Source of the DNA: Devosia sp. MC521
GTDB taxonomy: Bacteria > Pseudomonadota > Alphaproteobacteria > Rhizobiales > Devosiaceae
Direction of reading: 5' to 3'
NCBI RefSeq assembly: GCF_014127105.1
Contig: NZ_CP059902.1
Span: 1,025,001 to 1,089,000, forward strand
DNA: 64,000 nucleotides
The notes below the pieces were generated by a model. The model saw nothing but the letters and a program-made list of their open reading frames with translations, ran no database searches and was not told where the DNA came from. Shown here one piece after another: positions 1 through 64,000 of this stretch (position 1 is the first letter of the stretch; each line of letters starts with the position of its first letter). The position numbers were made by a program, and so were the translations under genes.

Positions 1-656
1 GAGACCGCATCGCTCTCCGCGATATGCGGTTCGAGCAGGCGCATCCAGCTTCGGAAGGCGTCACTATAAGTGCTCTCGCAGCTCTCCTGACGGTCACTGT
101 CGATGTCGTAATCATCCGCCGTATCGCCAAACACCGAATGGTCTTTGCCAACCATATAGCAGACCATCGCATAGGCGCGGTGGAGGTCGAGCGTGTGGTC
201 GGCAGAGTAGGCGAGCTCTTCAAATGTGCTGGTGTCGGCCTTTAGAGCGTTGAAATACCAGCCATCGGCGGCACTGACCAGAGCGTCGTAGCTATCCTCA
301 GCTTCGTCAAACTCCAGCAGCCAGATCGTACCCAAAGCGTCGGCGGCATCTTCTTCCTTGCCCAGAACTGGCAAATCGAGCTCTCCAATGAGCAGATGCG
401 CGACTTCGTGGTAAATGGTGAAGCTGGCATCGTGCATGGCGAAGGTCATGGCATCGCTCATGATGTCGCCTGCGTCTTCTGGCAGTTCGGCTGGCGCCTC
501 GTCCGATGCGGCTTCCCGCGTGATGCTGTGGGATGAATATGTGGCAAAGCCGTTAAAGCCTTCCCCTTCATCCAGCGGCCCGTCTTTGGCTAAAGCCGTG
601 CCTGCAGACAAAACAAAACTAAGGGCCACCAGACTGGCCCCTAAACCTCTGCGCAT
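1..656 (-). CDS. DUF4344-like putative metallopeptidase, C-terminus cut by window edge
   Basis: The reverse strand from the ATG at 656 reads without a stop to base 1. It begins with a signal peptide (MRRGLGASLVALSFVLSAGTA then a likely cleavage before KDG), so the product should be exported. Near residue 83 it carries YHEVAHLLI, an HExxH zinc-protease motif, followed by a conserved LPVLGKEEDAADALG stretch with the acidic residues usual for a third zinc ligand region. The same arrangement is found in the next gene upstream, so the two are tandem paralogs. They lie 44 bp apart in the same direction and probably form one transcript. The substrate is unknown. Homology to DUF4344 is recognised by motif only. 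Confidence 0.75.
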   Translation of the reverse strand, partial: MRRGLGASLVALSFVLSAGTALAKDGPLDEGEGFNGFATYSSHSITREAASDEAPAELPEDAGDIMSDAMTFAMHDASFTIYHEVAHLLIGELDLPVLGKEEDAADALGTIWLLEFDEAEDSYDALVSAADGWYFNALKADTSTFEELAYSADHTLDLHRAYAMVCYMVGKDHSVFGDTADDYDIDSDRQESCESTYSDAFRSWMRLLEPHIAESDAV

Positions 657-700
657 GAGAAATCCCCCGATACGTGATCCCTCGATCACGTCACAATTTT

Positions 701-1504
701 CTAGCGCTGATTTACTGCAGTGGGAAGGTCCGCGGAATAGCTCTGGAGAAACTCTTCCATCAGTTCGTAGCAAAAAATGATTTCGCTGGTCGTGGTGTCA
801 TAAAAGGCATTGGGCTCGTCGCAGACGCGCACCGTCATCAGCACCCGGCCGGGGATTTTGAAGTTGGTGCGCAACTCGTCGGCGACCTTTTCAATGACGC
901 CACTCCGCCGCAAAGCGCGCTCGGCGAGACGCAGCGAGCGCCCAGCGGGAAAGTATTTCACATCAACGCGCGAAGGGCCTGTCTGCTTGCTCAAAAGCGA
1001 GGAGACGCTTTGATAGGCCTGCTCATAAACGAAGGCGCATTCGTGTTGGCGGCCAGAGGCTAAGCCGTGGCTATTGGCAAACTTGCGGAACGCTGCACCA
1101 TCGGCACCCACCATCAGGCACATGATCTGATAAGCGCGGTGGCGATCTGGGCTATAGCCTGCGGTATAGTCCTCGATATTGAACGCGGCCTGATAATTGC
1201 GTGCCGTGGTGAGCCACCCCTCAGCCGCATCCTGCAAGGCGCGGTTCATGTCGGGGGATTTTTTCTCCAGCATCACATAGGTCGCGATCGTGTCCGCTGC
1301 GTCTTCCTCGCGTCCCAGAACGGGCAGGTTGAGCTTGTCGATGAGCAGGTGGGCCGTCTCATGATAGAGCGTAAAGAGGCTGTTGTTTGCGGCATAGCGC
1401 AGGGCGTCAGCGCGCTGGTGCTTTGGCAGATCCCCGAACTCGGCAGCTGCGGCAGGCACAATTGCCATCAACGCGACGGTGAGCAGCAGCCAAATTTTAC
1501 GCAT
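701..1504 (-). CDS. DUF4344-like putative metallopeptidase
   Basis: This is a 267-residue exported protein when the start MRKIWLLLTV at 1504 is used. That start directly precedes a signal peptide (ending AAAAEFG), and an upstream in-frame start at 1543 would bury the signal. The motif YHETAHLLID (HExxH) near residue 50 is followed by LPVLGREEDAADTIATY, the same block as in the downstream paralog. Late in the chain CYELMEEF and a cysteine-flanked segment are typical of this family. It is the first gene of a two-gene cluster. Nothing in the context points to a particular substrate. Confidence 0.78.
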   Translation of the reverse strand: MRKIWLLLTVALMAIVPAAAAEFGDLPKHQRADALRYAANNSLFTLYHETAHLLIDKLNLPVLGREEDAADTIATYVMLEKKSPDMNRALQDAAEGWLTTARNYQAAFNIEDYTAGYSPDRHRAYQIMCLMVGADGAAFRKFANSHGLASGRQHECAFVYEQAYQSVSSLLSKQTGPSRVDVKYFPAGRSLRLAERALRRSGVIEKVADELRTNFKIPGRVLMTVRVCDEPNAFYDTTTSEIIFCYELMEEFLQSYSADLPTAVNQR

Positions 1505-1814
1505 CAACACGCCCCTTTGTTGCCGGCATGAAAGAAGACCCATGGCGTGGTGTCAATCTGGGCGTGTGAATTTGGTGAAGAGGCTGCCAAAGTTCGCTGT
1601 TCTGGCGCTTGTCATTGGGGCCCATGGGTGTTTAGCTCGATCAAGAGTTTTTTTAAGCCGTTTGAGTAGTTATGAGTATCTCGGTTTTGATGGCCCCTAG
1701 AGCTCGGGGGCGTGCACCCAATTGCGGGGCGCGGAGCAGATTCACATCCGCGTGTGTGATGGAACAGAGCCTGCGCTCGACCATTGCCGGACATTGCTAT
1801 GTGAGACCGGCATT

Positions 1815-2201
1815 ATGTATTTCATTTTAGGCTGCCTGTTGCTGGGCGGATTTTATTACGCTGAGCTTTGGTTCGTTGCTGCAATTATCGCGGCTTATCT
1901 GTTTTTCACCAGTCCCGCGTTTCGCCACGGTCCGGTCGAAGCCAAATTGATCCATATGGTGCAGCAGCACCAGAATTATGCGCAATTCTCAGACCTGGGG
2001 TTCGACCGCGCAAAGCGCTTTGCTGTCGATAAGGGCTCAAAGCGAGCCGATCAGCAGACGGCGTTTGTCGCCATTCTGCTGCACGATGTTGGCTATGCGG
2101 TGAGTTTCACCCGCGTGCCCGATGGTGGCACGGCGATCTTGCTCGAAAAACTGTCCGATCTACGCCGCCAGTTCCAATATGCTCGGGCACAGCGCCGCTG
2201 A
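1815..2201 (+). CDS. Small membrane-anchored hypothetical protein
   Basis: The 128-residue product starts at MYFILGCLLL (1815). An upstream in-frame start at 1722 would add an arginine- and cysteine-rich leader of no obvious value. The first 35 residues form two closely spaced hydrophobic segments separated by YYAELW, and the rest is soluble with several basic stretches. No family is recognised. It converges with the ABC-F gene, whose stop codon lies about 15 bp away. Its coding status rests on length, the membrane-segment pattern and the lack of an overlapping gene. Confidence 0.5.
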   Translation: MYFILGCLLLGGFYYAELWFVAAIIAAYLFFTSPAFRHGPVEAKLIHMVQQHQNYAQFSDLGFDRAKRFAVDKGSKRADQQTAFVAILLHDVGYAVSFTRVPDGGTAILLEKLSDLRRQFQYARAQRR

Positions 2202-2216
2202 AAGGCGAAAGAAGGC

Positions 2217-4088
2217 TTATTCCTTCTCCGCCTCTTCCAGCTCGGCTGACAGCATCAACCAGCTTTCCTCGAGGGTTTCGAGCTCGCTGCCGAAGCGGGA
2301 CTTGTCCCTCCCAAGCGCGATAATCTTGTCCGAGGGGCCGTTGTAAATGGCCGGGTCGGCAAGCTGGGCGTCGATCTTGTCGAGCTCTGTCTTGAGCCGC
2401 GCCATTTTCTTTTCAGCGTCAGTGATCTTCTTCTTGAGCGGCGCAAGCTCAGCGCGACGGGCCGCGGCTTCCTGACGACCAAGTTTGCGCTCACCCTTGG
2501 CGTCAGAGCCATTGCCCTTGGTGTCTTTGCCGGAGGTAATGCTGCGCTGATAGCTATCGAGGTCTTCGTCCAGCTCGCGGATGGTGCCGTTTTCGGCAAT
2601 CCAGAGCGTGTCGCAAGTGGCTTCGATCAAGTGACGATCGTGCGAGATGATGAACACTGCGCCCTGATAGTCATTGAGCGCATGCACCAGCGCATCGCGG
2701 CTGTCGATGTCGAGGTGGTTGGTCGGCTCGTCGAGGATCATCATCGACGGGCCACCAAAGGTGATCAGGCCCATGAGCAGGCGTGCGCGTTCGCCACCTG
2801 AAAGGTGCTTGGCCTTGGTGTCCATGCGGCTGGTGGTAAGGCCCATCTGCGCCAGACGGCTGCGGCGCTTGGCTTCCGTGTCATAGGGCGTGAGATCGAC
2901 CACGTGCTCGAGCGGGGTCCACTCGGGCTTGAGCTTGTCCATCTGATGCTGGGCGAAGTGGGCGATCTCGAGCTTTTTATGCATCTTCATCGCGCCATCG
3001 ATGACCGGGATGTCGCCCGCGAGCAGCTTGGCAAAGGTCGACTTACCATTACCGTTGACCCCGATCAGCGCGATGCGCGCGTCTGGGTCAATGCGCTGGG
3101 TGATATTGCGCAGAATGACCTTGTCGCCATAGCCGGTGGACACCCGATCCAGGGTGATCATCGGCGTGGGCAGGTCGATCTTTGGCTGCTGGAAGGTGAA
3201 GGGCGAGGAGTGCTCGTCAAACATCGCTTCAGGCGGCCGCAGCTTCTCGATCATCTTGACGCGAGCCTGCGCCTGCTTGGCCTTTGTGGCCTTGGCCTTA
3301 AAGCGATCCACGAACTTTTGCAGATGCGCGATCTGGTCGAGGGTCTTCTCGCGGCTCTTGTTGTTGAGCTCCATCTGCATGCGACGGGTCTGCTCGAAGG
3401 TGTCGTAATTGCCCTTGTAGAAGGTCAGCTTACGGTGCTCGAGGTGAACAATCGAATTGACGGCTTTATTCAGGAGGTCTCGATCGTGCGAGATGAGGAA
3501 GACGGTATAGGGATAGGTCGAGAGATATTTCTCGAGCCACAATGTGCCTTCCAGATCGAGATAGTTGGTCGGTTCGTCGAGGAGCAGCAGGTCGGGCTGG
3601 CTGAACAGCACGGCCGCGAGCGCCACACGCATGCGCCAACCACCCGAAAGCTCGCGAGTAGGGGAGTTTTGACGATCCTGCGCAAAACCTAGGCCATTCA
3701 GAATGGTGGATGCGCGCGCCTCAGCAGTGTGGGCCTCAATGTCGGCAAGGCGGGTGTAAATTTCGCCAATACGATCTGGGTCGGTGGCCGTTTCGGCTTC
3801 CGCCATGAGCGCGGTGCGCTCCTTATCGGCAGCGAGCACAACGTCGAGCACGGTTTCGTCGCCGGCAGGGGCTTCCTGCGCTACGGCGCCAAGCTTGGCT
3901 TTTTTGTTGATCTCATACGAGCCGGCATCAGCGTTGATGTGACCCTGAATGATATGGAACAGCGTGGTTTTACCGGTGCCGTTCTTGCCCACGAACCCAA
4001 CTTTGGCACCATCGGGCAGAACCAGCGACGCATCTTCAAAGAGCTCGCGCCCTTGGATGCGGTAGGTCAGATTGTTGATGGTCAGCAT
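2217..4088 (-). CDS. ABC-F family ATPase (Uup/YheS type)
   Basis: The 623-residue protein has two ABC ATPase domains in one chain and no membrane segment, which defines the ABC-F family of ribosome-associated translation factors. The first Walker A is GKNGTGKTT (about residues 34-42), with signature LSGGWRMR and Walker B LLLLDEPTNYLDLEG. A charged linker rich in K and Q (about residues 240-275) is the P-site tRNA interaction motif region of this family. The second domain has GVNGNGKST, LSGGERARL and MMILDEPTNHLDIDS. The C-terminal 90 residues form a basic coiled coil, as in Uup and YheS. It is transcribed alone. Assignment between Uup and YheS is not certain. Confidence 0.9.
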   Translation of the reverse strand: MLTINNLTYRIQGRELFEDASLVLPDGAKVGFVGKNGTGKTTLFHIIQGHINADAGSYEINKKAKLGAVAQEAPAGDETVLDVVLAADKERTALMAEAETATDPDRIGEIYTRLADIEAHTAEARASTILNGLGFAQDRQNSPTRELSGGWRMRVALAAVLFSQPDLLLLDEPTNYLDLEGTLWLEKYLSTYPYTVFLISHDRDLLNKAVNSIVHLEHRKLTFYKGNYDTFEQTRRMQMELNNKSREKTLDQIAHLQKFVDRFKAKATKAKQAQARVKMIEKLRPPEAMFDEHSSPFTFQQPKIDLPTPMITLDRVSTGYGDKVILRNITQRIDPDARIALIGVNGNGKSTFAKLLAGDIPVIDGAMKMHKKLEIAHFAQHQMDKLKPEWTPLEHVVDLTPYDTEAKRRSRLAQMGLTTSRMDTKAKHLSGGERARLLMGLITFGGPSMMILDEPTNHLDIDSRDALVHALNDYQGAVFIISHDRHLIEATCDTLWIAENGTIRELDEDLDSYQRSITSGKDTKGNGSDAKGERKLGRQEAAARRAELAPLKKKITDAEKKMARLKTELDKIDAQLADPAIYNGPSDKIIALGRDKSRFGSELETLEESWLMLSAELEEAEKE

Positions 4089-4268
4089 GGGCCAAGTCGA
4101 TCCGCTAGTCAGCGCCAGCTTGCGCCGGCGCTTTAGAAAAAATGATTGGTGCTGGATTAGGGGCTAAGCGCTGCGTTGGCAACCGCTGGGCGAATATCAT
4201 GGGACAAGAGGGGGAGCGAAATCATCGCTTGACCATTGACGAGGACCAACTCCGAAGAGGACCGAACC

Positions 4269-4652
4269 ATGATGAAGACCACTCTAGCTCTAGCCCTCGT
4301 CGCTGCAACCACACTGGCAACGCCTGTCTTTGCGCAGGAAGCGGCCAATGCGCTGCGCTTTGCGGACATTGATGCCGAACGCGTCAATGCTACGCAGGTC
4401 GAGTTCGACATCGAGTATAAGAATGGCGGGTGTGACCAGATCGGTGTGCCAACTCTGGGTGCGCTGACCAATGGCGTGCTTGAGGTGCAACTGGCCGTTT
4501 CTGGCGAGAGCCCAAACTGCACAACCCGCGATAAAGAAGGCGATGTGACCTATGTCATTGAAGCGGATGAGACGATCACCCAGCTCAACGTCACCCTGAC
4601 CAGCGCCGACGGCAAGGTTTTGGGCAGTGAAGTGGTCACCATCGACCGCTAA
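4269..4652 (+). CDS. Small secreted hypothetical protein
   Basis: The 127-residue product opens with tandem ATG codons behind a good ribosome site (GAAGAGGA, 8 bases upstream). A clear signal peptide follows (MMKTTLALALVAATTLATP then VFAQEA), so the mature protein is periplasmic or secreted. The mature part has two cysteines, at GGCDQIG and PNCTTRD, that could form one disulphide, and beta-rich sequence. No family is recognised. The gene stands alone between the ABC-F gene and ndk. Confidence 0.65.
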   Translation: MMKTTLALALVAATTLATPVFAQEAANALRFADIDAERVNATQVEFDIEYKNGGCDQIGVPTLGALTNGVLEVQLAVSGESPNCTTRDKEGDVTYVIEADETITQLNVTLTSADGKVLGSEVVTIDR

Positions 4653-4804
4653 GGGAAAAGGCAGACCGGCTCGCGGCGCCGGGCTGTCACTTTTTGTGTG
4701 TGCTCGGCGATGAAGTCTCATCCGAGCGCGCACACCGTCTTGCGCCTGTAACAAGGCTCCGCTAAAAGGCCCCACCTTTCTCCACGCAACAGGATTTGAC
4801 CGCC

Positions 4805-5227
4805 ATGGCGCTCGAACGTACTTTCTCCATCATCAAGCCAGATGCCGTCCGTCGTAACCTCATCGGCAAGATCGCTGCCAAGTTCGAAGACGCTGGCCTT
4901 CGCATTGTTGCGATGAAGAAGATCCACATGACCCGCGAACAGGCCGAAGGCTTCTACGCAGTTCACAAGGAACGTCCATTCTACGGTGAACTCGTAGAAC
5001 AGATGTCGGCTTCGCCGGTTGTTGTTCAGGTTCTGGAAGGCGAAGGCGCAATCCTCAAGAACCGTGAAGTCATGGGCGCGACCAACCCAGCACAGGCTGC
5101 TGAAGGCACCATCCGTAAGGAATTCGCTCTTTCGATCGGCGAAAACTCCGTACACGGTTCGGACGCTCCAGAAACCGCTGCTGAAGAAATCAAGTACTTC
5201 TTCACCGACGCAGAAATCGTTGGCTAA
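4805..5227 (+). CDS. ndk: Nucleoside diphosphate kinase
   Basis: The 140-residue enzyme transfers the gamma phosphate from ATP to other nucleoside diphosphates through a phosphohistidine. It begins [15 protein letters not shown] and contains the ATP-site and active-site block ending NSVHGSD, where the histidine is the phosphorylated residue. Length and order of motifs match bacterial Ndk throughout. The ATG at 4805 is preferred to an in-frame TTG at 4796, which would add three residues not found in the family. A hairpin terminator follows about 50 bp after the stop. Confidence 0.97.
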
Positions 5228-5277
5228 GTGCCGATGACAGAGCTCATTCCGATAACGGGATAAGCTCTAGAGATTGG

Positions 5278-5313
5278 AAGGGCGGGCCAAAACGGTTCGC
5301 CCTTTCCCTTTAA
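5278..5313 (+). terminator. Rho-independent terminator after ndk
   Basis: The arms AAGGGCG and CGCCCTT pair around a short loop, extended by GGCC/GGTT pairing, and are followed by a T-rich run. It lies 50 bp after the ndk stop codon. Confidence 0.7.
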
Positions 5314-5411
5314 ATGCCCCTCTGTCGCACGGTCCATAGTGACGCACCATGCCTGTGGGGCAACCTGTCTCTGGTATTTTGCTCCAGTCCTCGTTACTGA
5401 GAGACTCATGG

Positions 5412-5436
5412 GGCTGCCCGCTAGAGGCGGCCTTTT
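5412..5436 (+). promoter_or_regulatory. Hairpin plus T-run in the leader of the DEAD-box gene
   Basis: GGCTGCC and GGCGGCC pair with one G-T wobble around a 7-base loop and are followed by five T residues. It sits about 150 bp upstream of the helicase start and about 100 bp after the ndk terminator. It could be an attenuator for the helicase or the end of a short unannotated transcript from 5314 onwards. A candidate minus-10 element (CTATAG) lies just downstream, near 5450. Confidence 0.4.
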
Positions 5437-5581
5437 TGCTTGTTTGTGCTATAGACAACAAACCTCCGGGTTCCCTAGCCCCCTGTGGAACCCAAATTAT
5501 GCAGAAGCTTTATTGGTCATCCGTTCCTTCTTTGTCGGAACCGGCAACCGCCAAGCATGCTGCATCGCATGAAAGAACGTG

Positions 5582-7510
5582 ATGACCCTGCCTGAAAACA
5601 TCCTCGCTCCAATCGCCCGCGCGCTGACCGCAAAGGGCTACGACAGCCTCACTCCTGTGCAGGCTGCGATGATCGAGGACAACACCGAAGGACGCGACCT
5701 GCTCGTGTCCGCACAGACCGGCTCCGGTAAGACCGTGGCCTTTGGTATGGCGATTGCGCCAACCCTTCTCGGCGAAGACGATCGCCTGCCGCCTCCGGGC
5801 GCACCGCTTGCCCTCTGCATTGCTCCGACCCGTGAACTCGCTATGCAGGTTCAGCGCGAATTGACCTGGCTCTATGCCGAAACTGGCGCGGTTACCGCTG
5901 CTGGCGTCGGCGGCATGGATCAGCGCGCCGAACGTCGTGTGCTCGATCGTGGTGCTCACATCGTTGTGGGTACACCGGGTCGTCTGCGTGACCACATCAC
6001 CCGTGGCGCGCTCGACATGAGCCAGCTGCGTGCCGTTGTGCTCGACGAAGCAGACGAAATGCTCGACCTTGGTTTCCGCGAAGACCTCGAGTTCATTCTC
6101 GACGCCGCTCCGGAAGATCGTCGCACCCTGCTGTTCTCGGCAACTGTTCCTAAGCAGATTGCTGAACTGGCCAAGACCTTCCAGAAGAACGCACTGCGCA
6201 TCACCGCCACCAGCTCGGGCCAGCAGCACGCTGACATCGAATACAAGCTGATGTCGGTTTCCGCATCCGAACGCGAAAACGCGGTGATCAACACGCTGCT
6301 CTGGTACGAAAGCACCAACACCATCGTGTTCGCCTCGACCCGTGAAGCGGTAAAGCACCTCTCGGCTCGCCTTGCCAACCGTGGCTTCGCCGTGGTGACC
6401 CTGTCGGGCGAACTCTCGCAGGCCGAACGTACCAATGCGCTGCAGTCGATGCGCGATGGCCGCGCTCGTATCTGCGTTGCAACCGACGTTGCGGCTCGCG
6501 GTATCGACCTTCCAGGCCTCGATCTCGTGATCCACGCCGATCTGCCGATGAACTCGGAAACCCTGTTGCACCGTTCGGGCCGTACTGGCCGCGCGGGCCG
6601 CAAGGGCACCTGCGTTGTTATCGCTCCTGCACACCGCAAGCGCGTTGCGCTGTCGATCCTGCGTGGCGCAAAGATCGACCCAGAAAACATCAACCCGCCG
6701 ACCGCAGACGAGATCGATGCGCGCTATCGCGAGCAGATGCTCTCGGCAGAAATGCTGAGCAATGCGGCTTCGGAAGATGAAGCACCATTGGTGGCAGAAC
6801 TGCTGGAGCGTCACGCGCCAGAAGCCATTGCGGCCGCTTACATCCGTCTGCAGCTGGCAGCACGTCCGGTTCCAGAAGATGTGAGCCCATCCTCGGGCGA
6901 CGACTTCAACTCCCGCGAACGTCCATCGCGTGACGCCTTCAATGGCGGCGCATGGTTCAAGGTCTCGGTTGGTCGCAAGCAGCGCGCTGAGCCGCGTTGG
7001 TTGTTGCCAATGATCTGTAAGGCTGGTGGCGTTGGCAAATCTGCCGTCGGCTCGATCCGCATCTTTGAAACGGAAACCGTTTTTGAAGTAGCTGCTGACA
7101 AGGTTGACGCCTTCAAGAAGGCTGTCGGCAAGGGCGGCACGCTCGAAAAGGGTGTCTACATCTCCGAGACCGAAGCTCCAGCAGCGCGCTCCAACGAGCG
7201 TCCGCAGGGCAACCGTCGTCCAACTGGTCCATCGAGCTACGATCCGATGGCGCCACGTGAAGACCGTAAGGCACGTTACCCCAAGAAGGCACGTTCTGAC
7301 GACTTCGGTGGCGGTGAGCGCCCAGCCAAGAGCTGGGATGACAAGCCAAAGACCTGGGACGACAAGCCACGCGCCGAACGTCCTCGCGCTGACAAGCCAA
7401 AGTTCGACAAGGACAAAGGCAAGCCAGCTTGGTCCAAGCCAGCAACTGAAGGCGATTTCTTCGTGAAGAAGCCTAAGGTCAAGGACCACAAGAAGAAGCG
7501 CACTGAATAA
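5582..7510 (+). CDS. DEAD-box RNA helicase (CsdA/DbpA-like)
   Basis: The 642-residue ATP-dependent RNA helicase probably acts in ribosome assembly or RNA turnover. In order it shows a Q motif region (YDSLTPVQAAMI), Walker A SAQTGSGKT, PTRELA, GTPGR, DEAD in VVLDEADEMLDLGF, SAT, and the second-domain motifs ATDVAARGID and HRSGRTGRAGR. Around residues 455-520 it has a DbpA-type RNA-binding domain (AWFKVSVGRKQ). The last 120 residues are low complexity, rich in K, D, W and P, typical of a disordered RNA-binding tail. GTG at 5579 and ATG at 5582 are both possible starts. A long leader with hairpins precedes it. Confidence 0.93.
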   Translation: MTLPENILAPIARALTAKGYDSLTPVQAAMIEDNTEGRDLLVSAQTGSGKTVAFGMAIAPTLLGEDDRLPPPGAPLALCIAPTRELAMQVQRELTWLYAETGAVTAAGVGGMDQRAERRVLDRGAHIVVGTPGRLRDHITRGALDMSQLRAVVLDEADEMLDLGFREDLEFILDAAPEDRRTLLFSATVPKQIAELAKTFQKNALRITATSSGQQHADIEYKLMSVSASERENAVINTLLWYESTNTIVFASTREAVKHLSARLANRGFAVVTLSGELSQAERTNALQSMRDGRARICVATDVAARGIDLPGLDLVIHADLPMNSETLLHRSGRTGRAGRKGTCVVIAPAHRKRVALSILRGAKIDPENINPPTADEIDARYREQMLSAEMLSNAASEDEAPLVAELLERHAPEAIAAAYIRLQLAARPVPEDVSPSSGDDFNSRERPSRDAFNGGAWFKVSVGRKQRAEPRWLLPMICKAGGVGKSAVGSIRIFETETVFEVAADKVDAFKKAVGKGGTLEKGVYISETEAPAARSNERPQGNRRPTGPSSYDPMAPREDRKARYPKKARSDDFGGGERPAKSWDDKPKTWDDKPRAERPRADKPKFDKDKGKPAWSKPATEGDFFVKKPKVKDHKKKRTE

Positions 7511-7528
7511 GAGCGCAGAGTTTTAAAA

Positions 7529-7557
7529 GAGCCGGGGGGAAACCTCCGGCTTTTTTG
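7529..7557 (+). terminator. Rho-independent terminator after the helicase gene
   Basis: AGCCGG pairs with CCGGCT across a short loop, and six T residues follow. It starts 19 bp after the stop codon. Confidence 0.85.
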
Positions 7558-7604
7558 TTTGTGGGCAGGGAGGCCGTACCTTGTATGCCGCGGGTTGTTC
7601 TTCC

Positions 7605-7641
7605 TTCTCCCTCCCCCTTGAGGGCAGGGCCGGGGTGGGGG
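7605..7641 (+). repeat. Intergenic palindromic repeat, copy 1
   Basis: A 37-bp C-rich then G-rich segment starting TTCTCCCTCCCCCTTG and ending GGGCCGGGGTGGGGG recurs with a few changes at 13328-13364. The two halves can form a stem. It resembles the short palindromic intergenic repeats common in Hyphomicrobiales genomes. Confidence 0.7.
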
Positions 7642-7651
7642 TACTCCGCGC

Positions 7652-8863
7652 CTATCCCTCATTCACCGGCAAAAGCCGCAGCCGTTTCACATTTGCCCCG
7701 ACCATAATGACCACGCCGAGAACCGCCACGCCCGCACCAACCATCAGCGCAAACCGATAATCGCCGCCGCTGGTCAGCACCCCGAAAGCCGTCGCACCCA
7801 TCAGATTGGCGGAAATGGCGATGACATCGAGCAGCGAGGTCGAGAGCCCGACACGGCCTTTGATCGCTTCCTGCACATAGGAAATATTGAGCCCCATCAG
7901 TGCTGCAGTCGCAAAGCCGTTGAGGATGAGCAGCCAATACAGCATCGGCAGCGACTGGCTCATCGCCGCACTCAGCATAAACAACGCGAGGATAACGCCC
8001 GCGCTGGCGAGCAGGATCTCTTTGGTAAAGCGCATGCCCAGCCACCCCCAGATCAGCAGGCTGGGAACCTCAATCGCCGCGGTAATGGCGGCGTAAAAAC
8101 CCACGTCTGGCAGAGAGCCACCCAAATTGGTGACAATGAGCAGGGGCACCGTGAAGGTGAGAATGCGCGCTGCGGCAGTCATCACGGCAAGGCTGATGAG
8201 CCCCCCAAGGGTGCTGAGCGGTAGTGCGAAGGTGGAGAGAAGCGATGCGCCTTCGGCCCGAACCGGCGGCGGCATTTGGACCGCGGTGGTCGGATCAACC
8301 ATCATCAGCGCGAAAATCGCGCCAATGACCACATAGGCCAAAGCGGCCATGAGGTAGACGTTGAAGATCGAAAACTCAGCCGCCACCCAACCCGCAAGCG
8401 GGGGGACGATCACCCAGGCCGCCGTAAACACCGAGCGTAGCGTCGTGACCATGACGTCGGCGCGAGCGGGCGCGTTCTTGGCGTAAAAGACGCGGATATA
8501 GGCAAAGCACTGCGAAAAACTCGCGCCCGCCAGCGGCATGAGCACTATGGCCGAAAAGGCAAATCCGAATTGGGTGGGAACGGCATAGACCGTGAAATTG
8601 GCAGCAACCCCGGCAAGGGCCGACAAAAGCAGCAGACCACGCCGATCTTTGATCTTGTCGGAAATATAGCCCAGAAACAGCGACACCAATGTGCCGACGA
8701 CCCCGCCGATGGCCATGATGGTTGCGAACACTCCGGGGCTCATGCCCAGCGTGTCGACACCCACGAGCGAGGCATAGGGGATGGTCGCCGCATAGGTGAT
8801 GCCCGAAAAGAACATCGAAGTGGCCAGCATTGGTGTAACCGGCATTCGAAGCGTTCTGGCCAT
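7652..8863 (-). CDS. MFS sugar-efflux-type transporter, paralog 1
   Basis: The 403-residue inner-membrane protein has twelve predicted hydrophobic segments and the MFS cytoplasmic loop motif in a GYISDKIKDRRG form after the second segment. The opening RMPVTPMLATSMFFSGITYA and the SetA-like layout suggest export of sugars or similar small molecules; this is a family inference. The ATG at 8863 follows a clear GGAGG ribosome site, so the in-frame start 15 bp upstream is less likely. It lies downstream of a closely related gene in the same direction, and both have the same 44-bp upstream sequence. Confidence 0.8.
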   Translation of the reverse strand: MARTLRMPVTPMLATSMFFSGITYAATIPYASLVGVDTLGMSPGVFATIMAIGGVVGTLVSLFLGYISDKIKDRRGLLLLSALAGVAANFTVYAVPTQFGFAFSAIVLMPLAGASFSQCFAYIRVFYAKNAPARADVMVTTLRSVFTAAWVIVPPLAGWVAAEFSIFNVYLMAALAYVVIGAIFALMMVDPTTAVQMPPPVRAEGASLLSTFALPLSTLGGLISLAVMTAAARILTFTVPLLIVTNLGGSLPDVGFYAAITAAIEVPSLLIWGWLGMRFTKEILLASAGVILALFMLSAAMSQSLPMLYWLLILNGFATAALMGLNISYVQEAIKGRVGLSTSLLDVIAISANLMGATAFGVLTSGGDYRFALMVGAGVAVLGVVIMVGANVKRLRLLPVNEG

Positions 8864-8889
8864 AGTGTCCTCCCTCAAGGCGGCAAAGG

Positions 8890-8933
8890 GGTAAGGGGTT
8901 AAATCGATTTCGTCTAATGAAAAGCGCTAATTT
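8890..8933 (-). promoter_or_regulatory. Duplicated upstream control region of MFS paralog 1
   Basis: This 44-bp segment matches 10191-10234 at 38 positions. It contains the palindrome AAATCGATTT and, about 20 bp away, AAAGCGCTAA. Both look like half-site pairs of a LacI-type operator centred on CG. It lies 27-70 bp upstream of the start codon, which fits a promoter and operator. Confidence 0.5.
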
Positions 8934-8957
8934 GAGCCATCTCGGATGCTGATCGGC

Positions 8958-10163
8958 CTAGGCCGAGCGGAGACGGCCTAGGCGTTTGAAATTGCTACCC
9001 GCCATAGAGAGCGCCCCAATGAGGGAGAACCCGGCCGCACAAGCGATGGCGAGGCGATAGTCGTTCAAGCCCATCAGCACAGCAAATGCTGCGGCCGATA
9101 GAAGGTTTGTCGCGATCCCCATTAGGTCGATCAGCGAGGTGGACAACCCAACGCGCCCCTTAATCGCATCCTGCGCATAGGCGATGTTCTGTGTCTGGAT
9201 GAGCGCGACGCCGACAGCGTTAATGACGAGAAGGCAGTAGATCACAAGGATGGAGGGCGCGAGGCTCACGCTGGCGAGAAACACCGCGAGGCACAGGCCG
9301 GCAATTGCAAGCAGCGTTTCCTTGCTGACCTTGGTGGTCAGCCACGCAATAGCAAACATGGTCGGCGCTTCAATGGCAGCATTGATGCCCGAATAAATAC
9401 CTACATTGGCAAGCGTGCCGTCCAGTTCTTTGACGATAAACAGCGGCACGATATAGCTCGCCGTCCGCGCGCCGGTCCACATCAGGACGATTGAACAGAG
9501 GCCAAATACCTTGGGCCGCTCAATCGCAAAGGTTGAGAGCAATGATGCCCCTTCCGCTCTTTCGATGCGTGGCGATTGCACCGCGGTGTCGCGGTTTCGC
9601 AGCAAGGCGAGGAATATGGCGCCAATGGCCAAATAGCTCAGTGAAGAGAGCAGATAGACCAGAAAAACGTTGTATGCCGAAGCGATCCATCCCACCAGCG
9701 GGGGGACGATCACCCAGGCCAGGGTGAACATCATGCGCATAATGGTCATGATGAAGTCGGCCCTGTCCGGCCGATGGTGCACGAAGTATACGCGCATAAA
9801 GCCTAGGCATTGGGAAAAACACCCCAAGCCCAAAGGCATGATCACGGCCGTGGCGATGATGAAGGTGAGGGGCGATTGACCCCAGAATATCAGTGCGTGG
9901 CCTGTCATGCCCGCAAAGGCCGTCAGTATGACAAGCCAGCGGCGATCTTTGATCCGGTCCGAGAGCAGACCCAGCCCGACAGCACTGATCAGGCCGATCA
10001 ACGAACCAATGGCCATCACCGTTGCGAAAACGCTTGGTGCCATGCCCAGTGCGTCGACGCCAACCAGCGACGCATAGGGAGCGGTGGCTGCATAGGTGAT
10101 GCCGGAAAAGAACATGGATGTTCCCAGCATCGGCGTCACCGGCATGCGGACTGAATGCCCCAT
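8958..10163 (-). CDS. MFS sugar-efflux-type transporter, paralog 2
   Basis: The 401-residue integral membrane protein is a paralog of the downstream gene. It shares MFFSGITYAAT, PYASLVGVD, the loop GLLSDRIKDRRW, and AIKGRVGLSTSL late in the chain. The ATG at 10163 follows GGAGGAAACA, a strong ribosome site. The substrate is not evident; the SetA-like family exports sugars. The gap of about 95 bp to paralog 1 contains that gene's own copy of the control region, so each gene probably has its own promoter under a shared regulator. Confidence 0.8.
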   Translation of the reverse strand: MGHSVRMPVTPMLGTSMFFSGITYAATAPYASLVGVDALGMAPSVFATVMAIGSLIGLISAVGLGLLSDRIKDRRWLVILTAFAGMTGHALIFWGQSPLTFIIATAVIMPLGLGCFSQCLGFMRVYFVHHRPDRADFIMTIMRMMFTLAWVIVPPLVGWIASAYNVFLVYLLSSLSYLAIGAIFLALLRNRDTAVQSPRIERAEGASLLSTFAIERPKVFGLCSIVLMWTGARTASYIVPLFIVKELDGTLANVGIYSGINAAIEAPTMFAIAWLTTKVSKETLLAIAGLCLAVFLASVSLAPSILVIYCLLVINAVGVALIQTQNIAYAQDAIKGRVGLSTSLIDLMGIATNLLSAAAFAVLMGLNDYRLAIACAAGFSLIGALSMAGSNFKRLGRLRSA

Positions 10164-10190
10164 TGTTTCCTCCCAAACGGCAGGAGGACG

Positions 10191-10234
10191 GGTAAGGGGG
10201 TAAATCGTTTCCGTCTAATGAAAAACGACAATTT
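10191..10234 (-). promoter_or_regulatory. Duplicated upstream control region of MFS paralog 2
   Basis: This is the second copy of the 44-bp segment found before paralog 1. The first element reads TAAATCGTTTCCG and the second GAAAAACGACAATTT, so the CG-centred sites are less perfect here. The central GTCTAATGAAAA is unchanged between copies. Confidence 0.5.
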
Positions 10235-10458
10235 CTGAAATCAAACTGAGTGATGATGGAGAAAGCAAGTCTCTCAATAGGCCTGATTGGGCTCAATTGA
10301 TCAGGTCAATTCTGTGAGGGCTGCGAGACACACCCCCAGCAAGAAGTGCTGACATTCCTGCGAGCCGCAAAATTGTGAATAGCCAAAACAAGTTTCCTGC
10401 TGCGATGTAGGCGAAATTACTGCCGTTTGCGTCGCGGCCTATTTCTGGAGACAAAAGC

Positions 10459-11076
10459 GTGCCTTTGCGTTGGCAAGAAGTGGCTCTGCCGCTCGTTATT
10501 ATTACTGTCCTGATCGCCCTCAAATATGTACCGGCGTTCAGTCAGTTGCCCCTTTCACGAGCAGCGGGTGTTGTTGCCTTCGGCTATGCCGCCTTCCTCG
10601 CATTGCGATTGATGCAGCCCGAGGTCGCCCTTGTGACAGAGGACGGATGGAGCGAATTGCGGCCCTCGCTGGTCGAATATTTTGCCTGTTACGGCGCTGC
10701 GGCCCTGTCGCTGGTGCTGCTGTTGGGTGTGATCACCTTGGGTCATAATGCCGATCTGCTGGAAGTCTTTGCCACCTATCTGGCCGCGCTCTTATTGCTG
10801 GTCGGGGCTGCCGGTATCGGGCTGGTTGGCCTCTTTACCAACACCCGTTGGGATCACCGCCGTCTGGTGCATCGCTCGGCCTTGGGGCGTACCACCACAA
10901 TCGAATGGAGCAAGGTGCACAAAGTCATGCCCAATTGGCGTGGCGTTACCGTGGTTGCCTCGACCGGCGCGATTACTTTTTCTCAGTTTCACGCTGGTGC
11001 AGCGCAGCTGGTGAGCCACGCCGCCATGCGCGCGCGGCGCAATTCGGAAACCGCCACAAGCGCTTTCGGTCTCTAA
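10459..11076 (+). CDS. Four-segment membrane protein of unknown function
   Basis: The 205-residue product starts with GTG at 10459, eight bases after CTGGAG. It has hydrophobic segments near residues 8-22, 33-48, 73-95 and 102-125. A soluble C-terminal domain follows (about residues 128-205) that reads like a small PH-like fold: RLVHRSALGRTTTIEWSKV, then VTVVASTGAITF. No named family is recognised. It is a single gene, read towards the molybdopterin oxidoreductase gene 75 bp further on. Confidence 0.6.
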   Translation: MPLRWQEVALPLVIITVLIALKYVPAFSQLPLSRAAGVVAFGYAAFLALRLMQPEVALVTEDGWSELRPSLVEYFACYGAAALSLVLLLGVITLGHNADLLEVFATYLAALLLLVGAAGIGLVGLFTNTRWDHRRLVHRSALGRTTTIEWSKVHKVMPNWRGVTVVASTGAITFSQFHAGAAQLVSHAAMRARRNSETATSAFGL

Positions 11077-11151
11077 TTCATCAACGGGATTGATCCGAGC
11101 TATCGCAATTCTGCGTTTGCTCGGGTTAGGCCTTGGGGGTAGTTTTCGCCT

Positions 11152-13245
11152 ATGAACGCACAAGCCCCCAGCCGCACCATCCGCTCTGTATGCCCGCATG
11201 ACTGCCCATCGGTCTGCGCGCTCGACGTCGATATTTTGCCAGATGGCAAGGTGGGACGCGTGCGCGGGGCGAAGGACGACCCATACACAGCCGGCGTGAT
11301 TTGCGAAAAAGTGGCGCGTTATGCAGAGCGTATTCATCACGCTGAGCGCTTAACCCATCCGATGCGCCGTGTCGGTCCCAAGGGGGCAGGGCAGTGGGAG
11401 CGCATCACTTGGGACGAGGCGCTCGACGAGATTGCGACCCGCTTTCTCGCCATCGAAACCGAGCATGGGGCTGAGGCCATCTGGCCCTATTTCTATGCGG
11501 GCACGATGGGGCATGTGCAGCGCGACGGCATTGAGCGCCTTCGCGCCACCCGTGGCTATTCGCACCAATATGACACCATCTGCACAGGTCTGTCGTGGCC
11601 CGGCTATATCGCTGGCACGGGCCTACTCGGCGGCGTCAATCCCGAGCAAATGGCAGAGAGCGATTGCGTGGTGATCTGGGGCACCAATGCGGTCAACACC
11701 CAGATCAACGTCATGACCCACGCCACCCGCGCGCGTAAAACCCGTGGCGCGAAAATCGTGGTCATCGATATCTACCGCACGACGACCATGGATCAGGCCG
11801 ATCTGGCGCTCATCCTGCGGCCGGGAACGGATGGGGCGCTGGCCGTCGCGACCATGCACATCCTACTTCGCGATAGTCTCGCGGATCGGGATTATATGCG
11901 TGAATACACGGACTTCTCGCCAGAGTTTGAATCACATCTGCAAGCGCGTACCCCGCAATGGGCGTCTGAAATCACCGGCCTAAGTGTCGATGAAATAGAA
12001 GCCTTTGCCCGTCTGGTCGGCGAGAACAAGAAAAGCTTTTTCCGCCTCGGTTATGGCTTCTCGCGCCAGCGCAATGGCGCGACCTCGGTCCACGCCGCGC
12101 TCTCCATTCCGGCGATGACCGGCGCTTGGCAATATCGCGGTGGTGGCGCTTTTCACTCCAACTCCGGCACCTGGGGGCTGGATAAATCGCGCCTCAAAGG
12201 CACGTTCCTGCAAAAGGGCGCGCCGCGCGCCTTGGACATGTCCGAGGTCGGGCCCATCCTGACGGGCGACGCGAAAGCCTTGCAGGGAGGTGGGCCAGTG
12301 CGGGCGATGATCGTTCAAAACACCAATCCCGCCTCGGTTTGCCCCGAGCAGAACCGCGTGCGCGAAGGATTTATGCGCGACGATCTCTTCCTCGTCGTGC
12401 ATGAGCAGTTTTTGACTGAAACCGCTGAACTGGCGGACATCGTCCTGCCTGCCACCATGTTCCTCGAGCACAACGACTATTACACTCGTGGCGGCCATAC
12501 GCGTGTGCTCTATGGCCCAGCCGTGGTGGATCGCCCCGGCGAATGCTGGTCGAACCACGAGCTGATCAACGCCCTCGCCATTCGCCTCGGCGAAACCGAT
12601 CCGGTGTTCTTCACCAAGGATCGCGAAGTCGTCGCTGACACCTTTGCCCGCTCGGGCTATCCGGCTTTGGAAGAGGTGGAAGAAACTGGCTATGTCGACC
12701 GTGAGCGGCCTGACGATGTTGCCCGCTTCGCTAAGGGATTTAATTGGGAAGACGGACGCTACCGGTTTGCGCCCAATTGGCAGGAGGTCGCCGATCGCAA
12801 GGGCTATCGTTGGGTGTGCGATCCCGCCATCATGCCGAAGTTCGCCGATCATTGGGCCGTGAACGAAGTCGTCACCGAGGCGCTACCCTTTAAGCTGGCG
12901 ACAAGCCCAGCGCGCACCTTTCTCAATTCCTCGTTCAACCAAACCCCGGGCAGTCTCAAACGCGAAGGCGAGCCTTCGGTCTTCGTCCATCCTCAGGACG
13001 CCGAGCGGCTTGGCATTGCCGATGGCGATGCCGTCCTTCTTGGCAATGATCGTGGCGAGGTTGAACTGACTGCGCGTATCCACACCGGGCTTTCAACCGG
13101 GGTGCTGATTGCCGAAGGTCTGCACCGCAACAAATCCCATCGTGGTGGCAAAGGCATCAACGTCCTCACCAGCGCCATCCCCGCCGCCCCCTTCGGCGGT
13201 GTCCCCTTCCACGACGCCGCTGTGTGGCTGAAGCGAGCTCTGTAG
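11152..13245 (+). CDS. Molybdopterin-dependent oxidoreductase with N-terminal 4Fe-4S site
   Basis: The 697-residue protein belongs to the bis-MGD (DMSO reductase/formate dehydrogenase) superfamily. The N-terminal iron-sulphur motif has Cys14, Cys18, Cys22 and Cys51 (in CPHDCPSVC and later ICEKV). Further blocks bind molybdopterin: VVIWGTNAVNTQ, AKIVVIDIYRT, LILRPGTDGALA and, near the C-terminus, a molydopterin-dinucleotide binding domain (FNQTPGSLKREGEPSVFVHPQDA). No Tat signal is visible, so it is likely cytoplasmic. No partner subunit or chaperone gene is adjacent, so the electron acceptor and substrate cannot be stated. Confidence 0.88.
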   Translation: MNAQAPSRTIRSVCPHDCPSVCALDVDILPDGKVGRVRGAKDDPYTAGVICEKVARYAERIHHAERLTHPMRRVGPKGAGQWERITWDEALDEIATRFLAIETEHGAEAIWPYFYAGTMGHVQRDGIERLRATRGYSHQYDTICTGLSWPGYIAGTGLLGGVNPEQMAESDCVVIWGTNAVNTQINVMTHATRARKTRGAKIVVIDIYRTTTMDQADLALILRPGTDGALAVATMHILLRDSLADRDYMREYTDFSPEFESHLQARTPQWASEITGLSVDEIEAFARLVGENKKSFFRLGYGFSRQRNGATSVHAALSIPAMTGAWQYRGGGAFHSNSGTWGLDKSRLKGTFLQKGAPRALDMSEVGPILTGDAKALQGGGPVRAMIVQNTNPASVCPEQNRVREGFMRDDLFLVVHEQFLTETAELADIVLPATMFLEHNDYYTRGGHTRVLYGPAVVDRPGECWSNHELINALAIRLGETDPVFFTKDREVVADTFARSGYPALEEVEETGYVDRERPDDVARFAKGFNWEDGRYRFAPNWQEVADRKGYRWVCDPAIMPKFADHWAVNEVVTEALPFKLATSPARTFLNSSFNQTPGSLKREGEPSVFVHPQDAERLGIADGDAVLLGNDRGEVELTARIHTGLSTGVLIAEGLHRNKSHRGGKGINVLTSAIPAAPFGGVPFHDAAVWLKRAL

Positions 13246-13249
13246 TCTC

Positions 13250-13312
13250 CCTCCACCTCTCCCTTTGGGGGAGAGGTCGGCCGCAGGCCGGGTGAGGGGG
13301 CCTCACTATTCC
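13250..13312 (+). repeat. Intergenic palindromic repeat of the CTCTCCCTTTGGGGGAGAG type
   Basis: CTCTCCC and GGGAGAG flank a short loop, followed by a second hairpin in GTCGGCCGCAGGCCGGGTGAG. This is the composite palindromic element commonly scattered between genes in alphaproteobacteria. It sits just after the oxidoreductase gene and could act as a transcript end or stabiliser. Confidence 0.75.
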
Positions 13313-13327
13313 GCCGAGAACTCCTTC

Positions 13328-13364
13328 TTCTCCCTCCCCCTTGCGGAGCGGGCCGGGGTGGGGG
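13328..13364 (+). repeat. Intergenic palindromic repeat, copy 2
   Basis: This 37-bp copy shares its start (TTCTCCCTCCCCCTTG) and end (GGGCCGGGGTGGGGG) with 7605-7641 and differs only in a few bases in the middle. Confidence 0.7.
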
Positions 13365-13382
13365 GCTAGCGCCCCAAAAATC

Positions 13383-14147
13383 TCACCCAAAAGCCGCCCA
13401 GAAGAAATACGCCGTCATAAACATCCCATAGACAATGACCCCAATGCGGATCCATTGGCCGGGGATGTGTTGAGCCATACGCGCGCCGAGATAGCCGCCC
13501 GTCGTCACGCCAATCAGCGCGATGGAGCCATGATACCAATCAATCGAGCCATTGAGCGCAAAGCGGATCACGGCGACGAGCGCCACCAGCGTCGAGATGT
13601 AGAGTTTTAGCCCATTCATCGCGTGAATATTGGTCAGCCCGGCCATGGCCAAGGCCGCCAAAAGCAGAATGCCTAGGCCAGCATTAAAGAAGCCGCCGTA
13701 GACACAAACGCCGCCCATTAGCAGCAGGATCAGTGCTGCGCCGAGCTTTGCCATGCGGCTTGTTCCGCTGGAGCGCGCTTTGATAAAGCCGTTGAGCTGA
13801 TTGCCAAAGGCAAAGAGCGCGACCGCAAAACTCATCAGCCAGGGCACGACCAACTCGAACTGCGCGTCACTGACGACAAGAAGCAGTTCCGCGCCGATAT
13901 ACCCACCGATGATCGCGACAATACCGAAGGACAACATTTGCCCCCGATACATCTTCATGGACTGCCAATAGCCCGCTACGCCGCTGGCATAGCCGGGCAG
14001 GGCCGCATAAGTGTTGGAAGCATTGGCTAAAACCGGCGGTACGCCGACAAACAAAAGCGCCGGAAACACAATAAACGAGCCGCCGCCCGCCAGAGAGTTC
14101 ACGGCACCGCCGAGAAAACCGGCCAACAGCAAAATGATTTCAGTCAT
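13383..14147 (-). CDS. TSUP/TauE-SafE family membrane permease
   Basis: The 254-residue inner-membrane protein has about eight hydrophobic segments and the family's paired glycine-rich repeats: GFLGGAVNSLAGGGSFIVFPAL near the start and GGVCVYGGFFNAGLGILLLA in the middle. TSUP proteins move sulphite, taurine breakdown products or other organic anions; the substrate here is unknown. The gene is monocistronic and convergent with the oxidoreductase gene. Confidence 0.85.
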   Translation of the reverse strand: MTEIILLLAGFLGGAVNSLAGGGSFIVFPALLFVGVPPVLANASNTYAALPGYASGVAGYWQSMKMYRGQMLSFGIVAIIGGYIGAELLLVVSDAQFELVVPWLMSFAVALFAFGNQLNGFIKARSSGTSRMAKLGAALILLLMGGVCVYGGFFNAGLGILLLAALAMAGLTNIHAMNGLKLYISTLVALVAVIRFALNGSIDWYHGSIALIGVTTGGYLGARMAQHIPGQWIRIGVIVYGMFMTAYFFWAAFG

Positions 14148-14410
14148 AAGTCCCCCAAGCGCTTGGCGCTTTGCTAAACACTAGAGGTTTGGCAGCCTTC
14201 GTCCACCCCAATCTGCCTCGGTTGGACCTGCTCTTGACTTCCGCGCGGCGTCGCACCATTTACGCGACAGGGTGCTGCCCCTGCCGCTCGCGGGCCTTTG
14301 GCCTATGGTGAAGTCAGCGTGAGACACGATCCGCTTCGGAACACTCCCAAGGCGCATCATGGCAATGCGGGCTCCCATGAACACAGTCGCCTCTCATTGG
14401 AGAGACCGAA

Positions 14411-14851
14411 ATGTCGTATTCACTTGATACCCCGACCGCCACCACTCTGAAATCTGAAGCCAAAGACCTGCGCGATAGCTTGGCTCAGATGGGTCAGACG
14501 CTCAGCCACAGTGCGGCTTTGGAACAAATCGCGCAAAAGCATGGCTTCCGCGATTGGAACACCGCTCGGGCGGCGCTGCCAGAACGCGCGATCGCTCCCT
14601 ATCAGGTCGGCGAGCGGGTCAAAGGGCTTTATCTGGAGCAAGCTTTTTCCGGCCAGATCATCGGCGTCCAGATGTCTGGTAATATGCAGAGCTATACCGT
14701 GACCATCCAATTTGACGAACCGGTCAATGTCACGCCCACTTTCATGTTCGCGGTCCTGCGCCATCGCGTGACCGCAACGCTCGACGAGCACGGATTTTCC
14801 ATATCGCAGCGCGGCAATGGCAATCCGCAGATGCATATCTTCCGCCGCTAA
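14411..14851 (+). CDS. Glyoxalase-related N-terminal domain protein
   Basis: The 146-residue protein starts ten bases after GGAGAGACC. Residues 10-60 (LKSEAKDLRDSLAQMGQTLS, then HGFRDWNTARAAL) match the helical domain that NCBI labels glyoxalase superfamily or glyoxalase-related. The second half is a small beta domain (GERVKGLYLEQAFSGQIIG). The usual metal-binding glyoxalase fold is not visible, so an enzymatic role is doubtful. It stands alone upstream of tRNA-Ser. Confidence 0.6.
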   Translation: MSYSLDTPTATTLKSEAKDLRDSLAQMGQTLSHSAALEQIAQKHGFRDWNTARAALPERAIAPYQVGERVKGLYLEQAFSGQIIGVQMSGNMQSYTVTIQFDEPVNVTPTFMFAVLRHRVTATLDEHGFSISQRGNGNPQMHIFRR

Positions 14852-14857
14852 CAATAT

Positions 14858-14881
14858 GCCCCTCCCAGCTCCGGGAGGGGC
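14858..14881 (+). terminator. Perfect hairpin after the glyoxalase-related gene
   Basis: GCCCCTCCC and GGGAGGGGC pair exactly over a six-base loop, six bases after the stop codon. There is no T-run, so it may be a repeat-type stabiliser rather than a true intrinsic terminator. Confidence 0.45.
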
Positions 14882-15090
14882 GAACACTCAACTGCCGCTG
14901 TGCGACGCCAAGTTTGGCCCTTGCTGACACTGATTTGCCCCGCAGGAGGCCAAACAATGCCGGCACAGTGCCAATCATCGGCCCACAAATGCCAAAAACA
15001 CAGCAATCGAGGCACTCGATGGGGAAAAACCCAAATGGGGCGATAAATCCCTTGCCAGACAACGCCGAAGCCCTGTATCTCCCCGTGTGT

Positions 15091-15180
15091 GGAGAGGTGG
15101 CCGAGTGGTCGAAGGCACACCCCTGCTAAGGGTGCAGATCGGGAACGGTCTCGAGGGTTCGAATCCCTTCCTCTCCGCCA
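15091..15180 (+). tRNA. tRNA-Ser (anticodon GCT)
   Basis: The acceptor arms GGAGAGG and CCTCTCC pair, followed by G and an encoded CCA. The anticodon stem CACCC/GGGTG encloses CTGCTAA, giving anticodon GCT. The long variable arm typical of class II tRNA-Ser is present, and the T arm is GAGGG-TTCGAAT-CCCTT. The last 17 bases are the integration site of the element to the right. Confidence 0.95.
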
Positions 15181-15182
15181 CT
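15164..15182 (+). repeat. attL-type site in the tRNA-Ser 3' end
   Basis: The 19-bp sequence TCCCTTCCTCTCCGCCACT at the tRNA 3' end recurs exactly at 19704-19722. The pair bounds a 4.5 kb element whose integrase gene starts less than 80 bp inside. Confidence 0.85.
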
Positions 15183-15250
15183 GACCTCTGGAATGCCCAG
15201 AGCTCCTCGATTTCCAGCAATTCCAGTGCCTTAGCCTTCCTGCTGTTCCA

Positions 15251-16972
15251 GTGAACTGTTACAGTGAGGGCATGACTGACGTGCCAAATCATCCCCGACT
15301 TATGCTCCGCAAGGGCGTCTACTATCACCGTGCTTCGGTGCCGTTGGACATCCGCGATACTTACCCGAAGACCGAAGAGGTTTTCTCTCTCAAGACCAAA
15401 GACCCTCGCGAAGCCGTCAAGCTGGTACGTAAGGCCGCTGCCGAGGTGGATGCTCGGTTCGATGAACATCGTCGTCGTCAGAACGCGATGGTTACCATGC
15501 GCGATGAGCTGACCGATGCCGAGCTGAAGGCTGTGGAGCAAGCCTACTATGTCCACCTTCTGGAAGAGGACGACCAGCGACGTGACGGTGGTTTTTACGA
15601 TGGTGAGATGCTCGAGCTGCCAGCGCCTACCTTCGATGAGTACGCCGAGAATGTTGCCTTCGGTCTCAAGCTCGCTGAGCACTATCTGCCACGCCGTGCG
15701 TCTAGCGAGTTTTACGATGACGAGGCGGATGAGGTCCTAAGCTGGGATGGCTTCGACATCAGTTTGTCCAAGAGTTCCATAAGTCGCAAGAAGGTCGTAG
15801 CGGCGATCCAGCGGGCAGAGATCAAGGCTTACAAGGACATCGCGCTGCGAAACCAAGGTGAGCTGATCGACACTCCTGTGGTCGACACACCTGTCGTCCG
15901 TAGGGCGAGTGGGGTCATGCTAAGCGACGCTGCTAAGGCTTGGGTCGCAGACAAGCGCCCGGGCTGGACTGACAAAACCGCCAAAGCGAATGAGGTTGCC
16001 ATAGGTTGGTTCATTGACTTGGTAGGGGATAGGTTTCTCGGAGGCTACACCAAGGCAGATGGCAGAGCGTTCAAGGCGGCACTACAAGCGCTTCCCGCCA
16101 ACTGGACCAAGCAACCACAATTGAAGGGTCTGAGCTTCAGCAAGGCTGTAGAGAAATCCGCCCAGCTTGGACTGGAACCGATGAGCCTAAAGAACGCAGC
16201 GAAGAACATGCAGTTCGTCGGGGCATTCTGGACGTGGGCGGAGGGCAACTACGATGAAGTGTCGGGCAGTCCGATGGTCAAGCTGTCGCTTCCGAAGAGC
16301 TCGGCTCGGGATGAGCGTGATGCGTTCACGTCTGACGACCTAGCTGCGATCTTCTCAGCTCCGCTGTATCGTGGGTGTTTGTCGCTGCACAACTGGAAGC
16401 AGAAGGGCAACGTCGTACCAGTCGATAGCGGTCGCTATTGGGTTCCACTGGTGGGGCTTTACACTGGCGCTCGTCTCGCTGAGATAGTGCAGCTCAACGT
16501 AGAAGACGTGAGGTTCGAGGGCGATGTGGCTTACCTCAGCTTGATGCCTGGAGCTGAAGAAGGCGACGATCGTCGGGTCAAGAATGCGAATGCTCGACGC
16601 AACATTCCAATTCACAGCCAGCTTGTCGCCGCAGGGTTCTTGGAATTTGTGCAACGGGCCACGTCAGGCAAGCAAAAGCGCCTGTTCCCAGACATTGATA
16701 AAGCCGCAGACGGCACGTACTCGTCCGCGTTCTCCAAGTGGTTCGGCAACTTCCTGAAGGCTTGCGGGGTCAAGACAAAGAAGAACAGCTTCCATAGCTT
16801 CCGTCACACGTTCGAAGACGCTTGTCGTGCTGGCGGTGTGCCGATGGAGTACATCAATGCCATCCAAGGCCATGCGCAGGGCGGCGAGGCTGATCGGTAT
16901 GGCAATGGTGGTTATCCGGTAGCGTTGCTCAAGGCACAGATTGAGAAGGTGCGTCTGGTCAGCCTTCGGTGA
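15251..16972 (+). CDS. Tyrosine integrase of element 1
   Basis: The 573-residue site-specific recombinase has an Arm-binding-like N-terminus (RLMLRKGVYYHRASVPLDIR), a SAM-like core-binding region around residues 215-330, and a C-terminal catalytic domain. Visible catalytic elements are the first arginine in LYTGARLAEIVQLN, HSFRHTFEDA (H-x-x-R), the GHAQGGEADRYG block with the histidine, and a tyrosine near the end. The start could be MTDVPNHPRL, seven residues in (15272), rather than the first ATG. It is directly adjacent to tRNA-Ser and should catalyse integration there. Confidence 0.9.
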   Translation: MNCYSEGMTDVPNHPRLMLRKGVYYHRASVPLDIRDTYPKTEEVFSLKTKDPREAVKLVRKAAAEVDARFDEHRRRQNAMVTMRDELTDAELKAVEQAYYVHLLEEDDQRRDGGFYDGEMLELPAPTFDEYAENVAFGLKLAEHYLPRRASSEFYDDEADEVLSWDGFDISLSKSSISRKKVVAAIQRAEIKAYKDIALRNQGELIDTPVVDTPVVRRASGVMLSDAAKAWVADKRPGWTDKTAKANEVAIGWFIDLVGDRFLGGYTKADGRAFKAALQALPANWTKQPQLKGLSFSKAVEKSAQLGLEPMSLKNAAKNMQFVGAFWTWAEGNYDEVSGSPMVKLSLPKSSARDERDAFTSDDLAAIFSAPLYRGCLSLHNWKQKGNVVPVDSGRYWVPLVGLYTGARLAEIVQLNVEDVRFEGDVAYLSLMPGAEEGDDRRVKNANARRNIPIHSQLVAAGFLEFVQRATSGKQKRLFPDIDKAADGTYSSAFSKWFGNFLKACGVKTKKNSFHSFRHTFEDACRAGGVPMEYINAIQGHAQGGEADRYGNGGYPVALLKAQIEKVRLVSLR

Positions 16973-17570
16973 TGAAACATTCCGTGAATGCGCCTAGCTC
17001 CTGACTAACGCGGAACAGTGTTTTAACTACCAACGGTGTGCGCGGCGCCAGCTCTCTTTCTCTTGGGGTGTATCGCAATTGGTTTTTGGCCTGTAGCTGA
17101 GCAAGTACTAGGAGGGCCTCAATGATGACATCCCCGGCAACGTCATGGGTTATCATGCCCTTGTAGTCAGCTGTGCGGAGTTCCTTAGCGACACGCTCGG
17201 CTTGCCAGCGGATGCGTGAGTGCAGGTTGGTGCAAACTGGGTGACGCAACATGGTTGGAATGTCATGTCCGGCCGCTCCGGAGGTGGCGGGCGTTACTCC
17301 ATTCAGATAATGGCAGGCTTTCACCAAATGTTCCAAGCCTTGTGCTGCAGCCGTAAGAGTGGGCACCCAGAGATAGCTGTTTAAGTCAATAAGTCTGGCT
17401 CTGTGCAGAAGCGCATCATCTTCGTTGAGTATGGGGATTTCATAATGACGATCTTGGTGCACGGTCTCGTCAAGCACATAGGCAGCGAAGCAAAACTGTT
17501 TCGCCTTATCGATACATTCTTGCGCTTTCTGTGAGGTTGTTGTCTCGTTGACGCTATCGGATGTAGTCAT
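16959..17570 (-). CDS. Hypothetical protein with HEPN-like helical core
   Basis: The 203-residue protein is almost wholly helical. The central segment (LWVPTLTAAAQGLEHLVKAC, then LNGVTPATSGAAGHDIPTML) resembles the core of HEPN-type proteins, where a helix pair is followed by a GHD or GHN turn. The usual R-x4-6-H ribonuclease motif is not clear. Its 3' end overlaps the integrase stop by 14 bp on the other strand. HEPN assignment is a weak inference; a role in nucleic-acid stress or defence would follow if it held. Confidence 0.5.
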   Translation of the reverse strand: MTTSDSVNETTTSQKAQECIDKAKQFCFAAYVLDETVHQDRHYEIPILNEDDALLHRARLIDLNSYLWVPTLTAAAQGLEHLVKACHYLNGVTPATSGAAGHDIPTMLRHPVCTNLHSRIRWQAERVAKELRTADYKGMITHDVAGDVIIEALLVLAQLQAKNQLRYTPRERELAPRTPLVVKTLFRVSQELGAFTECFITEG

Positions 17571-17620
17571 TCGGGGGTAGCTCTCGTGGTGACCCTAACG
17601 CTAACACAGCAATTGTGCGG

Positions 17621-18160
17621 TCAGCCAACTTTAAGGCGGTAAACAGTCGACCTCGCCACGTTTAGTCGCTTTGCAACGGCCGTAGGAGTCTCACCAGCAG
17701 CCAAAGCTGACCGGATGGCATCAGCGTCCACCGTGACCGGACGGCCTTTGTAGCGTCCATCCTGCTTCGCCTTTGCGATCCCTTCAAGCTGACGGTCCCG
17801 GCGTAAGTCGGTCTCAAACTCTGCAATAGCCCCGAGCATGTTGAACATCATGCGACCAGTGGGTGTCGTCGTGTCGATGCTCTGTTCGGTGACGATCAGC
17901 TCAACGCCCTTGGCTTTTAGCTCCTCGCTGATGTTGTGGAGATCGATGACTGACCGCGCCAAGCGATCCAGTCGTGTCACCAGCAGCACATCACCAGAGC
18001 GAGCAAACCGGATTGCCTCTTCGAGCTTCGGGCGATCTTCACGAGATGTCCCGCTGGCTTTGTCGATGAACAGCTCCTCGGCCCCCTTGGCAACCAACAG
18101 GTCAACCTGAGCAGCTTCGTTCTGACCAGTGGATGATACGCGAGCATAACCGATCTTCAT
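17621..18160 (-). CDS. Serine recombinase (resolvase/invertase type)
   Basis: The 179-residue protein starts MKIGYARVSSTGQN, where Ser9 is the expected nucleophile of small serine recombinases. The catalytic region continues with DKASGTSREDRPKLEEA and VTRLDRLARS, then the long dimer helix (FNMLGAIAEFETDLRRDRQ). The C-terminal 40 residues form the helix-turn-helix (ETPTAVAKRLNVARSTVYRL). It probably resolves or inverts DNA within the element. The divergent upstream gap holds candidate binding sites. Confidence 0.92.
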   Translation of the reverse strand: MKIGYARVSSTGQNEAAQVDLLVAKGAEELFIDKASGTSREDRPKLEEAIRFARSGDVLLVTRLDRLARSVIDLHNISEELKAKGVELIVTEQSIDTTTPTGRMMFNMLGAIAEFETDLRRDRQLEGIAKAKQDGRYKGRPVTVDADAIRSALAAGETPTAVAKRLNVARSTVYRLKVG

Positions 18161-18473
18161 GCTGTCCTGCTGTGTTCGATAAGGTTTAAGACGATACCGG
18201 AATAGTGTCCGATATCTCTCCAGTCAATCCGTGTCGGACGCGGTTAGGTCGTCTTTTTGGTGTCCTGTTTAGGTATACTCATGTCGGACGAAAAATGAGG
18301 CCCGCCCACTCCAGCCTCGCGGCATAGGAAACGGACGGGTCCCATCAGGGTGGGGCACGGGGGAAATCAGCGCATGGGCACTTGTAGGAATATGCTTACA
18401 CATGCCGTCACCAAAAAGGTCCGAGGTGTCCACAATGGACATTCAGTGGTGGACACCGCCGGACTTCAGCAGG
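18161..18473. promoter_or_regulatory. Candidate res/operator region of the serine recombinase
   Basis: This 313-bp gap holds several copies of a GTGTCCGATAT or TGTCGGAC motif between about 18205 and 18290, some in inverted orientation, with GTATAC between two of them. Tn3-type resolvases bind arrays of such inverted sites near their own gene, so the region may be both promoter and res site. No gene is seen in the rest of it. Confidence 0.4.
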
Positions 18474-19325
18474 TCAGTACTCGAGGTCTTCCTCGTCGAT
18501 GTCATCCTCGGCTTCGTGCCGGTGGATCGCGATGTCACTGATGGACCGCCAGAGTTGCGGGGAGAGCTCCATCAGCGCCATGATCATAGCCTCAGTCTGG
18601 AAGTGAGGTGTCCGCCCGAGGACGGGCTTGAGGGCCTCTTTGATGTCGTTTGCTTTCATGCGTGTCTCTAGGTCGTAGTCCCGTTCTCCGGGCTCAAAGT
18701 TGTTGCATTGGCGTCGGATGCTCTCCCAGCTTTCATCAGCGAGGCTCATCCGGCGGTGGCCTTCGGAAACCAGTTGATCGACAGCTTTACGGATCTTGGC
18801 CACCTGCGTTTTGCCAACGCCGCTGATCTTGGCGATCTCGCGTAGGGACTTCTCGGGCATGAGGCATACGTAGAACACGGCCAGCGTCATGCGCTCTGCG
18901 TTGTTCATCGGTAGCTTGTTCCGAGTGTTGCTCAGGCCCACGTGAGCGAGGGCGGCATTCAAAGAGCCAGACACTACCCTGACGGGTACTCGCCCGGTGA
19001 ATGATAGGCGCTCGTAAGCCTGATGACGATGATGCCCGTCTACAAGGTACCATCCGTCGCCCCCCCACCAGACATCGATGGGTTCCATGCCTGTGGGATC
19101 GTCCTTGATCGCTCGCTTGAGTTCGCGAATGTGCTCTTCGCGGCCAAGCTTGTTAGCCCATTGGTCGCGTCTTTGGAACAACGTCTCGCAGACGATGATT
19201 TCCGACACGCGGAGACCATGGACTGGTGGTTGCGGTGGTTGGGGATATGCTGCGAGGGTCTTTTCCAGCGTCTCGATGGCAGAGCCGATGCTGTCGTATG
19301 TTCGTCTTTCGGCCTTAGCGGACAT
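18474..19325 (-). CDS. ParB/Srx-fold DNA-binding protein
   Basis: The 283-residue protein has a ParB-type N-terminal nuclease or CTPase fold (around residues 40-125) with the typical block WYLVDGHHRHQAYERL. A helix-turn-helix region follows (residues 150-185: KSLREIAKISGVGKTQVAKI). The acidic C-terminus ends EDDIDEEDLEY. No ParA partner is present, so chromosome or plasmid partition is unlikely. Lone ParB-like proteins on mobile elements often act as regulators or nucleases. It converges with nothing and ends element 1. Confidence 0.75.
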   Translation of the reverse strand: MSAKAERRTYDSIGSAIETLEKTLAAYPQPPQPPVHGLRVSEIIVCETLFQRRDQWANKLGREEHIRELKRAIKDDPTGMEPIDVWWGGDGWYLVDGHHRHQAYERLSFTGRVPVRVVSGSLNAALAHVGLSNTRNKLPMNNAERMTLAVFYVCLMPEKSLREIAKISGVGKTQVAKIRKAVDQLVSEGHRRMSLADESWESIRRQCNNFEPGERDYDLETRMKANDIKEALKPVLGRTPHFQTEAMIMALMELSPQLWRSISDIAIHRHEAEDDIDEEDLEY

Positions 19326-19703
19326 TGAAGCGCTCCGAGTGGTGTGCGGTGGACTGGATTAAGGCAATCGCCCAGCAGAGGAGCGAGTGGTTCTGCGGGC
19401 AAGCGCCGACGATGGTCAGCACGAAGCTGCGCCCGAAAGAGGTGTTGATGGTCATAGGAAATCCTGCGGGCACCGCTCAGGGATGCCCGGTTACGAACGG
19501 TGTAGATTGGGGGAAGCGCCCGAAAAAGGTGGGCGGAGGGACGCGCTCGGATGAGCGTTCTATGTCCTCATTATGGGTACGTAATCGACCGAAGACGGGG
19601 CGGTCAAATTGCTGGCAATGCTACAGTTTTATGCTACAAGCCTCGTCGCAGCAGAAGGCTGAAAGGCCCGGAAATGCTGGACTTCAGGCGTCGGTCAGGA
19701 AAC

Positions 19704-19722
19704 TCCCTTCCTCTCCGCCACT
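19704..19722 (+). repeat. attR of element 1 and likely attL of the next element
   Basis: This is an exact copy of the 19-bp tRNA-Ser 3' end. The next integrase starts 77 bp to its right, the same spacing as element 1 shows to the tRNA, so the site probably serves both elements. No third copy was found to the right. Confidence 0.8.
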
Positions 19723-19798
19723 TTTCGTATGCTATTGATTTTCCAGCATTTTCTTTGCTGCAGCGCGCCGGTTGTACACCAGAAAGTACACCGGAAAA

Positions 19799-21532
19799 AT
19801 GCCTCTTCCATATCTTAGACGAAAGAACGCCGGCTGGCAGGTTCAGGTTCGCTTGCCTGTCACCCTCGATCCGAGCTTGTGTCTTTCACCGATCCGACTG
19901 ACCATACCTGCAATGCCCGCGATCGATGCGCGGCGGAAAGCCTTTTCCGTCGTCTCGTCCGTGCATAGTGCAATTGCTGAGGTCGAACGCTTGAACAAAA
20001 AATCTCCCATGTCACCCCAGGCGGCACGCGACGCTACGATAGACTGGATGAAAATGGTCACGCCCACGTTAAAGGGATTTGATGCGCTCGCGGCGCCGAC
20101 TGTGACCGAAAATAGTGAGCTGATCGAGAGCATCTTCGATGTTCTGGCGCAGATTGGTCACGATCGAGTTACGGGTAAGGGGCTTTTCGCCAACCAGGCC
20201 ATCCGCCATGAAGAAATTTACGCCGCGGCCTTACTGGTTCCGCAGATCGCTAAGGCGGCCACCGATCTAAAGCCTGTAGACGAAAACCTGTCAGCGGACG
20301 AGATTGTAAAACCCATCGACGAACTTCTCGCGCAACCCGACAGGATCGCCGAGCTGACGGCAGCCCTGCGCACGATGCAATCGATCGGCGTGGCACCCGT
20401 CAATGACGGTCCGCTCTTCAGCGCCGTCCTAAAAAACCAGATCGCGGAGGTCATCAAGCGCAAGGGGCCGAAGTCGGAGTTGGAAGGTATCTACGAAAAG
20501 GTCGGCGCGGAGTTCATTGCCATTGTCGGCGATCGGCCGATCGGTTCTTACCGCCGCGTAGACCTGCAGGAATATGCCAACGAAATTTCATGGCTTTCAC
20601 CGAATGCGTCGTCCAGCGACAGCTACCGCCACGAGAATGTTAAAACCTATATCGCGCGCAACAAGAAGGCGCAGGGCCAAGGGCTTGCAGCTAAGTCGAT
20701 ACGTGACGGCCGCATCAGCCATTTGAAGGCCATTATTGGCCGTGGCTGCGAGGACAACGACCAGCAGAACCGCGTTGCTAACACGCGCGTTCGAGTGCCG
20801 GACCGCGCTAGGCCGCCCGTTAAGCACAAGGCGCCCGAACCGCACGCCCTCAACTACGTCCTCAATGTTGCAGTCGATACCGAGGGCCTCACCACGCCAC
20901 TGATGTTGGCCTTGGGTACCTTGACCGGGCGCCGGGTCTCGCTCCTTGCAACGCTTCGCCGCGAGGCGTTGGTGCGCTGGCATGATGTGTATGTCATCGA
21001 GGTCGAAACTCACCGCTATGAAAATGGTGTCTGGACCAGGATCCCGTTCAAGACCAATGAATCGCGCGAGTGCATTGTGGTGCCAAATGCGCTCGTTGAA
21101 GCTGGGTTTGTCACTTGGGCTCAACAGGCGCCAGGGCCGATGTTCCCCGAGTTCATGGCTTGCGCTGATCCTGGTGACGCCGCGCAAAAGCGCGTCAACC
21201 GGGTCATCCAGAAGATCATCGACAAGCATAAGTTACCGCGATTCACTTACCACGGTCTACGCGCGGGGCGAATTGACGATGCACTCGACAACCAGATCGC
21301 GCCGCATCTCGTTCAGCACCAGGTCGGGCACAAGGCGGACAGTGTGCACGGACGGTATCGATCGCTAACTCCTAAACAGGCTAGCTTGATAGCCAACCAG
21401 CCGCTGCCGGAAGGCGTGGACTGGTCCTGTCTTGAGCGGCTCGACTTCTCAGCGCCACAAACGCCGACGCGGAAGCGCCGAACCTCTGAGCAATTGAAGG
21501 TTGTCCGTGCAAGGAGGACGCGGTCAAAGTAA
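19799..21532 (+). CDS. Tyrosine integrase of element 2
   Basis: The 577-residue recombinase starts at MPLPYLRRKNAGW (19799); an in-frame TTG lies 27 bp upstream. The C-terminal catalytic domain shows LTGRRVSLLATL (first arginine), FTYHGLRAGRIDDAL (H-x-L-R), VQHQVGHKADSVHGRYRSL (histidine and the final tyrosine) and a basic tail. The long N-terminal region is mostly helical. Sequence blocks differ from integrase 1, so this is a separate element stacked at the same tRNA and not a duplicate. Confidence 0.88.
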   Translation: MPLPYLRRKNAGWQVQVRLPVTLDPSLCLSPIRLTIPAMPAIDARRKAFSVVSSVHSAIAEVERLNKKSPMSPQAARDATIDWMKMVTPTLKGFDALAAPTVTENSELIESIFDVLAQIGHDRVTGKGLFANQAIRHEEIYAAALLVPQIAKAATDLKPVDENLSADEIVKPIDELLAQPDRIAELTAALRTMQSIGVAPVNDGPLFSAVLKNQIAEVIKRKGPKSELEGIYEKVGAEFIAIVGDRPIGSYRRVDLQEYANEISWLSPNASSSDSYRHENVKTYIARNKKAQGQGLAAKSIRDGRISHLKAIIGRGCEDNDQQNRVANTRVRVPDRARPPVKHKAPEPHALNYVLNVAVDTEGLTTPLMLALGTLTGRRVSLLATLRREALVRWHDVYVIEVETHRYENGVWTRIPFKTNESRECIVVPNALVEAGFVTWAQQAPGPMFPEFMACADPGDAAQKRVNRVIQKIIDKHKLPRFTYHGLRAGRIDDALDNQIAPHLVQHQVGHKADSVHGRYRSLTPKQASLIANQPLPEGVDWSCLERLDFSAPQTPTRKRRTSEQLKVVRARRTRSK

Positions 21533-21700
21533 GTTGGACTCTGAAATTTAGTTGGCAGTGAAAAGGGTCTCAGGAATGAGAGTTTGGTTGAGTTGTTAAC
21601 TCAGCGGTTAAGGGCTCTCATTTCTGCGGCCCAGACGGCCATGTCGGCCTCCCGAAAGCCGCCAGTCGCATGACTGATTGGCGGCGTCTCGAATGGGGTG

Positions 21701-23264
21701 GAGGCTGTGTGAAAACTCGTTGAAGTTGGTCTCGCACGTCGGTTTGTGACAGCGCGTTTTGGCTCTCTTCATCCCGATATGGCTTTGAGGGTGGCAGTCA
21801 CACCGGCGACAGCGATGGCGCGCTTGAGGTTAGGCCAGGATGGTCAAGCTGGCCTCAGTTGCGACGTTCTTTAGGCCCCGCGTTCGGAAGTGAGTGGCAC
21901 CCATCCAGCCTTTTATAGTGCCGAAGACATGCTCGACTGTGCAGCGCCGAACCGCCATTGCGTCAGGCATGGCCTCAAGCCGTCGCTCCATTTGATCGAG
22001 AACAGCTTCGTGCTCCCAGCGCCTTATGCGCTTTTCCTTGCCGGTCGTGCACTGCGAACGGGACGGACAGGCCCCGCAAGCCGTTTGGTTGTAATAGACC
22101 TTGATGAGCTTGCCAGCCTCAACGGTAGCGTGGCGCTTTTGTAATTGCGCGCCGACAGGGCAGCGATAGGTGTCGGTATCCGGCTCATAGGTGAACGACG
22201 GCTTCCCCCAAAGACCACGCGCTTGCGCGGGTGACGTGTTCGGCCTTGGTACCATCGGAATAATGCCCGCTTCAGCGCAGGAGCGGATCTGCTCCCCCTC
22301 GTAATACCCACGATCGGCGATGGCGATCATGCCTGTCGCGCCGATCTCGGCCTGTGCGGCCTTGGCCATCTCCAACAGGTGCGAGCGGTCATGACCGCGG
22401 TTGGTCACCGCATTGGCAACCACAATATGGTGCTTGGTATCTACGGCCGCCTGAAGGTTGTAACCGACAACACCACGATGATCGCTTCCAGTTGCCATGG
22501 CGCGGGCATCCGGGTCGCTCAGTGATATCTGCGCATCGGGAGCATCTTGTAGCTGTCGGCCGATTTCCTCGAGTTCCCCGAGGCGTCCACGCAATGACGC
22601 CAGTCGCTCCGTCAAATGCTCGATCCGCGGCGTCGAAGGTCCTGTCTCGGCGCTGTCGGCTTTATCAAGTTCGGCTAGGTAATACGCGATGCTCTCCTCG
22701 ACACGAGCCTTCCGTCGCGCCAACTTGCCTTTGGTGTAATTCTTCTCGTGCGTGTTCATTGCGCGAAGACGCGAGCCATCGATGGCCACGACACCACCTG
22801 CAACAAGGCCAAGTGCCCGACAGACGCCAACGAAGCGCTGACACGCCGTCTGGATCGCGCTGGTATTGTCATGGCGGAAGTCGGCGATGGTCTTAAAGTC
22901 TGGCGCGAGCTTACCGATCAGCCACATCAGCTCGATATTGCGACCAGCCTCCCGCTCCAGCTTCCGGCTCGACGTCACCTGATGCAGATATCCATAGACA
23001 TAGAGCTTCAGCATCGTACTCGGCGCGTAGCCGGGCCTGCCGGTTAATGCCGGCTGAACGCGGGCGAAGCCGAGCTGAGCGAGATCAAGTTCATCAATGA
23101 AAGCGTCGATCACTCGTACTGGGTTGTCGGGATCAACGTAGTCTTCCAGGCGAGCCGGCAAAAAGCTCGCCTGATCTCGGTCTGCGGCTTCAACGAAACG
23201 TCCCATCTGGCACCTCCGAAGCAGTCCCAGATTATAGCATGATCAACAGTTTTCACACAGCCTC
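21701..23264 (-). mobile_element. IS1182-family insertion sequence
   Basis: Perfect 17-bp inverted repeats GAGGCTGTGTGAAAACT bound it at 21701-21717 and 23248-23264, with one transposase gene between. No target duplication is obvious from the flanks. It separates the element 2 integrase from the two-gene ATPase unit. Confidence 0.88.
21830..23206 (-). CDS. IS1182-family transposase, C-terminus frameshifted
   Basis: The 458-residue DDE transposase has the N-terminal domain DUF772-type segment (GRPGYAPSTMLKLYVYGYL), the first catalytic region GVVAIDGSRLRAMN, the second MIAIADRGYYEG, a cysteine cluster (ACGACPSRSQCTTG) and the last catalytic glutamate region TVEHVFGTIKGWMG. The chain stops at SLTILA. 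One frame over, the next bases read NLKRAIAVAGVTATLKAIS before a stop, the usual family ending. A 2-bp loss around 21829 has therefore removed about 20 residues. The catalytic residues remain, but activity is uncertain. Confidence 0.88.
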   Translation of the reverse strand: MGRFVEAADRDQASFLPARLEDYVDPDNPVRVIDAFIDELDLAQLGFARVQPALTGRPGYAPSTMLKLYVYGYLHQVTSSRKLEREAGRNIELMWLIGKLAPDFKTIADFRHDNTSAIQTACQRFVGVCRALGLVAGGVVAIDGSRLRAMNTHEKNYTKGKLARRKARVEESIAYYLAELDKADSAETGPSTPRIEHLTERLASLRGRLGELEEIGRQLQDAPDAQISLSDPDARAMATGSDHRGVVGYNLQAAVDTKHHIVVANAVTNRGHDRSHLLEMAKAAQAEIGATGMIAIADRGYYEGEQIRSCAEAGIIPMVPRPNTSPAQARGLWGKPSFTYEPDTDTYRCPVGAQLQKRHATVEAGKLIKVYYNQTACGACPSRSQCTTGKEKRIRRWEHEAVLDQMERRLEAMPDAMAVRRCTVEHVFGTIKGWMGATHFRTRGLKNVATEASLTILA

Positions 23265-23606
23265 GGGCCGGAAGCGGACTGGCAGCTCTTGGTAGAAAAC
23301 CTGCGAAAGCGGACGTTCAGAATCTGTGCGCGCCAAGACTCGCGTTGGTGCCGTTTGCTGACTTTCCGCTTAAAGCACCAGCAGTAAGAAAGCAGACGTT
23401 CGTGCTTCGGCCGACTTCGTACAATCACGCAGGGAGGGGGCGGCTAAATTACCTTCGACCATTGACGTCTTTGCTATCTGGTTTCACGTTGATTGGGGGG
23501 GTAATCAGCGCTTGCAGGTATGCCGCCCAGCCATCTGATTTTGGCAGCATTGCTACGCCGTCATCTTCGATGGTTCTTGGAAGAGCGCCGGCAGTAGGGG
23601 GGAACT
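23265..23606. other. Intergenic leader of the ATPase unit
   Basis: This 342-bp stretch holds no gene I can support. Its right end has a strong ribosome site (TAGGGGGGAAC) for the small gene at 23607. The left part has AAGCGGACTGGCAGC and AAGCGGACGTTCAG, short repeats of a type often left by old insertions. Confidence 0.5.
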
Positions 23607-23882
23607 ATGAGACAGGATGAAACGGGGGCACCGGAAAAAGCGGCGACTCCCAATATGCTGGCGGCACTGGCCGCGCCGAAAGTCAAACAGGCGGATACGC
23701 CCGAAGTGTTCCTCGCGACCCTGTCCGATGCCCTCAAGGCGTCGGACGATGTCGACGTTGATCTTGCCGGCATCCTGTCCGATCACCTGCTGACAGTCAC
23801 GCCGCATGCCAATGCCGTAGGCAATGCCAAAGCTGCGATCGTCGCGCTCGCGGCAAAGCGCGCCGCACCAGTTGATGAGTAG
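23607..23882 (+). CDS. Small protein, first gene of a two-gene unit
   Basis: The 91-residue product is acidic to neutral and mostly helical, with an alanine-rich opening (EKAATPNMLAALAAPKVKQA) and the helix pair FLATLSDALKASDDVDVDL and ILSDHLLTVTPHANA. It has no signal or membrane segment. Its ribosome site is strong, and its stop overlaps the start of the ATPase gene, so the two are translationally coupled. I do not recognise the family. A partner or regulator of the ATPase is the simplest reading. Confidence 0.65.
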   Translation: MRQDETGAPEKAATPNMLAALAAPKVKQADTPEVFLATLSDALKASDDVDVDLAGILSDHLLTVTPHANAVGNAKAAIVALAAKRAAPVDE

Positions 23883-23886
23883 GTCG

Positions 23887-26355
23887 ATGGCTGATCCGAC
23901 GCTGTTTCACTCGCTGACGCTCGAAGGCTTCCGCGCCTATCTTCAGCCCAAGACTTTCGACCTCAGTAAGAAGCCGTGCCTCGCGATCTTCGCGCCCAAC
24001 GGTCTGGGTAAATCGAGCGTCATTGACGCACTCGAATTTTTATTCTCCGAACATGGGACGCTCGAACGCCTTGGGCAGCGCACTCAAAACAACCAGGCCG
24101 GACCGCCCGCCCTCGCGCACAACGGCTCACAGGCGGCGGGCATCGCGCCAATGGTTAAGTTCTCCACGATCACCGGCAACACAACGGTCGAGGGCAGCCG
24201 TACCGCCACGGGCAATCTTCGGCCGATACATGCGGCAGCGACCGCGATGAAAGCTGGGTTCGTCGTCTCGCCGATCATCCGAGGCTATACGCTGCGCACC
24301 TTCGTTGAAGGGCATAGTCCGGAGAATCGCTACAGTGACGTGGCGAGCTGGCTGCAGCTTTCACCGCTGGTGGAAGTGCAGAAAAACCTCCGTCTTCTGC
24401 GCCGCGATGTGAAGGCCGCTGCCGAGAGTGCCACCGAACAGGGGCGCCTTGCCGGTCTGTTGCGGACTGAGACCGTACAGGCCGTTCAGACGTGGGACGA
24501 CGCGACCGTGCTCGATTTCGTCAACGTGAACGTCATCGCTCCGCTCGATCCCCAATTAACACTCGCAGCGCTCTCAGCCGAGGACGAGGGTTATATCGAG
24601 GTTGGCAACCGTGTCGAGGCGGAGGAAAAGCGGCTGGGTCTTGCCGGTCTCAAACAGATCCGTAATTCGCTGATCGCGCTGTGGGAAAAGATCATCCCCG
24701 AGGACGGCGGCGACGCCAAATATTCGGGCGCCATCGTAGCGTTCAATAAGGCGGTTTCTGCGCTGGCCGACGCGAAGGCCACAGAGGTCGTTGAGCGCGA
24801 CAAGGCGTCGGGCACGGTCTTCAGGTCAGTGTGGAAGGAAGCCGAGAAGCTGTTTGTCGACGACGCGACCGCGCCCGACGTATGCCCGGTCTGCGCCACG
24901 ACGATCGGTGACACTGCCGCGGGAAGCGTGCTCGCCATCCGCGATCTATTGGCGACCCATATTGAGGATTTGCAAAGCTACAACGACGCGAAGACCGCGT
25001 TGGACAATGCCGAGACCGCCGCCAGCCAGGCGCACAATCGGCTCGTGGCGCGTCTTCCCGCGATGATCGAGCACTTGTCCGATGACGATGGCGACGGATT
25101 CAAGACCGCTCTCATCGCCTATCATTCCGGCGTTGGAGGATGGCCGACCGTTGACGCACCCGATTCCTCCACCATCGTCGCCGAGTTGGAGACGCGCCTC
25201 GCCGACCTTGATCATGAGATCGCCGACATCGAGGCGAAACAAGGCGAGCATACTTGGGTCAAGGTCAAGGCCAGCATCGACCGCCTGCTTAAGCTCCAAA
25301 AGGAAGTGACGCTGGCAACTCGCACCACCGAGCAGTTGACCACGCTGCACGAAGCGCTTGTCGCGCAGGCCACGCTCGTCTCGGGCAAAATCCGGGAGAA
25401 GGTCCAGTCGCTCCTCGACACGCTTCAGGCGCCGATGAACGACATTTACAAGGAGATCCAAGGCGCCAAAGCCAAGCTGATCCGACTTGAACTGCCTGGT
25501 GAGGACGACACCAACCAGCAGCGCATGCAGCTAGTGATCGACTTTGCGGACAATCGTCAAAGCGTCGCGCCGGGCGGCTATCTCAGCGACTCCCAGATCC
25601 ATTCGGTCGCGCTTGCACTGCGCCTCGCGGCGATCAAGAAGTTCAACAGTGCCGCGCCGGTACTTGCGCTGGACGATGTCGTCACATCTTATGACGCCGA
25701 CCATCGCCGCGCGATCGCTGCCCTGCTCGCGAAGATGTTCACGGACTGCCAGATCATCCTCACCACACATGACGAGCGCTTCTTCAATTATCTGAAGGAC
25801 CAGCTCACTGCGAAGGACTGGCAGTTCACCCGAATCATCGGACTTGATCCGGCGTTTGGGCCCCGCTTCGCCGACCACAAGGTCACCGATGAAATGATCT
25901 CCGATCACTGGGCCAAGGGAGAATCCGCCGCGAACGAGATGCGTCAGGCGGAGGAGGAGTGGCTGCTGGGTATCGCCCGCGGGTTCGGCGTCAATATCCG
26001 CATCCGACAGCTCGAAAAGGCCTATTCCTACGAGCGTTCTGAACTGGCCTCGGCGATCGGCGGCTTCCTGGGCGACCTCAAGCTGACTCCCGCTGATGTG
26101 CCGGGCGTGAATAACCGCTTCATCACTAGCCTTATCAAAGGTGATATTGAGAATTTCGGAAGCCACTTTCAGGACGCCCCCTATGGCGACGGCTCGATTG
26201 GGGACGAGCAGACGCGGTGGAACGAGTTCAAGGCGTTCCGCCAGCAATTCGAATGTGTGTGCGGTCGCACCAAGTATCAGCGGCCTTTCGGCCTTAACAA
26301 GCCAGTGTGTGCGCATGATAAATGCGAGACCCAGTTCGCGTTTAAGCAGCCTTAG
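23887..26355 (+). CDS. SMC-like AAA/ABC ATPase with zinc hook and C-terminal zinc ribbon
   Basis: The 822-residue protein resembles the RecF/Rad50-type ATPases of defence and repair systems. Walker A is FAPNGLGKSS (residues 35-44). Long helical arms meet at a hook, VCPVC, at about residue 333. The distal half has a signature-like GGYLSDSQIH, Walker B APVLALDDVV near residue 594, and a switch histidine in ILTTHDERFF. An unusual 200-residue extension ends in a zinc ribbon (CVCGRTKYQ, then CAHDKCETQF). The ATG at 23875 overlaps the upstream stop and is an alternative start. No nuclease domain is recognised; the extension or the small partner could be the effector. Confidence 0.8.
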   Translation: MADPTLFHSLTLEGFRAYLQPKTFDLSKKPCLAIFAPNGLGKSSVIDALEFLFSEHGTLERLGQRTQNNQAGPPALAHNGSQAAGIAPMVKFSTITGNTTVEGSRTATGNLRPIHAAATAMKAGFVVSPIIRGYTLRTFVEGHSPENRYSDVASWLQLSPLVEVQKNLRLLRRDVKAAAESATEQGRLAGLLRTETVQAVQTWDDATVLDFVNVNVIAPLDPQLTLAALSAEDEGYIEVGNRVEAEEKRLGLAGLKQIRNSLIALWEKIIPEDGGDAKYSGAIVAFNKAVSALADAKATEVVERDKASGTVFRSVWKEAEKLFVDDATAPDVCPVCATTIGDTAAGSVLAIRDLLATHIEDLQSYNDAKTALDNAETAASQAHNRLVARLPAMIEHLSDDDGDGFKTALIAYHSGVGGWPTVDAPDSSTIVAELETRLADLDHEIADIEAKQGEHTWVKVKASIDRLLKLQKEVTLATRTTEQLTTLHEALVAQATLVSGKIREKVQSLLDTLQAPMNDIYKEIQGAKAKLIRLELPGEDDTNQQRMQLVIDFADNRQSVAPGGYLSDSQIHSVALALRLAAIKKFNSAAPVLALDDVVTSYDADHRRAIAALLAKMFTDCQIILTTHDERFFNYLKDQLTAKDWQFTRIIGLDPAFGPRFADHKVTDEMISDHWAKGESAANEMRQAEEEWLLGIARGFGVNIRIRQLEKAYSYERSELASAIGGFLGDLKLTPADVPGVNNRFITSLIKGDIENFGSHFQDAPYGDGSIGDEQTRWNEFKAFRQQFECVCGRTKYQRPFGLNKPVCAHDKCETQFAFKQP

Positions 26356-27551
26356 CGGGAGCAACTACAGCCGAACGGGGGGCACATGATGGGAGTGCAT
26401 GAACTATCGCGACTAAGCGTCGTTTGTTGCGCGGTGTCCACGTGACAGTCGTGGCCGGCCAAACCGAACCTCCGGTGACGAAGGTGCGCAGCGCGCATGG
26501 CCCGTGGAGCGACCTTGCCCTTCATACGATCGGTTGGCGCGCCTTGCCAGCCGTCGCAAGGTAGTGGCGACAAGTTCTCGCGACTTCGGCCATCGCTCCC
26601 ATTAGGTCGGGCTTCAGGTACTACGTTTTATACGGAGACAATCGCGTTCCGATGATCGTGCTGCAGCGAGCCTGACGCCGCCTGCCGAGTTGATTTACTG
26701 CTCCGGCCGGTCAGAGCGCCTAGCGACGACAGCGGCCGGCCTGTGGCGCTTCGCGGAGAGAACGGCTGGACGCTTTTCAATGGAGAGTCTCCCGGCGGTG
26801 TAGCCCCATCTCCGTCGGACGCATATGCGCCGACCTGTCGGATCCCCGTTGCGCGCTGGCGGCGTAGCCCAGTCGGGCGAAGGCGGCCCACTCCGCCAGC
26901 GGCGACGACCTACCGAAGATCGGCGGCATTTACATGCCCAAGCTGATAAGTGGGTAAAGCACAAACCCTGGTCGCTCAGAACCGGCCTGTGCCAGGTGAG
27001 CAATAATGCGTCGCGCTACAGCGCCGACCGTCTTGGCGGTATGCAGTATGCACTCATCGAGCACTGAGCGGCCGACAAAGATTTCGTTCGACCAGCGCTC
27101 GCTGGCGATGGCCGCGCGCAATGTGCGATTGGCATGCTCAATGGCTTTGCGGTCAGACGCGCCAACAGCCTTGTTGTTGTGACCAGATAGTCGACCGAAG
27201 CGAAATGGTTGAGACGATTGTGCTTGCTGGCGAAATAGATCTTGGCCTGTTTGACAGCCTTTTCCTGTTTGACGACAAGGCCGGCCATCTTGCTGACGGT
27301 CAACTACTTCTCCCGACAGACCTGTCCGGATGCTCAGCGCGCGCTCAGCCGTTCGACGCCGACGAGCGCACAGCCGAGAATGAGCATGTTCAACACCAGT
27401 GGAGCAGAACTTACGGGTGCGAGGACATCCCGCTCGATCGCGCCATCTATCTAATGGAGGATAAGTGGCAATCCGCCCCATTTAATACGATACCGGCACC
27501 GTTCAGCGACGGCAGCTCTTAGGAAGTTGCCGGAGGGTTCTGAATAGCCGG
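26356..27551. other. Gene-poor stretch with decayed coding traces
   Basis: No intact gene is supported here. Near 26496-26565 the plus strand reads HGPWSDLALHTIGWRA before a stop, which looks like the start of a degraded protein. On the minus strand around 27010-27310 two overlapping frames each read protein-like in part (SKMAGLVVKQEKAVKQAKIY, then ASERWSNEIFVGRSVLDECI), as expected for one gene broken by a frameshift. The expected right attachment site of element 2 was not found. Confidence 0.4.
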
Positions 27552-27561
27552 AATGGGGCGC
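27552..27561 (+). repeat. Left boundary core of cassette A
   Basis: AATGGGGCGC occurs here, at 28986, at 41587 and at 50076, always in the same orientation and always at a cassette edge. The bases just inside form a hairpin (GCTTCG then CGAAGC). Confidence 0.6.
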
Positions 27562-27603
27562 TTCGCCGACGAAGCACAACCGGCTGCCGGCGAAGTCGCT
27601 TGC

Positions 27604-28239
27604 TCAGATTTCGGTTGCCTCTGACAACGACAAAGCGTCGTCGACATCCACGCCAAGGTAACGAACTGTGTTCTCGATCTTGCTATGGCCAAGAAGTATC
27701 TGGATGGCCCGAAGGTTGCCTGTGGCTTTGTAAATGAGCGACGCCTTTGTACGGCGCAGCGAATGGGTGCCATATTCCTCAGGCGTCCGCCCGATTGCAG
27801 TGACCCACTCGTCCACCAGCCTGGCGTATTGACGGGTGCTCAGATGACCATCGTGCACTACACGGCTTGGAAAGGCGTAGTCATCGACCGTCCCGCCGCG
27901 TCGCTCAAGCCAAGCAAGCAGGCTGGCCCTTGTGTCAGCGGTGATCTCGAATTGGACGGGTCTGCCTGTCTTCTGCTGGATTACCATCGACCGAGTTCGA
28001 ATGGCAGGTCCCGCCACGAGCGTGCCGATCTTGATCTTCACCAGATCGCAGCCGCGAAGCTTGCTGTCGATAGCCAAGTCAAAAAGTGCTCGGTCCCTCA
28101 TCCTTCCCTCTCGGTCAAGGAAGAAGCGAATTGACCAGATTTGTCTGACCTTCAACGCACGTTTGGCGCCAACCTGCCTACCGGCATTCCAAGCAGGTCT
28201 TCCTGCAGCAGCAGGGTCGTACTGTGAGATACCCATCAC
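27604..28239 (-). CDS. Small tyrosine recombinase, copy A
   Basis: The 211-residue recombinase is close in length to FimB/FimE-type enzymes and lacks a separate core-binding domain. Catalytic elements are the arginine in IDSKLRGCDLVKIKIG, HSLRRTKASLIY (H-x-x-R), and LLGHSKIENTVRYLGV with the histidine and final tyrosine. The stop lies 52 bp from the cassette's left edge, so the gene reads towards the likely recombination site. Copy B at 41639 encodes the same protein; the two base differences are both silent. Confidence 0.85.
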   Translation of the reverse strand: MMGISQYDPAAAGRPAWNAGRQVGAKRALKVRQIWSIRFFLDREGRMRDRALFDLAIDSKLRGCDLVKIKIGTLVAGPAIRTRSMVIQQKTGRPVQFEITADTRASLLAWLERRGGTVDDYAFPSRVVHDGHLSTRQYARLVDEWVTAIGRTPEEYGTHSLRRTKASLIYKATGNLRAIQILLGHSKIENTVRYLGVDVDDALSLSEATEI

Positions 28240-28393
28240 ATTTCTCCTCTGGCCGAAGCGGCCATGAAGAGAACGAATATGGCAGGCTTATCAGCGGCAG
28301 ATCCCGACCCCAAATCGGTCATCCAAGCCTCTCACCATGAATGGCAGCTTCAACCCCATTGCGGACGATCAGTATCCAACGTAATCCATCTGC

Positions 28394-28870
28394 ATGCACA
28401 CATGGCGCCCCGCATCTACAATCCGTTTCAAAGCTCTGGGACTGCAGTGGCGAGGCGACCGTCTCCTTGCATCTGAAGTTTATGATGATGCTGGGCGGCT
28501 GAAGGGCGTTCGCCCGCTTGGCGGCACCGTCGAGTTTGGTGAAACGGCCGAAGCGGCCCTCATCCGAGAGTTTCAGGAAGAACTTGGGATAGAGGTGAAC
28601 ATCGTAGGTGGCCCTACCTTCATGCAGAACATCTACACCCATGAAGGCGAACTTGGGCACGAGATACTGGCGATATTCGATGTGCAGTTTCCGCCGGACG
28701 CCTTTGCCGGACAGAGCCGCATCACATTCAACGAGGATAGCGGAGTGGGATGCTTCGCGGAGTGGTTTGCATTGGATAGGCTGGACGGGACAGGGCAGCC
28801 CCAGCTTTATCCTGCCGGCCTAAAAGCACACCTACTTAACGCGAAAAAAGCGGCAGCCTTGCCCATATAG
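28394..28870 (+). CDS. NUDIX hydrolase
   Basis: The 158-residue enzyme has a complete Nudix box, GGTVEFGETAEAALIREFQE followed by ELGIE (about residues 43-67), which binds magnesium and hydrolyses nucleoside diphosphate derivatives. Flanking strands (LLASEVYDDAG and EILAIFDVQF) fit the fold. It is the only cargo gene of cassette A, between the integrase copy and the 90-bp right end. The substrate cannot be told from sequence. Confidence 0.85.
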   Translation: MHTWRPASTIRFKALGLQWRGDRLLASEVYDDAGRLKGVRPLGGTVEFGETAEAALIREFQEELGIEVNIVGGPTFMQNIYTHEGELGHEILAIFDVQFPPDAFAGQSRITFNEDSGVGCFAEWFALDRLDGTGQPQLYPAGLKAHLLNAKKAAALPI

Positions 28871-28906
28871 CCGCCATTCGCTCCCACGCACCGATATGGC
28901 AGCTAA

Positions 28907-28996
28907 CCACCCCTAATTCGCCGTAGCTCCGTTCAATCGGTAATGTCGGCTTTCCGGCAATCGCGAAACCCCGTTCAACGGCAGGAATGGGGCGCA
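28907..28996 (+). repeat. 90-bp right-end repeat, copy 1
   Basis: This sequence is identical to 49997-50086. It begins CCACCCCTAATTCGCCG, contains two spaced CCGTTCAA motifs, and ends in AATGGGGCGCA. Just beyond, the flanks of the two copies are similar but not identical (TGCTGCCGCCCAATTAAATG here, TGCCGACGTCCATTCAATGG there), suggesting a preferred target family. Confidence 0.85.
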
Positions 28997-29251
28997 TTGC
29001 TGCCGCCCAATTAAATGTCCGCTTTGAGGAGGCCTTAGTTTTGAGCAGAACGTACTGCATGGGGGCGTTAGCAGGCGAGATGGTTGGCCCGGTAGTTGTT
29101 CTACCAGCGGCGCAAAGTCGAAGTAGGTTGCGGCTTCGTCGGCTACACACGTGTTGATCGAAGTCCGAAATTACCTTCTACTCACGTGTATTAGATGTTG
29201 TCGCAAGGGGGAATTTAGCAAAAATCCAGCGGTATAGCCGTACTAATAGAA

Positions 29252-29277
29252 ACAGAGCGCAGACTTCTGCGCTCTTG
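29252..29277 (-). terminator. Hairpin terminator of gabT-gabD
   Basis: AGAGCGCAGA and TCTGCGCTCT form a perfect stem about 30 bp past the gabD stop. On the minus strand it is followed by GTTTCT. Confidence 0.6.
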
Positions 29278-29303
29278 AGGTTTGTGGGGGAGGCTTGAAA
29301 GCG

Positions 29304-30749
29304 TTAGATCGCGCCGATGCAGGCGTATTTGAGTTCGGTGAACTCGGTGATGCCGTGGTGCGATCCTTCGCGGGAATTGCCGCTTTCCTTGACGCCGCCG
29401 AAAGGGGCGAGCTCGGTCGAAATCAGCCCGGTATTGATGCCAACCATGCCATATTCAAGCTGTTCCATGACGCGGAACACTCGCCCTAGGTTCTGCGAAA
29501 AGAAATAGGCCGCCAAGCCCGTCTCGACATTGTTCGCCGCAGCGATCACCTCTTCGTCGGTGTCGAATACAAACACAGGCGCCACAGGGCCAAAGGTTTC
29601 GTCATTGGCGATCGCCATTGTTTCGGTCACCCCGGACAAAACAGTGGGCTCAAAGAATGTCTGCCCTAGCGCATGGCGCTTGCCGCCTGTCTCGAGCTTC
29701 GCCCCCTTCGCCAAAGCGTCGCTGATATGCTCCTCGACCTTGCTAACAGCAGCCGCGTTGATCAGCGGCCCTTGCACAACGCCGGTCTCAAACCCGTCAC
29801 CAACCTGGAGCGCTGCGACGCGCGCCACCAGCTTTTCAACAAACTGCGCTTCGATCGAGCGGTGAACATAGATACGATTGGTACAGACGCAGGTTTGTCC
29901 CATGTTCCGGAATTTCGAGACCATCGCGCCTTCAACTGCAGCGTCGATATCGGCATCGTCAAAGACGATAAAGGGCGCATTGCCGCCTAGCTCTAGAGCA
30001 ACCTTCTTGAGCGTATCCGCAGACTGACGCATCAGCATCTTGCCGATTGGCGTCGAACCTGTGAACCCAACCATGCGCACCTTAGGGTGCGAAGTTAAAA
30101 CGCCACCAATTTCGCTCGCGCTGCCGGTGATGACGTTGATCACACCAGCTGGGAAACCTGCTCGCTGCGCCAGCTCCGCTAGTGCTAAAGCAGTAAGAGG
30201 CGTTTCCATAGCGGGCTTGACCACGACGGTGCATCCCGCCGCCAGCGCTGGTGCGATCTTCCGAGTGATCATTGCCGCAGGAAAGTTCCAAGGCGTGATT
30301 GCCGCCACCACGCCTATAGGTTGGCGCAGAACCATAATCCGCGCGTCGCTGCGGTGCGAGGGCAGGATCTCACCCGCAATGCGCTTGGCTTCTTCCGCAT
30401 AAAACTCGATGTAGCTGGCTGCGTAGTCCACTTCCCCTCGCGCCTCTGCGATTGGCTTGCCTTGCTCCGCAGTGAGGATGGTGGCGATGTCTTCACGGTT
30501 GGCGATGATGAGATCGAACCACCGACGCAAAATAGCTGCGCGGTCTTTGGCTGTGCGGGCAGCCCAAGCGTGGAATGCGGCGGAGGCAGCTTCAACAGCC
30601 TCGGTGGCTTCTGCTGCTCCGAAATTGGGCACATGCGCCAGGAACGTTCCATTGGCAGGATTGGTCACGGCACGCTCCTCATTGCCGATGAAAACCCCAT
30701 TGATGAGGTTTTTCGAAACGAGGAGGCTCGGATCAGAAAGAGTTTTCAT
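29304..30749 (-). CDS. gabD: Succinate-semialdehyde dehydrogenase (NAD(P)+)
   Basis: The 481-residue aldehyde dehydrogenase oxidises succinic semialdehyde to succinate, the last step of 4-aminobutyrate breakdown. Landmarks are ITPWNFPAAMITRK (cofactor pocket), GFTGSTPIGK, ELGGNAPFIVFDDADID with the catalytic glutamate, and GQTCVCTNRIYVH with the catalytic cysteine; the CVC pair is typical of GabD. It starts 9 bp after the stop of the aminotransferase gene in the same transcript, so the two act in sequence. Confidence 0.92.
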   Translation of the reverse strand: MKTLSDPSLLVSKNLINGVFIGNEERAVTNPANGTFLAHVPNFGAAEATEAVEAASAAFHAWAARTAKDRAAILRRWFDLIIANREDIATILTAEQGKPIAEARGEVDYAASYIEFYAEEAKRIAGEILPSHRSDARIMVLRQPIGVVAAITPWNFPAAMITRKIAPALAAGCTVVVKPAMETPLTALALAELAQRAGFPAGVINVITGSASEIGGVLTSHPKVRMVGFTGSTPIGKMLMRQSADTLKKVALELGGNAPFIVFDDADIDAAVEGAMVSKFRNMGQTCVCTNRIYVHRSIEAQFVEKLVARVAALQVGDGFETGVVQGPLINAAAVSKVEEHISDALAKGAKLETGGKRHALGQTFFEPTVLSGVTETMAIANDETFGPVAPVFVFDTDEEVIAAANNVETGLAAYFFSQNLGRVFRVMEQLEYGMVGINTGLISTELAPFGGVKESGNSREGSHHGITEFTELKYACIGAI

Positions 30750-30758
30750 GTGAGAGCC

Positions 30759-32030
30759 TTAAGCGGATTTGGCCAGCGCTGAGGTGAGCTTTTCGAGCCC
30801 TTCGGAGAGCAGTGCGTCGGAAATTGTCAGCGGGTTCAAGATACGAATAGTGTTGCCATGAATGCCACACGATAGCAGCACCAAACCGTCGTCAATTGCT
30901 GCCTGGATAACCGCTTTTGTACGCGCCGCATCGGGAGCGCCTGATGCGTCAACGATGTCAAACGCCACCATGGCGCCCGGACCGCGAACATGGGCGATAG
31001 GGTGAGCGACAGTCGCCAGCGCTTCGAGATGGCGTTTGATTGTTTCACCGATGAACTGCGCACGCTCAAGCAGATTTTCTTCTGCGATAATGTCCATTAC
31101 AGCCAGCGCCGCTGCACACGCAATCGGACTACCGGCATAGGTGCCGCCGAGCCCCCCAGGTTCAGCTGCGTCCATAATGTCTGCACGGCCTATCACACCA
31201 GACAATGGGAATCCGCCAGCGAGAGACTTAGCCACTGTGACCAAATCCGGCTGAACGCCAGAGTGCTCGATGGCAAACATTTTGCCGGTGCGGGCGAAAC
31301 CCGTCTGCACCTCGTCAGCGATTAGAACGATGCCATGCTCATCACAGGTTTTGCGCAGAGCCTCCAGCAGAGCCTTGGGCGATGGCAGGAAGCCGCCTTC
31401 ACCTTGAACGGGTTCAATGATGATAGCTGCAACATCGGTTGGTGCGATATCGGCCCGGAATAGGTTGTTTAGGGCCCGCAGTGTTTCTTCTACCGTGACC
31501 CCATGGCTCTCCGCCGGGAAGGGCAGGTGATAAATTGCCGGTGGCGCAACTCCAAACTTGGTTTTGTACGGTACCACTTTCCCTGTCAGTGCCATGGTCA
31601 GCGTGGTGCGGCCGTGGAAGCCGCCGGTGAAGGCAATCACGCCAGTTCGACCGGTTGCTGCGCGGGCAATTTTAATGGCGTTTTCGACTGCTTCAGCGCC
31701 CGTCGAAAACAGCACCGATCTCGCCGGGCCGTCGAATGGCGCTACAGCGTTCAGCCGTTCGCAGACCGCAACATAGGGCTCGTAGGGGAGGATCTGGAAA
31801 GCGGTGTGGGTGAAGGCGTCTAACTGCGCCGAGACCGCCGCAACGACTTTCGGATGGCGATGGCCCGTGTTGAGAACCGCGATACCACCTGCAAAGTCGA
31901 TGTAGCGCTTGCCTTCTTTGTCCCAGAGCTCACTGTTTTCGGCACGCTCGACATAGACAGGGAAAGCATTGGCGAGGCCGCGAGGAATGGCTTCGAGCCG
32001 GCGGGTCTGCAGATCAGTATTGGCGGACAT
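30759..32030 (-). CDS. gabT: 4-aminobutyrate aminotransferase
   Basis: The 423-residue PLP-dependent class III aminotransferase moves the amino group of 4-aminobutyrate to 2-oxoglutarate, giving succinic semialdehyde for GabD. Visible features are FAGGIAVLNTGHRHP, the cofactor-binding segment ALTGKVVPYKTKFG, LIADEVQTGFARTG with the aspartate that contacts the pyridine nitrogen, and TVAKSLAGGFPLSG with the Schiff-base lysine. It is first in a gabT-gabD operon and divergent from a LysR gene 102 bp away, its likely regulator. Confidence 0.92.
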   Translation of the reverse strand: MSANTDLQTRRLEAIPRGLANAFPVYVERAENSELWDKEGKRYIDFAGGIAVLNTGHRHPKVVAAVSAQLDAFTHTAFQILPYEPYVAVCERLNAVAPFDGPARSVLFSTGAEAVENAIKIARAATGRTGVIAFTGGFHGRTTLTMALTGKVVPYKTKFGVAPPAIYHLPFPAESHGVTVEETLRALNNLFRADIAPTDVAAIIIEPVQGEGGFLPSPKALLEALRKTCDEHGIVLIADEVQTGFARTGKMFAIEHSGVQPDLVTVAKSLAGGFPLSGVIGRADIMDAAEPGGLGGTYAGSPIACAAALAVMDIIAEENLLERAQFIGETIKRHLEALATVAHPIAHVRGPGAMVAFDIVDASGAPDAARTKAVIQAAIDDGLVLLSCGIHGNTIRILNPLTISDALLSEGLEKLTSALAKSA

Positions 32031-32132
32031 GGCGTCACTCTTGGATAGGCGTATTTCGCCGTTTTAATGCACGCTGCCGAAGGTGGAGTATGACATTGAT
32101 TTCGCCAGAGTGGTGCACTACAGCTTCCACTC

Positions 32133-33029
32133 ATGAGTGACGAAGGCCCAAAATTACCGCCCATGATCCTGCTGCGCGCCTTTGAGGCGACTGCGCGGAC
32201 CGGAAGCATGCGCCGCGCAGCGGATGATGTTGGCATCAGCCATACGGTGGTAAGCCGCCATGTTCGCAATCTCGAGCATTGGTTTGGGCAGGACCTGATA
32301 ACGGCTGGACCGCGGGGCGTGGTGCTAACCGAGCAGGGGGAAGTGCTGTATGAGGCGGTGTCCCGGGCCTTCCGGATTATAGGCAATGCGACAGCCGAAC
32401 TGCGCCCCTCACCGACAGCGTCTCTGAAAATCTGGTGCTTTCCAGGCTTTGCGACGCGCTGGTTGGCCCCAAAACTCACCCAGCTCGAAGAGGCTTTGGG
32501 CAATTGCGACATTACCCTGCGCGCGATTAATCGTATCCCCAACTTCGCTGAAGGCGAAGCCGACGTGATGATCGTTTACGCGGGGCGAGATGCAGTTCCC
32601 GAAGGCGCAACGCCGCTTCTCGCGCCTCGTATGTTCCCGGTCGCTAGCCCGCTTTGGATTGCGCGGCATGGTGTGCCGCAATCACCTGAAGAGCTGGCAT
32701 CCGCCTCCCTGATCCATGAGGAAAGCAAGCAGCAGTGGACCGATTGGTTCGAAGCGATGGGGGTGAGGCTGCGGCAAGACCTCAAAGGGCCGAAACTGTG
32801 GGACGCCAATCTCGGTTTTGATGCGGCACTGGCCGGTCAGGGCGTGGCTTTGGCGAGCCGCATCACGGCGGGGCAAGAGCTTGCCGAGGGGCGGCTGGTC
32901 GAACTTTTAAAGAGCGATATTCGCCTTGGCGGCTACCATCTGCTCTTCGGGTCGAAAAACCAGAACCAACGCGTTGTGACGCGATTTGCGCAGTGGTTGG
33001 GTGACACTCTCGCAGCTGAACCGCTCTAG
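32133..33029 (+). CDS. LysR-family regulator (GcvA-like)
   Basis: The 298-residue regulator has an N-terminal winged helix-turn-helix (LLRAFEATARTGSMRRAADD, then VSRHVRNLEHWFG) and a periplasmic-binding-like effector domain from about residue 95. The opening PKLPPMILLRAFEA and the helix sequence are of GcvA type. It is divergent from gabT and probably controls it in response to 4-aminobutyrate or a related amine; this is inferred from position. Confidence 0.85.
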   Translation: MSDEGPKLPPMILLRAFEATARTGSMRRAADDVGISHTVVSRHVRNLEHWFGQDLITAGPRGVVLTEQGEVLYEAVSRAFRIIGNATAELRPSPTASLKIWCFPGFATRWLAPKLTQLEEALGNCDITLRAINRIPNFAEGEADVMIVYAGRDAVPEGATPLLAPRMFPVASPLWIARHGVPQSPEELASASLIHEESKQQWTDWFEAMGVRLRQDLKGPKLWDANLGFDAALAGQGVALASRITAGQELAEGRLVELLKSDIRLGGYHLLFGSKNQNQRVVTRFAQWLGDTLAAEPL

Positions 33030-33108
33030 ACGTATCGCTGCGCTTGCGCCTTGACGGCGCAGGCAAACACCCTTCACACTCGCGAGAGTTATTCGATTTG
33101 GTGTGAAA

Positions 33109-33852
33109 ATGTCTAATTACGGCAAGCCTTTGATTGGTGTCATCTCGTGCAATCGGGAGGTCGAAGGCGAAGCGGCCTATATCGTCAAGACCCGCTATGT
33201 TGACGCGATTACGCGCTACGCTAATGCTTTGCCGGTCATTTGCCCGAGCATTGACGAGGTCGACAACGCCCGCGCTCTTGTGGAGCGGCTCGACGCGATT
33301 TTGCTGACCGGCAGCAATTCGAACATTGAACCCTCGCGCTATGGCGCCAACGCAGGTGCAGGGCCTTTCGACCCAAAGCGCGATGCGATGTCGTTTGCAT
33401 TGATCGCTGCGGCTCGTGAGTTGGGCAAGCCCGTCTTCGGGGTGTGTCGCGGGCTGCAGGAGATCAACGTCGCCTTGGGCGGCACCTTGCGTGACGAGCG
33501 CACGGCAAACACTGGAACACTGGTCCATCATGCGCCGCCAGACGCGAGCCTCGACGACATGTTCGACCATGGTCACCTGGCGCGGCCGCAGACCGGATCT
33601 CAGTTCGCCGCAGTCGCGGGCGAAGAACCGATTACGATCAACTCCGTGCACTACCAGTGCATCGATGTTCTGGCTCCCGAACTCGAAGCGAATGTGCTCT
33701 CGGAAGATGGCGTTGTCGAAGCGGTGAGCAATCGGGACGGCAGTCCAATTCTAGCCGTGCAGTGGCACCCAGAGTGGTGCACAGCGGGCAGGACGCATGA
33801 CCTCGCATTCTGGGCAGCCGTCGGCGAGATCGCACGCAATGGTTCGTTTTGA
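33109..33852 (+). CDS. Gamma-glutamyl-gamma-aminobutyrate hydrolase family (peptidase C26, PuuD-like)
   Basis: The 247-residue class I glutamine-amidotransferase-like hydrolase has the nucleophile in PVFGVCRGLQEIN and the histidine-glutamate pair in AVQWHPEW. Family members split gamma-glutamyl-GABA into glutamate and GABA, which would feed GabT. The start may also be the GTG at 33103. No gamma-glutamylputrescine synthetase or oxidase is in the cluster, so the exact substrate may differ from that of Escherichia coli PuuD. Confidence 0.82.
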   Translation: MSNYGKPLIGVISCNREVEGEAAYIVKTRYVDAITRYANALPVICPSIDEVDNARALVERLDAILLTGSNSNIEPSRYGANAGAGPFDPKRDAMSFALIAAARELGKPVFGVCRGLQEINVALGGTLRDERTANTGTLVHHAPPDASLDDMFDHGHLARPQTGSQFAAVAGEEPITINSVHYQCIDVLAPELEANVLSEDGVVEAVSNRDGSPILAVQWHPEWCTAGRTHDLAFWAAVGEIARNGSF

Positions 33853-33946
33853 TAAAAATTCCTTATCGGCAGGATTATTATTCGGAATTGGACATTCCCC
33901 CGAGCTATCAGTTGATTAGTCACATCAACCTTTGAATGTGGCTAAA

Positions 33947-34426
33947 ATGTCCGAAAAGAAACTTTATCTGAAATTCGTCGACGCGAACGTTCAGGGCATC
34001 ATTACGCCCTATTGGGATGTTGCGCCAAAGACCTGCGACGCTCTTTGGAATGCTCTGGAAAAGCCATTCCAGTGGAAGGCGACGCACGCGATGTTCTCGG
34101 GCCCAGAAATCATGATGGGTCTGCCAGAAACGCATCAGAATTTCGATCCAACTGCTCTGCCACCAGAGAACCAGACCGTTCTGCCTGAGCGCGGCGAACT
34201 GCTGTGGTTCTATCAGCCCAAGAACTTCTTCAAGATCGACCCAACTGAATTTTGGGAAATCGGCATGTTCTACGGCAACGGTGGCCGTACCTTTGGTCCA
34301 ACCGGTTGGATCTCCTGCACCTACTGGGCCAAGATGACAGAAAACCTCGATGCTGTGGCCGAACAGTGCCGCTTGATCCGCATCGAAGGTGCCAAGACCG
34401 TAGAACTCGGTCGCTACGAAGGCTGA
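33947..34426 (+). CDS. DUF3830 family protein
   Basis: The 159-residue protein has the conserved blocks of DUF3830: APKTCDALWNALE, HAMFSGPEIMMGLPE, LPENQTVLPERGELLWFY, EIGMFYGNGGRTFGPTGW and CRLIRIEGAKTVEL. The fold is thought to be cyclophilin-like, and its biochemical function is unknown. The ATG at 33947 is preferred over TTG at 33932. It sits between the PuuD-like hydrolase and the ABC transporter genes, so it probably acts on the transported compound. Confidence 0.8.
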   Translation: MSEKKLYLKFVDANVQGIITPYWDVAPKTCDALWNALEKPFQWKATHAMFSGPEIMMGLPETHQNFDPTALPPENQTVLPERGELLWFYQPKNFFKIDPTEFWEIGMFYGNGGRTFGPTGWISCTYWAKMTENLDAVAEQCRLIRIEGAKTVELGRYEG

Positions 34427-34458
34427 TAAGCGCTTGTAATACAAGGAAGGGAAAGACA

Positions 34459-35493
34459 ATGAACGCGAAACTTGGTTTGAGTGTAGTTAGCCTCGCAGCT
34501 CTGCTCGGTTCGACAGCAATCGCCCAGGCAAACAGCCTGACGATCAACTCCTTTGGTGGCGCTTATGAAACCGCCCACCGCGAATGCGTGATCTCGCCAT
34601 TCGAAAAGGAAACCGGCGCGACTGTAAACGTCGTAACGGCATATTCGGCAGACGCTTTTGCGCAGGTTCGTGCCCAGAAGGATGCGCCACAGTTTGACGT
34701 CATCCACTTCTCGGGTGGTCAGGAAATCGTTGCGGCAGCTGAGGGGCTGCTCTCGCCGATTGACGACACCAAGCTGACCAATGCTGCGGACCTCTATGAC
34801 TTCGCAAAGGCAAAGCTTGCAGCTGGCGAAGGCCCTGCCTATTCGATCGCTGCAATTGGCTTGGTCTATAACACCGAAGCTCTGGCCGAAAAGCCAACCA
34901 AGTGGACCGACCTGCTCAAGCCAGAACTGAGCGAAGGCCTTGTTCTGACCGACATTTCCAACGGTTACGGCATGCTCGGCTTCCTGATGCTGAACCAGGT
35001 ACAGGGCGGCGACCTCACCAACATTCAGCCTGGCCTTGATGCAGTAAAGAGCCTGCTCGATGCTGGTGCACTAGTGGTCGCGACTTCGCCTGAAATCCAG
35101 CAGGAATTTGCGCAGAATGGTGCGTTGATAGCGCCATACGCGTCCGACTATGCGTTCACCCTGCGTAACGCTGGTCTGCCATCTGGTTTCCAGGCTGGTG
35201 AAGAAGGTACCCCTGCAAGCTTTATCACTGCCAACCTCGTTGCTGGCCGCGATAACGCCGATCTGGCACTCAAGTTCATTGATATGACCATCTCGGCAGA
35301 CGCTCAGGCGTGCTTCGCGAACGCTCTGCGTTACACCCCAACCAATTCTAAGACCGAATTGGCTCCTGAAGTGGCAGCTGACGTTGCTTATGGTGAAGCG
35401 GCTGTTGCTGGCCTTCTGCGCTTTGACCCAACCGTCATCGAAGCAAACCGTTCGGCTTGGGTCGAACAGTGGAATCGCACGATCGCTCAGTAA
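34459..35493 (+). CDS. ABC transporter substrate-binding protein (spermidine/putrescine type)
   Basis: The 344-residue periplasmic protein starts after GGAAGGGAAAGACA and has a signal peptide ending IAQA-NSL. The mature part opens LTINSFGGAYETAHRE, the pattern of PotD/PotF-type proteins, and continues with FDVIHFSGGQEIVAA and IGLVYNTEAL. It is the first gene of the four-part transporter. A hairpin follows it, as is common after binding-protein genes that are expressed more strongly than their permeases. Confidence 0.87.
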   Translation: MNAKLGLSVVSLAALLGSTAIAQANSLTINSFGGAYETAHRECVISPFEKETGATVNVVTAYSADAFAQVRAQKDAPQFDVIHFSGGQEIVAAAEGLLSPIDDTKLTNAADLYDFAKAKLAAGEGPAYSIAAIGLVYNTEALAEKPTKWTDLLKPELSEGLVLTDISNGYGMLGFLMLNQVQGGDLTNIQPGLDAVKSLLDAGALVVATSPEIQQEFAQNGALIAPYASDYAFTLRNAGLPSGFQAGEEGTPASFITANLVAGRDNADLALKFIDMTISADAQACFANALRYTPTNSKTELAPEVAADVAYGEAAVAGLLRFDPTVIEANRSAWVEQWNRTIAQ

Positions 35494-35508
35494 GAGCGGT
35501 TTTGATCT

Positions 35509-35543
35509 GGGAAGGGCGGTCGGGCTCCACGCCCGTCCTTCCC
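35509..35543 (+). terminator. Stem-loop between binding-protein and permease genes
   Basis: GGGAAGG and CCTTCCC, with inner CGGGC and GCCCG arms, form a bulged stem 15 bp after the stop. It probably stabilises the upstream message or partly stops transcription before the permease genes. Confidence 0.5.
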
Positions 35544-35670
35544 AGGACCTCGTATTGAATTAAACGCCGTTCGAGCTGAGTTTTGGCTCCGTTCGAATTT
35601 TAAAGTGTAGCACTCTCATCCGGCAGCTGCCGCGTTAGCGCTACCTCATCTTAGAGAAGCAGTCCGCCTC

Positions 35671-36492
35671 ATGAATGACCGCACAGAGAATCTGCTGCTG
35701 GCGCTTCCGGGCATCTTGTTGTTAGCGCTCGCGTTTTTATTCCCAATTGGGCAGATGCTTATTCTTAGCGTCTCCGGCCCGGATGGGTTTACGCTTGCGC
35801 CTTTCGCCCGATTTTTGAGTGACCCATATTATATGGGCGTTCTTTGGCGCACGGTCCGTCTGTCGCTGATTATTACGATTATCTGCGCCGTTATCGGATT
35901 CCCGCTTGCCTATATCATGACCAAGGTCGGGCCTCGCCTGCGCCTCTGGCTCGTGATCATGATCATTCTGCCGCTTATGACCAGCGTGGTCATTCGTACC
36001 TTTGGCTGGATGGTAATGCTCAGCCGTAGCGGTATCATTCCGCAAATCCTGCGAGATTTCGATTTGGTTGGGCGCAATTTTGCGCTGATGCAGACCGAGA
36101 CCGCCATCGTTATCGGCATGGTGCAGGTGCTGCTGCCGTTTATGACCCTGTCTATTCTGGGTGTTCTCACGCGCGTCGATGGACGCTTAGAAGAAGCTGC
36201 GCGCACCATGGGGTGCTCGTTCTTGCAGACCGTTCGCACAGTGGTTTTGCCCCTGTCGCTGCCAGGCTTGGTCGCTGGTTCGCTGCTCTGCTTCACCCTC
36301 TCGGCTAGTTCCTTTGTGACGCCCAATCTTCTGGGGGGATCGCGAATCCAAGTGCTCGCCGCCTCGATCTATCGCTCGGTGACCAGCGCCCCAGATTGGC
36401 CATTTGCTTCCGCGCAGGCCGTCATTCTTTTCGTGGGTATCCTGTTGGTTCTTATCCCCTATATGAAGCTCACCGGAGGCAAGAATGGTTAA
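35671..36492 (+). CDS. ABC transporter permease (PotB/PotH-like)
   Basis: The 273-residue membrane protein has six predicted segments. The cytoplasmic EAA loop reads LEEAARTMGCSFLQTVRTVVLPLSLPG, here cited for its key residues EAA, G and LP, which dock on the ATPase. It overlaps the next permease gene by 8 bp, so the pair is made together. Confidence 0.87.
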   Translation: MNDRTENLLLALPGILLLALAFLFPIGQMLILSVSGPDGFTLAPFARFLSDPYYMGVLWRTVRLSLIITIICAVIGFPLAYIMTKVGPRLRLWLVIMIILPLMTSVVIRTFGWMVMLSRSGIIPQILRDFDLVGRNFALMQTETAIVIGMVQVLLPFMTLSILGVLTRVDGRLEEAARTMGCSFLQTVRTVVLPLSLPGLVAGSLLCFTLSASSFVTPNLLGGSRIQVLAASIYRSVTSAPDWPFASAQAVILFVGILLVLIPYMKLTGGKNG

Positions 36493-37288
36493 AGCTGTTC
36501 CTCCCTGGTTACGGATCGCTTCGGGCCTTTTCTTGGCGCTGACGGCCTTGTTTCTCTTGGCGCCACTGGTTGTCGTTATCGGTGTGTCGTTCTCGGAAAG
36601 CCAGTTCATCGCTTTCCCACCAAATGGCCTAAGCCTGAGGTGGTATGAGCAAGTTCTCACCTCAAACGTTTATCTCTCGGCCGGTTGGGTGAGCTTGCAG
36701 ATCGCCATTTTAGTGACGGTCTTGGCCACCCTGATTGGCGGCGCTGCCGCAATCGCGATCCATCGGCGGCAACTGCCCGGAACCGACGTTCTGGCTACCG
36801 CGCTGCTTTCGCCATTGGTGCTACCAACCATCATCTATGCTATCGGCATGCTGATGTTCTGGAGCGCGGTGATTGGGCCAATCCACCCGATAGCCCTCGC
36901 CATCGCGCATACGGTTATTGCCCTGCCTTATGTGGTGCGCACCACTCTTGCGGTTCTGGCTGAATCTAACCCGTTCCTCGAAGAAGCGGCGCGGACGATG
37001 GGGGCAAACCGCCTGCAAAGATTGCTCTATGTGGTGCTGCCACAGTGTGTGCCCGGCTTGGGCGCTGGCGCCTTCTTTGCCTTCAATATTTCCTTCGACG
37101 AGGCGGTGCTGTCTCTGTTCCTGCGTGGGCCAACGCTCAATACGCTCCCGGTGCAGATTTACGGGCAACTCGAATTTTCGCCTGACCCTTCGGTCGCCGC
37201 CGTCTCCACAATTATGATTGTCCTCACCATCGTGCTGATTGTTGTCATCGATCGCATGTTGGGCATCACCAAGTTCGCGAGTACCTGA
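36485..37288 (+). CDS. ABC transporter permease (PotC/PotI-like)
   Basis: The 267-residue membrane protein has six predicted segments and an EAA loop (LEEAARTMGANRLQRL, then LPQCVPG). It pairs with the upstream permease to form the channel. Its stop is 2 bp before the ATPase start, consistent with one operon. Confidence 0.87.
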   Translation: MVKAVPPWLRIASGLFLALTALFLLAPLVVVIGVSFSESQFIAFPPNGLSLRWYEQVLTSNVYLSAGWVSLQIAILVTVLATLIGGAAAIAIHRRQLPGTDVLATALLSPLVLPTIIYAIGMLMFWSAVIGPIHPIALAIAHTVIALPYVVRTTLAVLAESNPFLEEAARTMGANRLQRLLYVVLPQCVPGLGAGAFFAFNISFDEAVLSLFLRGPTLNTLPVQIYGQLEFSPDPSVAAVSTIMIVLTIVLIVVIDRMLGITKFAST

Positions 37289-37290
37289 CC

Positions 37291-38334
37291 ATGGCAGAGG
37301 TGCGCCTCAACACGATCCGCAAATCGTTTAACAAAACTGCCGTTCTTCACGGGATCGATCTCAACATCGCCTCGGGTGAGTTCATTTCGCTGCTCGGTTC
37401 CTCCGGCTGTGGCAAGACCACTCTGCTGCGCATTGTAGCCGGGCTGGAAAGCGTCACCGAAGGGACTGTCTCCATCGACGGTCGCGATGTGACCCAGCTG
37501 CCGCCAGAAAAGCGGGACATCTCCATGATGTTCCAGTCCTACGCTCTGCTGCCGCACTTGAGCGTGGCGGAGAATGTTCGTTTCCCCCTGCGTATGCGAC
37601 GCATTGGGACGCGCGATGAGCAGGCTGAAAAGGTGCGAGCTGCCCTCGAAACCGTACAGTTGGGACACTTGGCTGAACGCCGGCCCTCTCAACTGTCGGG
37701 TGGACAGCAACAGCGTGTGGCGCTCGCCCGCGCCATTGTCTCGAACCCAAAGGTTCTGCTGCTCGACGAGCCGCTCTCCAACCTCGACGCGCGCCTGCGT
37801 GAAGACATGCAGGTGGAATTGATTGAAATCCATAAGCGCTTGGGTCTGACGACGATCTTCGTGACCCACGATCAAGAAGAGGCGCTGAGCCTTTCCGATC
37901 GCGTGGTCTTGCTCAATGCGGGGCGTGTCGAGCAGCAGGGGACGCCTGACGAGATTTACAACCAGCCCTCGACGAGTTTTGCCTCCAACTTCATTGGCTC
38001 GGCAAACCTAATCCGGGCCGAAATTGTCGATGGCGCTTCAGGTCCAGTTGCCAAACTTGCAGATGGGCAGGTGCTGGCACTCGGCGCCAACGAGGCGAGC
38101 CGTGGGCCTGTGACGTTGGCCATCCGCCAAGAGGACATCACCCTCGCGCAAGACGGGGAAGGCGTGGACGCGCACCTCAGAACACGCGTCTTCCTCGGCG
38201 CCCGCAATCGCTATGTGCTCTCTGTGGCAGGCGAAACGCTGCGCGCACTTACATCTAATGACGTGGTCTTTGCCGACCAATCCGCTGTTCGGGTCACCGT
38301 CGATCCGAGCCGCATTCGCGTGATCCGCGACTGA
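37291..38334 (+). CDS. ABC transporter ATP-binding protein (PotA/PotG-like)
   Basis: The 347-residue ATPase has Walker A GSSGCGKTTLL, Q-loop MMFQSYALLPH, signature LSGGQQQRVALARA, Walker B VLLLDEPLSNLDARL and switch VTHDQEEAL. A C-terminal TOBE domain (from about residue 270) is usual in this subgroup. It energises the two permeases encoded upstream. Imported polyamine-like compounds would then be degraded by the dehydrogenase and hydrolase in the same cluster. Confidence 0.92.
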   Translation: MAEVRLNTIRKSFNKTAVLHGIDLNIASGEFISLLGSSGCGKTTLLRIVAGLESVTEGTVSIDGRDVTQLPPEKRDISMMFQSYALLPHLSVAENVRFPLRMRRIGTRDEQAEKVRAALETVQLGHLAERRPSQLSGGQQQRVALARAIVSNPKVLLLDEPLSNLDARLREDMQVELIEIHKRLGLTTIFVTHDQEEALSLSDRVVLLNAGRVEQQGTPDEIYNQPSTSFASNFIGSANLIRAEIVDGASGPVAKLADGQVLALGANEASRGPVTLAIRQEDITLAQDGEGVDAHLRTRVFLGARNRYVLSVAGETLRALTSNDVVFADQSAVRVTVDPSRIRVIRD

Positions 38335-38349
38335 TTTCAAGGTATACCA

Positions 38350-39780
38350 ATGACTTTCGAAACGCGTCTTTTCATTAATGGTCAGTACGAAGCCGGGCAG
38401 GGTGAAGCCCTCCCTGTTTATGAGCCAGCGACCGGTAAACTCCTCGCCGAAGTGGCCTCTGCATCGAGCGAGCAGATCGATCGGGTTGTCAGGCTGGCGC
38501 ACGCGGCCTTCGATGGCTGGAGCCAGACGACGCCGAAACTACGCAGCCTCACTATGTTCCGTATCGCTGATGCGATTGAAGCAAAAGCAGAAGCGCTCGC
38601 CGATATCGAAGCGACAAACGCCGGAAAGCCCTGGATCTATGTCAAAGCCGGCGAGCTGGCCAACGTCGCGGACGTGTTCCGCTTTTTCGGTACCGCCATC
38701 CGCAATATGCCCGCGACCGCAGCGAACGGCTATCGCTCCTCCAAGCACACGAGCCTGATGCGTCGTGATCCACTCGGCGTTATCGCCTCCATCGCGCCGT
38801 GGAACTACCCGCTTCTCATGGCCGCTTGGAAGATTGGCCCAGCGATTGCGGCTGGCAATACGGTTGTTATCAAGCCTTCGGAAAACACCCCGCTTAGTCT
38901 GCTCTTCCTCGCCTCGATCCTCGCAGAGCATTTGCCTGAGGGGGTGGTCAATGTTGTCTGTGGCAATGGCCCGGATGTTGGCCAAACCCTCATCTGCCAT
39001 CCTCTCGTGCGCATGATCTCCCTGACCGGTGACGTCCGCACCGGCCGCGCAGTGCTCAAGGCCGCGGCAGGCGAAAGCATCAAGCGCACGCACCTCGAAC
39101 TCGGTGGCAAGGCTCCGGTGATCGTCTGCGACGATGCCGATATTGATGTTTTGGTCGAAACCCTGCGCGAGGCGAGCTTCTATAACGCTGGTCAAGATTG
39201 CACGGCGGCCTGCCGTGTCTTCGTTGACAGCAAGATTGCACAGGTCGTCACCGATAAGCTTTCTGCCATGATCTCAACCTTGCGCTATGGGGCGCCGCAT
39301 GAGGATAATATCGAGTTTGGCCCGGTCATTTCTGCTGCACAGCGAGATCGCGTGGCAGGCTTTGTCGACCGTGCCCGCACTGCTGGAACAGATGTAGTCG
39401 TGGGTGGTAGAGCGCCAGATCGCGACGGTTTCTTCTACGAACCGACCCTGATCGCCGCGCCGATCGAGGCCGAGGTCGTGCAGAAGGAAATCTTTGGTCC
39501 AGTCGTCACCATCACCCCATTTGACGAGCCCGCAACGGCTCTGGGCTGGGCCAATGCCTCTGAATATGGGCTTGCCTCCTCGGTGTGGTCGCGCGACGCC
39601 AACCGGGCCATGCAGATTGCCAACCGCCTCGAATACGGCGTGACTTGGGTGAATACACATGGCGTATTCGCCACGGAGATGCCTCATGGTGGTATGAAGA
39701 ACTCGGGTTACGGCTCTGATTTGTCAATGCAATCTCTGCTCGACTACACGCAAGTTCGCCACATAATGTTGGCGTCGTAG
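38350..39780 (+). CDS. Aldehyde dehydrogenase (aminobutyraldehyde/betaine-aldehyde type)
   Basis: The 476-residue NAD-dependent dehydrogenase has APWNYPLLMAAWKIG (cofactor pocket), LELGGKAPVIVCDDADID with the general-base glutamate, and YNAGQDCTAACRVFVD with the catalytic cysteine. The AGQDC form is typical of gamma-aminobutyraldehyde dehydrogenases. It follows the transporter ATPase gene by 15 bp. Oxidation of 4-aminobutyraldehyde to 4-aminobutyrate would link polyamine uptake to the divergent gabT-gabD genes; the substrate is inferred. Confidence 0.85.
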   Translation: MTFETRLFINGQYEAGQGEALPVYEPATGKLLAEVASASSEQIDRVVRLAHAAFDGWSQTTPKLRSLTMFRIADAIEAKAEALADIEATNAGKPWIYVKAGELANVADVFRFFGTAIRNMPATAANGYRSSKHTSLMRRDPLGVIASIAPWNYPLLMAAWKIGPAIAAGNTVVIKPSENTPLSLLFLASILAEHLPEGVVNVVCGNGPDVGQTLICHPLVRMISLTGDVRTGRAVLKAAAGESIKRTHLELGGKAPVIVCDDADIDVLVETLREASFYNAGQDCTAACRVFVDSKIAQVVTDKLSAMISTLRYGAPHEDNIEFGPVISAAQRDRVAGFVDRARTAGTDVVVGGRAPDRDGFFYEPTLIAAPIEAEVVQKEIFGPVVTITPFDEPATALGWANASEYGLASSVWSRDANRAMQIANRLEYGVTWVNTHGVFATEMPHGGMKNSGYGSDLSMQSLLDYTQVRHIMLAS

Positions 39781-39829
39781 CGTTTTGACAGAGCTGTCCC
39801 CCGGCGGGAAGTCTGATAGAGGTAGCGCC

Positions 39830-40750
39830 ATGCGCATCCTCGACATGATGACCTTCGTCACTCTTGCGCGGCATCGGCACTTCGGCCGTGCCGCCCAAGA
39901 GCTGCATCTCACCCAACCGGCGATCTCCATTCGACTTGCGGCAATAGAGCAAGAGTTTGGGTGTAAACTCATGCATCGGACCGGCCGCGATTTTTCGCTC
40001 ACGCCAGCCGGAGAGAGAGTTCTCGAGACCTTCCATCTGGTACTCGAGAACTATAATTTGCTCAAACAGGAGCTCGTTAACGATCCCGCTATGCGCAATA
40101 AGGTGGTTAGAATTGGTGCGATGGATTCTGTTTCAGCCACTTGGCTAACGCCTTTCGTTGAAGATTTGCACCAATCAAACCCGACGCTCAAAATTGAGCT
40201 CACCATTGAGGGGACCAAGAACCTCATCGATGGTATGAACAGAAACGAGTTCGACATCATCTTTGCCGTGGACCCGGCCATTGGTGACAACTTCCGCAGT
40301 TTTACCTCATGCACGCTGCAAATGGGGTGGGTGGGGTCGGCGAGGCTGATCGACCCCGATCGCAACTATAGCGTCGATGAGCTGGCACGAATGCCGATCA
40401 TCACTTTCCCAAAAGACACGCCGCCCTATCGAATGATCGCGCCGTATTTTCAGGATGAGCAGGTGCTTGCGAGCAAGCTGACGAGTTGCAATTCGCTTTA
40501 TTCGATCATCAACTTGCTAGTGGACGGCTATGGCGTTGGCGCAATCCCAACTGTAACGATCAAGCGCGAGTTGAAGATGGGAATTCTGCACCAGATTAAC
40601 GTCAGCAAACGCTTCCCGCCGATGCCAATTATCGGAAGCTACCAGGCCGCAGGCGAGACGACGCTGATCAAGCGAGTGGTGGAACAAGCTCGGCTTAGTG
40701 CCGCCCGGTTCTGTGCGACCGTTGAACCCAGTATGGCCTGGGTTGACTAG
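39830..40750 (+). CDS. LysR-family regulator
   Basis: The 306-residue regulator starts at MRILDMMTFVTLA behind AGAGG; an upstream in-frame start at 39785 lacks such a site. The helix-turn-helix is HFGRAAQELHLTQPAISIRL. The effector domain follows from about residue 90. It lies 49 bp after the aldehyde dehydrogenase gene in the same direction and probably regulates the transporter operon. Confidence 0.85.
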   Translation: MRILDMMTFVTLARHRHFGRAAQELHLTQPAISIRLAAIEQEFGCKLMHRTGRDFSLTPAGERVLETFHLVLENYNLLKQELVNDPAMRNKVVRIGAMDSVSATWLTPFVEDLHQSNPTLKIELTIEGTKNLIDGMNRNEFDIIFAVDPAIGDNFRSFTSCTLQMGWVGSARLIDPDRNYSVDELARMPIITFPKDTPPYRMIAPYFQDEQVLASKLTSCNSLYSIINLLVDGYGVGAIPTVTIKRELKMGILHQINVSKRFPPMPIIGSYQAAGETTLIKRVVEQARLSAARFCATVEPSMAWVD

Positions 40751-40964
40751 TGAAAGTTTGCGGGCCGAATGGTGAGTTGATCGCCAATCGAGATTCAAAA
40801 GTCCTATGATGCTTGCTCTGTTTCCGACTAGCCGATCATAGCGAAACATGGTGTGATCGAAGTAACTTGGGTGACCAAGAGGCGTAGTTTCAACTATGCG
40901 GTCACCGATCACTCGTTATGACCGCGAAATTGTTAAAACAGCTACTGGTACAAATTGCGCTTTC
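40751..40964. other. Intergenic stretch before the tRNA-Asp fragment
   Basis: No gene, promoter or hairpin of note was found here. The sequence just left of the tRNA fragment does not match the missing 5' half of a tRNA. Confidence 0.5.
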
Positions 40965-41014
40965 CCGGCCTGTCACGCCGGAGGTCGCGGGTTCGAGCCC
41001 CGTCTCTCGCGCCA
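40965..41014 (+). pseudogene. 3' half of tRNA-Asp (GTC), likely attachment-site remnant
   Basis: The sequence gives the anticodon stem CCGGC/GCCGG around loop CTGTCAC (anticodon GTC), the variable region AGGTC, the T arm GCGGG-TTCGAGC-CCCGT, and the 3' acceptor strand CTCTCGC, then G and CCA. The matching 5' acceptor and D arm are absent upstream. Retention from the anticodon stem to CCA is what integrases that use tRNA genes leave at one end of an island. Confidence 0.8.
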
Positions 41015-41095
41015 CTTATTTCTCTGAAATCTTTGAAATAAATCGAGCGCCACCTTTTTGAACTCATTGTGGCCTGACGCTAGCTTATGTCAGCC

Positions 41096-41391
41096 TTAAC
41101 CACGACCTTCATCGGCTTCTCGAACTTCTGCATAGTTGACCAGCATATAGGTCTCTTGCAGCCTCTCGCTCGTATAGATGCCATTTTCCATTTTTGCAAC
41201 AATCGGCACGATGGTTGCGCCCCTAGCATTAGCTTCTACCGCACCGCCCCTACGCTGACGCTGAGGCGCCGTTTTTCCTTGGTGCCAAAAACTTGATTTC
41301 GTAGCGCTGCAAATGCACGCGCTAAGGTGTCTTTTGTGTAGGGGGCGAGCAAGGTACGGCCTGCCGCCGCTTTACAGAGGTCTATGTTCAT
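41096..41391 (-). pseudogene. C-terminal fragment of an integrase-like gene, frameshifted
   Basis: The minus strand reads APYTKDTLARAFAALRNQVF and EKRRLSVSVG in one frame, and continues AVEANARGATIVPIVAKMEN, then ERLQETYMLVNYAEVREADE, in another frame to a stop at 41096. Joined, this matches the end of tyrosine recombinases found in rhizobial islands, by recall of the family and not by alignment. It begins 80 bp from the tRNA-Asp half, the expected place for the integrase of an element using that tRNA. Confidence 0.45.
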
Positions 41392-41395
41392 CCAT

Positions 41396-41586
41396 CAAAT
41401 CGGCATTTGCATCGAGGTAGGCCATAAGGAACCAATGAACGCGACTGTTCAGGTTGCCGATGGCGGCTGCGTTGGTATTCCCGCGTTCAATTTGGAATGC
41501 AATTTTACATTGTTCCCAATTCTCGGAGTTTGGCTGGCGTAATGCGTCCGCTTCTAAGGAGTGTCGGTAGCGGCACCGACGTCTGA
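41396..41586 (-). pseudogene. Truncated gene cut by cassette B
   Basis: Up to the cassette edge the minus strand reads open and protein-like (DALRQPNSENWEQCKIAFQI, then NLNSRVHWFLMAYLDANADL) and stops just before the integrase fragment. Its 5' part is replaced by cassette DNA. The family is not recognised. It may be an upstream part of the same broken region. Confidence 0.35.
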
Positions 41587-41638
41587 AATGGGGCGCTTCG
41601 CCGACGAAGCACAACCGGCTGCCGGCGAAGTCGCTTGC

Positions 41639-42274
41639 TCAGATTTCGGTTGCCTCTGACAACGACAAAGCGTCGTCGACATCCACGCCAAGGTAACGAA
41701 CTGTGTTCTCGATCTTGCTATGGCCAAGAAGTATCTGGATGGCCCGAAGGTTGCCTGTGGCTTTGTAAATGAGCGACGCCTTTGTACGGCGCAGCGAATG
41801 GGTGCCATATTCCTCAGGCGTCCGCCCGATTGCAGTGACCCACTCGTCCACCAGCCTGGCGTATTGACGGGTGCTCAGATGACCATCGTGCACTACACGG
41901 CTTGGAAAGGCGTAGTCATCGACCGTCCCGCCGCGTCGCTCAAGCCAAGCAAGCAGGCTGGCCCTTGTGTCAGCGGTGATCTCGAATTGGACGGGTCTGC
42001 CTGTCTTCTGCTGGATTACCATCGACCGAGTTCGAATGGCAGGTCCCGCCACGAGCGTGCCGATCTTGATCTTCACCAGATCGCAGCCTCGAAGCTTGCT
42101 GTCGATAGCCAAGTCAAAAAGTGCTCGGTCCCTCATCCTTCCCTCTCGGTCAAGGAAGAAGCGAATTGACCAGATTTGTCTGACCTTCAATGCACGTTTG
42201 GCGCCAACCTGCCTACCGGCATTCCAAGCAGGTCTTCCTGCAGCAGCAGGGTCGTACTGTGAGATACCCATCAC
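41639..42274 (-). CDS. Small tyrosine recombinase, copy B
   Basis: The 211-residue protein is the same as copy A at 27604-28239. The differences at 42089 and 42191 are third-base changes. Conserved features are HSLRRTKASLIY and LLGHSKIENTVRYLGV. It reads towards the cassette's left edge. Near-identity at DNA level points to recent duplication or movement. Confidence 0.85.
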   Translation of the reverse strand: MMGISQYDPAAAGRPAWNAGRQVGAKRALKVRQIWSIRFFLDREGRMRDRALFDLAIDSKLRGCDLVKIKIGTLVAGPAIRTRSMVIQQKTGRPVQFEITADTRASLLAWLERRGGTVDDYAFPSRVVHDGHLSTRQYARLVDEWVTAIGRTPEEYGTHSLRRTKASLIYKATGNLRAIQILLGHSKIENTVRYLGVDVDDALSLSEATEI

Positions 42275-42344
42275 ATTTCTCCTCTGGCCGAAGCGGCCAT
42301 GAAGAGAACGAATATGGCAGGCTTATCAGCGGCAGATCCCGACC

Positions 42345-42654
42345 TCATGCCAGACATCAGCAGTTGCTTTGGTAGTGCCAGAAAGCTGCCGTCCTCAACG
42401 AGGCTTTTAATACCGCTGCGCGCCCCAAAATGGCCTTTCGACAAGCCTCTGCGACGTCCCGAACGCTGCCATTTCTACTAGGCAATCGCCATGCCTAACT
42501 GGAGTGGTCGGACGGACAGCTATGCAGTGGCTACGGCCATGGAGCGGACAGCCCGCAGACGTTGAAAATGGCCAGCGCGTCAACACTGCTCTTTCCCGAT
42601 TATCATATTCCCAAGCGAAGGCCGGGGCACAATTGCCCCGACCTTCCTTAGTCG
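42345..42654. other. Gap between integrase copy B and proX
   Basis: No gene is supported. At 42619-42645 GGCCGGGGC and GCCCCGACC form a strong hairpin just past the proX stop on the minus strand, the likely end of the proVWX transcript. Confidence 0.55.
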
Positions 42655-43677
42655 TCACATGGCCGACCGAGCGGCTTCAAGCCAACCATCGACGACGTCG
42701 CGGTTGTTGCTGATCCAGGCTGTTGCCTGGGCCTCGATATCGTTGTCGCCAGCATTCATGGCCGCGTTCTGGGCGTAGACATCCGAGATCGGGATCTCGC
42801 CATTCTCGAGCAGCGCACGAACGGCCGGGTTCTCATTGAGGAATTCGCTGTTGACCACGGCGTCGATCGTATTGGCCGGGAAGCCGAGCATGCAGGGGTC
42901 GTTAACGCAGCCTTCGACGCCACTGCGCACCGCGGCATCGGTGAGAGCAGCCAGATCGTCCGGCAGGTTAACTTCCGGGACCTGGATCCAGACGACATCC
43001 TCGCCCGGCACCAATTCGTTCACGGTCCAGTTCGGCGTCCACGTATAAAATAGGATGGGACTGCCGGTCTCATAGGCGGCGACGGCATCAGCCATGGCGG
43101 CCGGGTAACCTGCCTTTATGAGATTAACGTGGTCATTGAGGTCATAGGCATTCATGTGATGCTCGATGGTCAGCTCACAGCCCCAGCCGGGCGGGCAAGC
43201 GACCAGGTCCGCCTTGCCATCGCCATCCCTGTCAAAAGCGGCTTTGACGTCATCGCGCTTGAAGTCCTCGAGCGAGGTGATGCCCAGTTCCTCCGCCGAC
43301 TTCTTGTCAACGAGATAACCTTCGATTGCGCCCCCGCTAACGACCGATGGGATGATGTCCGCCGTGCCCTCGAAAGCGCTCTTGTAGGGATTATGAATGG
43401 GGAACCAGCCATCGACCCACATGGTGACGTCGCCGAAGCCGACGGACTGATAGAAGGCGGGATTGTCCAGCGTCACCACGGTCCCGACCGAGTAGCCCAG
43501 CTCGCCCAGAAGCTGCTTGTAGATCTCGGTATAGAACCAACCAGTGTCCCAGGTTGGTTGCGCCATGATGATCTCTTTGCCTTCGCCCGGCTGTTCCTGG
43601 GCGAGGACCGGGGCGCTAAGTCCGGTAGTGGCGAGCATAACAGTGGCGAAGGCGGGAATAGTCTTGAGACGGAACAT
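42655..43677 (-). CDS. proX: Glycine betaine/proline ABC transporter substrate-binding protein
   Basis: The 340-residue periplasmic protein has a signal peptide ending LSAPVLA-QEQP. Betaine-binding features include QPTWDTGWFYTEIYKQLL, DVTMWVDGWFPIHNP and FYTWTPNWTVNELVPG, where tryptophans would form the aromatic cage for a quaternary ammonium. It has two cysteine pairs (VACPPGWGCE and GCVNDPCMLG). It is the last gene of proV-proW-proX, in line with import of compatible solutes under osmotic stress. Confidence 0.9.
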   Translation of the reverse strand: MFRLKTIPAFATVMLATTGLSAPVLAQEQPGEGKEIIMAQPTWDTGWFYTEIYKQLLGELGYSVGTVVTLDNPAFYQSVGFGDVTMWVDGWFPIHNPYKSAFEGTADIIPSVVSGGAIEGYLVDKKSAEELGITSLEDFKRDDVKAAFDRDGDGKADLVACPPGWGCELTIEHHMNAYDLNDHVNLIKAGYPAAMADAVAAYETGSPILFYTWTPNWTVNELVPGEDVVWIQVPEVNLPDDLAALTDAAVRSGVEGCVNDPCMLGFPANTIDAVVNSEFLNENPAVRALLENGEIPISDVYAQNAAMNAGDNDIEAQATAWISNNRDVVDGWLEAARSAM

Positions 43678-43765
43678 TGCTGTCTTTGTCTCCTTTGTTT
43701 TGCTTTTCGTGGATCCGCAGAGACGCGGAAGGCGAAGGGGATAACCCCAGCATGCGGCCTGACGC

Positions 43766-44692
43766 TCAGGCCGCCTTTCCGTTCAGCTCGGGCGCCGCGG
43801 CGCGCGGCCGGAACATGGAAACGAATATTTTGCGCAAGGAGATCGAGGGCACTTTGTTGTGTGCTCCAAAGCCTTGAGTGATGCGATCGAGCACGATGGC
43901 CAGAATGACAATGCCCACACCGCCGGCTGTGGCCTGGCCGACATCGAGCCGTCCGAGACCCGTATTGACGGTAAGGCCAAGGCCGCCCGCGCCAATTAGT
44001 GCGGCGATCACCACCATCGACAGGGCCAACATGAGCGTCTGGTTGAGCCCCGCCATGATCGTGCGCATGGCGAGCGGTAGCTGCACATCGAACAGCATTT
44101 GCAGGGGAGTCGAGCCGAAGGCGTCTGCTGCCTCGATCAGGTCTGCACGAACGTTGCGGATACCCAGATTGGTGAGACGCACGATCGGCGGCAGCGCGAA
44201 GATAACCGTGGCAATGATGCCTGGTGCCATGCCGACGCCAAAGAGCATCACGATTGGCACGAGATAGACGAAGCTCGGAATGGTCTGCATCACGTCAAGC
44301 GTGGGGCGCAGGGCCTTCCAGGCCATCTCGTTGCGAGCGGCCAGAATGCCAAGTGGGATGCCGATGACCGCGCAGAACAGTACCGAAGTGACGATCATCG
44401 CCAGCGTAGTCATGGTCTGCGGCCAGAGGCCGATCAAATCGATGAAGATAAATCCTACAATGGTGAAGATGGCCATCCCGCGGCTTGCAAATTTGAGCGC
44501 AAGCAGAGCGAAGGCAGCGGTGATTGCCAGCATAGGTACGAAAGCGAAAAAGGCATCGAGCCCATTCAGTACCTGCGTGATGGGCACTTGCACCGCCCTA
44601 AAAAACGGTCGGAAATTGGGTACCAGCCAACCGCGGACAAAAGCGGTGACCCATTCGTCAAAGGGTATGACGAGAAAATCGGACGGGCTCAT
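43766..44692 (-). CDS. proW: Glycine betaine/proline ABC transporter permease
   Basis: The 308-residue protein has an N-terminal extension of about 45 residues and then about seven membrane segments. The EAA-type loop is DLIEAADAFGSTPLQMLFDVQLPLA (key residues EA, G, LP). GAGGLGLTVNTGLGRLDVG near the C-terminus is typical of ProW. It lies between the ATPase and binding-protein genes in one minus-strand operon. Confidence 0.9.
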   Translation of the reverse strand: MSPSDFLVIPFDEWVTAFVRGWLVPNFRPFFRAVQVPITQVLNGLDAFFAFVPMLAITAAFALLALKFASRGMAIFTIVGFIFIDLIGLWPQTMTTLAMIVTSVLFCAVIGIPLGILAARNEMAWKALRPTLDVMQTIPSFVYLVPIVMLFGVGMAPGIIATVIFALPPIVRLTNLGIRNVRADLIEAADAFGSTPLQMLFDVQLPLAMRTIMAGLNQTLMLALSMVVIAALIGAGGLGLTVNTGLGRLDVGQATAGGVGIVILAIVLDRITQGFGAHNKVPSISLRKIFVSMFRPRAAAPELNGKAA

Positions 44693-44725
44693 CGCACGTC
44701 TCCTTATTGTTTCTTGGCGCGGATG

Positions 44726-45988
44726 TTAGCGCGCGTCGTCGAGCTCCAGCTCGGCCTTCTCAGACACCACCGTCTCGGCGGTGTTCTCGCCTTGATCATT
44801 TTCGGCAGGCGTTGAAAGTTGGGCGAACACAGCCTCGGGAGCCACGACGCCCACCAGGCGATTATCGGCATCGGTGATGGCAATGGGCAGCCCGCCGCTG
44901 GCGGCGCCATAGAGATCTGCCAGTTGTGTATCAGCGTCGGCAGTCGGGTAGTCTGTCTGCATCACCTCTGAGAGATGCACATCCGTCAGGCCGCTTTCGC
45001 GGTCTGCGGTCGCGGCCTGTTGATAGGTCACGACCCCGGCGATCTCCTCGCCGTCCATGACGTAGACCGCGTTGAGGTTCTCGTCTTCCATGGTCTTCAC
45101 GGCGTCGCTGGCCGTGTCGGAATTGAGCTGCACAACCGCAGGCGTGCTCGATACCGTGTCCGCAGTAAAGACACGGCCCCGGTCGATATCGGCGACGAAA
45201 GCGGCAACGTAATCATCGGCGGGGTTGGAGACGATCTCCTGTGCCGTGCCGATCTGAACGATGCGCCCATCCTTCATAATGGCGATCTTGTCCCCGAGGA
45301 GAAGTGCCTCATTGAGATCATGTGTGATGAAGACGATGGTCTTTTTCAGCGTTGCTTGAAGGCTTAGAAGCTCATCCTGCATTTCCCGTCTGATCAGCGG
45401 GTCCAGTGCGCCGAAGGGCTCGTCCATGAGGAGCACTTCGGGGTCCGTGGCGAGGCCGCGGGCAAGGCCGACACGCTGCTGCATGCCACCTGAGAGATCG
45501 GCTGGCTTGCTCTGCGCCCAGGAGGCTAGGCCAACCTGTTCAAGCGCGGCGAGCGCCTTGCTGTTCCTTTCCGCCGCAGGGACGCCCTTGACCTTGAGGC
45601 CATAGGCGGCGTTCTCGAGAATGGTACGGTGCGGGAAGAGCGCGAAGTGCTGGAATACCATCGCGATCTTGTTACGCCGAATGTCCCGCAGTTTGGCGCT
45701 GGTGCAAGAGGCGATATCGTCGCCATCGATCAGTATTTCGCCGCTGGTTGGCCGGATCAGCCCGTTCAGCATGCGCACCATGGTAGATTTTCCGGACCCG
45801 GAAAGTCCCATGATCACAAATATCTGCCCCTCATCGACGTCAAAATTGGCGTCCTGAACACCGACAGTCTGGCTGGTGGTTTGGAAGATTGATTCTTTGC
45901 TTTCACCCTCGGCAAGGAGTGCGAGTGCCTCTTTGGGTCGGTCACCGAAGATCTTGAAGACCTTCTTCACCTTCAATTTGGCAGTCAT
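44726..45988 (-). CDS. proV: Glycine betaine/proline ABC transporter ATP-binding protein
   Basis: The 420-residue ATPase has Walker A GLSGSGKSTMV, signature LSGGMQQRVGLARG, Walker B VLLMDEPFGALDPLI and switch FITHDLNEAL. A CBS pair fills residues 275-400 (DTASDAVKTMEDENLNAVYV and LSEVMQTDYPTADADT), which in this family senses ionic strength. The acidic tail ends EKAELELDDAR. It is first in the operon, 33 bp before proW. Confidence 0.92.
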   Translation of the reverse strand: MTAKLKVKKVFKIFGDRPKEALALLAEGESKESIFQTTSQTVGVQDANFDVDEGQIFVIMGLSGSGKSTMVRMLNGLIRPTSGEILIDGDDIASCTSAKLRDIRRNKIAMVFQHFALFPHRTILENAAYGLKVKGVPAAERNSKALAALEQVGLASWAQSKPADLSGGMQQRVGLARGLATDPEVLLMDEPFGALDPLIRREMQDELLSLQATLKKTIVFITHDLNEALLLGDKIAIMKDGRIVQIGTAQEIVSNPADDYVAAFVADIDRGRVFTADTVSSTPAVVQLNSDTASDAVKTMEDENLNAVYVMDGEEIAGVVTYQQAATADRESGLTDVHLSEVMQTDYPTADADTQLADLYGAASGGLPIAITDADNRLVGVVAPEAVFAQLSTPAENDQGENTAETVVSEKAELELDDAR

Positions 45989-46443
45989 CTGACCTCATAA
46001 GTAGTTACGTTAATAATAAAGCCGATCCTGGCTCCAATATTATCACAATTGAAAAAGGATAAGCAAATATATTGCCCGGGACAAAGCTGGGCCCAGTCAC
46101 AATATCTGCTGCATGTTTATGTTGGATATAATGGTAGGTCAGCGAATATGACATTTCAACCGCAAAAATGACAAAATGTGGATTTGCTGCCCTGAGGGCG
46201 GGCGGCGGTATTCTTGGACTTTCGGGTTCAGAGCCGTCAAAATCTGGAGAAATACAGGGCCTGGGCCTTGGCATTGCCGGGCCTGGAGCAGACCTCCAAC
46301 TCTCCTACCAGGAAGGTCCACATTCGACCCCATTTCTGCCATTTGGGCTGTCGCATCTAAGTACTGAAAGCTGCCAAGGCACTCCAAGAAACGTGGAATG
46401 TCCACATCTTGACACTGGCCCATAAATCCATAATCCTCGATAT
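45989..46443. promoter_or_regulatory. Divergent control region between proV and arsR
   Basis: This 455-bp stretch separates two divergent operons and should hold both promoters. Near arsR it has GTGGAATGTCCAC, an inverted repeat, at about 46393, and an AT-rich CGATATATGG just before the start, a plausible ArsR binding and minus-10 area. No gene is convincing; a 104-codon minus-strand frame at 46139-46453 runs through both control regions and was not called. Confidence 0.4.
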
Positions 46444-46806
46444 ATGGAATCAAATTACGCTATCGAAATCTTCGCTGCGCTTTCGCAACCGACACGCCTC
46501 GAAACGCTCCGTCTCCTTATAGAGCACGAGCCGGCGGGGCTTCCGGCCGGCGAGATCGCGCGCCGCCTGGAGGTACCGCAGAACACGATGTCCTCGCACC
46601 TGGCGATCCTTGCGCGCGCCGGGCTGGTCGAGTCGGAGCGTCACAGCCGCTCCATCATCTATCGCGCCGTCCTCGACCGCGTCCGCGAACTCACCAGCTT
46701 CCTGGTCCAGGACTGCTGCGGTGGTCGTCCGGAACTGTGTGAGCCGCTCGTCGCCGAATTCACCCTATGCTGCACCACCCCTTCGGAGGGAAAGAATGCC
46801 TGCTGA
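46444..46806 (+). CDS. arsR: ArsR-type arsenite-responsive repressor
   Basis: The 120-residue winged-helix repressor has LSQPTRLETLRLLIEHE and the recognition region VPQNTMSSHLAILARAGLV. Cysteine pairs near the C-terminus (QDCCGGRPELCEP and TLCCTTP) are candidate arsenite ligands, placed outside the DNA-binding helix as in some ArsR subtypes. It is the first gene of the operon and overlaps the next by 11 bp. Confidence 0.92.
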   Translation: MESNYAIEIFAALSQPTRLETLRLLIEHEPAGLPAGEIARRLEVPQNTMSSHLAILARAGLVESERHSRSIIYRAVLDRVRELTSFLVQDCCGGRPELCEPLVAEFTLCCTTPSEGKNAC

Positions 46807-47326
46807 TCGCGTCTACAACCTCCTGTTCCTCTGCACCGGAAACTCGGCTCGATCGATCCTAGGGGAAGCCCTGATCAACCATGTGGGTGGTGATCGCTTC
46901 CGCGGGTTTTCGGCCGGCTCGACGCCCAAGGGTGCGGTGCATCCCCTGACCCTGCAGACGCTGCGCAAGGCGGGAATCTCCACCGACGGCCTGCGCTCGA
47001 AGGCATGGGACGAGTTCGCGACGCCTGACGCGCCGAAGATGGACTTCGTCTTTACCGTCTGTGACAACGCCGCCGGCGAAGCCTGCCCGGTCTGGCCGGG
47101 ACATCCGGTGACGGCGCACTGGGGCATCGAGGACCCCGCCGCAGTCGAGGGCCCCGACTTCAAGAAGGAGGCTGCGTTCGACGACGCCTTGCGCTACCTG
47201 CGCAACCGCATCGCGGCCTTCATGAACCTGCCGCTGGCGACCATCGATCGGATGTCGCTCACCTCGAGGCTGCAAGGCATTGGCGCCATGGATGGCTCCA
47301 CCGGATCGGACAAAGGGGCGGCCTGA
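46796..47326 (+). CDS. Thioredoxin-type arsenate reductase (low-MW phosphatase fold)
   Basis: The 176-residue protein has the P-loop FLCTGNSARS near the N-terminus with its nucleophilic cysteine and arginine, and DFVFTVCDNAAGEACPVWPG with the further cysteines used in the thiol relay. It reduces arsenate to arsenite for export. A second, glutaredoxin-type ArsC is encoded three genes later, so the operon has both unrelated reductase types. Confidence 0.88.
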   Translation: MPADRVYNLLFLCTGNSARSILGEALINHVGGDRFRGFSAGSTPKGAVHPLTLQTLRKAGISTDGLRSKAWDEFATPDAPKMDFVFTVCDNAAGEACPVWPGHPVTAHWGIEDPAAVEGPDFKKEAAFDDALRYLRNRIAAFMNLPLATIDRMSLTSRLQGIGAMDGSTGSDKGAA

Positions 47327-47730
47327 TGCTTGAATACAAGGTTCACGCAAGGCGGGTCGACGCCAATGGCAGCCTCGCCACCTGCAAGGAGGCGGAATTG
47401 GTTATCGACACCGCCCTTGCGGGACGCCCGGACGCCTTCAATCCGGCCGAGTTGTTTCTCGCCTCGATAGCCGCCTGCATGCTCAAGGGCATCGAGCGGG
47501 TCAGCCCGATGCTGAAGTTCGAGCTTCGCGGGGTGGAGGTGAGCCTTGAGGCCAAGCGCCAGGATGCTCCGCCGCGCATCATCTCGGTCGATTACGTCCT
47601 GACGGTCGACAGTGACGAGTCCGACCAGAGGCTGGAACTGCTGCACACGAACGTACGCAAATACGGCACCATCTTCAACACCGTCGCCGAGGCTGCCGGT
47701 CTCAACGGCAAGCTGATCCGAAAGACCTGA
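47326..47730 (+). CDS. OsmC-family protein
   Basis: The 134-residue protein has the OsmC fold pattern: an N-terminal beta region, FNPAELFLASIAACMLKGIE with the resolving-type cysteine in the central helix, and RLELLHTNVRKYGTIFNTV near the end. OsmC proteins reduce organic hydroperoxides, but the usual second cysteine is not seen here, so peroxidase activity is uncertain. It starts on a TGATG overlap with the reductase gene. A link to arsenic-induced oxidative stress is inferred from position. Confidence 0.8.
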   Translation: MLEYKVHARRVDANGSLATCKEAELVIDTALAGRPDAFNPAELFLASIAACMLKGIERVSPMLKFELRGVEVSLEAKRQDAPPRIISVDYVLTVDSDESDQRLELLHTNVRKYGTIFNTVAEAAGLNGKLIRKT

Positions 47731-47734
47731 CCCC

Positions 47735-48796
47735 GTGTCCATCTTCGAACGCTACCTGACCCTTTGGGTCGCCATCTGCATCATTGTCGGGGTCGCCGCC
47801 GGCCATTTCCTGCCTTCGTTCTTCGAGGGCTTGGCCGCTCTCGAATATGCGCGGGTCAACCTGCCGATGGCGGTCCTGATCTGGCTGATGATCATCCCCA
47901 TGCTGGTGCGCATCGACTTCATGTCGCTGCGCCAGGTCGGCGCCTACTGGCGCGGTATTGGCGTCACCCTGTTCATCAACTGGGCCATCAAACCGTTCTC
48001 CATGGCATTGTTGGGCTGGCTTTTCATCGGCTGGCTGTTCCGCCCCCTGCTGCCGGAAACGCAGATCGACAGCTACATAGCCGGCCTTATCATCCTTGCC
48101 GCTGCACCCTGTACCGCCATGGTATTCGTGTGGTCCAACCTGACCCGGGGCGAGCCGCACTTCACCCTGTCGCAGGTGGCGCTCAACGACGCCATCATGG
48201 TGATAGCCTTCGCCCCCATCGTCGGCCTGCTGCTCGGTCTCTCCGCTATCACCGTCCCCTGGGACACGCTGCTGCTCTCGGTCGGGCTTTATATCGTCGT
48301 GCCGGTGATCGCCGCACAGCTCTACCGCCGCTGGCTGCTGGCCAACGGCGGGATCGACAAGATGAACCGGGCGCTTGCAGTCCTGCAGCCGATCTCCATT
48401 GCCTCATTGCTGCTGACCCTCGTCATGCTCTTCGGCTTCCAGGGCGAACAGATCATCGCCCAGCCCACGGTCATCCTGCTGCTGGCGGTGCCGATCCTGA
48501 TCCAGGTCTACTTCAACTCCGGCCTCGCCTACCTGCTGAACCGGGTGTCGGGGGAGCAGCACTGCGTTGCGGGACCGTCCGCCCTGATCGGTGCCTCGAA
48601 CTTCTTCGAGCTGGCAGTTGCCGCCGCCATCAGCCTGTTCGGCTTCAATTCCGGCGCAGCGCTTGCCACCGTTGTCGGCGTGCTGGTGGAAGTGCCGGTG
48701 ATGCTCTCGGTGGTCTGGATCGTGAACCGCACCAAGGGCTGGTACGAACGCGGTGCAGCCGTCAGCCGCAACACCGAAGCGAGGGCCGCCGAATGA
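47735..48796 (+). CDS. ACR3-type arsenite efflux permease
   Basis: The 353-residue membrane protein has about ten segments. Family landmarks are IPMLVRIDFMSLRQVG, APCTAMVFVWSNLTRGEPHF with the essential cysteine, and VAGPSALIGASNFFELAVA. It starts with GTG at 47735, four bases after the OsmC stop, and its stop overlaps the next start (ATGA). It exports arsenite made by the two reductases. Confidence 0.93.
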   Translation: MSIFERYLTLWVAICIIVGVAAGHFLPSFFEGLAALEYARVNLPMAVLIWLMIIPMLVRIDFMSLRQVGAYWRGIGVTLFINWAIKPFSMALLGWLFIGWLFRPLLPETQIDSYIAGLIILAAAPCTAMVFVWSNLTRGEPHFTLSQVALNDAIMVIAFAPIVGLLLGLSAITVPWDTLLLSVGLYIVVPVIAAQLYRRWLLANGGIDKMNRALAVLQPISIASLLLTLVMLFGFQGEQIIAQPTVILLLAVPILIQVYFNSGLAYLLNRVSGEQHCVAGPSALIGASNFFELAVAAAISLFGFNSGAALATVVGVLVEVPVMLSVVWIVNRTKGWYERGAAVSRNTEARAAE

Positions 48797-49215
48797 GCGT
48801 CACCATCTATCACAACCCCGACTGCGGCACGTCTCGCAACACCTTGGCGATGATCCGCCAGAGCGGCGTCGAGCCCGCGGTGATCGAATACCTCAAGACC
48901 CCGCCCGACCGGGCCACCGTCACCCGGCTGATCCGCGATGCCGGGCTCACTGTGCGCGAGGCGCTTCGAAAGAAGGATACACCCTTCGATGAACTCGGAT
49001 TGGCTGACCCCACCAGGACCGACGATGATTTGCTCGACGCGATCGCGGAACACCCAATCCTGCTCAACCGTCCCTTTGTGGTGACCCCGAGAGGCACGCG
49101 CCTATGCCGCCCCTCCGAGGTCGTGCTCGACATCCTCGAAAACCCTGAGATCGGCCCGTTCACCAAAGAGGACGGCGAGGTCATCATCAATGCAGAAGGG
49201 AGCCGGCTTGTCTGA
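48793..49215 (+). CDS. arsC: Glutaredoxin-type arsenate reductase
   Basis: The 140-residue enzyme begins [20 protein letters not shown], with the catalytic cysteine in the CGTSRN motif, and has [15 protein letters not shown] with the usual arginine residues for substrate binding. It converts arsenate to arsenite with glutathione and glutaredoxin. It overlaps both neighbours and so is part of one tightly packed operon. Confidence 0.92.
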
Positions 49216-49915
49216 TCTACCCAACGTCGTACCGGCCGCTCTCGAAGTTCCAGATTTCTCTCGTCTCAATGCTCCGAACCTGCAGCACAAGCCACGCATC
49301 CTGATGCTCTACGGCTCGCTGCGGGAGCGCTCCTATTCCCGGTTCCTGACCCTTGAAGGGCAGCGGCTGCTCGAAGCGTTCGGCGCCGAGGTCCGGGTCT
49401 TTCACGCTAACGGCTTGCCGCTGCCGAACGACGCACCGGACACTCACCCCAAGGTGCAGAAACTGCGTGAGGCCATGCTGTGGTCGGAGGGGCAGGTCTG
49501 GACGTCGCCCGAGCGACACGGTGCCATGAGCGCAGTGATGAAGGCGCAGATCGACTGGATACCGCTACCGGGAGGCGCCATCCGCCCCACGCAAGGTGGA
49601 ACCTTGGCAGTCATGCAGGTGTCGGGCGGGTCCCAGTCCTTCAACGCCGTGAACCAGATGCGTATCCTGGGCCGGTGGATGCGGATGGTCACCATCCCGA
49701 ACCAGTCGTCGGTGGCCAAGGCCTTCCAGGAGTTCGACGACGACGGACGCATGAGACCGTCGTCGTATTACGACAGGGTTGTCGACGTCATGGAAGAGCT
49801 GGTGAAGGTCACGCTGATCAATCGCGGCGTTTCCGGCTACCTGACCTCCCGCTACAGCGAGCGTAAAGAAACGGCAGCTAAACTTGAGGAGCGGGTCGGC
49901 ATTAAGTCGATCTAA
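49190..49915 (+). CDS. arsH: ArsH, NADPH-dependent FMN reductase for organoarsenicals
   Basis: The 241-residue flavoprotein has [20 protein letters not shown] (FMN phosphate loop), [20 protein letters not shown] and [20 protein letters not shown], all typical of ArsH, which oxidises trivalent organoarsenicals. The start at 49190 lies inside arsC by 26 bp. It is the last gene of the arsenic operon. Confidence 0.92.
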
Positions 49916-49996
49916 AACGCAGGTTGGCTCCAGAATTCGTCGATACGAGACGTCAGTTTTCGTAATGCGGACATTCCAAAGCAGCCTGTCAGCATT

Positions 49997-50086
49997 CCAC
50001 CCCTAATTCGCCGTAGCTCCGTTCAATCGGTAATGTCGGCTTTCCGGCAATCGCGAAACCCCGTTCAACGGCAGGAATGGGGCGCA
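49997..50086 (+). repeat. 90-bp right-end repeat, copy 2
   Basis: This sequence is identical to 28907-28996 and ends in the core AATGGGGCGCA. Together with the left integrase segment it defines cassette B. Confidence 0.85.
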
Positions 50087-50282
50087 ATGCCGACGTCCAT
50101 TCAATGGCTGCTTGTGGGGAGCGTTCGTTTCGAGTTGGACGTCCGATTTGGGGGCGGCTGATGACGCAAAGTTAGGGAACGCACCTATTCGATGCCTCGA
50201 TAAACTGCAATGATTGGTCAGAACCTGTGTCTCAGAATTAGGTTCTGACGCCGGGAAAAGCCTAGGCAGGGAGTGGCTCATG

Positions 50283-50612
50283 GCTTTGATACCGGCCCGC
50301 CGCGCTAGGCGCGCAATATGGATCAGGCAACTGGTCTCACCTTAATCGAGCAGATCATCATGTGGCTCGCGGTAGCCATAGACCTTGCCGCTCTACTGCC
50401 ACGCATCAGCGATCCGCTGGGTCTTTGGGAATGTCCTCCTGCGCCCGTTTGCTCAATGGGCCCCTAAGCCAAGCGTAAAAGCCTCTGGCGTGGATGCGCA
50501 GGCACCGGCACATAAAGCGCACACATTATTGAAGGCGACGCTCGATTGAAGGCGACGCTCGGCAACGAACGCGTACCTCACTTTGCATCCTTGGCTAAGT
50601 CGCAGCCGCTTT
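50283..50612 (-). pseudogene. Decayed IS3-family transposase fragment
   Basis: The minus strand reads, across frames, VRYAFVAERRLQ, MCRCLRIHARGFYAWLRGPL, SKRAQED and then SGKVYGYREPHDDLLD and IARLARRAGIKA, the start of an IS3-family OrfB. Just before it are traces of the OrfA end. Frameshifts, internal stops and a 17-bp tandem duplication (ATTGAAGGCGACGCTCG twice, near 50526-50559) make it non-functional. Confidence 0.75.
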
Positions 50613-50613
50613 C

Positions 50614-50875
50614 CTAAGGAACACTCACAGCTTCTGTCGCAGGCTCAAGATGATAGCCGAGGGAGTGGGCATGGCGCTGCAGATTGGCAAGAACCCGGCC
50701 GCGGTAGTCGTTATCATACGATGCAGTTTCCGTACCCTGATAGCGCATGCCGTGATGAAGGGAGTTGTAGAACTTTTAGCGACCTTACGGGCGGTGGCTG
50801 TTACCGCCTTCTGTTCGCCAATGCGCCCGGCCAAACGCCGATAGGAATGCCCCGCAAAAAAAACGGGGCATTGCC
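50614..50875 (-). pseudogene. Decayed IS110-family (IS1111 group) transposase C-terminus
   Basis: The minus strand reads HSYRRLAGRIGEQKAVTATA and then, one frame over, FYNSLHHGMRYQGTETASYD and RGRVLANLQRHAHSLGYHLE to a TAG at 50614. This is the typical end of IS1111-group transposases. A frameshift lies near 50780 and the N-terminal two thirds are missing. Confidence 0.75.
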
Positions 50876-51094
50876 AGAACACATTTAAGTAACCATGGGG
50901 GCTGAGGCTACCGGTGGCTCGCAAATCCAATCGGCTCCGTGTTTCGTAAATCTAAACTGAATGTTGCTGCTCCGCACACGGAGCCTTGCCTTGGGCCTTA
51001 TTTGGCTATGGTGGGAGGGATTATCCTAGCCAATGGGAAAGTTTGTATGTTGCGTACAGTAGTTGGGCGGCCCGATTATATGGGGGCACGCTAA

Positions 51095-52855
51095 GTGGCC
51101 CTTCAGTTTTTTCAGCGCGCAAAAGCGAAGCGAAATGCTATCAATGCTGATGCGATGGCGGCCCTGAACAAGTCGCAGGCTTTTATCGAGTTCGAGCTGG
51201 ACGGAACCATCATTACAGCCAACGACAATTTCTTGTCGGTGATGGGGTATAAGGTGGAAGAGGTCGCTGGCCGCCATCACAGCATGTTCCTCGAGAACGA
51301 TTATGCCAACTCTCCGGAATATAGAAAGTTTTGGGACAAACTGGCCGCGGGTGAGTTTCAGCGCGCGCGCTTCAAACGGCTTGGCAAGGGCGGCAAAGAA
51401 GTCTGGATTGAAGCCTCCTACAATCCGCTGATCGACGCTGACGGCAATGCCTACCGGATCATCAAAGTGGCGAGTGATGTCACCGCCCGTCACAAGGAAT
51501 CTTCGGACGCGCGCGGTCAGATCAGCGCCATATCGCGCTCCCAAGCCGTTATCGAATTCGAGCTTGATGGCACTATTATCTCGGCCAATGAGAACTTCTG
51601 CAGAGCGCTGGGTTATCGGCTCGATGAAATTCGCGGCCAACATCACAGCATGTTCGTCAACCCGATCGAAGCGTCCGGAGCGCAATACATAGAGTTCTGG
51701 CGCAGTCTCAGCATGGGTGAGTTTTCGTCGAATGAATATAAGCGCATCGGCAAAGATGGCAGAGTGGTGTGGATCCAAGCATCCTACAATCCGATCTTCG
51801 ATGCCAACGGGCGTCCCTACAAAGTGGTCAAATACGCAACGGACATCACCGAGCGTAAGATGGCCGTCAATGCGCTTAGTCATGCATTGAATTTGCTGGC
51901 TCAGGGACATTTGGACTGTCATATCACCGAGGCGTTTCCCGGCGAATTGGCGCAGGTTCGCACGGCGTTCAACGACACCGTGAGCCGGTTTGGCAATCTC
52001 GTACAAGAACTGCGGGGCACGACGACGGCGCTGCGGTCGGCGACTGGCGAAATCCTTGCCGGAACAAATGATTTAGCCGAGCGGACGATGCGGCAGGCCA
52101 CCGCAATTGCCGACACCAGTTCGGCTATCGAGCAGCTTTCACAGGCCGTAACGGAAAATGCGCATCGTGCGGAAGCCGCCCGGGCAAATGCTAAGAATGT
52201 GTCTGACGATGCCGTCGACGCTGGCGATGTTATGGGCCAGGCGCATCAGGCCATGGAAGACGTGACGGTTCAGGCCGCGAAAATCTCCAACATCATCGGT
52301 ATGATTGATGAAATCGCATTTCAGACCAATCTTTTGGCGCTCAATGCCTCTGTAGAGGCGGCGCGCGCTGGCGATGCCGGTAAGGGCTTTGCCGTTGTAG
52401 CTGTGGAAGTCCGTCGGCTCGCGCAATCGGCCTCCAGCGCCTCCAGTGACATCAAGGTCCTCATCGAGCGATCAGCAGAGGCCGTCGCGACGGGGAGTAA
52501 GCTCGTTTCGGCAGCGGCTGATCGCTTGGTTGCGATGGTTACCCGCGTTCGGGGAAGTGCCGAACTCATGGAAGAGATCGCTCGCGCCAATGGCGAGCAG
52601 GCCAGTGCCATCTCCGGCGTCAACTCAGCTGTCCGGAAGATGGATGAGATGACACAGCACAATGCAGCGCTTGTCGAGGAAACCAACGCGGCGATTGAGC
52701 AGACTGAAGGCCAGGCGAGCCGTGTCGATAGTCTCGTTGAGTTTTTCGTGGTTGGGACTGAAGCACGGGTTCATTACAAAACCTTCCCAGTGCGAAATTT
52801 AAAACCTGTAGCGAGCCGGGGAGCGCTCACTCACCGAGTCCAAACGCCGTCCTGA
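51095..52855 (+). CDS. Soluble methyl-accepting chemotaxis protein with two PAS domains
   Basis: The 586-residue receptor starts with GTG at 51095 and has no membrane segment. Two PAS domains follow each other (about residues 25-145 and 148-265), each with a FELDGTII strand and GRHHSMF or GQHHSMF helix and ending in a PAC segment. A HAMP-like linker and signalling domain come next, with the tip sequence [20 protein letters not shown]. Two near-identical PAS units suggest internal duplication. It may sense redox state or a small ligand in the cytoplasm. No other che gene is nearby. Confidence 0.9.
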
Positions 52856-53652
52856 TCTCTTGGCTTATTGGCGATGGCTCGACGCTGCGCCTTTACGCCA
52901 ACCTTGCGCACTACGCGCAGTCGGATGTGCCCCGGTTGTCGGCAGGGAGTCTATCTCCGCAGCCTTGCCGACGCGGACCGCCTCGGCGCATTGTCGGTAC
53001 TGTGGGCTATAGAGGTTTAGCGCTGCAGCGTTAATTACAAACTCAATTGTTCGCAACTAAGGGGCCGCCCGGCCATTGGCGGGGTGCATGCCGCGGCGTT
53101 CTGACGGGACGGCGGTGCGCAGAATGCCCCAGAGATACTTCTTCGGGAGGCCCGGGCCATTGCCTCTTGATGCGTCATCGTCTGACGTAGCGGCCTGGAG
53201 CCGATTGTCGGCTCACTGTCCCAACTACGACGCTTTTAGTATCTCTGACGAACGGCAGCTTTTAAGTAGTACTACAAGGCCGCTTGACGTCTCAAATGGG
53301 GGCGTAACTGGCAGGTTGGGTGACCAGGATAGAGCAGCTTTTCCAATTTCTCCGCAGCCATGAAACTACGATCTGATTTCTGAAACAGCGTGAAGCACCT
53401 GTTCTGGGTCTTTCGTAACTCAAAGAGAGCCAAAATTCTCCTAGGTCGAAAATTTTGTTGTCCGACAGGAGTACCGGGTCGCACAAACACTGTCACATCC
53501 TGATGATAAAGGTATATGATGCATCGCTTTTTGGTGCCACGAATGATCGTATCTCTTCGGCTGTCAGGAGTGCGTGAAGGTCGCTCACGAAGGCCACTAA
53601 AGGTCTGGCCGCACTGCTGATACTAGGTCTTTCTTTCGTGACCTCGTTACCT
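52856..53652. other. Gene-poor stretch after the chemoreceptor
   Basis: No gene is supported. Short frames exist on both strands, but none has a ribosome site or a recognisable motif, and base usage looks non-coding. Confidence 0.45.
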
Positions 53653-54525
53653 TCATGTCATCCGCTTCTGCCTGAACGCGGCGCATAGGCTGGCCAGTCC
53701 ACCCAAAATCAATACCACAAGCACTGGTGGAAAGCCCAAGTACTCCCATGTGTCTGGTGACAGCGCGAAAAATGTTGTGCTCCACGGTTCTACCGGTTGT
53801 GGTGCGGTTTGGAACGCACTGAGCCAGAGCAATTGCAGTAGGACAGTGATCACTGCGGTGGTGATTGTGAGCACGAGCAAGAGGAAGGGGGATGTCCCTC
53901 GGTCGCGCTTGTCCAGCCAACGCCAAACCATCAGCCAAAGGAATATCCCCGGCAGTAAAAACGGCGTGCCAACGATCGAGCCGGGGGAGAGCAGGAAATG
54001 GATGAGGCCGGCGATCGTCGCCGTATAGGTGAGGCGGTGAAGGCGCCGCCAATTCTCGCCGCCCATGCGCTGAACGGCGCAGTCGAGCGAGGTGATGGTG
54101 AGGGCCGTGAAGATGAAAAGGGAGATAGTGGCGAGCCAAAGTGAGGGGCGGGACAGGCCTTCGATCAGCAGTGTCTCCACATTGTAGTACCGCAACCCAA
54201 TCCAAGCGTAGAGATGCACGACGAGGTAGAAGTAGCTGGCCACGCCGATCATGCGCCGAATTTGGAGGAGCTTACTCCACCGCAAAATCTTGCGTAAGGG
54301 CGTGATGGCCAGCGCTGCCAAAAGCAGGTATGCGGTCCAAAGTCCGGAATGGTAGATGAGCGGAATATAGGGTGAGGGGAAGTCCCATTCGCCCGATGTA
54401 AAGCCGTGAGCCAGCCACAGAGCAGGCAAGGCCAGAAGCACTAGCGTCAATGACTTTAGAGCTGAGAAGCGCCCCTGTGGGTCGAACAACGGCAGCAGTT
54501 GTAGAATAGATCCAGTACGCATGTG
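53653..54525 (-). CDS. MsrQ/YedZ-like haem-binding membrane protein (ferric reductase-like domain)
   Basis: The product (290 residues from MRTGSILQLLP) has about eight hydrophobic segments. Histidines lie in paired helices (YHSGLWTAYLLLAAL, YFYLVVHLYAWIG, RRLHRLTYTATIAGLIHF), the pattern that holds two b-type haems in ferric-reductase-like proteins. Longer starts (54558 or 54672) are possible. No MsrP partner is seen, so electron delivery to a methionine sulphoxide reductase is not established; an iron or haem role would fit its neighbours. Confidence 0.72.
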   Translation of the reverse strand, partial: HMRTGSILQLLPLFDPQGRFSALKSLTLVLLALPALWLAHGFTSGEWDFPSPYIPLIYHSGLWTAYLLLAALAITPLRKILRWSKLLQIRRMIGVASYFYLVVHLYAWIGLRYYNVETLLIEGLSRPSLWLATISLFIFTALTITSLDCAVQRMGGENWRRLHRLTYTATIAGLIHFLLSPGSIVGTPFLLPGIFLWLMVWRWLDKRDRGTSPFLLLVLTITTAVITVLLQLLWLSAFQTAPQPVEPWSTTFFALSPDTWEYLGFPPVLVVLILGGLASLCAAFRQKRMT

Positions 54526-54705
54526 AGGTCGAGGGCTCCCCATCGAGAGCGTCATCCTATTGCGCGTAGGAGGAAGAGTTCTGCCTGAAATAAATCTCCT
54601 TTGTGCAGCTTCATTCTGTTCGTGCTGTTTGTCTGCGCGTTTAGGCAGGCACTTGCGACCCCTGGGTAGCACTATTCGGCTTTAGTGAAATGGTGTGGGG
54701 TGGTG

Positions 54706-55389
54706 ATGAAGGTACCAGCGCTTTTTATGCTGCTGTTTAGCTTCGCCTTTGTGGGGCCGGCTTGGGCTCACGGTGTTGCAGGCGGAGACGCGGCATTTTT
54801 GGAGGCGTCGCGGGGCGTGGACATCGGTCCATACCTCTATCTCGGCGCCAAGCACATGTTCACCGGCTATGATCATTTGCTGTTTTTGCTTGGGGTGCTT
54901 TTCTACGTTTTCCGGATGAAAGACGTGGTGATTTACATCACCCTGTTTTCGCTCGGGCATTCGGCAACCCTGTTGCTCGGCGTACTGACTGGCCTGCACC
55001 TGGACGCGTATCTTGTAGACGCGGTGATCGGTCTTTCGGTCGTTTATAAGGCGTTGGACAATCTTGGCGGCGTGCAAAAACTGCTCGGCTTTGCGCCGAA
55101 CCAGCGCGCGATTGTGCTCGCCTTTGGTTTGGTTCACGGTTTTGGCTTGGCGACCAAATTGCAAGATATCAACCTGTCTCCCGATGGGCTGATAGCCAAC
55201 ATGGTCGCGTTCAACGTTGGCGTTGAGCTTGGCCAGCTTTCTGCGCTGGCGTTCATCTTGACGGCGTTGGCTCTTTGGAGAGCGCAGCCAAGCTTCTCCC
55301 GTCAGGCCGCTTTCATCAATGTTCTGATTATGGCTGCAGGCTTTGCGCTGACGGCTATCCAACTCATCGGCTTTTGGAGGCAAGTATGA
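54706..55389 (+). CDS. HupE/UreJ-family membrane protein
   Basis: The 227-residue protein has a signal-like first segment (ALFMLLFSFAFVGPAWAHGV) and six further hydrophobic segments. The block GAKHMFTGYDHLLFLLGVLF is the HupE/UreJ signature, and LVHGFGLATKLQ also fits. Family members are thought to carry nickel or related metals, though this subgroup is poorly studied. The stop overlaps the next start (ATGA), so the two are made together. GTG at 54685 is an alternative start. Confidence 0.8.
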   Translation: MKVPALFMLLFSFAFVGPAWAHGVAGGDAAFLEASRGVDIGPYLYLGAKHMFTGYDHLLFLLGVLFYVFRMKDVVIYITLFSLGHSATLLLGVLTGLHLDAYLVDAVIGLSVVYKALDNLGGVQKLLGFAPNQRAIVLAFGLVHGFGLATKLQDINLSPDGLIANMVAFNVGVELGQLSALAFILTALALWRAQPSFSRQAAFINVLIMAAGFALTAIQLIGFWRQV

Positions 55390-55979
55390 GCGATAATACT
55401 GCGAAAACACAGACAGCAGCGTCGTGGGGAGGCTTGGCGCGCCAAGTGGGTGCCGCGGCCGTTTTGGGAGCGGCGCTCACTGTGTTGGTGGCAATGCCGG
55501 CGGAGTTCGGTGTGGACCCAACTGGCTTTGGAAAGCTGACAGGCATTCTAAAGTTATCGCAGCCGCAAGAAATAGTGGTCGAGACGAAGTTCTCAGCGCC
55601 GCCAGATATTTCCAAGGCTGAGCCTATTCCGTTCCGTCAGGACGAGATCGAAATTCCACTTGGCGCGCTTGGTGCAGGGCTTGGCGCGACCGAATATAAG
55701 GTCACGATGGAAGAAGGGCAGACGCTTGTCTATTCGTGGACAGCGTCAACTCCGGTGGTCGTTGAGTTCCACGGTCACACCGTCACCAGCGATGGCAGTC
55801 CAGAAATCGTGATGGATTATATTAAGGGGGAAATGCAAGAAGGCCATGGCGCATTGACGGCACCATTGACCGGAATTCACGGCTGGTATTTTGCAAATCC
55901 AACCTTCGAAGACGCAACGATCACGCTGAAACTCTCAGGCTATTATCTTCTTGAGCCGGGTTTAATCGGCATCCACTGA
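55386..55979 (+). CDS. Membrane-anchored partner protein of HupE
   Basis: The 197-residue protein has one N-terminal membrane helix (GAAAVLGAALTVLVAMPAEF) and a periplasmic domain of about 140 residues rich in beta strands, with EFHGHTVTSDGS and GIHGWYFANPT, histidine-containing loops that could bind metal. It is of the type sometimes annotated as transmembrane anchor protein. It overlaps the HupE gene by 4 bp and is followed by a dyad. Confidence 0.65.
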   Translation: MSDNTAKTQTAASWGGLARQVGAAAVLGAALTVLVAMPAEFGVDPTGFGKLTGILKLSQPQEIVVETKFSAPPDISKAEPIPFRQDEIEIPLGALGAGLGATEYKVTMEEGQTLVYSWTASTPVVVEFHGHTVTSDGSPEIVMDYIKGEMQEGHGALTAPLTGIHGWYFANPTFEDATITLKLSGYYLLEPGLIGIH

Positions 55980-55990
55980 CAAGCATGTGC

Positions 55991-56023
55991 AGGCCTGTGC
56001 ATTGTTTTTGCAGGCACAGGCCT
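55991..56023 (+). terminator. Perfect 10-bp dyad between anchor gene and irr
   Basis: AGGCCTGTGC and GCACAGGCCT are exact inverted repeats with a 13-base T-rich spacer. It could end the HupE transcript or be an operator for irr, whose start lies 35 bp downstream. Confidence 0.5.
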
Positions 56024-56057
56024 ATCTGCCTTGGCAAGGTATGGCTCGGAGGTCGCG

Positions 56058-56510
56058 ATGTCGATGAATATCAAGAAGGATATGTATGTTGACGATGAGC
56101 CATCTCGGCGCGGCTGTATCAAAACGCTGCTGCGGATGTCTGGCCTTAGACCAACGCGGCAGCGCGTTGAACTCGCTGATCGTATATTTGGACGCGGGCG
56201 GCACTTGACCGCTGAGGATCTGCACAGTGAGGTTCACGCTGCGGGGCAGGAGATGTCCCTGGCAACGGTTTACAACACGCTGCATCAGTTCCAAAGCTCA
56301 GGCCTTATTCGCGAACTCTCGTTCAAGGGGACGCGTGCGGTTTTCGATACCGATACCTCAGGTCACCACCACTTCTATATCTTGGATGATGACAAGATTA
56401 TCGACATGGAGCCGGGGGCGGTGAGCGTGACTGACGTTAAATCGGTCCCTGAGGGCTACGAAGTGGCCAAGATTGAGATCGTTGTCAGTTTGCGAAAAGT
56501 AGAAATTTGA
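56058..56510 (+). CDS. irr: Irr-type Fur-family iron/haem regulator
   Basis: The 150-residue regulator has GLRPTRQRVELADRIFGRGR and HLTAEDLHSEV, then MSLATVYNTLHQFQSSGLIR as the DNA-reading helix, and the histidine cluster TSGHHHFYILDDDK of the metal or haem site. This is the Irr form of Fur found in Hyphomicrobiales, which represses or activates iron genes and is degraded or released on haem binding. GGAGG six bases before 56058 sets the start. The neighbouring haem-type and metal-type membrane genes may be targets. Confidence 0.85.
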   Translation: MSMNIKKDMYVDDEPSRRGCIKTLLRMSGLRPTRQRVELADRIFGRGRHLTAEDLHSEVHAAGQEMSLATVYNTLHQFQSSGLIRELSFKGTRAVFDTDTSGHHHFYILDDDKIIDMEPGAVSVTDVKSVPEGYEVAKIEIVVSLRKVEI

Positions 56511-56531
56511 AAGGGGCCGAATGGCCCCTTT
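56510..56531. terminator. Bidirectional terminator between irr and the cobT-like gene
   Basis: AAAGGGGCC and GGCCCCTTT pair over a four-base loop, with T-rich ends in both directions. It overlaps the stop codon of the cobT-like gene. Confidence 0.8.
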
Positions 56532-58392
56532 ATCGTCTGAGCATCTGGTCGAGCATTCCGATGAGCGCGGGTCCTAAATCGTCGATGGCATCGATGCGCT
56601 TGGCATGGCGATAGTATTGGTCGACCTCGTGACGAATGCCTAGGGCCGCAAGCTCGATCTGACCCGTACGTTCGATCTCGGCAACCACTTCTTTGAGATG
56701 ACGGTCGAGGATGGATTTGTCTTCGTTTGCCTCGATGGTCGCTTGATCAACAGGAGCGCCATCGGAAATGACAAGCAAAATCCGGCGTTGCTCTGGTCGG
56801 CCAACGAGACGACGCGCCGCCCAAAGCAGTGCTTCGCCGTCGATGTTCTCTTTGAGCAGGTCGTTGGACATCATTGCGCACAGGTTGAGCTTTGCCCGGC
56901 GATACGGTTCGTCAGCGCTTTTGTAGATGATGTGGAGGAGATCGTTTAGGCGGCCAGGATTGGCCGGGCGACCAGCACGCATCCAATCTTGGGCTGCGGC
57001 ACCGCCCTTCCATCCTTGAGTGGTGAAACCCAAAACTTCCGTCGACACGGAGCAATTCTCCAGCGCCGAGCAGATCAGGTCAGACGCCATGCAGGCGAGT
57101 TCAATGGTCTTGCCGCGCATAGAGCCGGAGTTGTCGATGAGGAGTGTAACGCAAGTATCCCGGAACTGAGACTCTTCTTCCTGCTTGTAGGCGTCAGCGA
57201 AGCCCGGATTGACAATGACGCGGTCAAGGCGAGAGGCGTCGATGAGCCCATCTTCGAGGTCAAACGCCCAAGACCGCGTTTGTTTAGCCATGAGCCGGCG
57301 CTGCAATTGGGTAACAAGACGGGCCATAGCCCGCTTATTGGCGGAGCGCTTTTGTTCCAGCGCATCTTGCGCTTGCCGCATAATTTGTTGCGGCACGAGT
57401 TCGTCTGCGCGGGCGATGCGATCGTGAGAGTCTGTATAGGGCCTGTATGCAGGAGATCGGGGCGGCGGGATGAAATCGATGTTCGGTAACGCATCCAGCT
57501 TCTCGTCGGAAACTAAAGCCTCCGGGCCAGGCTCAAAGCTGTTGTCTTCATCGGTCTGGGTGCCGCCGTGTTCGAGCTCTTCCTCCTCATCGCCGCCACC
57601 AGTGCGGTTACTGATCTCGCGGCGGGTTGGGCCGTCGCCGCGCCCCTGCAGAGCCTCGTAAAGCGTCTGTAAGAACCACTTGGCTGCAAAGGCGTAGTCC
57701 TGCTGATCGCCCATCGTCTCGCGCAACTTGGCGAGTTGGGCGTGCAAACGCTGGTGCATCCAACGGTGCCACATCCAGAAGCCAGAGGTGGGAATTGACG
57801 CTTCGGTGCGGCCATTCAGGACGTCGCCAACCACCATCCGGATCGCCTCTTCGAGCGGAATCAAAGCTGCTAAGTGGGCGCCCATGATGTCGAGACGAGA
57901 GAGGCGATCAATGTGGTTGGCAACAATGTTCTCAGCAACACCTGGCAGACGCTCTGCGCCAAAGGACTCGCAACGTACGAGCTCCAGTAGGTCGAACAAA
58001 CGACGCTCGTTTGGATCGGGAGGAGCGAGGGCGGCATGAATTTGGGCGTCATGGTGCGCTATAAATAGCGCTACTGAATCGACGCGGCCGCGAAGCGCGG
58101 GCATGTTTTCGTCGGTCAGCTCACCCAAGCTTGCCTTCAGACCTGTATACACGCCGTCGTCGCCAACGACTTGAATGTCGAGATCGTCACGTCCTGAAAG
58201 CGAGCGCGCCGAGGCGGCCAATTGTTGCGCCAAATCGAGACGATGCCGGTCGTGCGCCTTGGCGTCGGATTTTTCAGCGCGGCTCATCATGGAGGATGGG
58301 TCCGACCATAAGGCGAGCCATTCGGCGCCGTTTCGCACTGCGCCCCTGTCGTCGCGCTTCAGGATCGTTGATCTGATTTCGCCGTCTGTCAT
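56530..58392 (-). CDS. CobT-like VWA-domain protein (cobaltochelatase-subunit family)
   Basis: The 620-residue protein has the CobT layout: a helical N-terminal region, a short acidic linker (GGGDEEEELEHGG, near residue 270), LQRRLMAKQTRSWAFDLEDG, and a C-terminal VWA domain with the metal site TLLIDNSGSMRGKTIEL. GFTTQGWKGG, GRLNDLLHIIYKSADEP and LLKENIDGEALLWA also match CobT. The acidic linker is shorter than in cobalamin-pathway CobT. It is divergent from a hydroquinone dioxygenase operon that ends in a CobS-like gene. No cobalamin gene is seen, so a role in metal loading of the dioxygenase is proposed as an alternative. Confidence 0.88.
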   Translation of the reverse strand: MTDGEIRSTILKRDDRGAVRNGAEWLALWSDPSSMMSRAEKSDAKAHDRHRLDLAQQLAASARSLSGRDDLDIQVVGDDGVYTGLKASLGELTDENMPALRGRVDSVALFIAHHDAQIHAALAPPDPNERRLFDLLELVRCESFGAERLPGVAENIVANHIDRLSRLDIMGAHLAALIPLEEAIRMVVGDVLNGRTEASIPTSGFWMWHRWMHQRLHAQLAKLRETMGDQQDYAFAAKWFLQTLYEALQGRGDGPTRREISNRTGGGDEEEELEHGGTQTDEDNSFEPGPEALVSDEKLDALPNIDFIPPPRSPAYRPYTDSHDRIARADELVPQQIMRQAQDALEQKRSANKRAMARLVTQLQRRLMAKQTRSWAFDLEDGLIDASRLDRVIVNPGFADAYKQEEESQFRDTCVTLLIDNSGSMRGKTIELACMASDLICSALENCSVSTEVLGFTTQGWKGGAAAQDWMRAGRPANPGRLNDLLHIIYKSADEPYRRAKLNLCAMMSNDLLKENIDGEALLWAARRLVGRPEQRRILLVISDGAPVDQATIEANEDKSILDRHLKEVVAEIERTGQIELAALGIRHEVDQYYRHAKRIDAIDDLGPALIGMLDQMLRR

Positions 58393-58560
58393 AGCTTCCT
58401 CCAACCGCTTCAATTGTAACAGTTTTGTCAGCGTGAAAGGGCGGCATTTGGCTCGGAATGCGCAGAAGCTTGGCAGCTTTGTGCAGGCTCAAAAGGTGTA
58501 CTCGAAATACAACTCGTAGATGGAAGGTTAACACCTGATACAAACAGAGGAGAGTGTGGC
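58393..58560. promoter_or_regulatory. Divergent promoter region, cobT-like gene and dioxygenase operon
   Basis: The 168-bp gap should contain both promoters. The dioxygenase side ends with AGAGGAGAG, a strong ribosome site six bases before the GTG start; the other side has GGAGGAAGCT before the cobT-like ATG. Shared control of both transcripts is likely. No specific operator was identified. Confidence 0.5.
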
Positions 58561-59061
58561 GTGGCACAGTACACCACAGAGTTCGGCTCGATCCACTCGT
58601 ACAAAAAAGGCGGGATCACCGCCATTGATGATGATCCGAAGCGCTACGTATTTTCGAACATGTTTGAAGTTGCTGCGAAATCAGCGCCTTATGAGCGTGT
58701 AGCTGTCGCAAAGAATTTTGAATACGTCATTGAATCTGCCAAGGCTGAAGGTGAATCTCCTTGGTACTCTGCCGCGCATGATGAGTTCGTCATTGCTATG
58801 GACGGCAAGGTTCGTGTCGATTTCATCAAGCTCACTGATCCGGATGCTGTTGTCGATCCTGAGAGCGAAGGTGCTGTGATTGTGCAGGGCCAGCCTATCG
58901 GTGAAGCGATGGGTTATGTGGTGCTGAGCCGTGGTCACATGGCCATGCTGCCCGTTGGCTGCGCCTATAAATTCTCAGCAGCTGAAACCTGCACCATCAT
59001 CATTCAGACCATCGACGGCGCCGTGACCCAGCATAAGTGGGCGCAGTTCTGCCAGAAGTAA
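58561..59061 (+). CDS. Hydroquinone 1,2-dioxygenase, small subunit (HapC/HqdA-like)
   Basis: The 166-residue protein matches in length (about 18 kDa) and sequence pattern the small subunit of two-component hydroquinone dioxygenases, which open hydroquinone to 4-hydroxymuconic semialdehyde with Fe(II) and oxygen. Features include DDDPKRYVFSNMFEVAAKSA, PWYSAAHDEFVIAMDG and GHMAMLPVGCAYKF, a cupin-like core. It starts with GTG at 58561. The large subunit follows after 22 bp. Assignment rests on recall of the Pseudomonas HapCD and Sphingomonas HqdAB proteins. Confidence 0.85.
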   Translation: MAQYTTEFGSIHSYKKGGITAIDDDPKRYVFSNMFEVAAKSAPYERVAVAKNFEYVIESAKAEGESPWYSAAHDEFVIAMDGKVRVDFIKLTDPDAVVDPESEGAVIVQGQPIGEAMGYVVLSRGHMAMLPVGCAYKFSAAETCTIIIQTIDGAVTQHKWAQFCQK

Positions 59062-59083
59062 GGCCGGAAGAGGAGATCCTAAA

Positions 59084-60124
59084 ATGGCTATGAAAGAAGG
59101 CTTTGATAGCAGCGAAGGCGAGATCAGCAATCCGCGCGGTCTTCCCATCACTGGTGGTTATGCCGTCAATCCGGCTGACAACGTTACTGGTTATAAATCT
59201 TTCCAGGCTGGCTCGTTCAAATTCCATCGTGACGAGTACTTCTGCTACGTGAACACTCCGAATGGCGTGCACACGATGCCAGCAGACGCCTTCCTGCGCG
59301 CGCTGATGCGTGACGTGGCTTGGGGCTTCTTCTATGGCACTGTAAACTTTGACCAGGTCTTCGGCACCACCAATTATTATGGTGAAGTCGATATGTTCCT
59401 GGGCTCCACCAACGAGGCCTACACCTCAGCTGGTCGTGATTTTGTCGAGCGTTTTAAGGCCGACAAGCTTATGGACATCTTCAAGCAGATGGTCTCGGAC
59501 TGGACCAATGAGGGGTACGATCCGTTTGCGGCGCCAATGGAAACCGGTGTTCCATGGGGTATCAAGAACGGTGACAACGACGAAGCTGTTAGCCGCGAGC
59601 GCGTGACTGCACGCCGTATGGTTGGCCTACCGGGTGATACTCCGGTTCGTACCGACGGCAATGGCTACCCAGTCAATCGCATGTTTGCTGACGTACCGCA
59701 GGATCAGCCAGAAGTTCACGCTGCACCTGGCTTCGAGCACGAAGTTTCGGCTTACAATCTGTTTGGTTATCTGTCGCGCTCTGACGTGACCTGGAACCCA
59801 TCTGTTTGTTCGGTGGTAAAGGACAGCTTGTTCTGCCCAACTTCGGAAGAATACATCCTTCCCGTTGAGCACGGTAACGACCGTTGCGAATGGTTCATTC
59901 AGTTGACCGACGACATCACTTGGAACGTAAAGGACGGCGCAACCGGTCGTCCACGCGCGGTGATCAACATGAAGCCAGGCGATTGCTGCTGTATGCCAGC
60001 TGACATTCGTCACCAGGGCTTCTCGGCCAAGCGCTCGATGCTCTTGGTGTGGGAAAACGGTTCGCCCAAGATTCCTGAGCTCATCCGTCAGGGCATGGCC
60101 CCTGATGTGGCTGTTGAGTTCTAA
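59084..60124 (+). CDS. Hydroquinone 1,2-dioxygenase, large subunit (HapD/HqdB-like)
   Basis: The 346-residue protein (about 38 kDa) fits the large, iron-containing subunit of the enzyme. Characteristic blocks are LRALMRDVAWGFFYGTVNFD, FADVPQDQPEVHAAPGFEHE, LSRSDVTWNPSVCS and KPGDCCCMPADIRHQGFSAK, with several histidine and acidic residues available for a mononuclear non-haem iron site. GGAAGAGGAG precedes the start. It is followed by a strong terminator before the downstream genes. Confidence 0.87.
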   Translation: MAMKEGFDSSEGEISNPRGLPITGGYAVNPADNVTGYKSFQAGSFKFHRDEYFCYVNTPNGVHTMPADAFLRALMRDVAWGFFYGTVNFDQVFGTTNYYGEVDMFLGSTNEAYTSAGRDFVERFKADKLMDIFKQMVSDWTNEGYDPFAAPMETGVPWGIKNGDNDEAVSRERVTARRMVGLPGDTPVRTDGNGYPVNRMFADVPQDQPEVHAAPGFEHEVSAYNLFGYLSRSDVTWNPSVCSVVKDSLFCPTSEEYILPVEHGNDRCEWFIQLTDDITWNVKDGATGRPRAVINMKPGDCCCMPADIRHQGFSAKRSMLLVWENGSPKIPELIRQGMAPDVAVEF

Positions 60125-60155
60125 CGAACGGGTGGTTGCTCCCACTTCCGCCCTG

Positions 60156-60186
60156 CGGCCGCCTCAGTACTGGGGCGGCCGTTTTT
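60156..60186 (+). terminator. Rho-independent terminator inside the operon
   Basis: CGGCCGCC and GGCGGCCG pair exactly over ten bases, followed by five T residues. It lies 32 bp after the large-subunit stop and just before the dehydrogenase start, so the subunit genes may be expressed more than those downstream. Confidence 0.85.
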
Positions 60187-60216
60187 CCAACACGCTCAGA
60201 AACATCGGTGCGACCA

Positions 60217-61680
60217 GTGCAAACCAAGCTCTTCATTAACGGTGAATTCGTCGACGGCATCGCCAAAGGCACGATCCCTGTTTTCAACCCGTTCTCCGGC
60301 GAAGTCATTTGCGAAATCGCAGAGGCACGTGCGGAAGACGTTGATGTTGCCGTCGCAGCCGCCAAACAAGCTCAAAAGGCCTGGGGCCGTGCCGATGCCG
60401 CTGAACGCGGGCACCTCCTGCTCAAGTTGGCCGACGCGATTGAGGCCAATGCGGAAGAGCTAATCCAACTTGAAGCGCTTGATACCGGCCATCCTGTGCG
60501 CGATGCGCGCAAGCTGGATGTGCCGCGCACATCGCGCTGCTTCCGCTATTTCGGCGGCATGGCTGACAAGCTGGAAGGTTTCGTCCCGCCAGTCTATCCG
60601 GGCTTCCTTAATTACGTTCAGCGCGAAGCAATCGGTGTGGTTGGTCAGATCGTGCCATGGAACTTCCCGCTCATGTTCACCAGCTGGAAGATGGCACCCG
60701 CTCTGGCCGCTGGTAATGCCATTGTTATTAAACCAAGTGAACTGACGCCGCTGAGCACGTTGCGTATCGCCGAACTGATGCGCGATGTTGGCTTCCCAGC
60801 AGGTGTCGTCAACGTTGTTCCCGGCTATGGCCACACCGCTGGTCAGCGTCTGGCTGAGCATCCTCATGTTGGCAAGATCGCTTTCACCGGTTCAACCGCT
60901 ACCGGCCGCCGTATCGTCCAGTCTTCGGCTGGTAACCTCAAGAAGGTTCAGCTCGAGCTGGGCGGCAAGGGCCCAAATATAGTCTTTGGTGATGCCAATG
61001 TTCGGGCTGCCATTGGCGGTTCTGCCTTCGCAATTTTCCATAACCAGGGCCAGGCCTGCATCGCGGGCTCGCGCCTCATCCTGCACAAATCGGTAGCCGA
61101 CGAGTTCCTCGACGGTTTCACCAAGCTGGCGAAATCCATTCGCCTTGGCGATCCGCTGGATCCGCAGACCGAAATGGGCCCGCTGACGTCCAAGATGCAC
61201 CAGGAACGCGTGCTGCAGTTCTGCCAGGTTGCCAAGGACGAGGGTGGTGAAATAATCACCGGCGGCAAGCGGCCTGATCGTGAAGACCTCGCAAATGGCT
61301 ACTTCGTTGAGCCCACAATCGTGCGCGCGAAGCCCACCGATCGCGTGAGCCAAGAGGAAGTGTTTGGTCCGTTTGTGACGGTCACCACTTTTGAAGACGA
61401 CGAAGAAGCATTGGCGATCGCTAATGGCGTTCAATACGGTTTGGGTTCCGGTCTTTGGACGCTGAACCTCACCCGTGCTCATAAGCTCGCCCAAGACATT
61501 CACGCCGGCATGGTTTGGGTGAATTGCTACAAGATCGTTCACCCAGGCTCGCCATTCGGAGGGGTTGGCGAAAGTGGCTATGGTCGCGAAATGGGCTTTG
61601 AAGTCATGCGCGAATACACGCAGCCAAAATCGGTTTGGGTCAATTATGACTCGAAAATGCCTCCCCACTACGAGCGTTGA
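60217..61680 (+). CDS. 4-hydroxymuconic semialdehyde dehydrogenase (HapE-like)
   Basis: The 487-residue aldehyde dehydrogenase has VPWNFPLMFTSWKMAPAL, LELGGKGPNIVFGDAN with the catalytic glutamate, and FHNQGQACIAGSRLILH with the catalytic cysteine. It should oxidise the ring-cleavage product to maleylacetate. The GTG at 60217 (VQTKLFINGEF) is preferred; a longer frame from 60136 would run through the terminator. The order small subunit, large subunit, this gene, maleylacetate reductase equals hapCDEF. Confidence 0.87.
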   Translation: MQTKLFINGEFVDGIAKGTIPVFNPFSGEVICEIAEARAEDVDVAVAAAKQAQKAWGRADAAERGHLLLKLADAIEANAEELIQLEALDTGHPVRDARKLDVPRTSRCFRYFGGMADKLEGFVPPVYPGFLNYVQREAIGVVGQIVPWNFPLMFTSWKMAPALAAGNAIVIKPSELTPLSTLRIAELMRDVGFPAGVVNVVPGYGHTAGQRLAEHPHVGKIAFTGSTATGRRIVQSSAGNLKKVQLELGGKGPNIVFGDANVRAAIGGSAFAIFHNQGQACIAGSRLILHKSVADEFLDGFTKLAKSIRLGDPLDPQTEMGPLTSKMHQERVLQFCQVAKDEGGEIITGGKRPDREDLANGYFVEPTIVRAKPTDRVSQEEVFGPFVTVTTFEDDEEALAIANGVQYGLGSGLWTLNLTRAHKLAQDIHAGMVWVNCYKIVHPGSPFGGVGESGYGREMGFEVMREYTQPKSVWVNYDSKMPPHYER

Positions 61681-61700
61681 TCGCACCACAGGAGAGCACT

Positions 61701-62753
61701 ATGGACTTTGTATATAACGCCAATCCTTCGCGTGTCATTTTCGGGGCCGGGGCGCGGGCGCGCGTCGGCGAAGAACTCGAACGTCTGGGCATCAAGCGCG
61801 CCATCGTGCTGTCCACCCCCGATCAATCTCAGCTTGCCGCTGAGATCGCCAAAACCATCGGTGGCCGCGCTGGGATTATGTATCCCGGCGCCGTCATGCA
61901 CACCCCAACTGAAGTGACAGAGTCGGCCTTGCAGGCGGTCAGTTCGGTGCGCGCAGATGGTTGCTTGGCGATTGGCGGCGGCTCGACGACAGGCCTATCT
62001 AAAGCCATCGCCTATCGCACAGACCTGCCGCAGTTGATCGTGCCGACCACGTTTGCCGGCTCGGAGATGACGCCTATTTTGGGGCAGACCGAAATGGGTC
62101 GAAAAACGACGCTGTCTAGCCCGAAAGTCCTGCCCGAAACGGTGATTTATGATCCCGAGCTGACGGTCACGATGCCGAAGTTCATTTCGGGACCGTCAGG
62201 CCTGAACGCAATCGCCCACTCGATGGAAGGGCTTTATGCCCGTGATCGCAACCCGATTATCTCCATGATGGCCGAAGAATCCATTCGGGCTTTGGGCGTC
62301 GCTTTACCGAAGCTTATGGACGATCCGAGCAATCTGGAGGCGCACGGTGATGCGCTTTACGGCGCTTGGTTTGCTGGCATCTGCCTTGGTTCGGTGGGTA
62401 TGGCTATTCACCACAAGATCTGCCACACGCTGGGCGGCACTCTGAACCTCAACCATGCAGATGTGCACGCGTTGATGCTTCCCTATACCGCTGCCTACAA
62501 TCGTGAAGCTGCGCCTGAAGCTATGGCCGCCATTGCGCGCGCTCTGAAGGCCCATGATGGTCCTAGAGGCCTTTATGCCCTCATGAAGGTTTGCGCTAGC
62601 AAGCGCTCGCTTAAGGAAATGGGCGTGAGCGAGGCGGACCTCGAAAAGGTCGCTGATATTGCGATGGAAAACCCGTACTTCAATCCTCGTCCGGTAACGC
62701 GTGAAGGTATCCGTGAGATGCTTCAGGCTGCCTATGAAGGTCGGGAGCCGTAA
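61701..62753 (+). CDS. Maleylacetate reductase (HapF-like, iron-type alcohol dehydrogenase)
   Basis: The 350-residue enzyme begins MDFVYNANPSRVIFGAGARA and has LAIGGGSTTGLSKAIAYR (nucleotide loop), VPTTFAGSEMTPILG and AIHHKICHTLGGTLNLNHAD, the metal-site histidines of maleylacetate reductases. It reduces maleylacetate to 3-oxoadipate. GGAGAGC precedes the start. It lies 20 bp after the dehydrogenase gene. Confidence 0.92.
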   Translation: MDFVYNANPSRVIFGAGARARVGEELERLGIKRAIVLSTPDQSQLAAEIAKTIGGRAGIMYPGAVMHTPTEVTESALQAVSSVRADGCLAIGGGSTTGLSKAIAYRTDLPQLIVPTTFAGSEMTPILGQTEMGRKTTLSSPKVLPETVIYDPELTVTMPKFISGPSGLNAIAHSMEGLYARDRNPIISMMAEESIRALGVALPKLMDDPSNLEAHGDALYGAWFAGICLGSVGMAIHHKICHTLGGTLNLNHADVHALMLPYTAAYNREAAPEAMAAIARALKAHDGPRGLYALMKVCASKRSLKEMGVSEADLEKVADIAMENPYFNPRPVTREGIREMLQAAYEGREP

Positions 62754-62762
62754 GGTCTGACA

Positions 62763-63068
62763 ATGGCATATTTTTGCTTTCACGCCTTTGATAAACCGGG
62801 TGTCCTCGACACACGCTTGGCGCTTCGCGACACTCATAGGGCTTTCTTACGCAATCACGACCACCCATTGACGGTGCATGTCGGTGGGCCGCTGTTGAAC
62901 GCCGATGGACAGATGCATGGCTCGATGCTGGTCATTGAAGCGGAGACCAAAGCTGTCGTCGAAGCCTTCTTGGCCCAAGACGAATATATGAAGGCAGGCA
63001 TCTTCGCCTCGTACACTCTTGAGCAGTTTAATTGGGGTTTAGGCCAGCCAGAGGCCCGCAATGGCTGA
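62763..63068 (+). CDS. YciI-family protein
   Basis: The 101-residue protein has FCFHAFDKPGVLDTRLALRD, VGGPLLNADGQMHGSMLVIE and FLAQDEYMKAGIFASYTLEQ, the ferredoxin-like YciI fold with its histidine-aspartate pair. Relatives include lactone-processing and dehalogenating enzymes of aromatic pathways, so it may handle a side product of ring cleavage. It overlaps the Rieske gene by 8 bp. Confidence 0.83.
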   Translation: MAYFCFHAFDKPGVLDTRLALRDTHRAFLRNHDHPLTVHVGGPLLNADGQMHGSMLVIEAETKAVVEAFLAQDEYMKAGIFASYTLEQFNWGLGQPEARNG

Positions 63069-63471
63069 CGCACTTTCGCAGCCCGATCCAAACCTATGGC
63101 GCACACGGCCGCGTGCGCCCATGCCCGGAACGGTTTTAGGCCCGCTCGAAGACGTCGGGAACGGCAAGGCAAAGGAATATGTCTTTGGCCGCGGAACGAC
63201 CGTGTTCTCCATGTTTGTTGTTCGGCGGGACGAGCACGTCTACGGCTATCTCAACATTTGTCCGCACTATTCATCGCCGCTGAACCACCGTGCAGGCCAT
63301 TTTTTAAACGAAGATGGCAGCCGAATTCGCTGCACCATGCATTTCGCAGAATTCCGGATTGAAGACGGATTTGGTGTAGCAGGTGCCGCTCAGAATTGCT
63401 GGCTCGACCCGGTTCCGGTTCATATCGAAGATGGCAATATCGTCATCTCTAAGTTGCAGGCGAGTTCATGA
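63061..63471 (+). CDS. Rieske-type ferredoxin
   Basis: The 136-residue protein has both halves of the Rieske site, NICPHYSSPLNH (C-x-H) and IRCTMHFAEFRIEDG (C-x-x-H), spaced by 21 residues, and no catalytic domain, so it is an electron carrier with a [2Fe-2S] cluster. No oxygenase that needs it is seen in the window. It could keep the dioxygenase iron reduced, as the ferredoxin XylT does for catechol 2,3-dioxygenase. Its stop overlaps the CobS-like start (ATGA). Confidence 0.87.
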   Translation: MADALSQPDPNLWRTRPRAPMPGTVLGPLEDVGNGKAKEYVFGRGTTVFSMFVVRRDEHVYGYLNICPHYSSPLNHRAGHFLNEDGSRIRCTMHFAEFRIEDGFGVAGAAQNCWLDPVPVHIEDGNIVISKLQASS

Positions 63472-64000
63472 GCGAAGACAATTTCACTTTGGCAAAGCCA
63501 GACACAGAAGTGTCCATTCGGCATACGTTTGGGATTGATGTCGATGGGACGGTTCCTGCCTTTTCGACAGGTAACGAGCACGTGCCGACCGTTGATCCGG
63601 GCTATCAGTTCGATCCGTCGACGACGATGGCCATCCTGGCTGGTTTCCGGGACAATTTGCGTGTTCTGCTGCAGGGGCGTCATGGCACGGGTAAATCGAG
63701 CCATATTGAACAGGTCGCTGCACGTCTTAATTGGCCCTGTGTTCGCCTCAACCTCGACAGTCACGTGTCGCGGATCGACTTGATAGGGAAAGATGCCATC
63801 GTTCTCCGGGACGGTAAGCAGGTCACAGATTACCGCGAAGGGCTGTTGCCTTGGTGCTATCAGCGGCCGGTTGTACTGATCCTCGATGAGTATGATGCTG
63901 GCCGTCCGGACGTCATGTTCGTGATCCAGCGCATTTTGGAAGCTGACGGCAAGCTGACCATTATGGATCAGAACAAGGTCATTCCGCCCAACCCTTTCTT
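63468..64000 (+). CDS. CobS-like MoxR-type AAA+ ATPase, C-terminus cut by window
   Basis: The visible 177 residues match CobS: VSIRHTFGIDVDGTVPAFST, Walker A QGRHGTGKSSHIEQVAARL, VRLNLDSHVSRIDLIGKDAI, Walker B VVLILDEYDAGRPDVMFVIQ and KLTIMDQNKVIPP. It is translationally coupled to the Rieske gene. With the CobT-like VWA protein at the other end of the locus it forms the AAA+/VWA pair of a metal chelatase or maturation machine. The 3' end is outside the window. Confidence 0.9.
   Translation, partial: MSEDNFTLAKPDTEVSIRHTFGIDVDGTVPAFSTGNEHVPTVDPGYQFDPSTTMAILAGFRDNLRVLLQGRHGTGKSSHIEQVAARLNWPCVRLNLDSHVSRIDLIGKDAIVLRDGKQVTDYREGLLPWCYQRPVVLILDEYDAGRPDVMFVIQRILEADGKLTIMDQNKVIPPNPF

Follow-up and report, generated by a model that had tools for sequence, protein, structure and literature searches.

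Gene content of the hydroquinone locus

The window analyzed here comprises 64,000 nucleotides of the Devosia sp. MC521 genome, and its final part carries a hydroquinone pathway operon with a CobT-like gene on one side and a CobS-like gene on the other. The CobT-like gene, of the VWA type, occupies positions 56530..58413 of the minus strand and was assigned by Pfam and by alignment with relatives; its first listed start codon is TTG, and the relatives favor an ATG at 58392, which gives a protein of 620 residues. A divergent intergenic region (58414..58560, unstranded, read from the sequence by itself) separates it from pnpC (58561..59061), which is followed on the same plus strand by pnpD (59084..60124) and by a Pfam-assigned aldehyde dehydrogenase gene (60136..61680, start codon provisional) for the presumed 4-hydroxymuconic semialdehyde dehydrogenase. 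Next are genes for a protein of the iron-type alcohol dehydrogenase family (Fe-ADH; 61677..62753, Pfam), taken from its context to be maleylacetate reductase, for a YciI-family protein (62763..63068, Pfam) and for a Rieske [2Fe-2S] ferredoxin (63061..63471, Pfam and motifs). The CobS-like AAA+ ATPase gene (Pfam), also on the plus strand, begins at 63468 and extends past the window end (63468..64000). Beyond the window lie an AraC regulator gene, an intradiol dioxygenase gene and putative branched-chain-type ABC transporter genes, the binding protein being the transporter component that was scanned.

Every gene named in the first-pass annotation could thus be located by Pfam, position or context, including the divergent CobT-like gene, both dioxygenase subunits, the semialdehyde dehydrogenase, the maleylacetate reductase, YciI and the Rieske protein. 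The 4 bp overlap between the Rieske and CobS-like genes that it had described is real, and the CobS-like gene is complete in the whole genome, where it encodes 328 residues (L009, 8469-9455).

PnpD matched PF18191 at 174 bits and the large subunit of a solved hydroquinone dioxygenase (5m21) at 567 bits. Residues H263, E269 and H310, which we take to be the iron ligands, are invariant among 7 aligned PnpD sequences. PnpC gave no match in the Pfam scan; its identity was assigned from its position and from 61% identity to the gene that precedes PnpD on an annotated plasmid locus of Sphingobium cloacae. From family membership and ligand positions, PnpC and PnpD are predicted to form a two-subunit hydroquinone 1,2-dioxygenase, presumably the enzyme also called HapCD or HqdAB. 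The C-x-H and C-x2-H motifs of the ferredoxin, presumably those of a Rieske [2Fe-2S] center, were intact when read by eye.

The operon pair and the cobaltochelatase motor

The CobT-like protein matched Pfam CobT and CobT_C at 129 and 252 bits, respectively, and consists of an N-terminal motif (GAVRNGAEWLALWSDP), a helical domain, disordered linkers and a VWA domain containing DNSGS, which we assume to be the MIDAS. The D, S and S of this sequence are invariant across 15 aligned CobT proteins, and the N is replaced by C in two rows. The CobS-like protein contains CobS_N and AAA_5 domains, and its motor motifs GRHGTGKS and LILDE, presumably the P-loop and Walker B, are intact by eye. Judged by these motifs, the two proteins appear to combine an AAA+ ATPase (P-loop, Walker B) with a VWA protein (MIDAS) in the manner of NorQD-like pairs. 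When the predicted CobT-like structure was used in a fold search, the top solved matches, among the matches listed, were NorD structures with a VWA domain plus finger, and the model therefore suggests a NorD-like VWA-with-finger fold. This lends support to the NorQ/NorD comparison made in the first-pass annotation, with the proviso that solved CobT structures (9uka and others) were not among the fold-search matches listed, so that "closest to NorD" was concluded without comparison to them. By sequence profile, residues 48-618 match solved CobT (9uka and others), an alignment that leaves out the first 47 residues and with them the conserved motif. The motif was present in 15 of 18 operon CobTs and in none of 38 ordinary CobTs, the exceptions being L036 and two Steroidobacteraceae operon CobTs.

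The CobS/CobT motor normally loads cobalt in vitamin B12 synthesis, and both operon proteins are clearly homologous to CobS and CobT across most of their length. This homology would fit a duplicate of the cobaltochelatase motor, still at work for cobalamin or another tetrapyrrole and located in the operon by chance or for regulation. When NCBIfam equivalog cut-offs were applied (TIGR01651, CobT, 759.05 bits; TIGR01650, CobS, 558.55 bits), the operon proteins fell below both, at 467 and 499.6 bits, respectively. The genome contains another, separate CobT/CobS pair scoring 886.3 and 636.5 bits, above both cut-offs, which rules out the operon pair being the only CobS/CobT of this organism. The earlier statement that no cobalamin gene is present holds for the operon stretch; CobN, moreover, was not found when the whole genome was searched with TIGR02257 at E 0.001. 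In an unrooted tree, 21 ordinary CobT sequences grouped together on a branch supported at 100/99, with the operon CobTs outside as a separate subfamily; this tree omits L034, L166, 4 short forms and 17 hand-picked ordinary rows. A quick tree grouped 38 ordinary CobTs at SH-aLRT 99 and placed two long rows, L034 and L166, with a short form. CobN is present in several alphaproteobacterial genomes carrying the operon pair, and in two Steroidobacteraceae no full CobT besides that of the operon was found, while CobN-like genes located elsewhere scored under the cut-off; all of this would suit a cobalamin role. Given the missing CobN match and separate pair in Devosia sp. MC521, the subthreshold scores, the position outside the ordinary clade and the linkage to PnpCD in two classes, such a role is nevertheless very improbable.

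An ordinary CobS/CobT is retained in a sizable share of the Alphaproteobacteria tested although no CobN scores above the cut-off there, a puzzle on which a dedicated activase of CobS/CobT type would bear.

Linkage of the pair to PnpCD in other genomes

The survey of PnpD (HapCD-like) loci covered 80 of the 439 PnpD relatives found, and genome-level tests covered all but 34 of these 80. Operon-linked CobT and/or CobS was observed at 17 of the 80 loci, mainly in Alphaproteobacteria and separately in Steroidobacteraceae. The linkage is thus conserved in relatives, another class included, and its recurrence rules out a one-off arrangement. Wherever both genes are on one stretch, CobT adjoins PnpC divergently within about 1.4 kb. 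At three loci (L036, L038 and L045), CobT was found without CobS in the DNA read, and ordinary CobS may serve as the partner there; at L031, L034 and L164, contig ends cut the locus short. Among 75 congeners, the 3 with PnpD are the same 3 that have a second full-length CobT; the second CobT match of another member of the genus (G500) is a contig-edge piece nearest to ordinary CobT. Dedicated linkage of the pair to the hydroquinone operon is well supported.

The remaining 63 loci lacked the pair in the DNA read, some of them being cut by contig ends, and none of 6 plasmid PnpD loci examined had CobS/CobT (20 plasmid records had matches). Given that most PnpCD loci read are without it, the pair is an accessory and no universal requirement. 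In the PnpD tree, 30 of 48 scored rows were negative for the pair, including L040, which was later found positive in that its contig edge carries the start of an operon-type CobT; L037 had no operon CobT within the 3 kb upstream present on its contig.

A second full-length CobT is not common in the class, as at least two CobT_C matches occurred in 7 of 385 genomes and the others were mostly split or short. Among the six class genomes besides Devosia sp. MC521, two have one gene in two pieces and three have short forms (337-349 residues); in G668, a distant 25-bit CobT_C match lies inside a 574-residue frame. At least two matches occurred in 17 of the 397 genomes sampled from the order (counted by eye). 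Two of the 17 are those with PnpD above the cut-off, and the remaining 15 comprise five split genes, four matches of 20-23 bits, four shorter or partial forms and two others. One of these two, in G193, is a full CobT that has a CobS of its own and no match to hydroquinone genes across 19.5 kb; the other, in G250, consists of distantly CobS/CobT-like genes whose surroundings look phage-like by eye. Additional full-length CobT copies are therefore not confined to the hydroquinone operon. Genome G098 has one CobT and a sub-cut-off PnpD match of 23.5 bits, around which an aldehyde dehydrogenase match at 28% was all that appeared.

Distribution of the cluster is patchy, with apparent movement between orders: in L026, from the Rhodobacterales, PnpD and the operon CobT are nearest Devosia, and the ordinary CobT is nearest L027 and L030. 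Such a pattern could be produced by an old cluster spread as a unit by transfer, in which the CobS/CobT genes no longer matter. In the distance test, PnpD correlated with ordinary CobT at r = 0.78 versus 0.70 for operon CobT, and exclusion of L024 and L025 lowered the partial value to 0.31 (p 0.018); the PnpD/CobT distance correlation is therefore partly species history. The intact motor and MIDAS motifs, recurrence of the 4 bp Rieske-CobS overlap in relatives and reappearance of the association in Steroidobacteraceae make a passive passenger improbable.

A possible dioxygenase activase and its known counterparts

The Rieske gene is the adjacent same-strand neighbor of CobS or CobT at 14 of the 15 loci showing it, and this conserved coupling suggests that the pair's task includes a reduction step. 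Rieske genes are found also in hydroquinone operons without CobS/CobT, so the ferredoxin is able to act alone. As the gene most tightly tied to the pair, it might itself be the client, as might a transporter or, encoded elsewhere, an upstream oxygenase; linkage by itself does not single out the client among the operon products. A client other than PnpCD is unlikely given the divergent position of CobT close beside PnpC and the many operons that have a Rieske gene without such a pair.

Oxidation of their Fe(II) makes extradiol-type dioxygenases short-lived, and in cells they are presumably rescued by ferredoxins. CbbQ/CbbO strips inhibitors or dead-end complexes from Rubisco. The solved 5m21 is, we assume, the enzyme of Sphingomonas TTNP3, and over the aligned part it reads identically to PnpD of the plasmid locus L013, which lacks CobS/CobT. 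According to the report on TTNP3, an active, iron-containing hydroquinone dioxygenase was purified, it was inactivated by its own substrate, Fe(II) did not undo this, and ferredoxin rescue is mentioned (PMC3222310). Purification of this active enzyme and the match to L013 count against a strict requirement for the pair.

Inactivation that Fe(II) does not reverse (PMC3222310) fits poorly with simple iron loss. Together with a weak sequence match of the CobS-like protein to CbbQ (6e-8), it would suit an activase that frees the dioxygenase of tightly bound inhibitors or dead-end complexes and neither inserts nor reduces metal. The conserved Rieske coupling, which suggests electron transfer, speaks against this somewhat unlikely reading.

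The first-pass annotation had proposed a dedicated factor that inserts or repairs the dioxygenase Fe(II). Dedication is borne out by the separate pair and the conserved linkage, strict requirement is not, and insertion or repair of the iron is a putative role. Recurrence of the pairing in other bacteria suggests that the motor probably helps to keep the fragile, iron-dependent ring-cleaving enzyme working. We give an even chance to the CobS-like and CobT-like proteins being an operon-dedicated AAA+/VWA motor, not a cobaltochelatase, that reactivates the PnpCD iron with the Rieske protein as donor. In such a mechanism, the CobS-like ring would grip the VWA/finger domain of the CobT-like protein, the N-terminal part of which would dock on the hydroquinone pathway. 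ATP hydrolysis would open the inactivated dioxygenase to allow re-reduction or replacement of its ferric or lost iron, for which the co-translated Rieske ferredoxin would be the putative electron donor. Somewhat more tentatively, a CobS/CobT chelatase motor may have been re-tooled, by a new N-terminal docking motif and the coupled Rieske protein, into a machine that uses ATP for the reductive re-metallation of a ring-cleaving dioxygenase, a soluble enzyme with mononuclear Fe(II). If so, a dedicated activase would explain sustained ring cleavage in some bacteria, offer a route to stabilizing ring-cleaving dioxygenases for bioremediation and give the CobS/CobT motor uses besides vitamin B12. Among the open-access matches listed, no report tied CobS/CobT to hydroquinone dioxygenase and no iron-dioxygenase activase of CobS/CobT type appeared; a term search of the PMC9976466 text found neither CobS nor dioxygenase.

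Other hydroquinone dioxygenase operons share PnpC, PnpD, the aldehyde dehydrogenase, maleylacetate reductase and often YciI and Rieske genes with this one, but CobS/CobT is absent from the 6 plasmid loci and from 63 of the 80 chromosomal-type loci read. The operon CobS and CobT are homologous to subunits of the cobaltochelatase CobN/CobS/CobT; by contrast, they occur in a genome without a CobN match, score under both equivalog cut-offs and include a CobT that lies outside the ordinary clade and has a motif-bearing N terminus unmatched in solved CobT. XylT-like ferredoxins re-reduce extradiol dioxygenases and, like the Devosia protein, are small [2Fe-2S] proteins adjoining an Fe(II) ring-cleaving dioxygenase, whereas the Devosia protein is of the Rieske type and coupled to an AAA+/VWA motor. 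NorQ/NorD is a MoxR AAA+/VWA pair needed for non-heme iron insertion into nitric oxide reductase. The Devosia pair differs from it in being of the CobS/CobT type in sequence, in having a presumed client that is soluble, in flanking the operon in Devosia and in having a coupled Rieske gene. The two systems nevertheless share a two-protein AAA+/VWA design, a predicted VWA-plus-finger fold for which NorD was best among the matches listed, and a gene pair located beside its presumed client, a non-heme-iron enzyme.

Organization of the hydroquinone locus

The genome is a single contig of 3.78 Mb, and the window spans bases 1025001-1089000. Here, the CobT-like gene (56530-58413, reverse strand) is divergent from, in order, pnpC and pnpD, encoding the small subunit and the large catalytic subunit of hydroquinone 1,2-dioxygenase, and genes for an aldehyde dehydrogenase, a maleylacetate-reductase-like protein, YciI, a Rieske protein and the CobS-like protein. 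PnpD matched the large subunit of a solved hydroquinone dioxygenase. The CobS-like gene (328 residues) overlaps the end of the Rieske gene by 4 bp and extends past the window end; it is followed by an AraC regulator, an apparent set of transporter genes of the branched-chain type and a gene for an intradiol dioxygenase. Next to the CobT-like gene, 19 bp from its 3' end, is a gene for an Irr-like iron-response regulator of the Fur family (56031-56510), which passes the NCBIfam IrrA cut-off (157.8 versus 150 bits); the related loci L024 and L025 also show an Irr-like match, ∼6 kb away.

Among the 15 loci showing a Rieske gene together with CobS or CobT, the Rieske gene was the adjacent same-strand neighbor of one of them in 14 (CobS in 11, CobT in 3), the exception being L034, which ends at a contig end. 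The 4-bp overlap of the Rieske and CobS reading frames was observed in our own locus (L009), L024, L025, L026, L095 and L098, and is thus found in both classes. In L022, the start is ambiguous.

Relationship of the operon pair to the ordinary CobS/CobT pair

The genome carries one further CobT_C gene, next to genes for CobS and a DnaJ-domain protein. This ordinary pair scored above the NCBIfam cut-offs (CobT, 886.3 versus 759.05 bits; CobS, 636.5 versus 558.55 bits), and the operon pair fell below both (467 and 499.6 bits, respectively). The L024 and L098 operon proteins likewise scored below the cut-offs. Judged from sequence, the operon pair is not the cobalamin pair.

A whole-genome search did not find CobN, the large cobaltochelatase subunit, in our own genome, and among genomes with an operon-type pair CobN was above cut-off in some and not in others. 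Ordinary CobS/CobT genes are retained without CobN above cut-off in our own genome (L010, 6130-9137) and elsewhere: CobN was absent at this level from 19 of 37 genomes with ordinary CobT (46 genomes tested, counted by hand, some being incomplete MAGs), including the isolates Novosphingobium Rr 2-17, Sphingomonas mali and Sphingobium xenophagum. Such retention suggests a non-cobalamin role for the ordinary pair too.

In a careful, unrooted tree of 37 CobT proteins, all 21 ordinary proteins fell to one side of a branch with supports of 100/99, and the 14 alphaproteobacterial operon proteins grouped at 99/95. Both Steroidobacteraceae proteins lay outside these groups, nearer the ordinary side. 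A quick tree of 60 proteins agreed on the ordinary group. For CobS, nine alphaproteobacterial operon proteins grouped at SH-aLRT 99 and 19 ordinary proteins at 84, with the two Steroidobacteraceae proteins adjoining the latter.

An N-terminal motif, essentially G-x-[VI]-R-x-G-x-E-W-L-x-x-W-[SA]-x-P, was present in 15 of 18 operon CobT proteins and in none of 38 ordinary or 4 short forms. The profile match to solved CobT starts at residue 48 of the CobT-like protein, and the motif therefore lies outside the matched part. Across 2.36 Mb of loci, some of which overlap, the motif gave 21 matches; 15 were the motif-bearing operon proteins, and the remaining six were assigned to the window, to further loci covering the same genes (L012, L019, L020 and L163) and to L040. 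Operon CobT forms a separate subfamily.

Second CobT copies in sampled genomes

In the genus sample, PnpD was present in 3 of 75 genomes, and the same three carried a second full-length CobT. In the order sample, both genomes with PnpD above cut-off (2 of 397) had two CobT matches; 15 further genomes had at least two, and inspection left a long second copy only in G193 and G250. G193, from the same order as Devosia, holds another full CobS/CobT pair (L234, 9457-12218; 67% to ordinary CobS and 39% to ordinary CobT) near, by eye, an apparent urea/branched-chain-type ABC transporter, and no hydroquinone gene matches were found in 19.5 kb. G250 holds distant CobS-like and CobT-like genes (L235, 7756-10017; 34%) in surroundings that are phage-like by eye.

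At least two CobT matches occurred in 7 of 385 genomes of the class sample, our own included; the other six were split genes or short forms, except for one distant match of 25 bits. In G401, ordinary CobT appears to have been partially duplicated in tandem: L167 (9644-15313) contains, one after another, a CobS fragment, a CobT with 603 residues matched (44% to ordinary CobT) and an additional C-terminal CobT fragment (73%). The Ruegeria genome G403 carries, besides its operon copy, operon-type CobT pieces of 122 and 90 matched residues at two sites (L168 and L169) that look like remnants.

Linkage to PnpD and distribution among lineages

Scanning genome contigs with a PnpD alignment gave 439 relatives, the best 80 of which were read as loci; the closest named relatives among these were Devosia equisanguinis and D. 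enhydra. CobT and/or CobS was detected by tblastn in 14 of the 80, from Alphaproteobacteria (L024-L031, L034, L036, L038 and L045) and Steroidobacteraceae (L095 and L098), with CobS inside the locus in nine. For L033 and L039, an operon-type CobT was also found next to PnpC or Rieske on a different contig of the respective genome, and L040 showed a truncated CobT start at its contig edge, giving 17 of 80 loci with operon-type CobT and/or CobS. Since L036, L038 and L045 have CobT and no CobS within the DNA covered, the ordinary CobS may stand in as partner there.

Across 13 genomes, operon CobT distances correlated with PnpD distances when ordinary CobT served as species proxy (partial r 0.49, p 0.0004); this fell to 0.31 (p 0.018) once two near-copies were removed. 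The direct correlation with PnpD was 0.78 for ordinary versus 0.70 for operon CobT. Operon CobT thus appears to follow PnpD past what ordinary CobT explains, more weakly without the near-copies. In L026, from a Rhodobacterales genome, PnpD and operon CobT are nearest to Devosia and ordinary CobT is nearest to L027 and L030, a difference in affinity suggesting that the genes of the cluster move together. When mapped on the PnpD tree, the pair is concentrated in one alphaproteobacterial group and Steroidobacteraceae, with four changes in its presence, three forced by starred branches (L040 scored negative).

Among the matches listed from the open-access papers searched, none connected CobS/CobT with hydroquinone dioxygenase. 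No operon-type pair was found in 63 of the best 80 loci, some of which end at contig ends, nor in the six plasmid PnpD loci fetched from 20 plasmid records with a match. On the small Sphingobium cloacae plasmid pSCLO_7 (L015), PnpD is preceded by only a 64-residue PnpC match. Both PnpC and PnpD are present in L013, the second plasmid locus from S. cloacae, which has no CobST in 21 kb; the L013 PnpD is identical over the aligned part to the solved 5m21 sequence, which we take to be the Sphingomonas TTNP3 enzyme. Given that no such pair was seen in most of the PnpCD loci covered, including this match to a solved enzyme, the operon pair is an accessory of some lineages.
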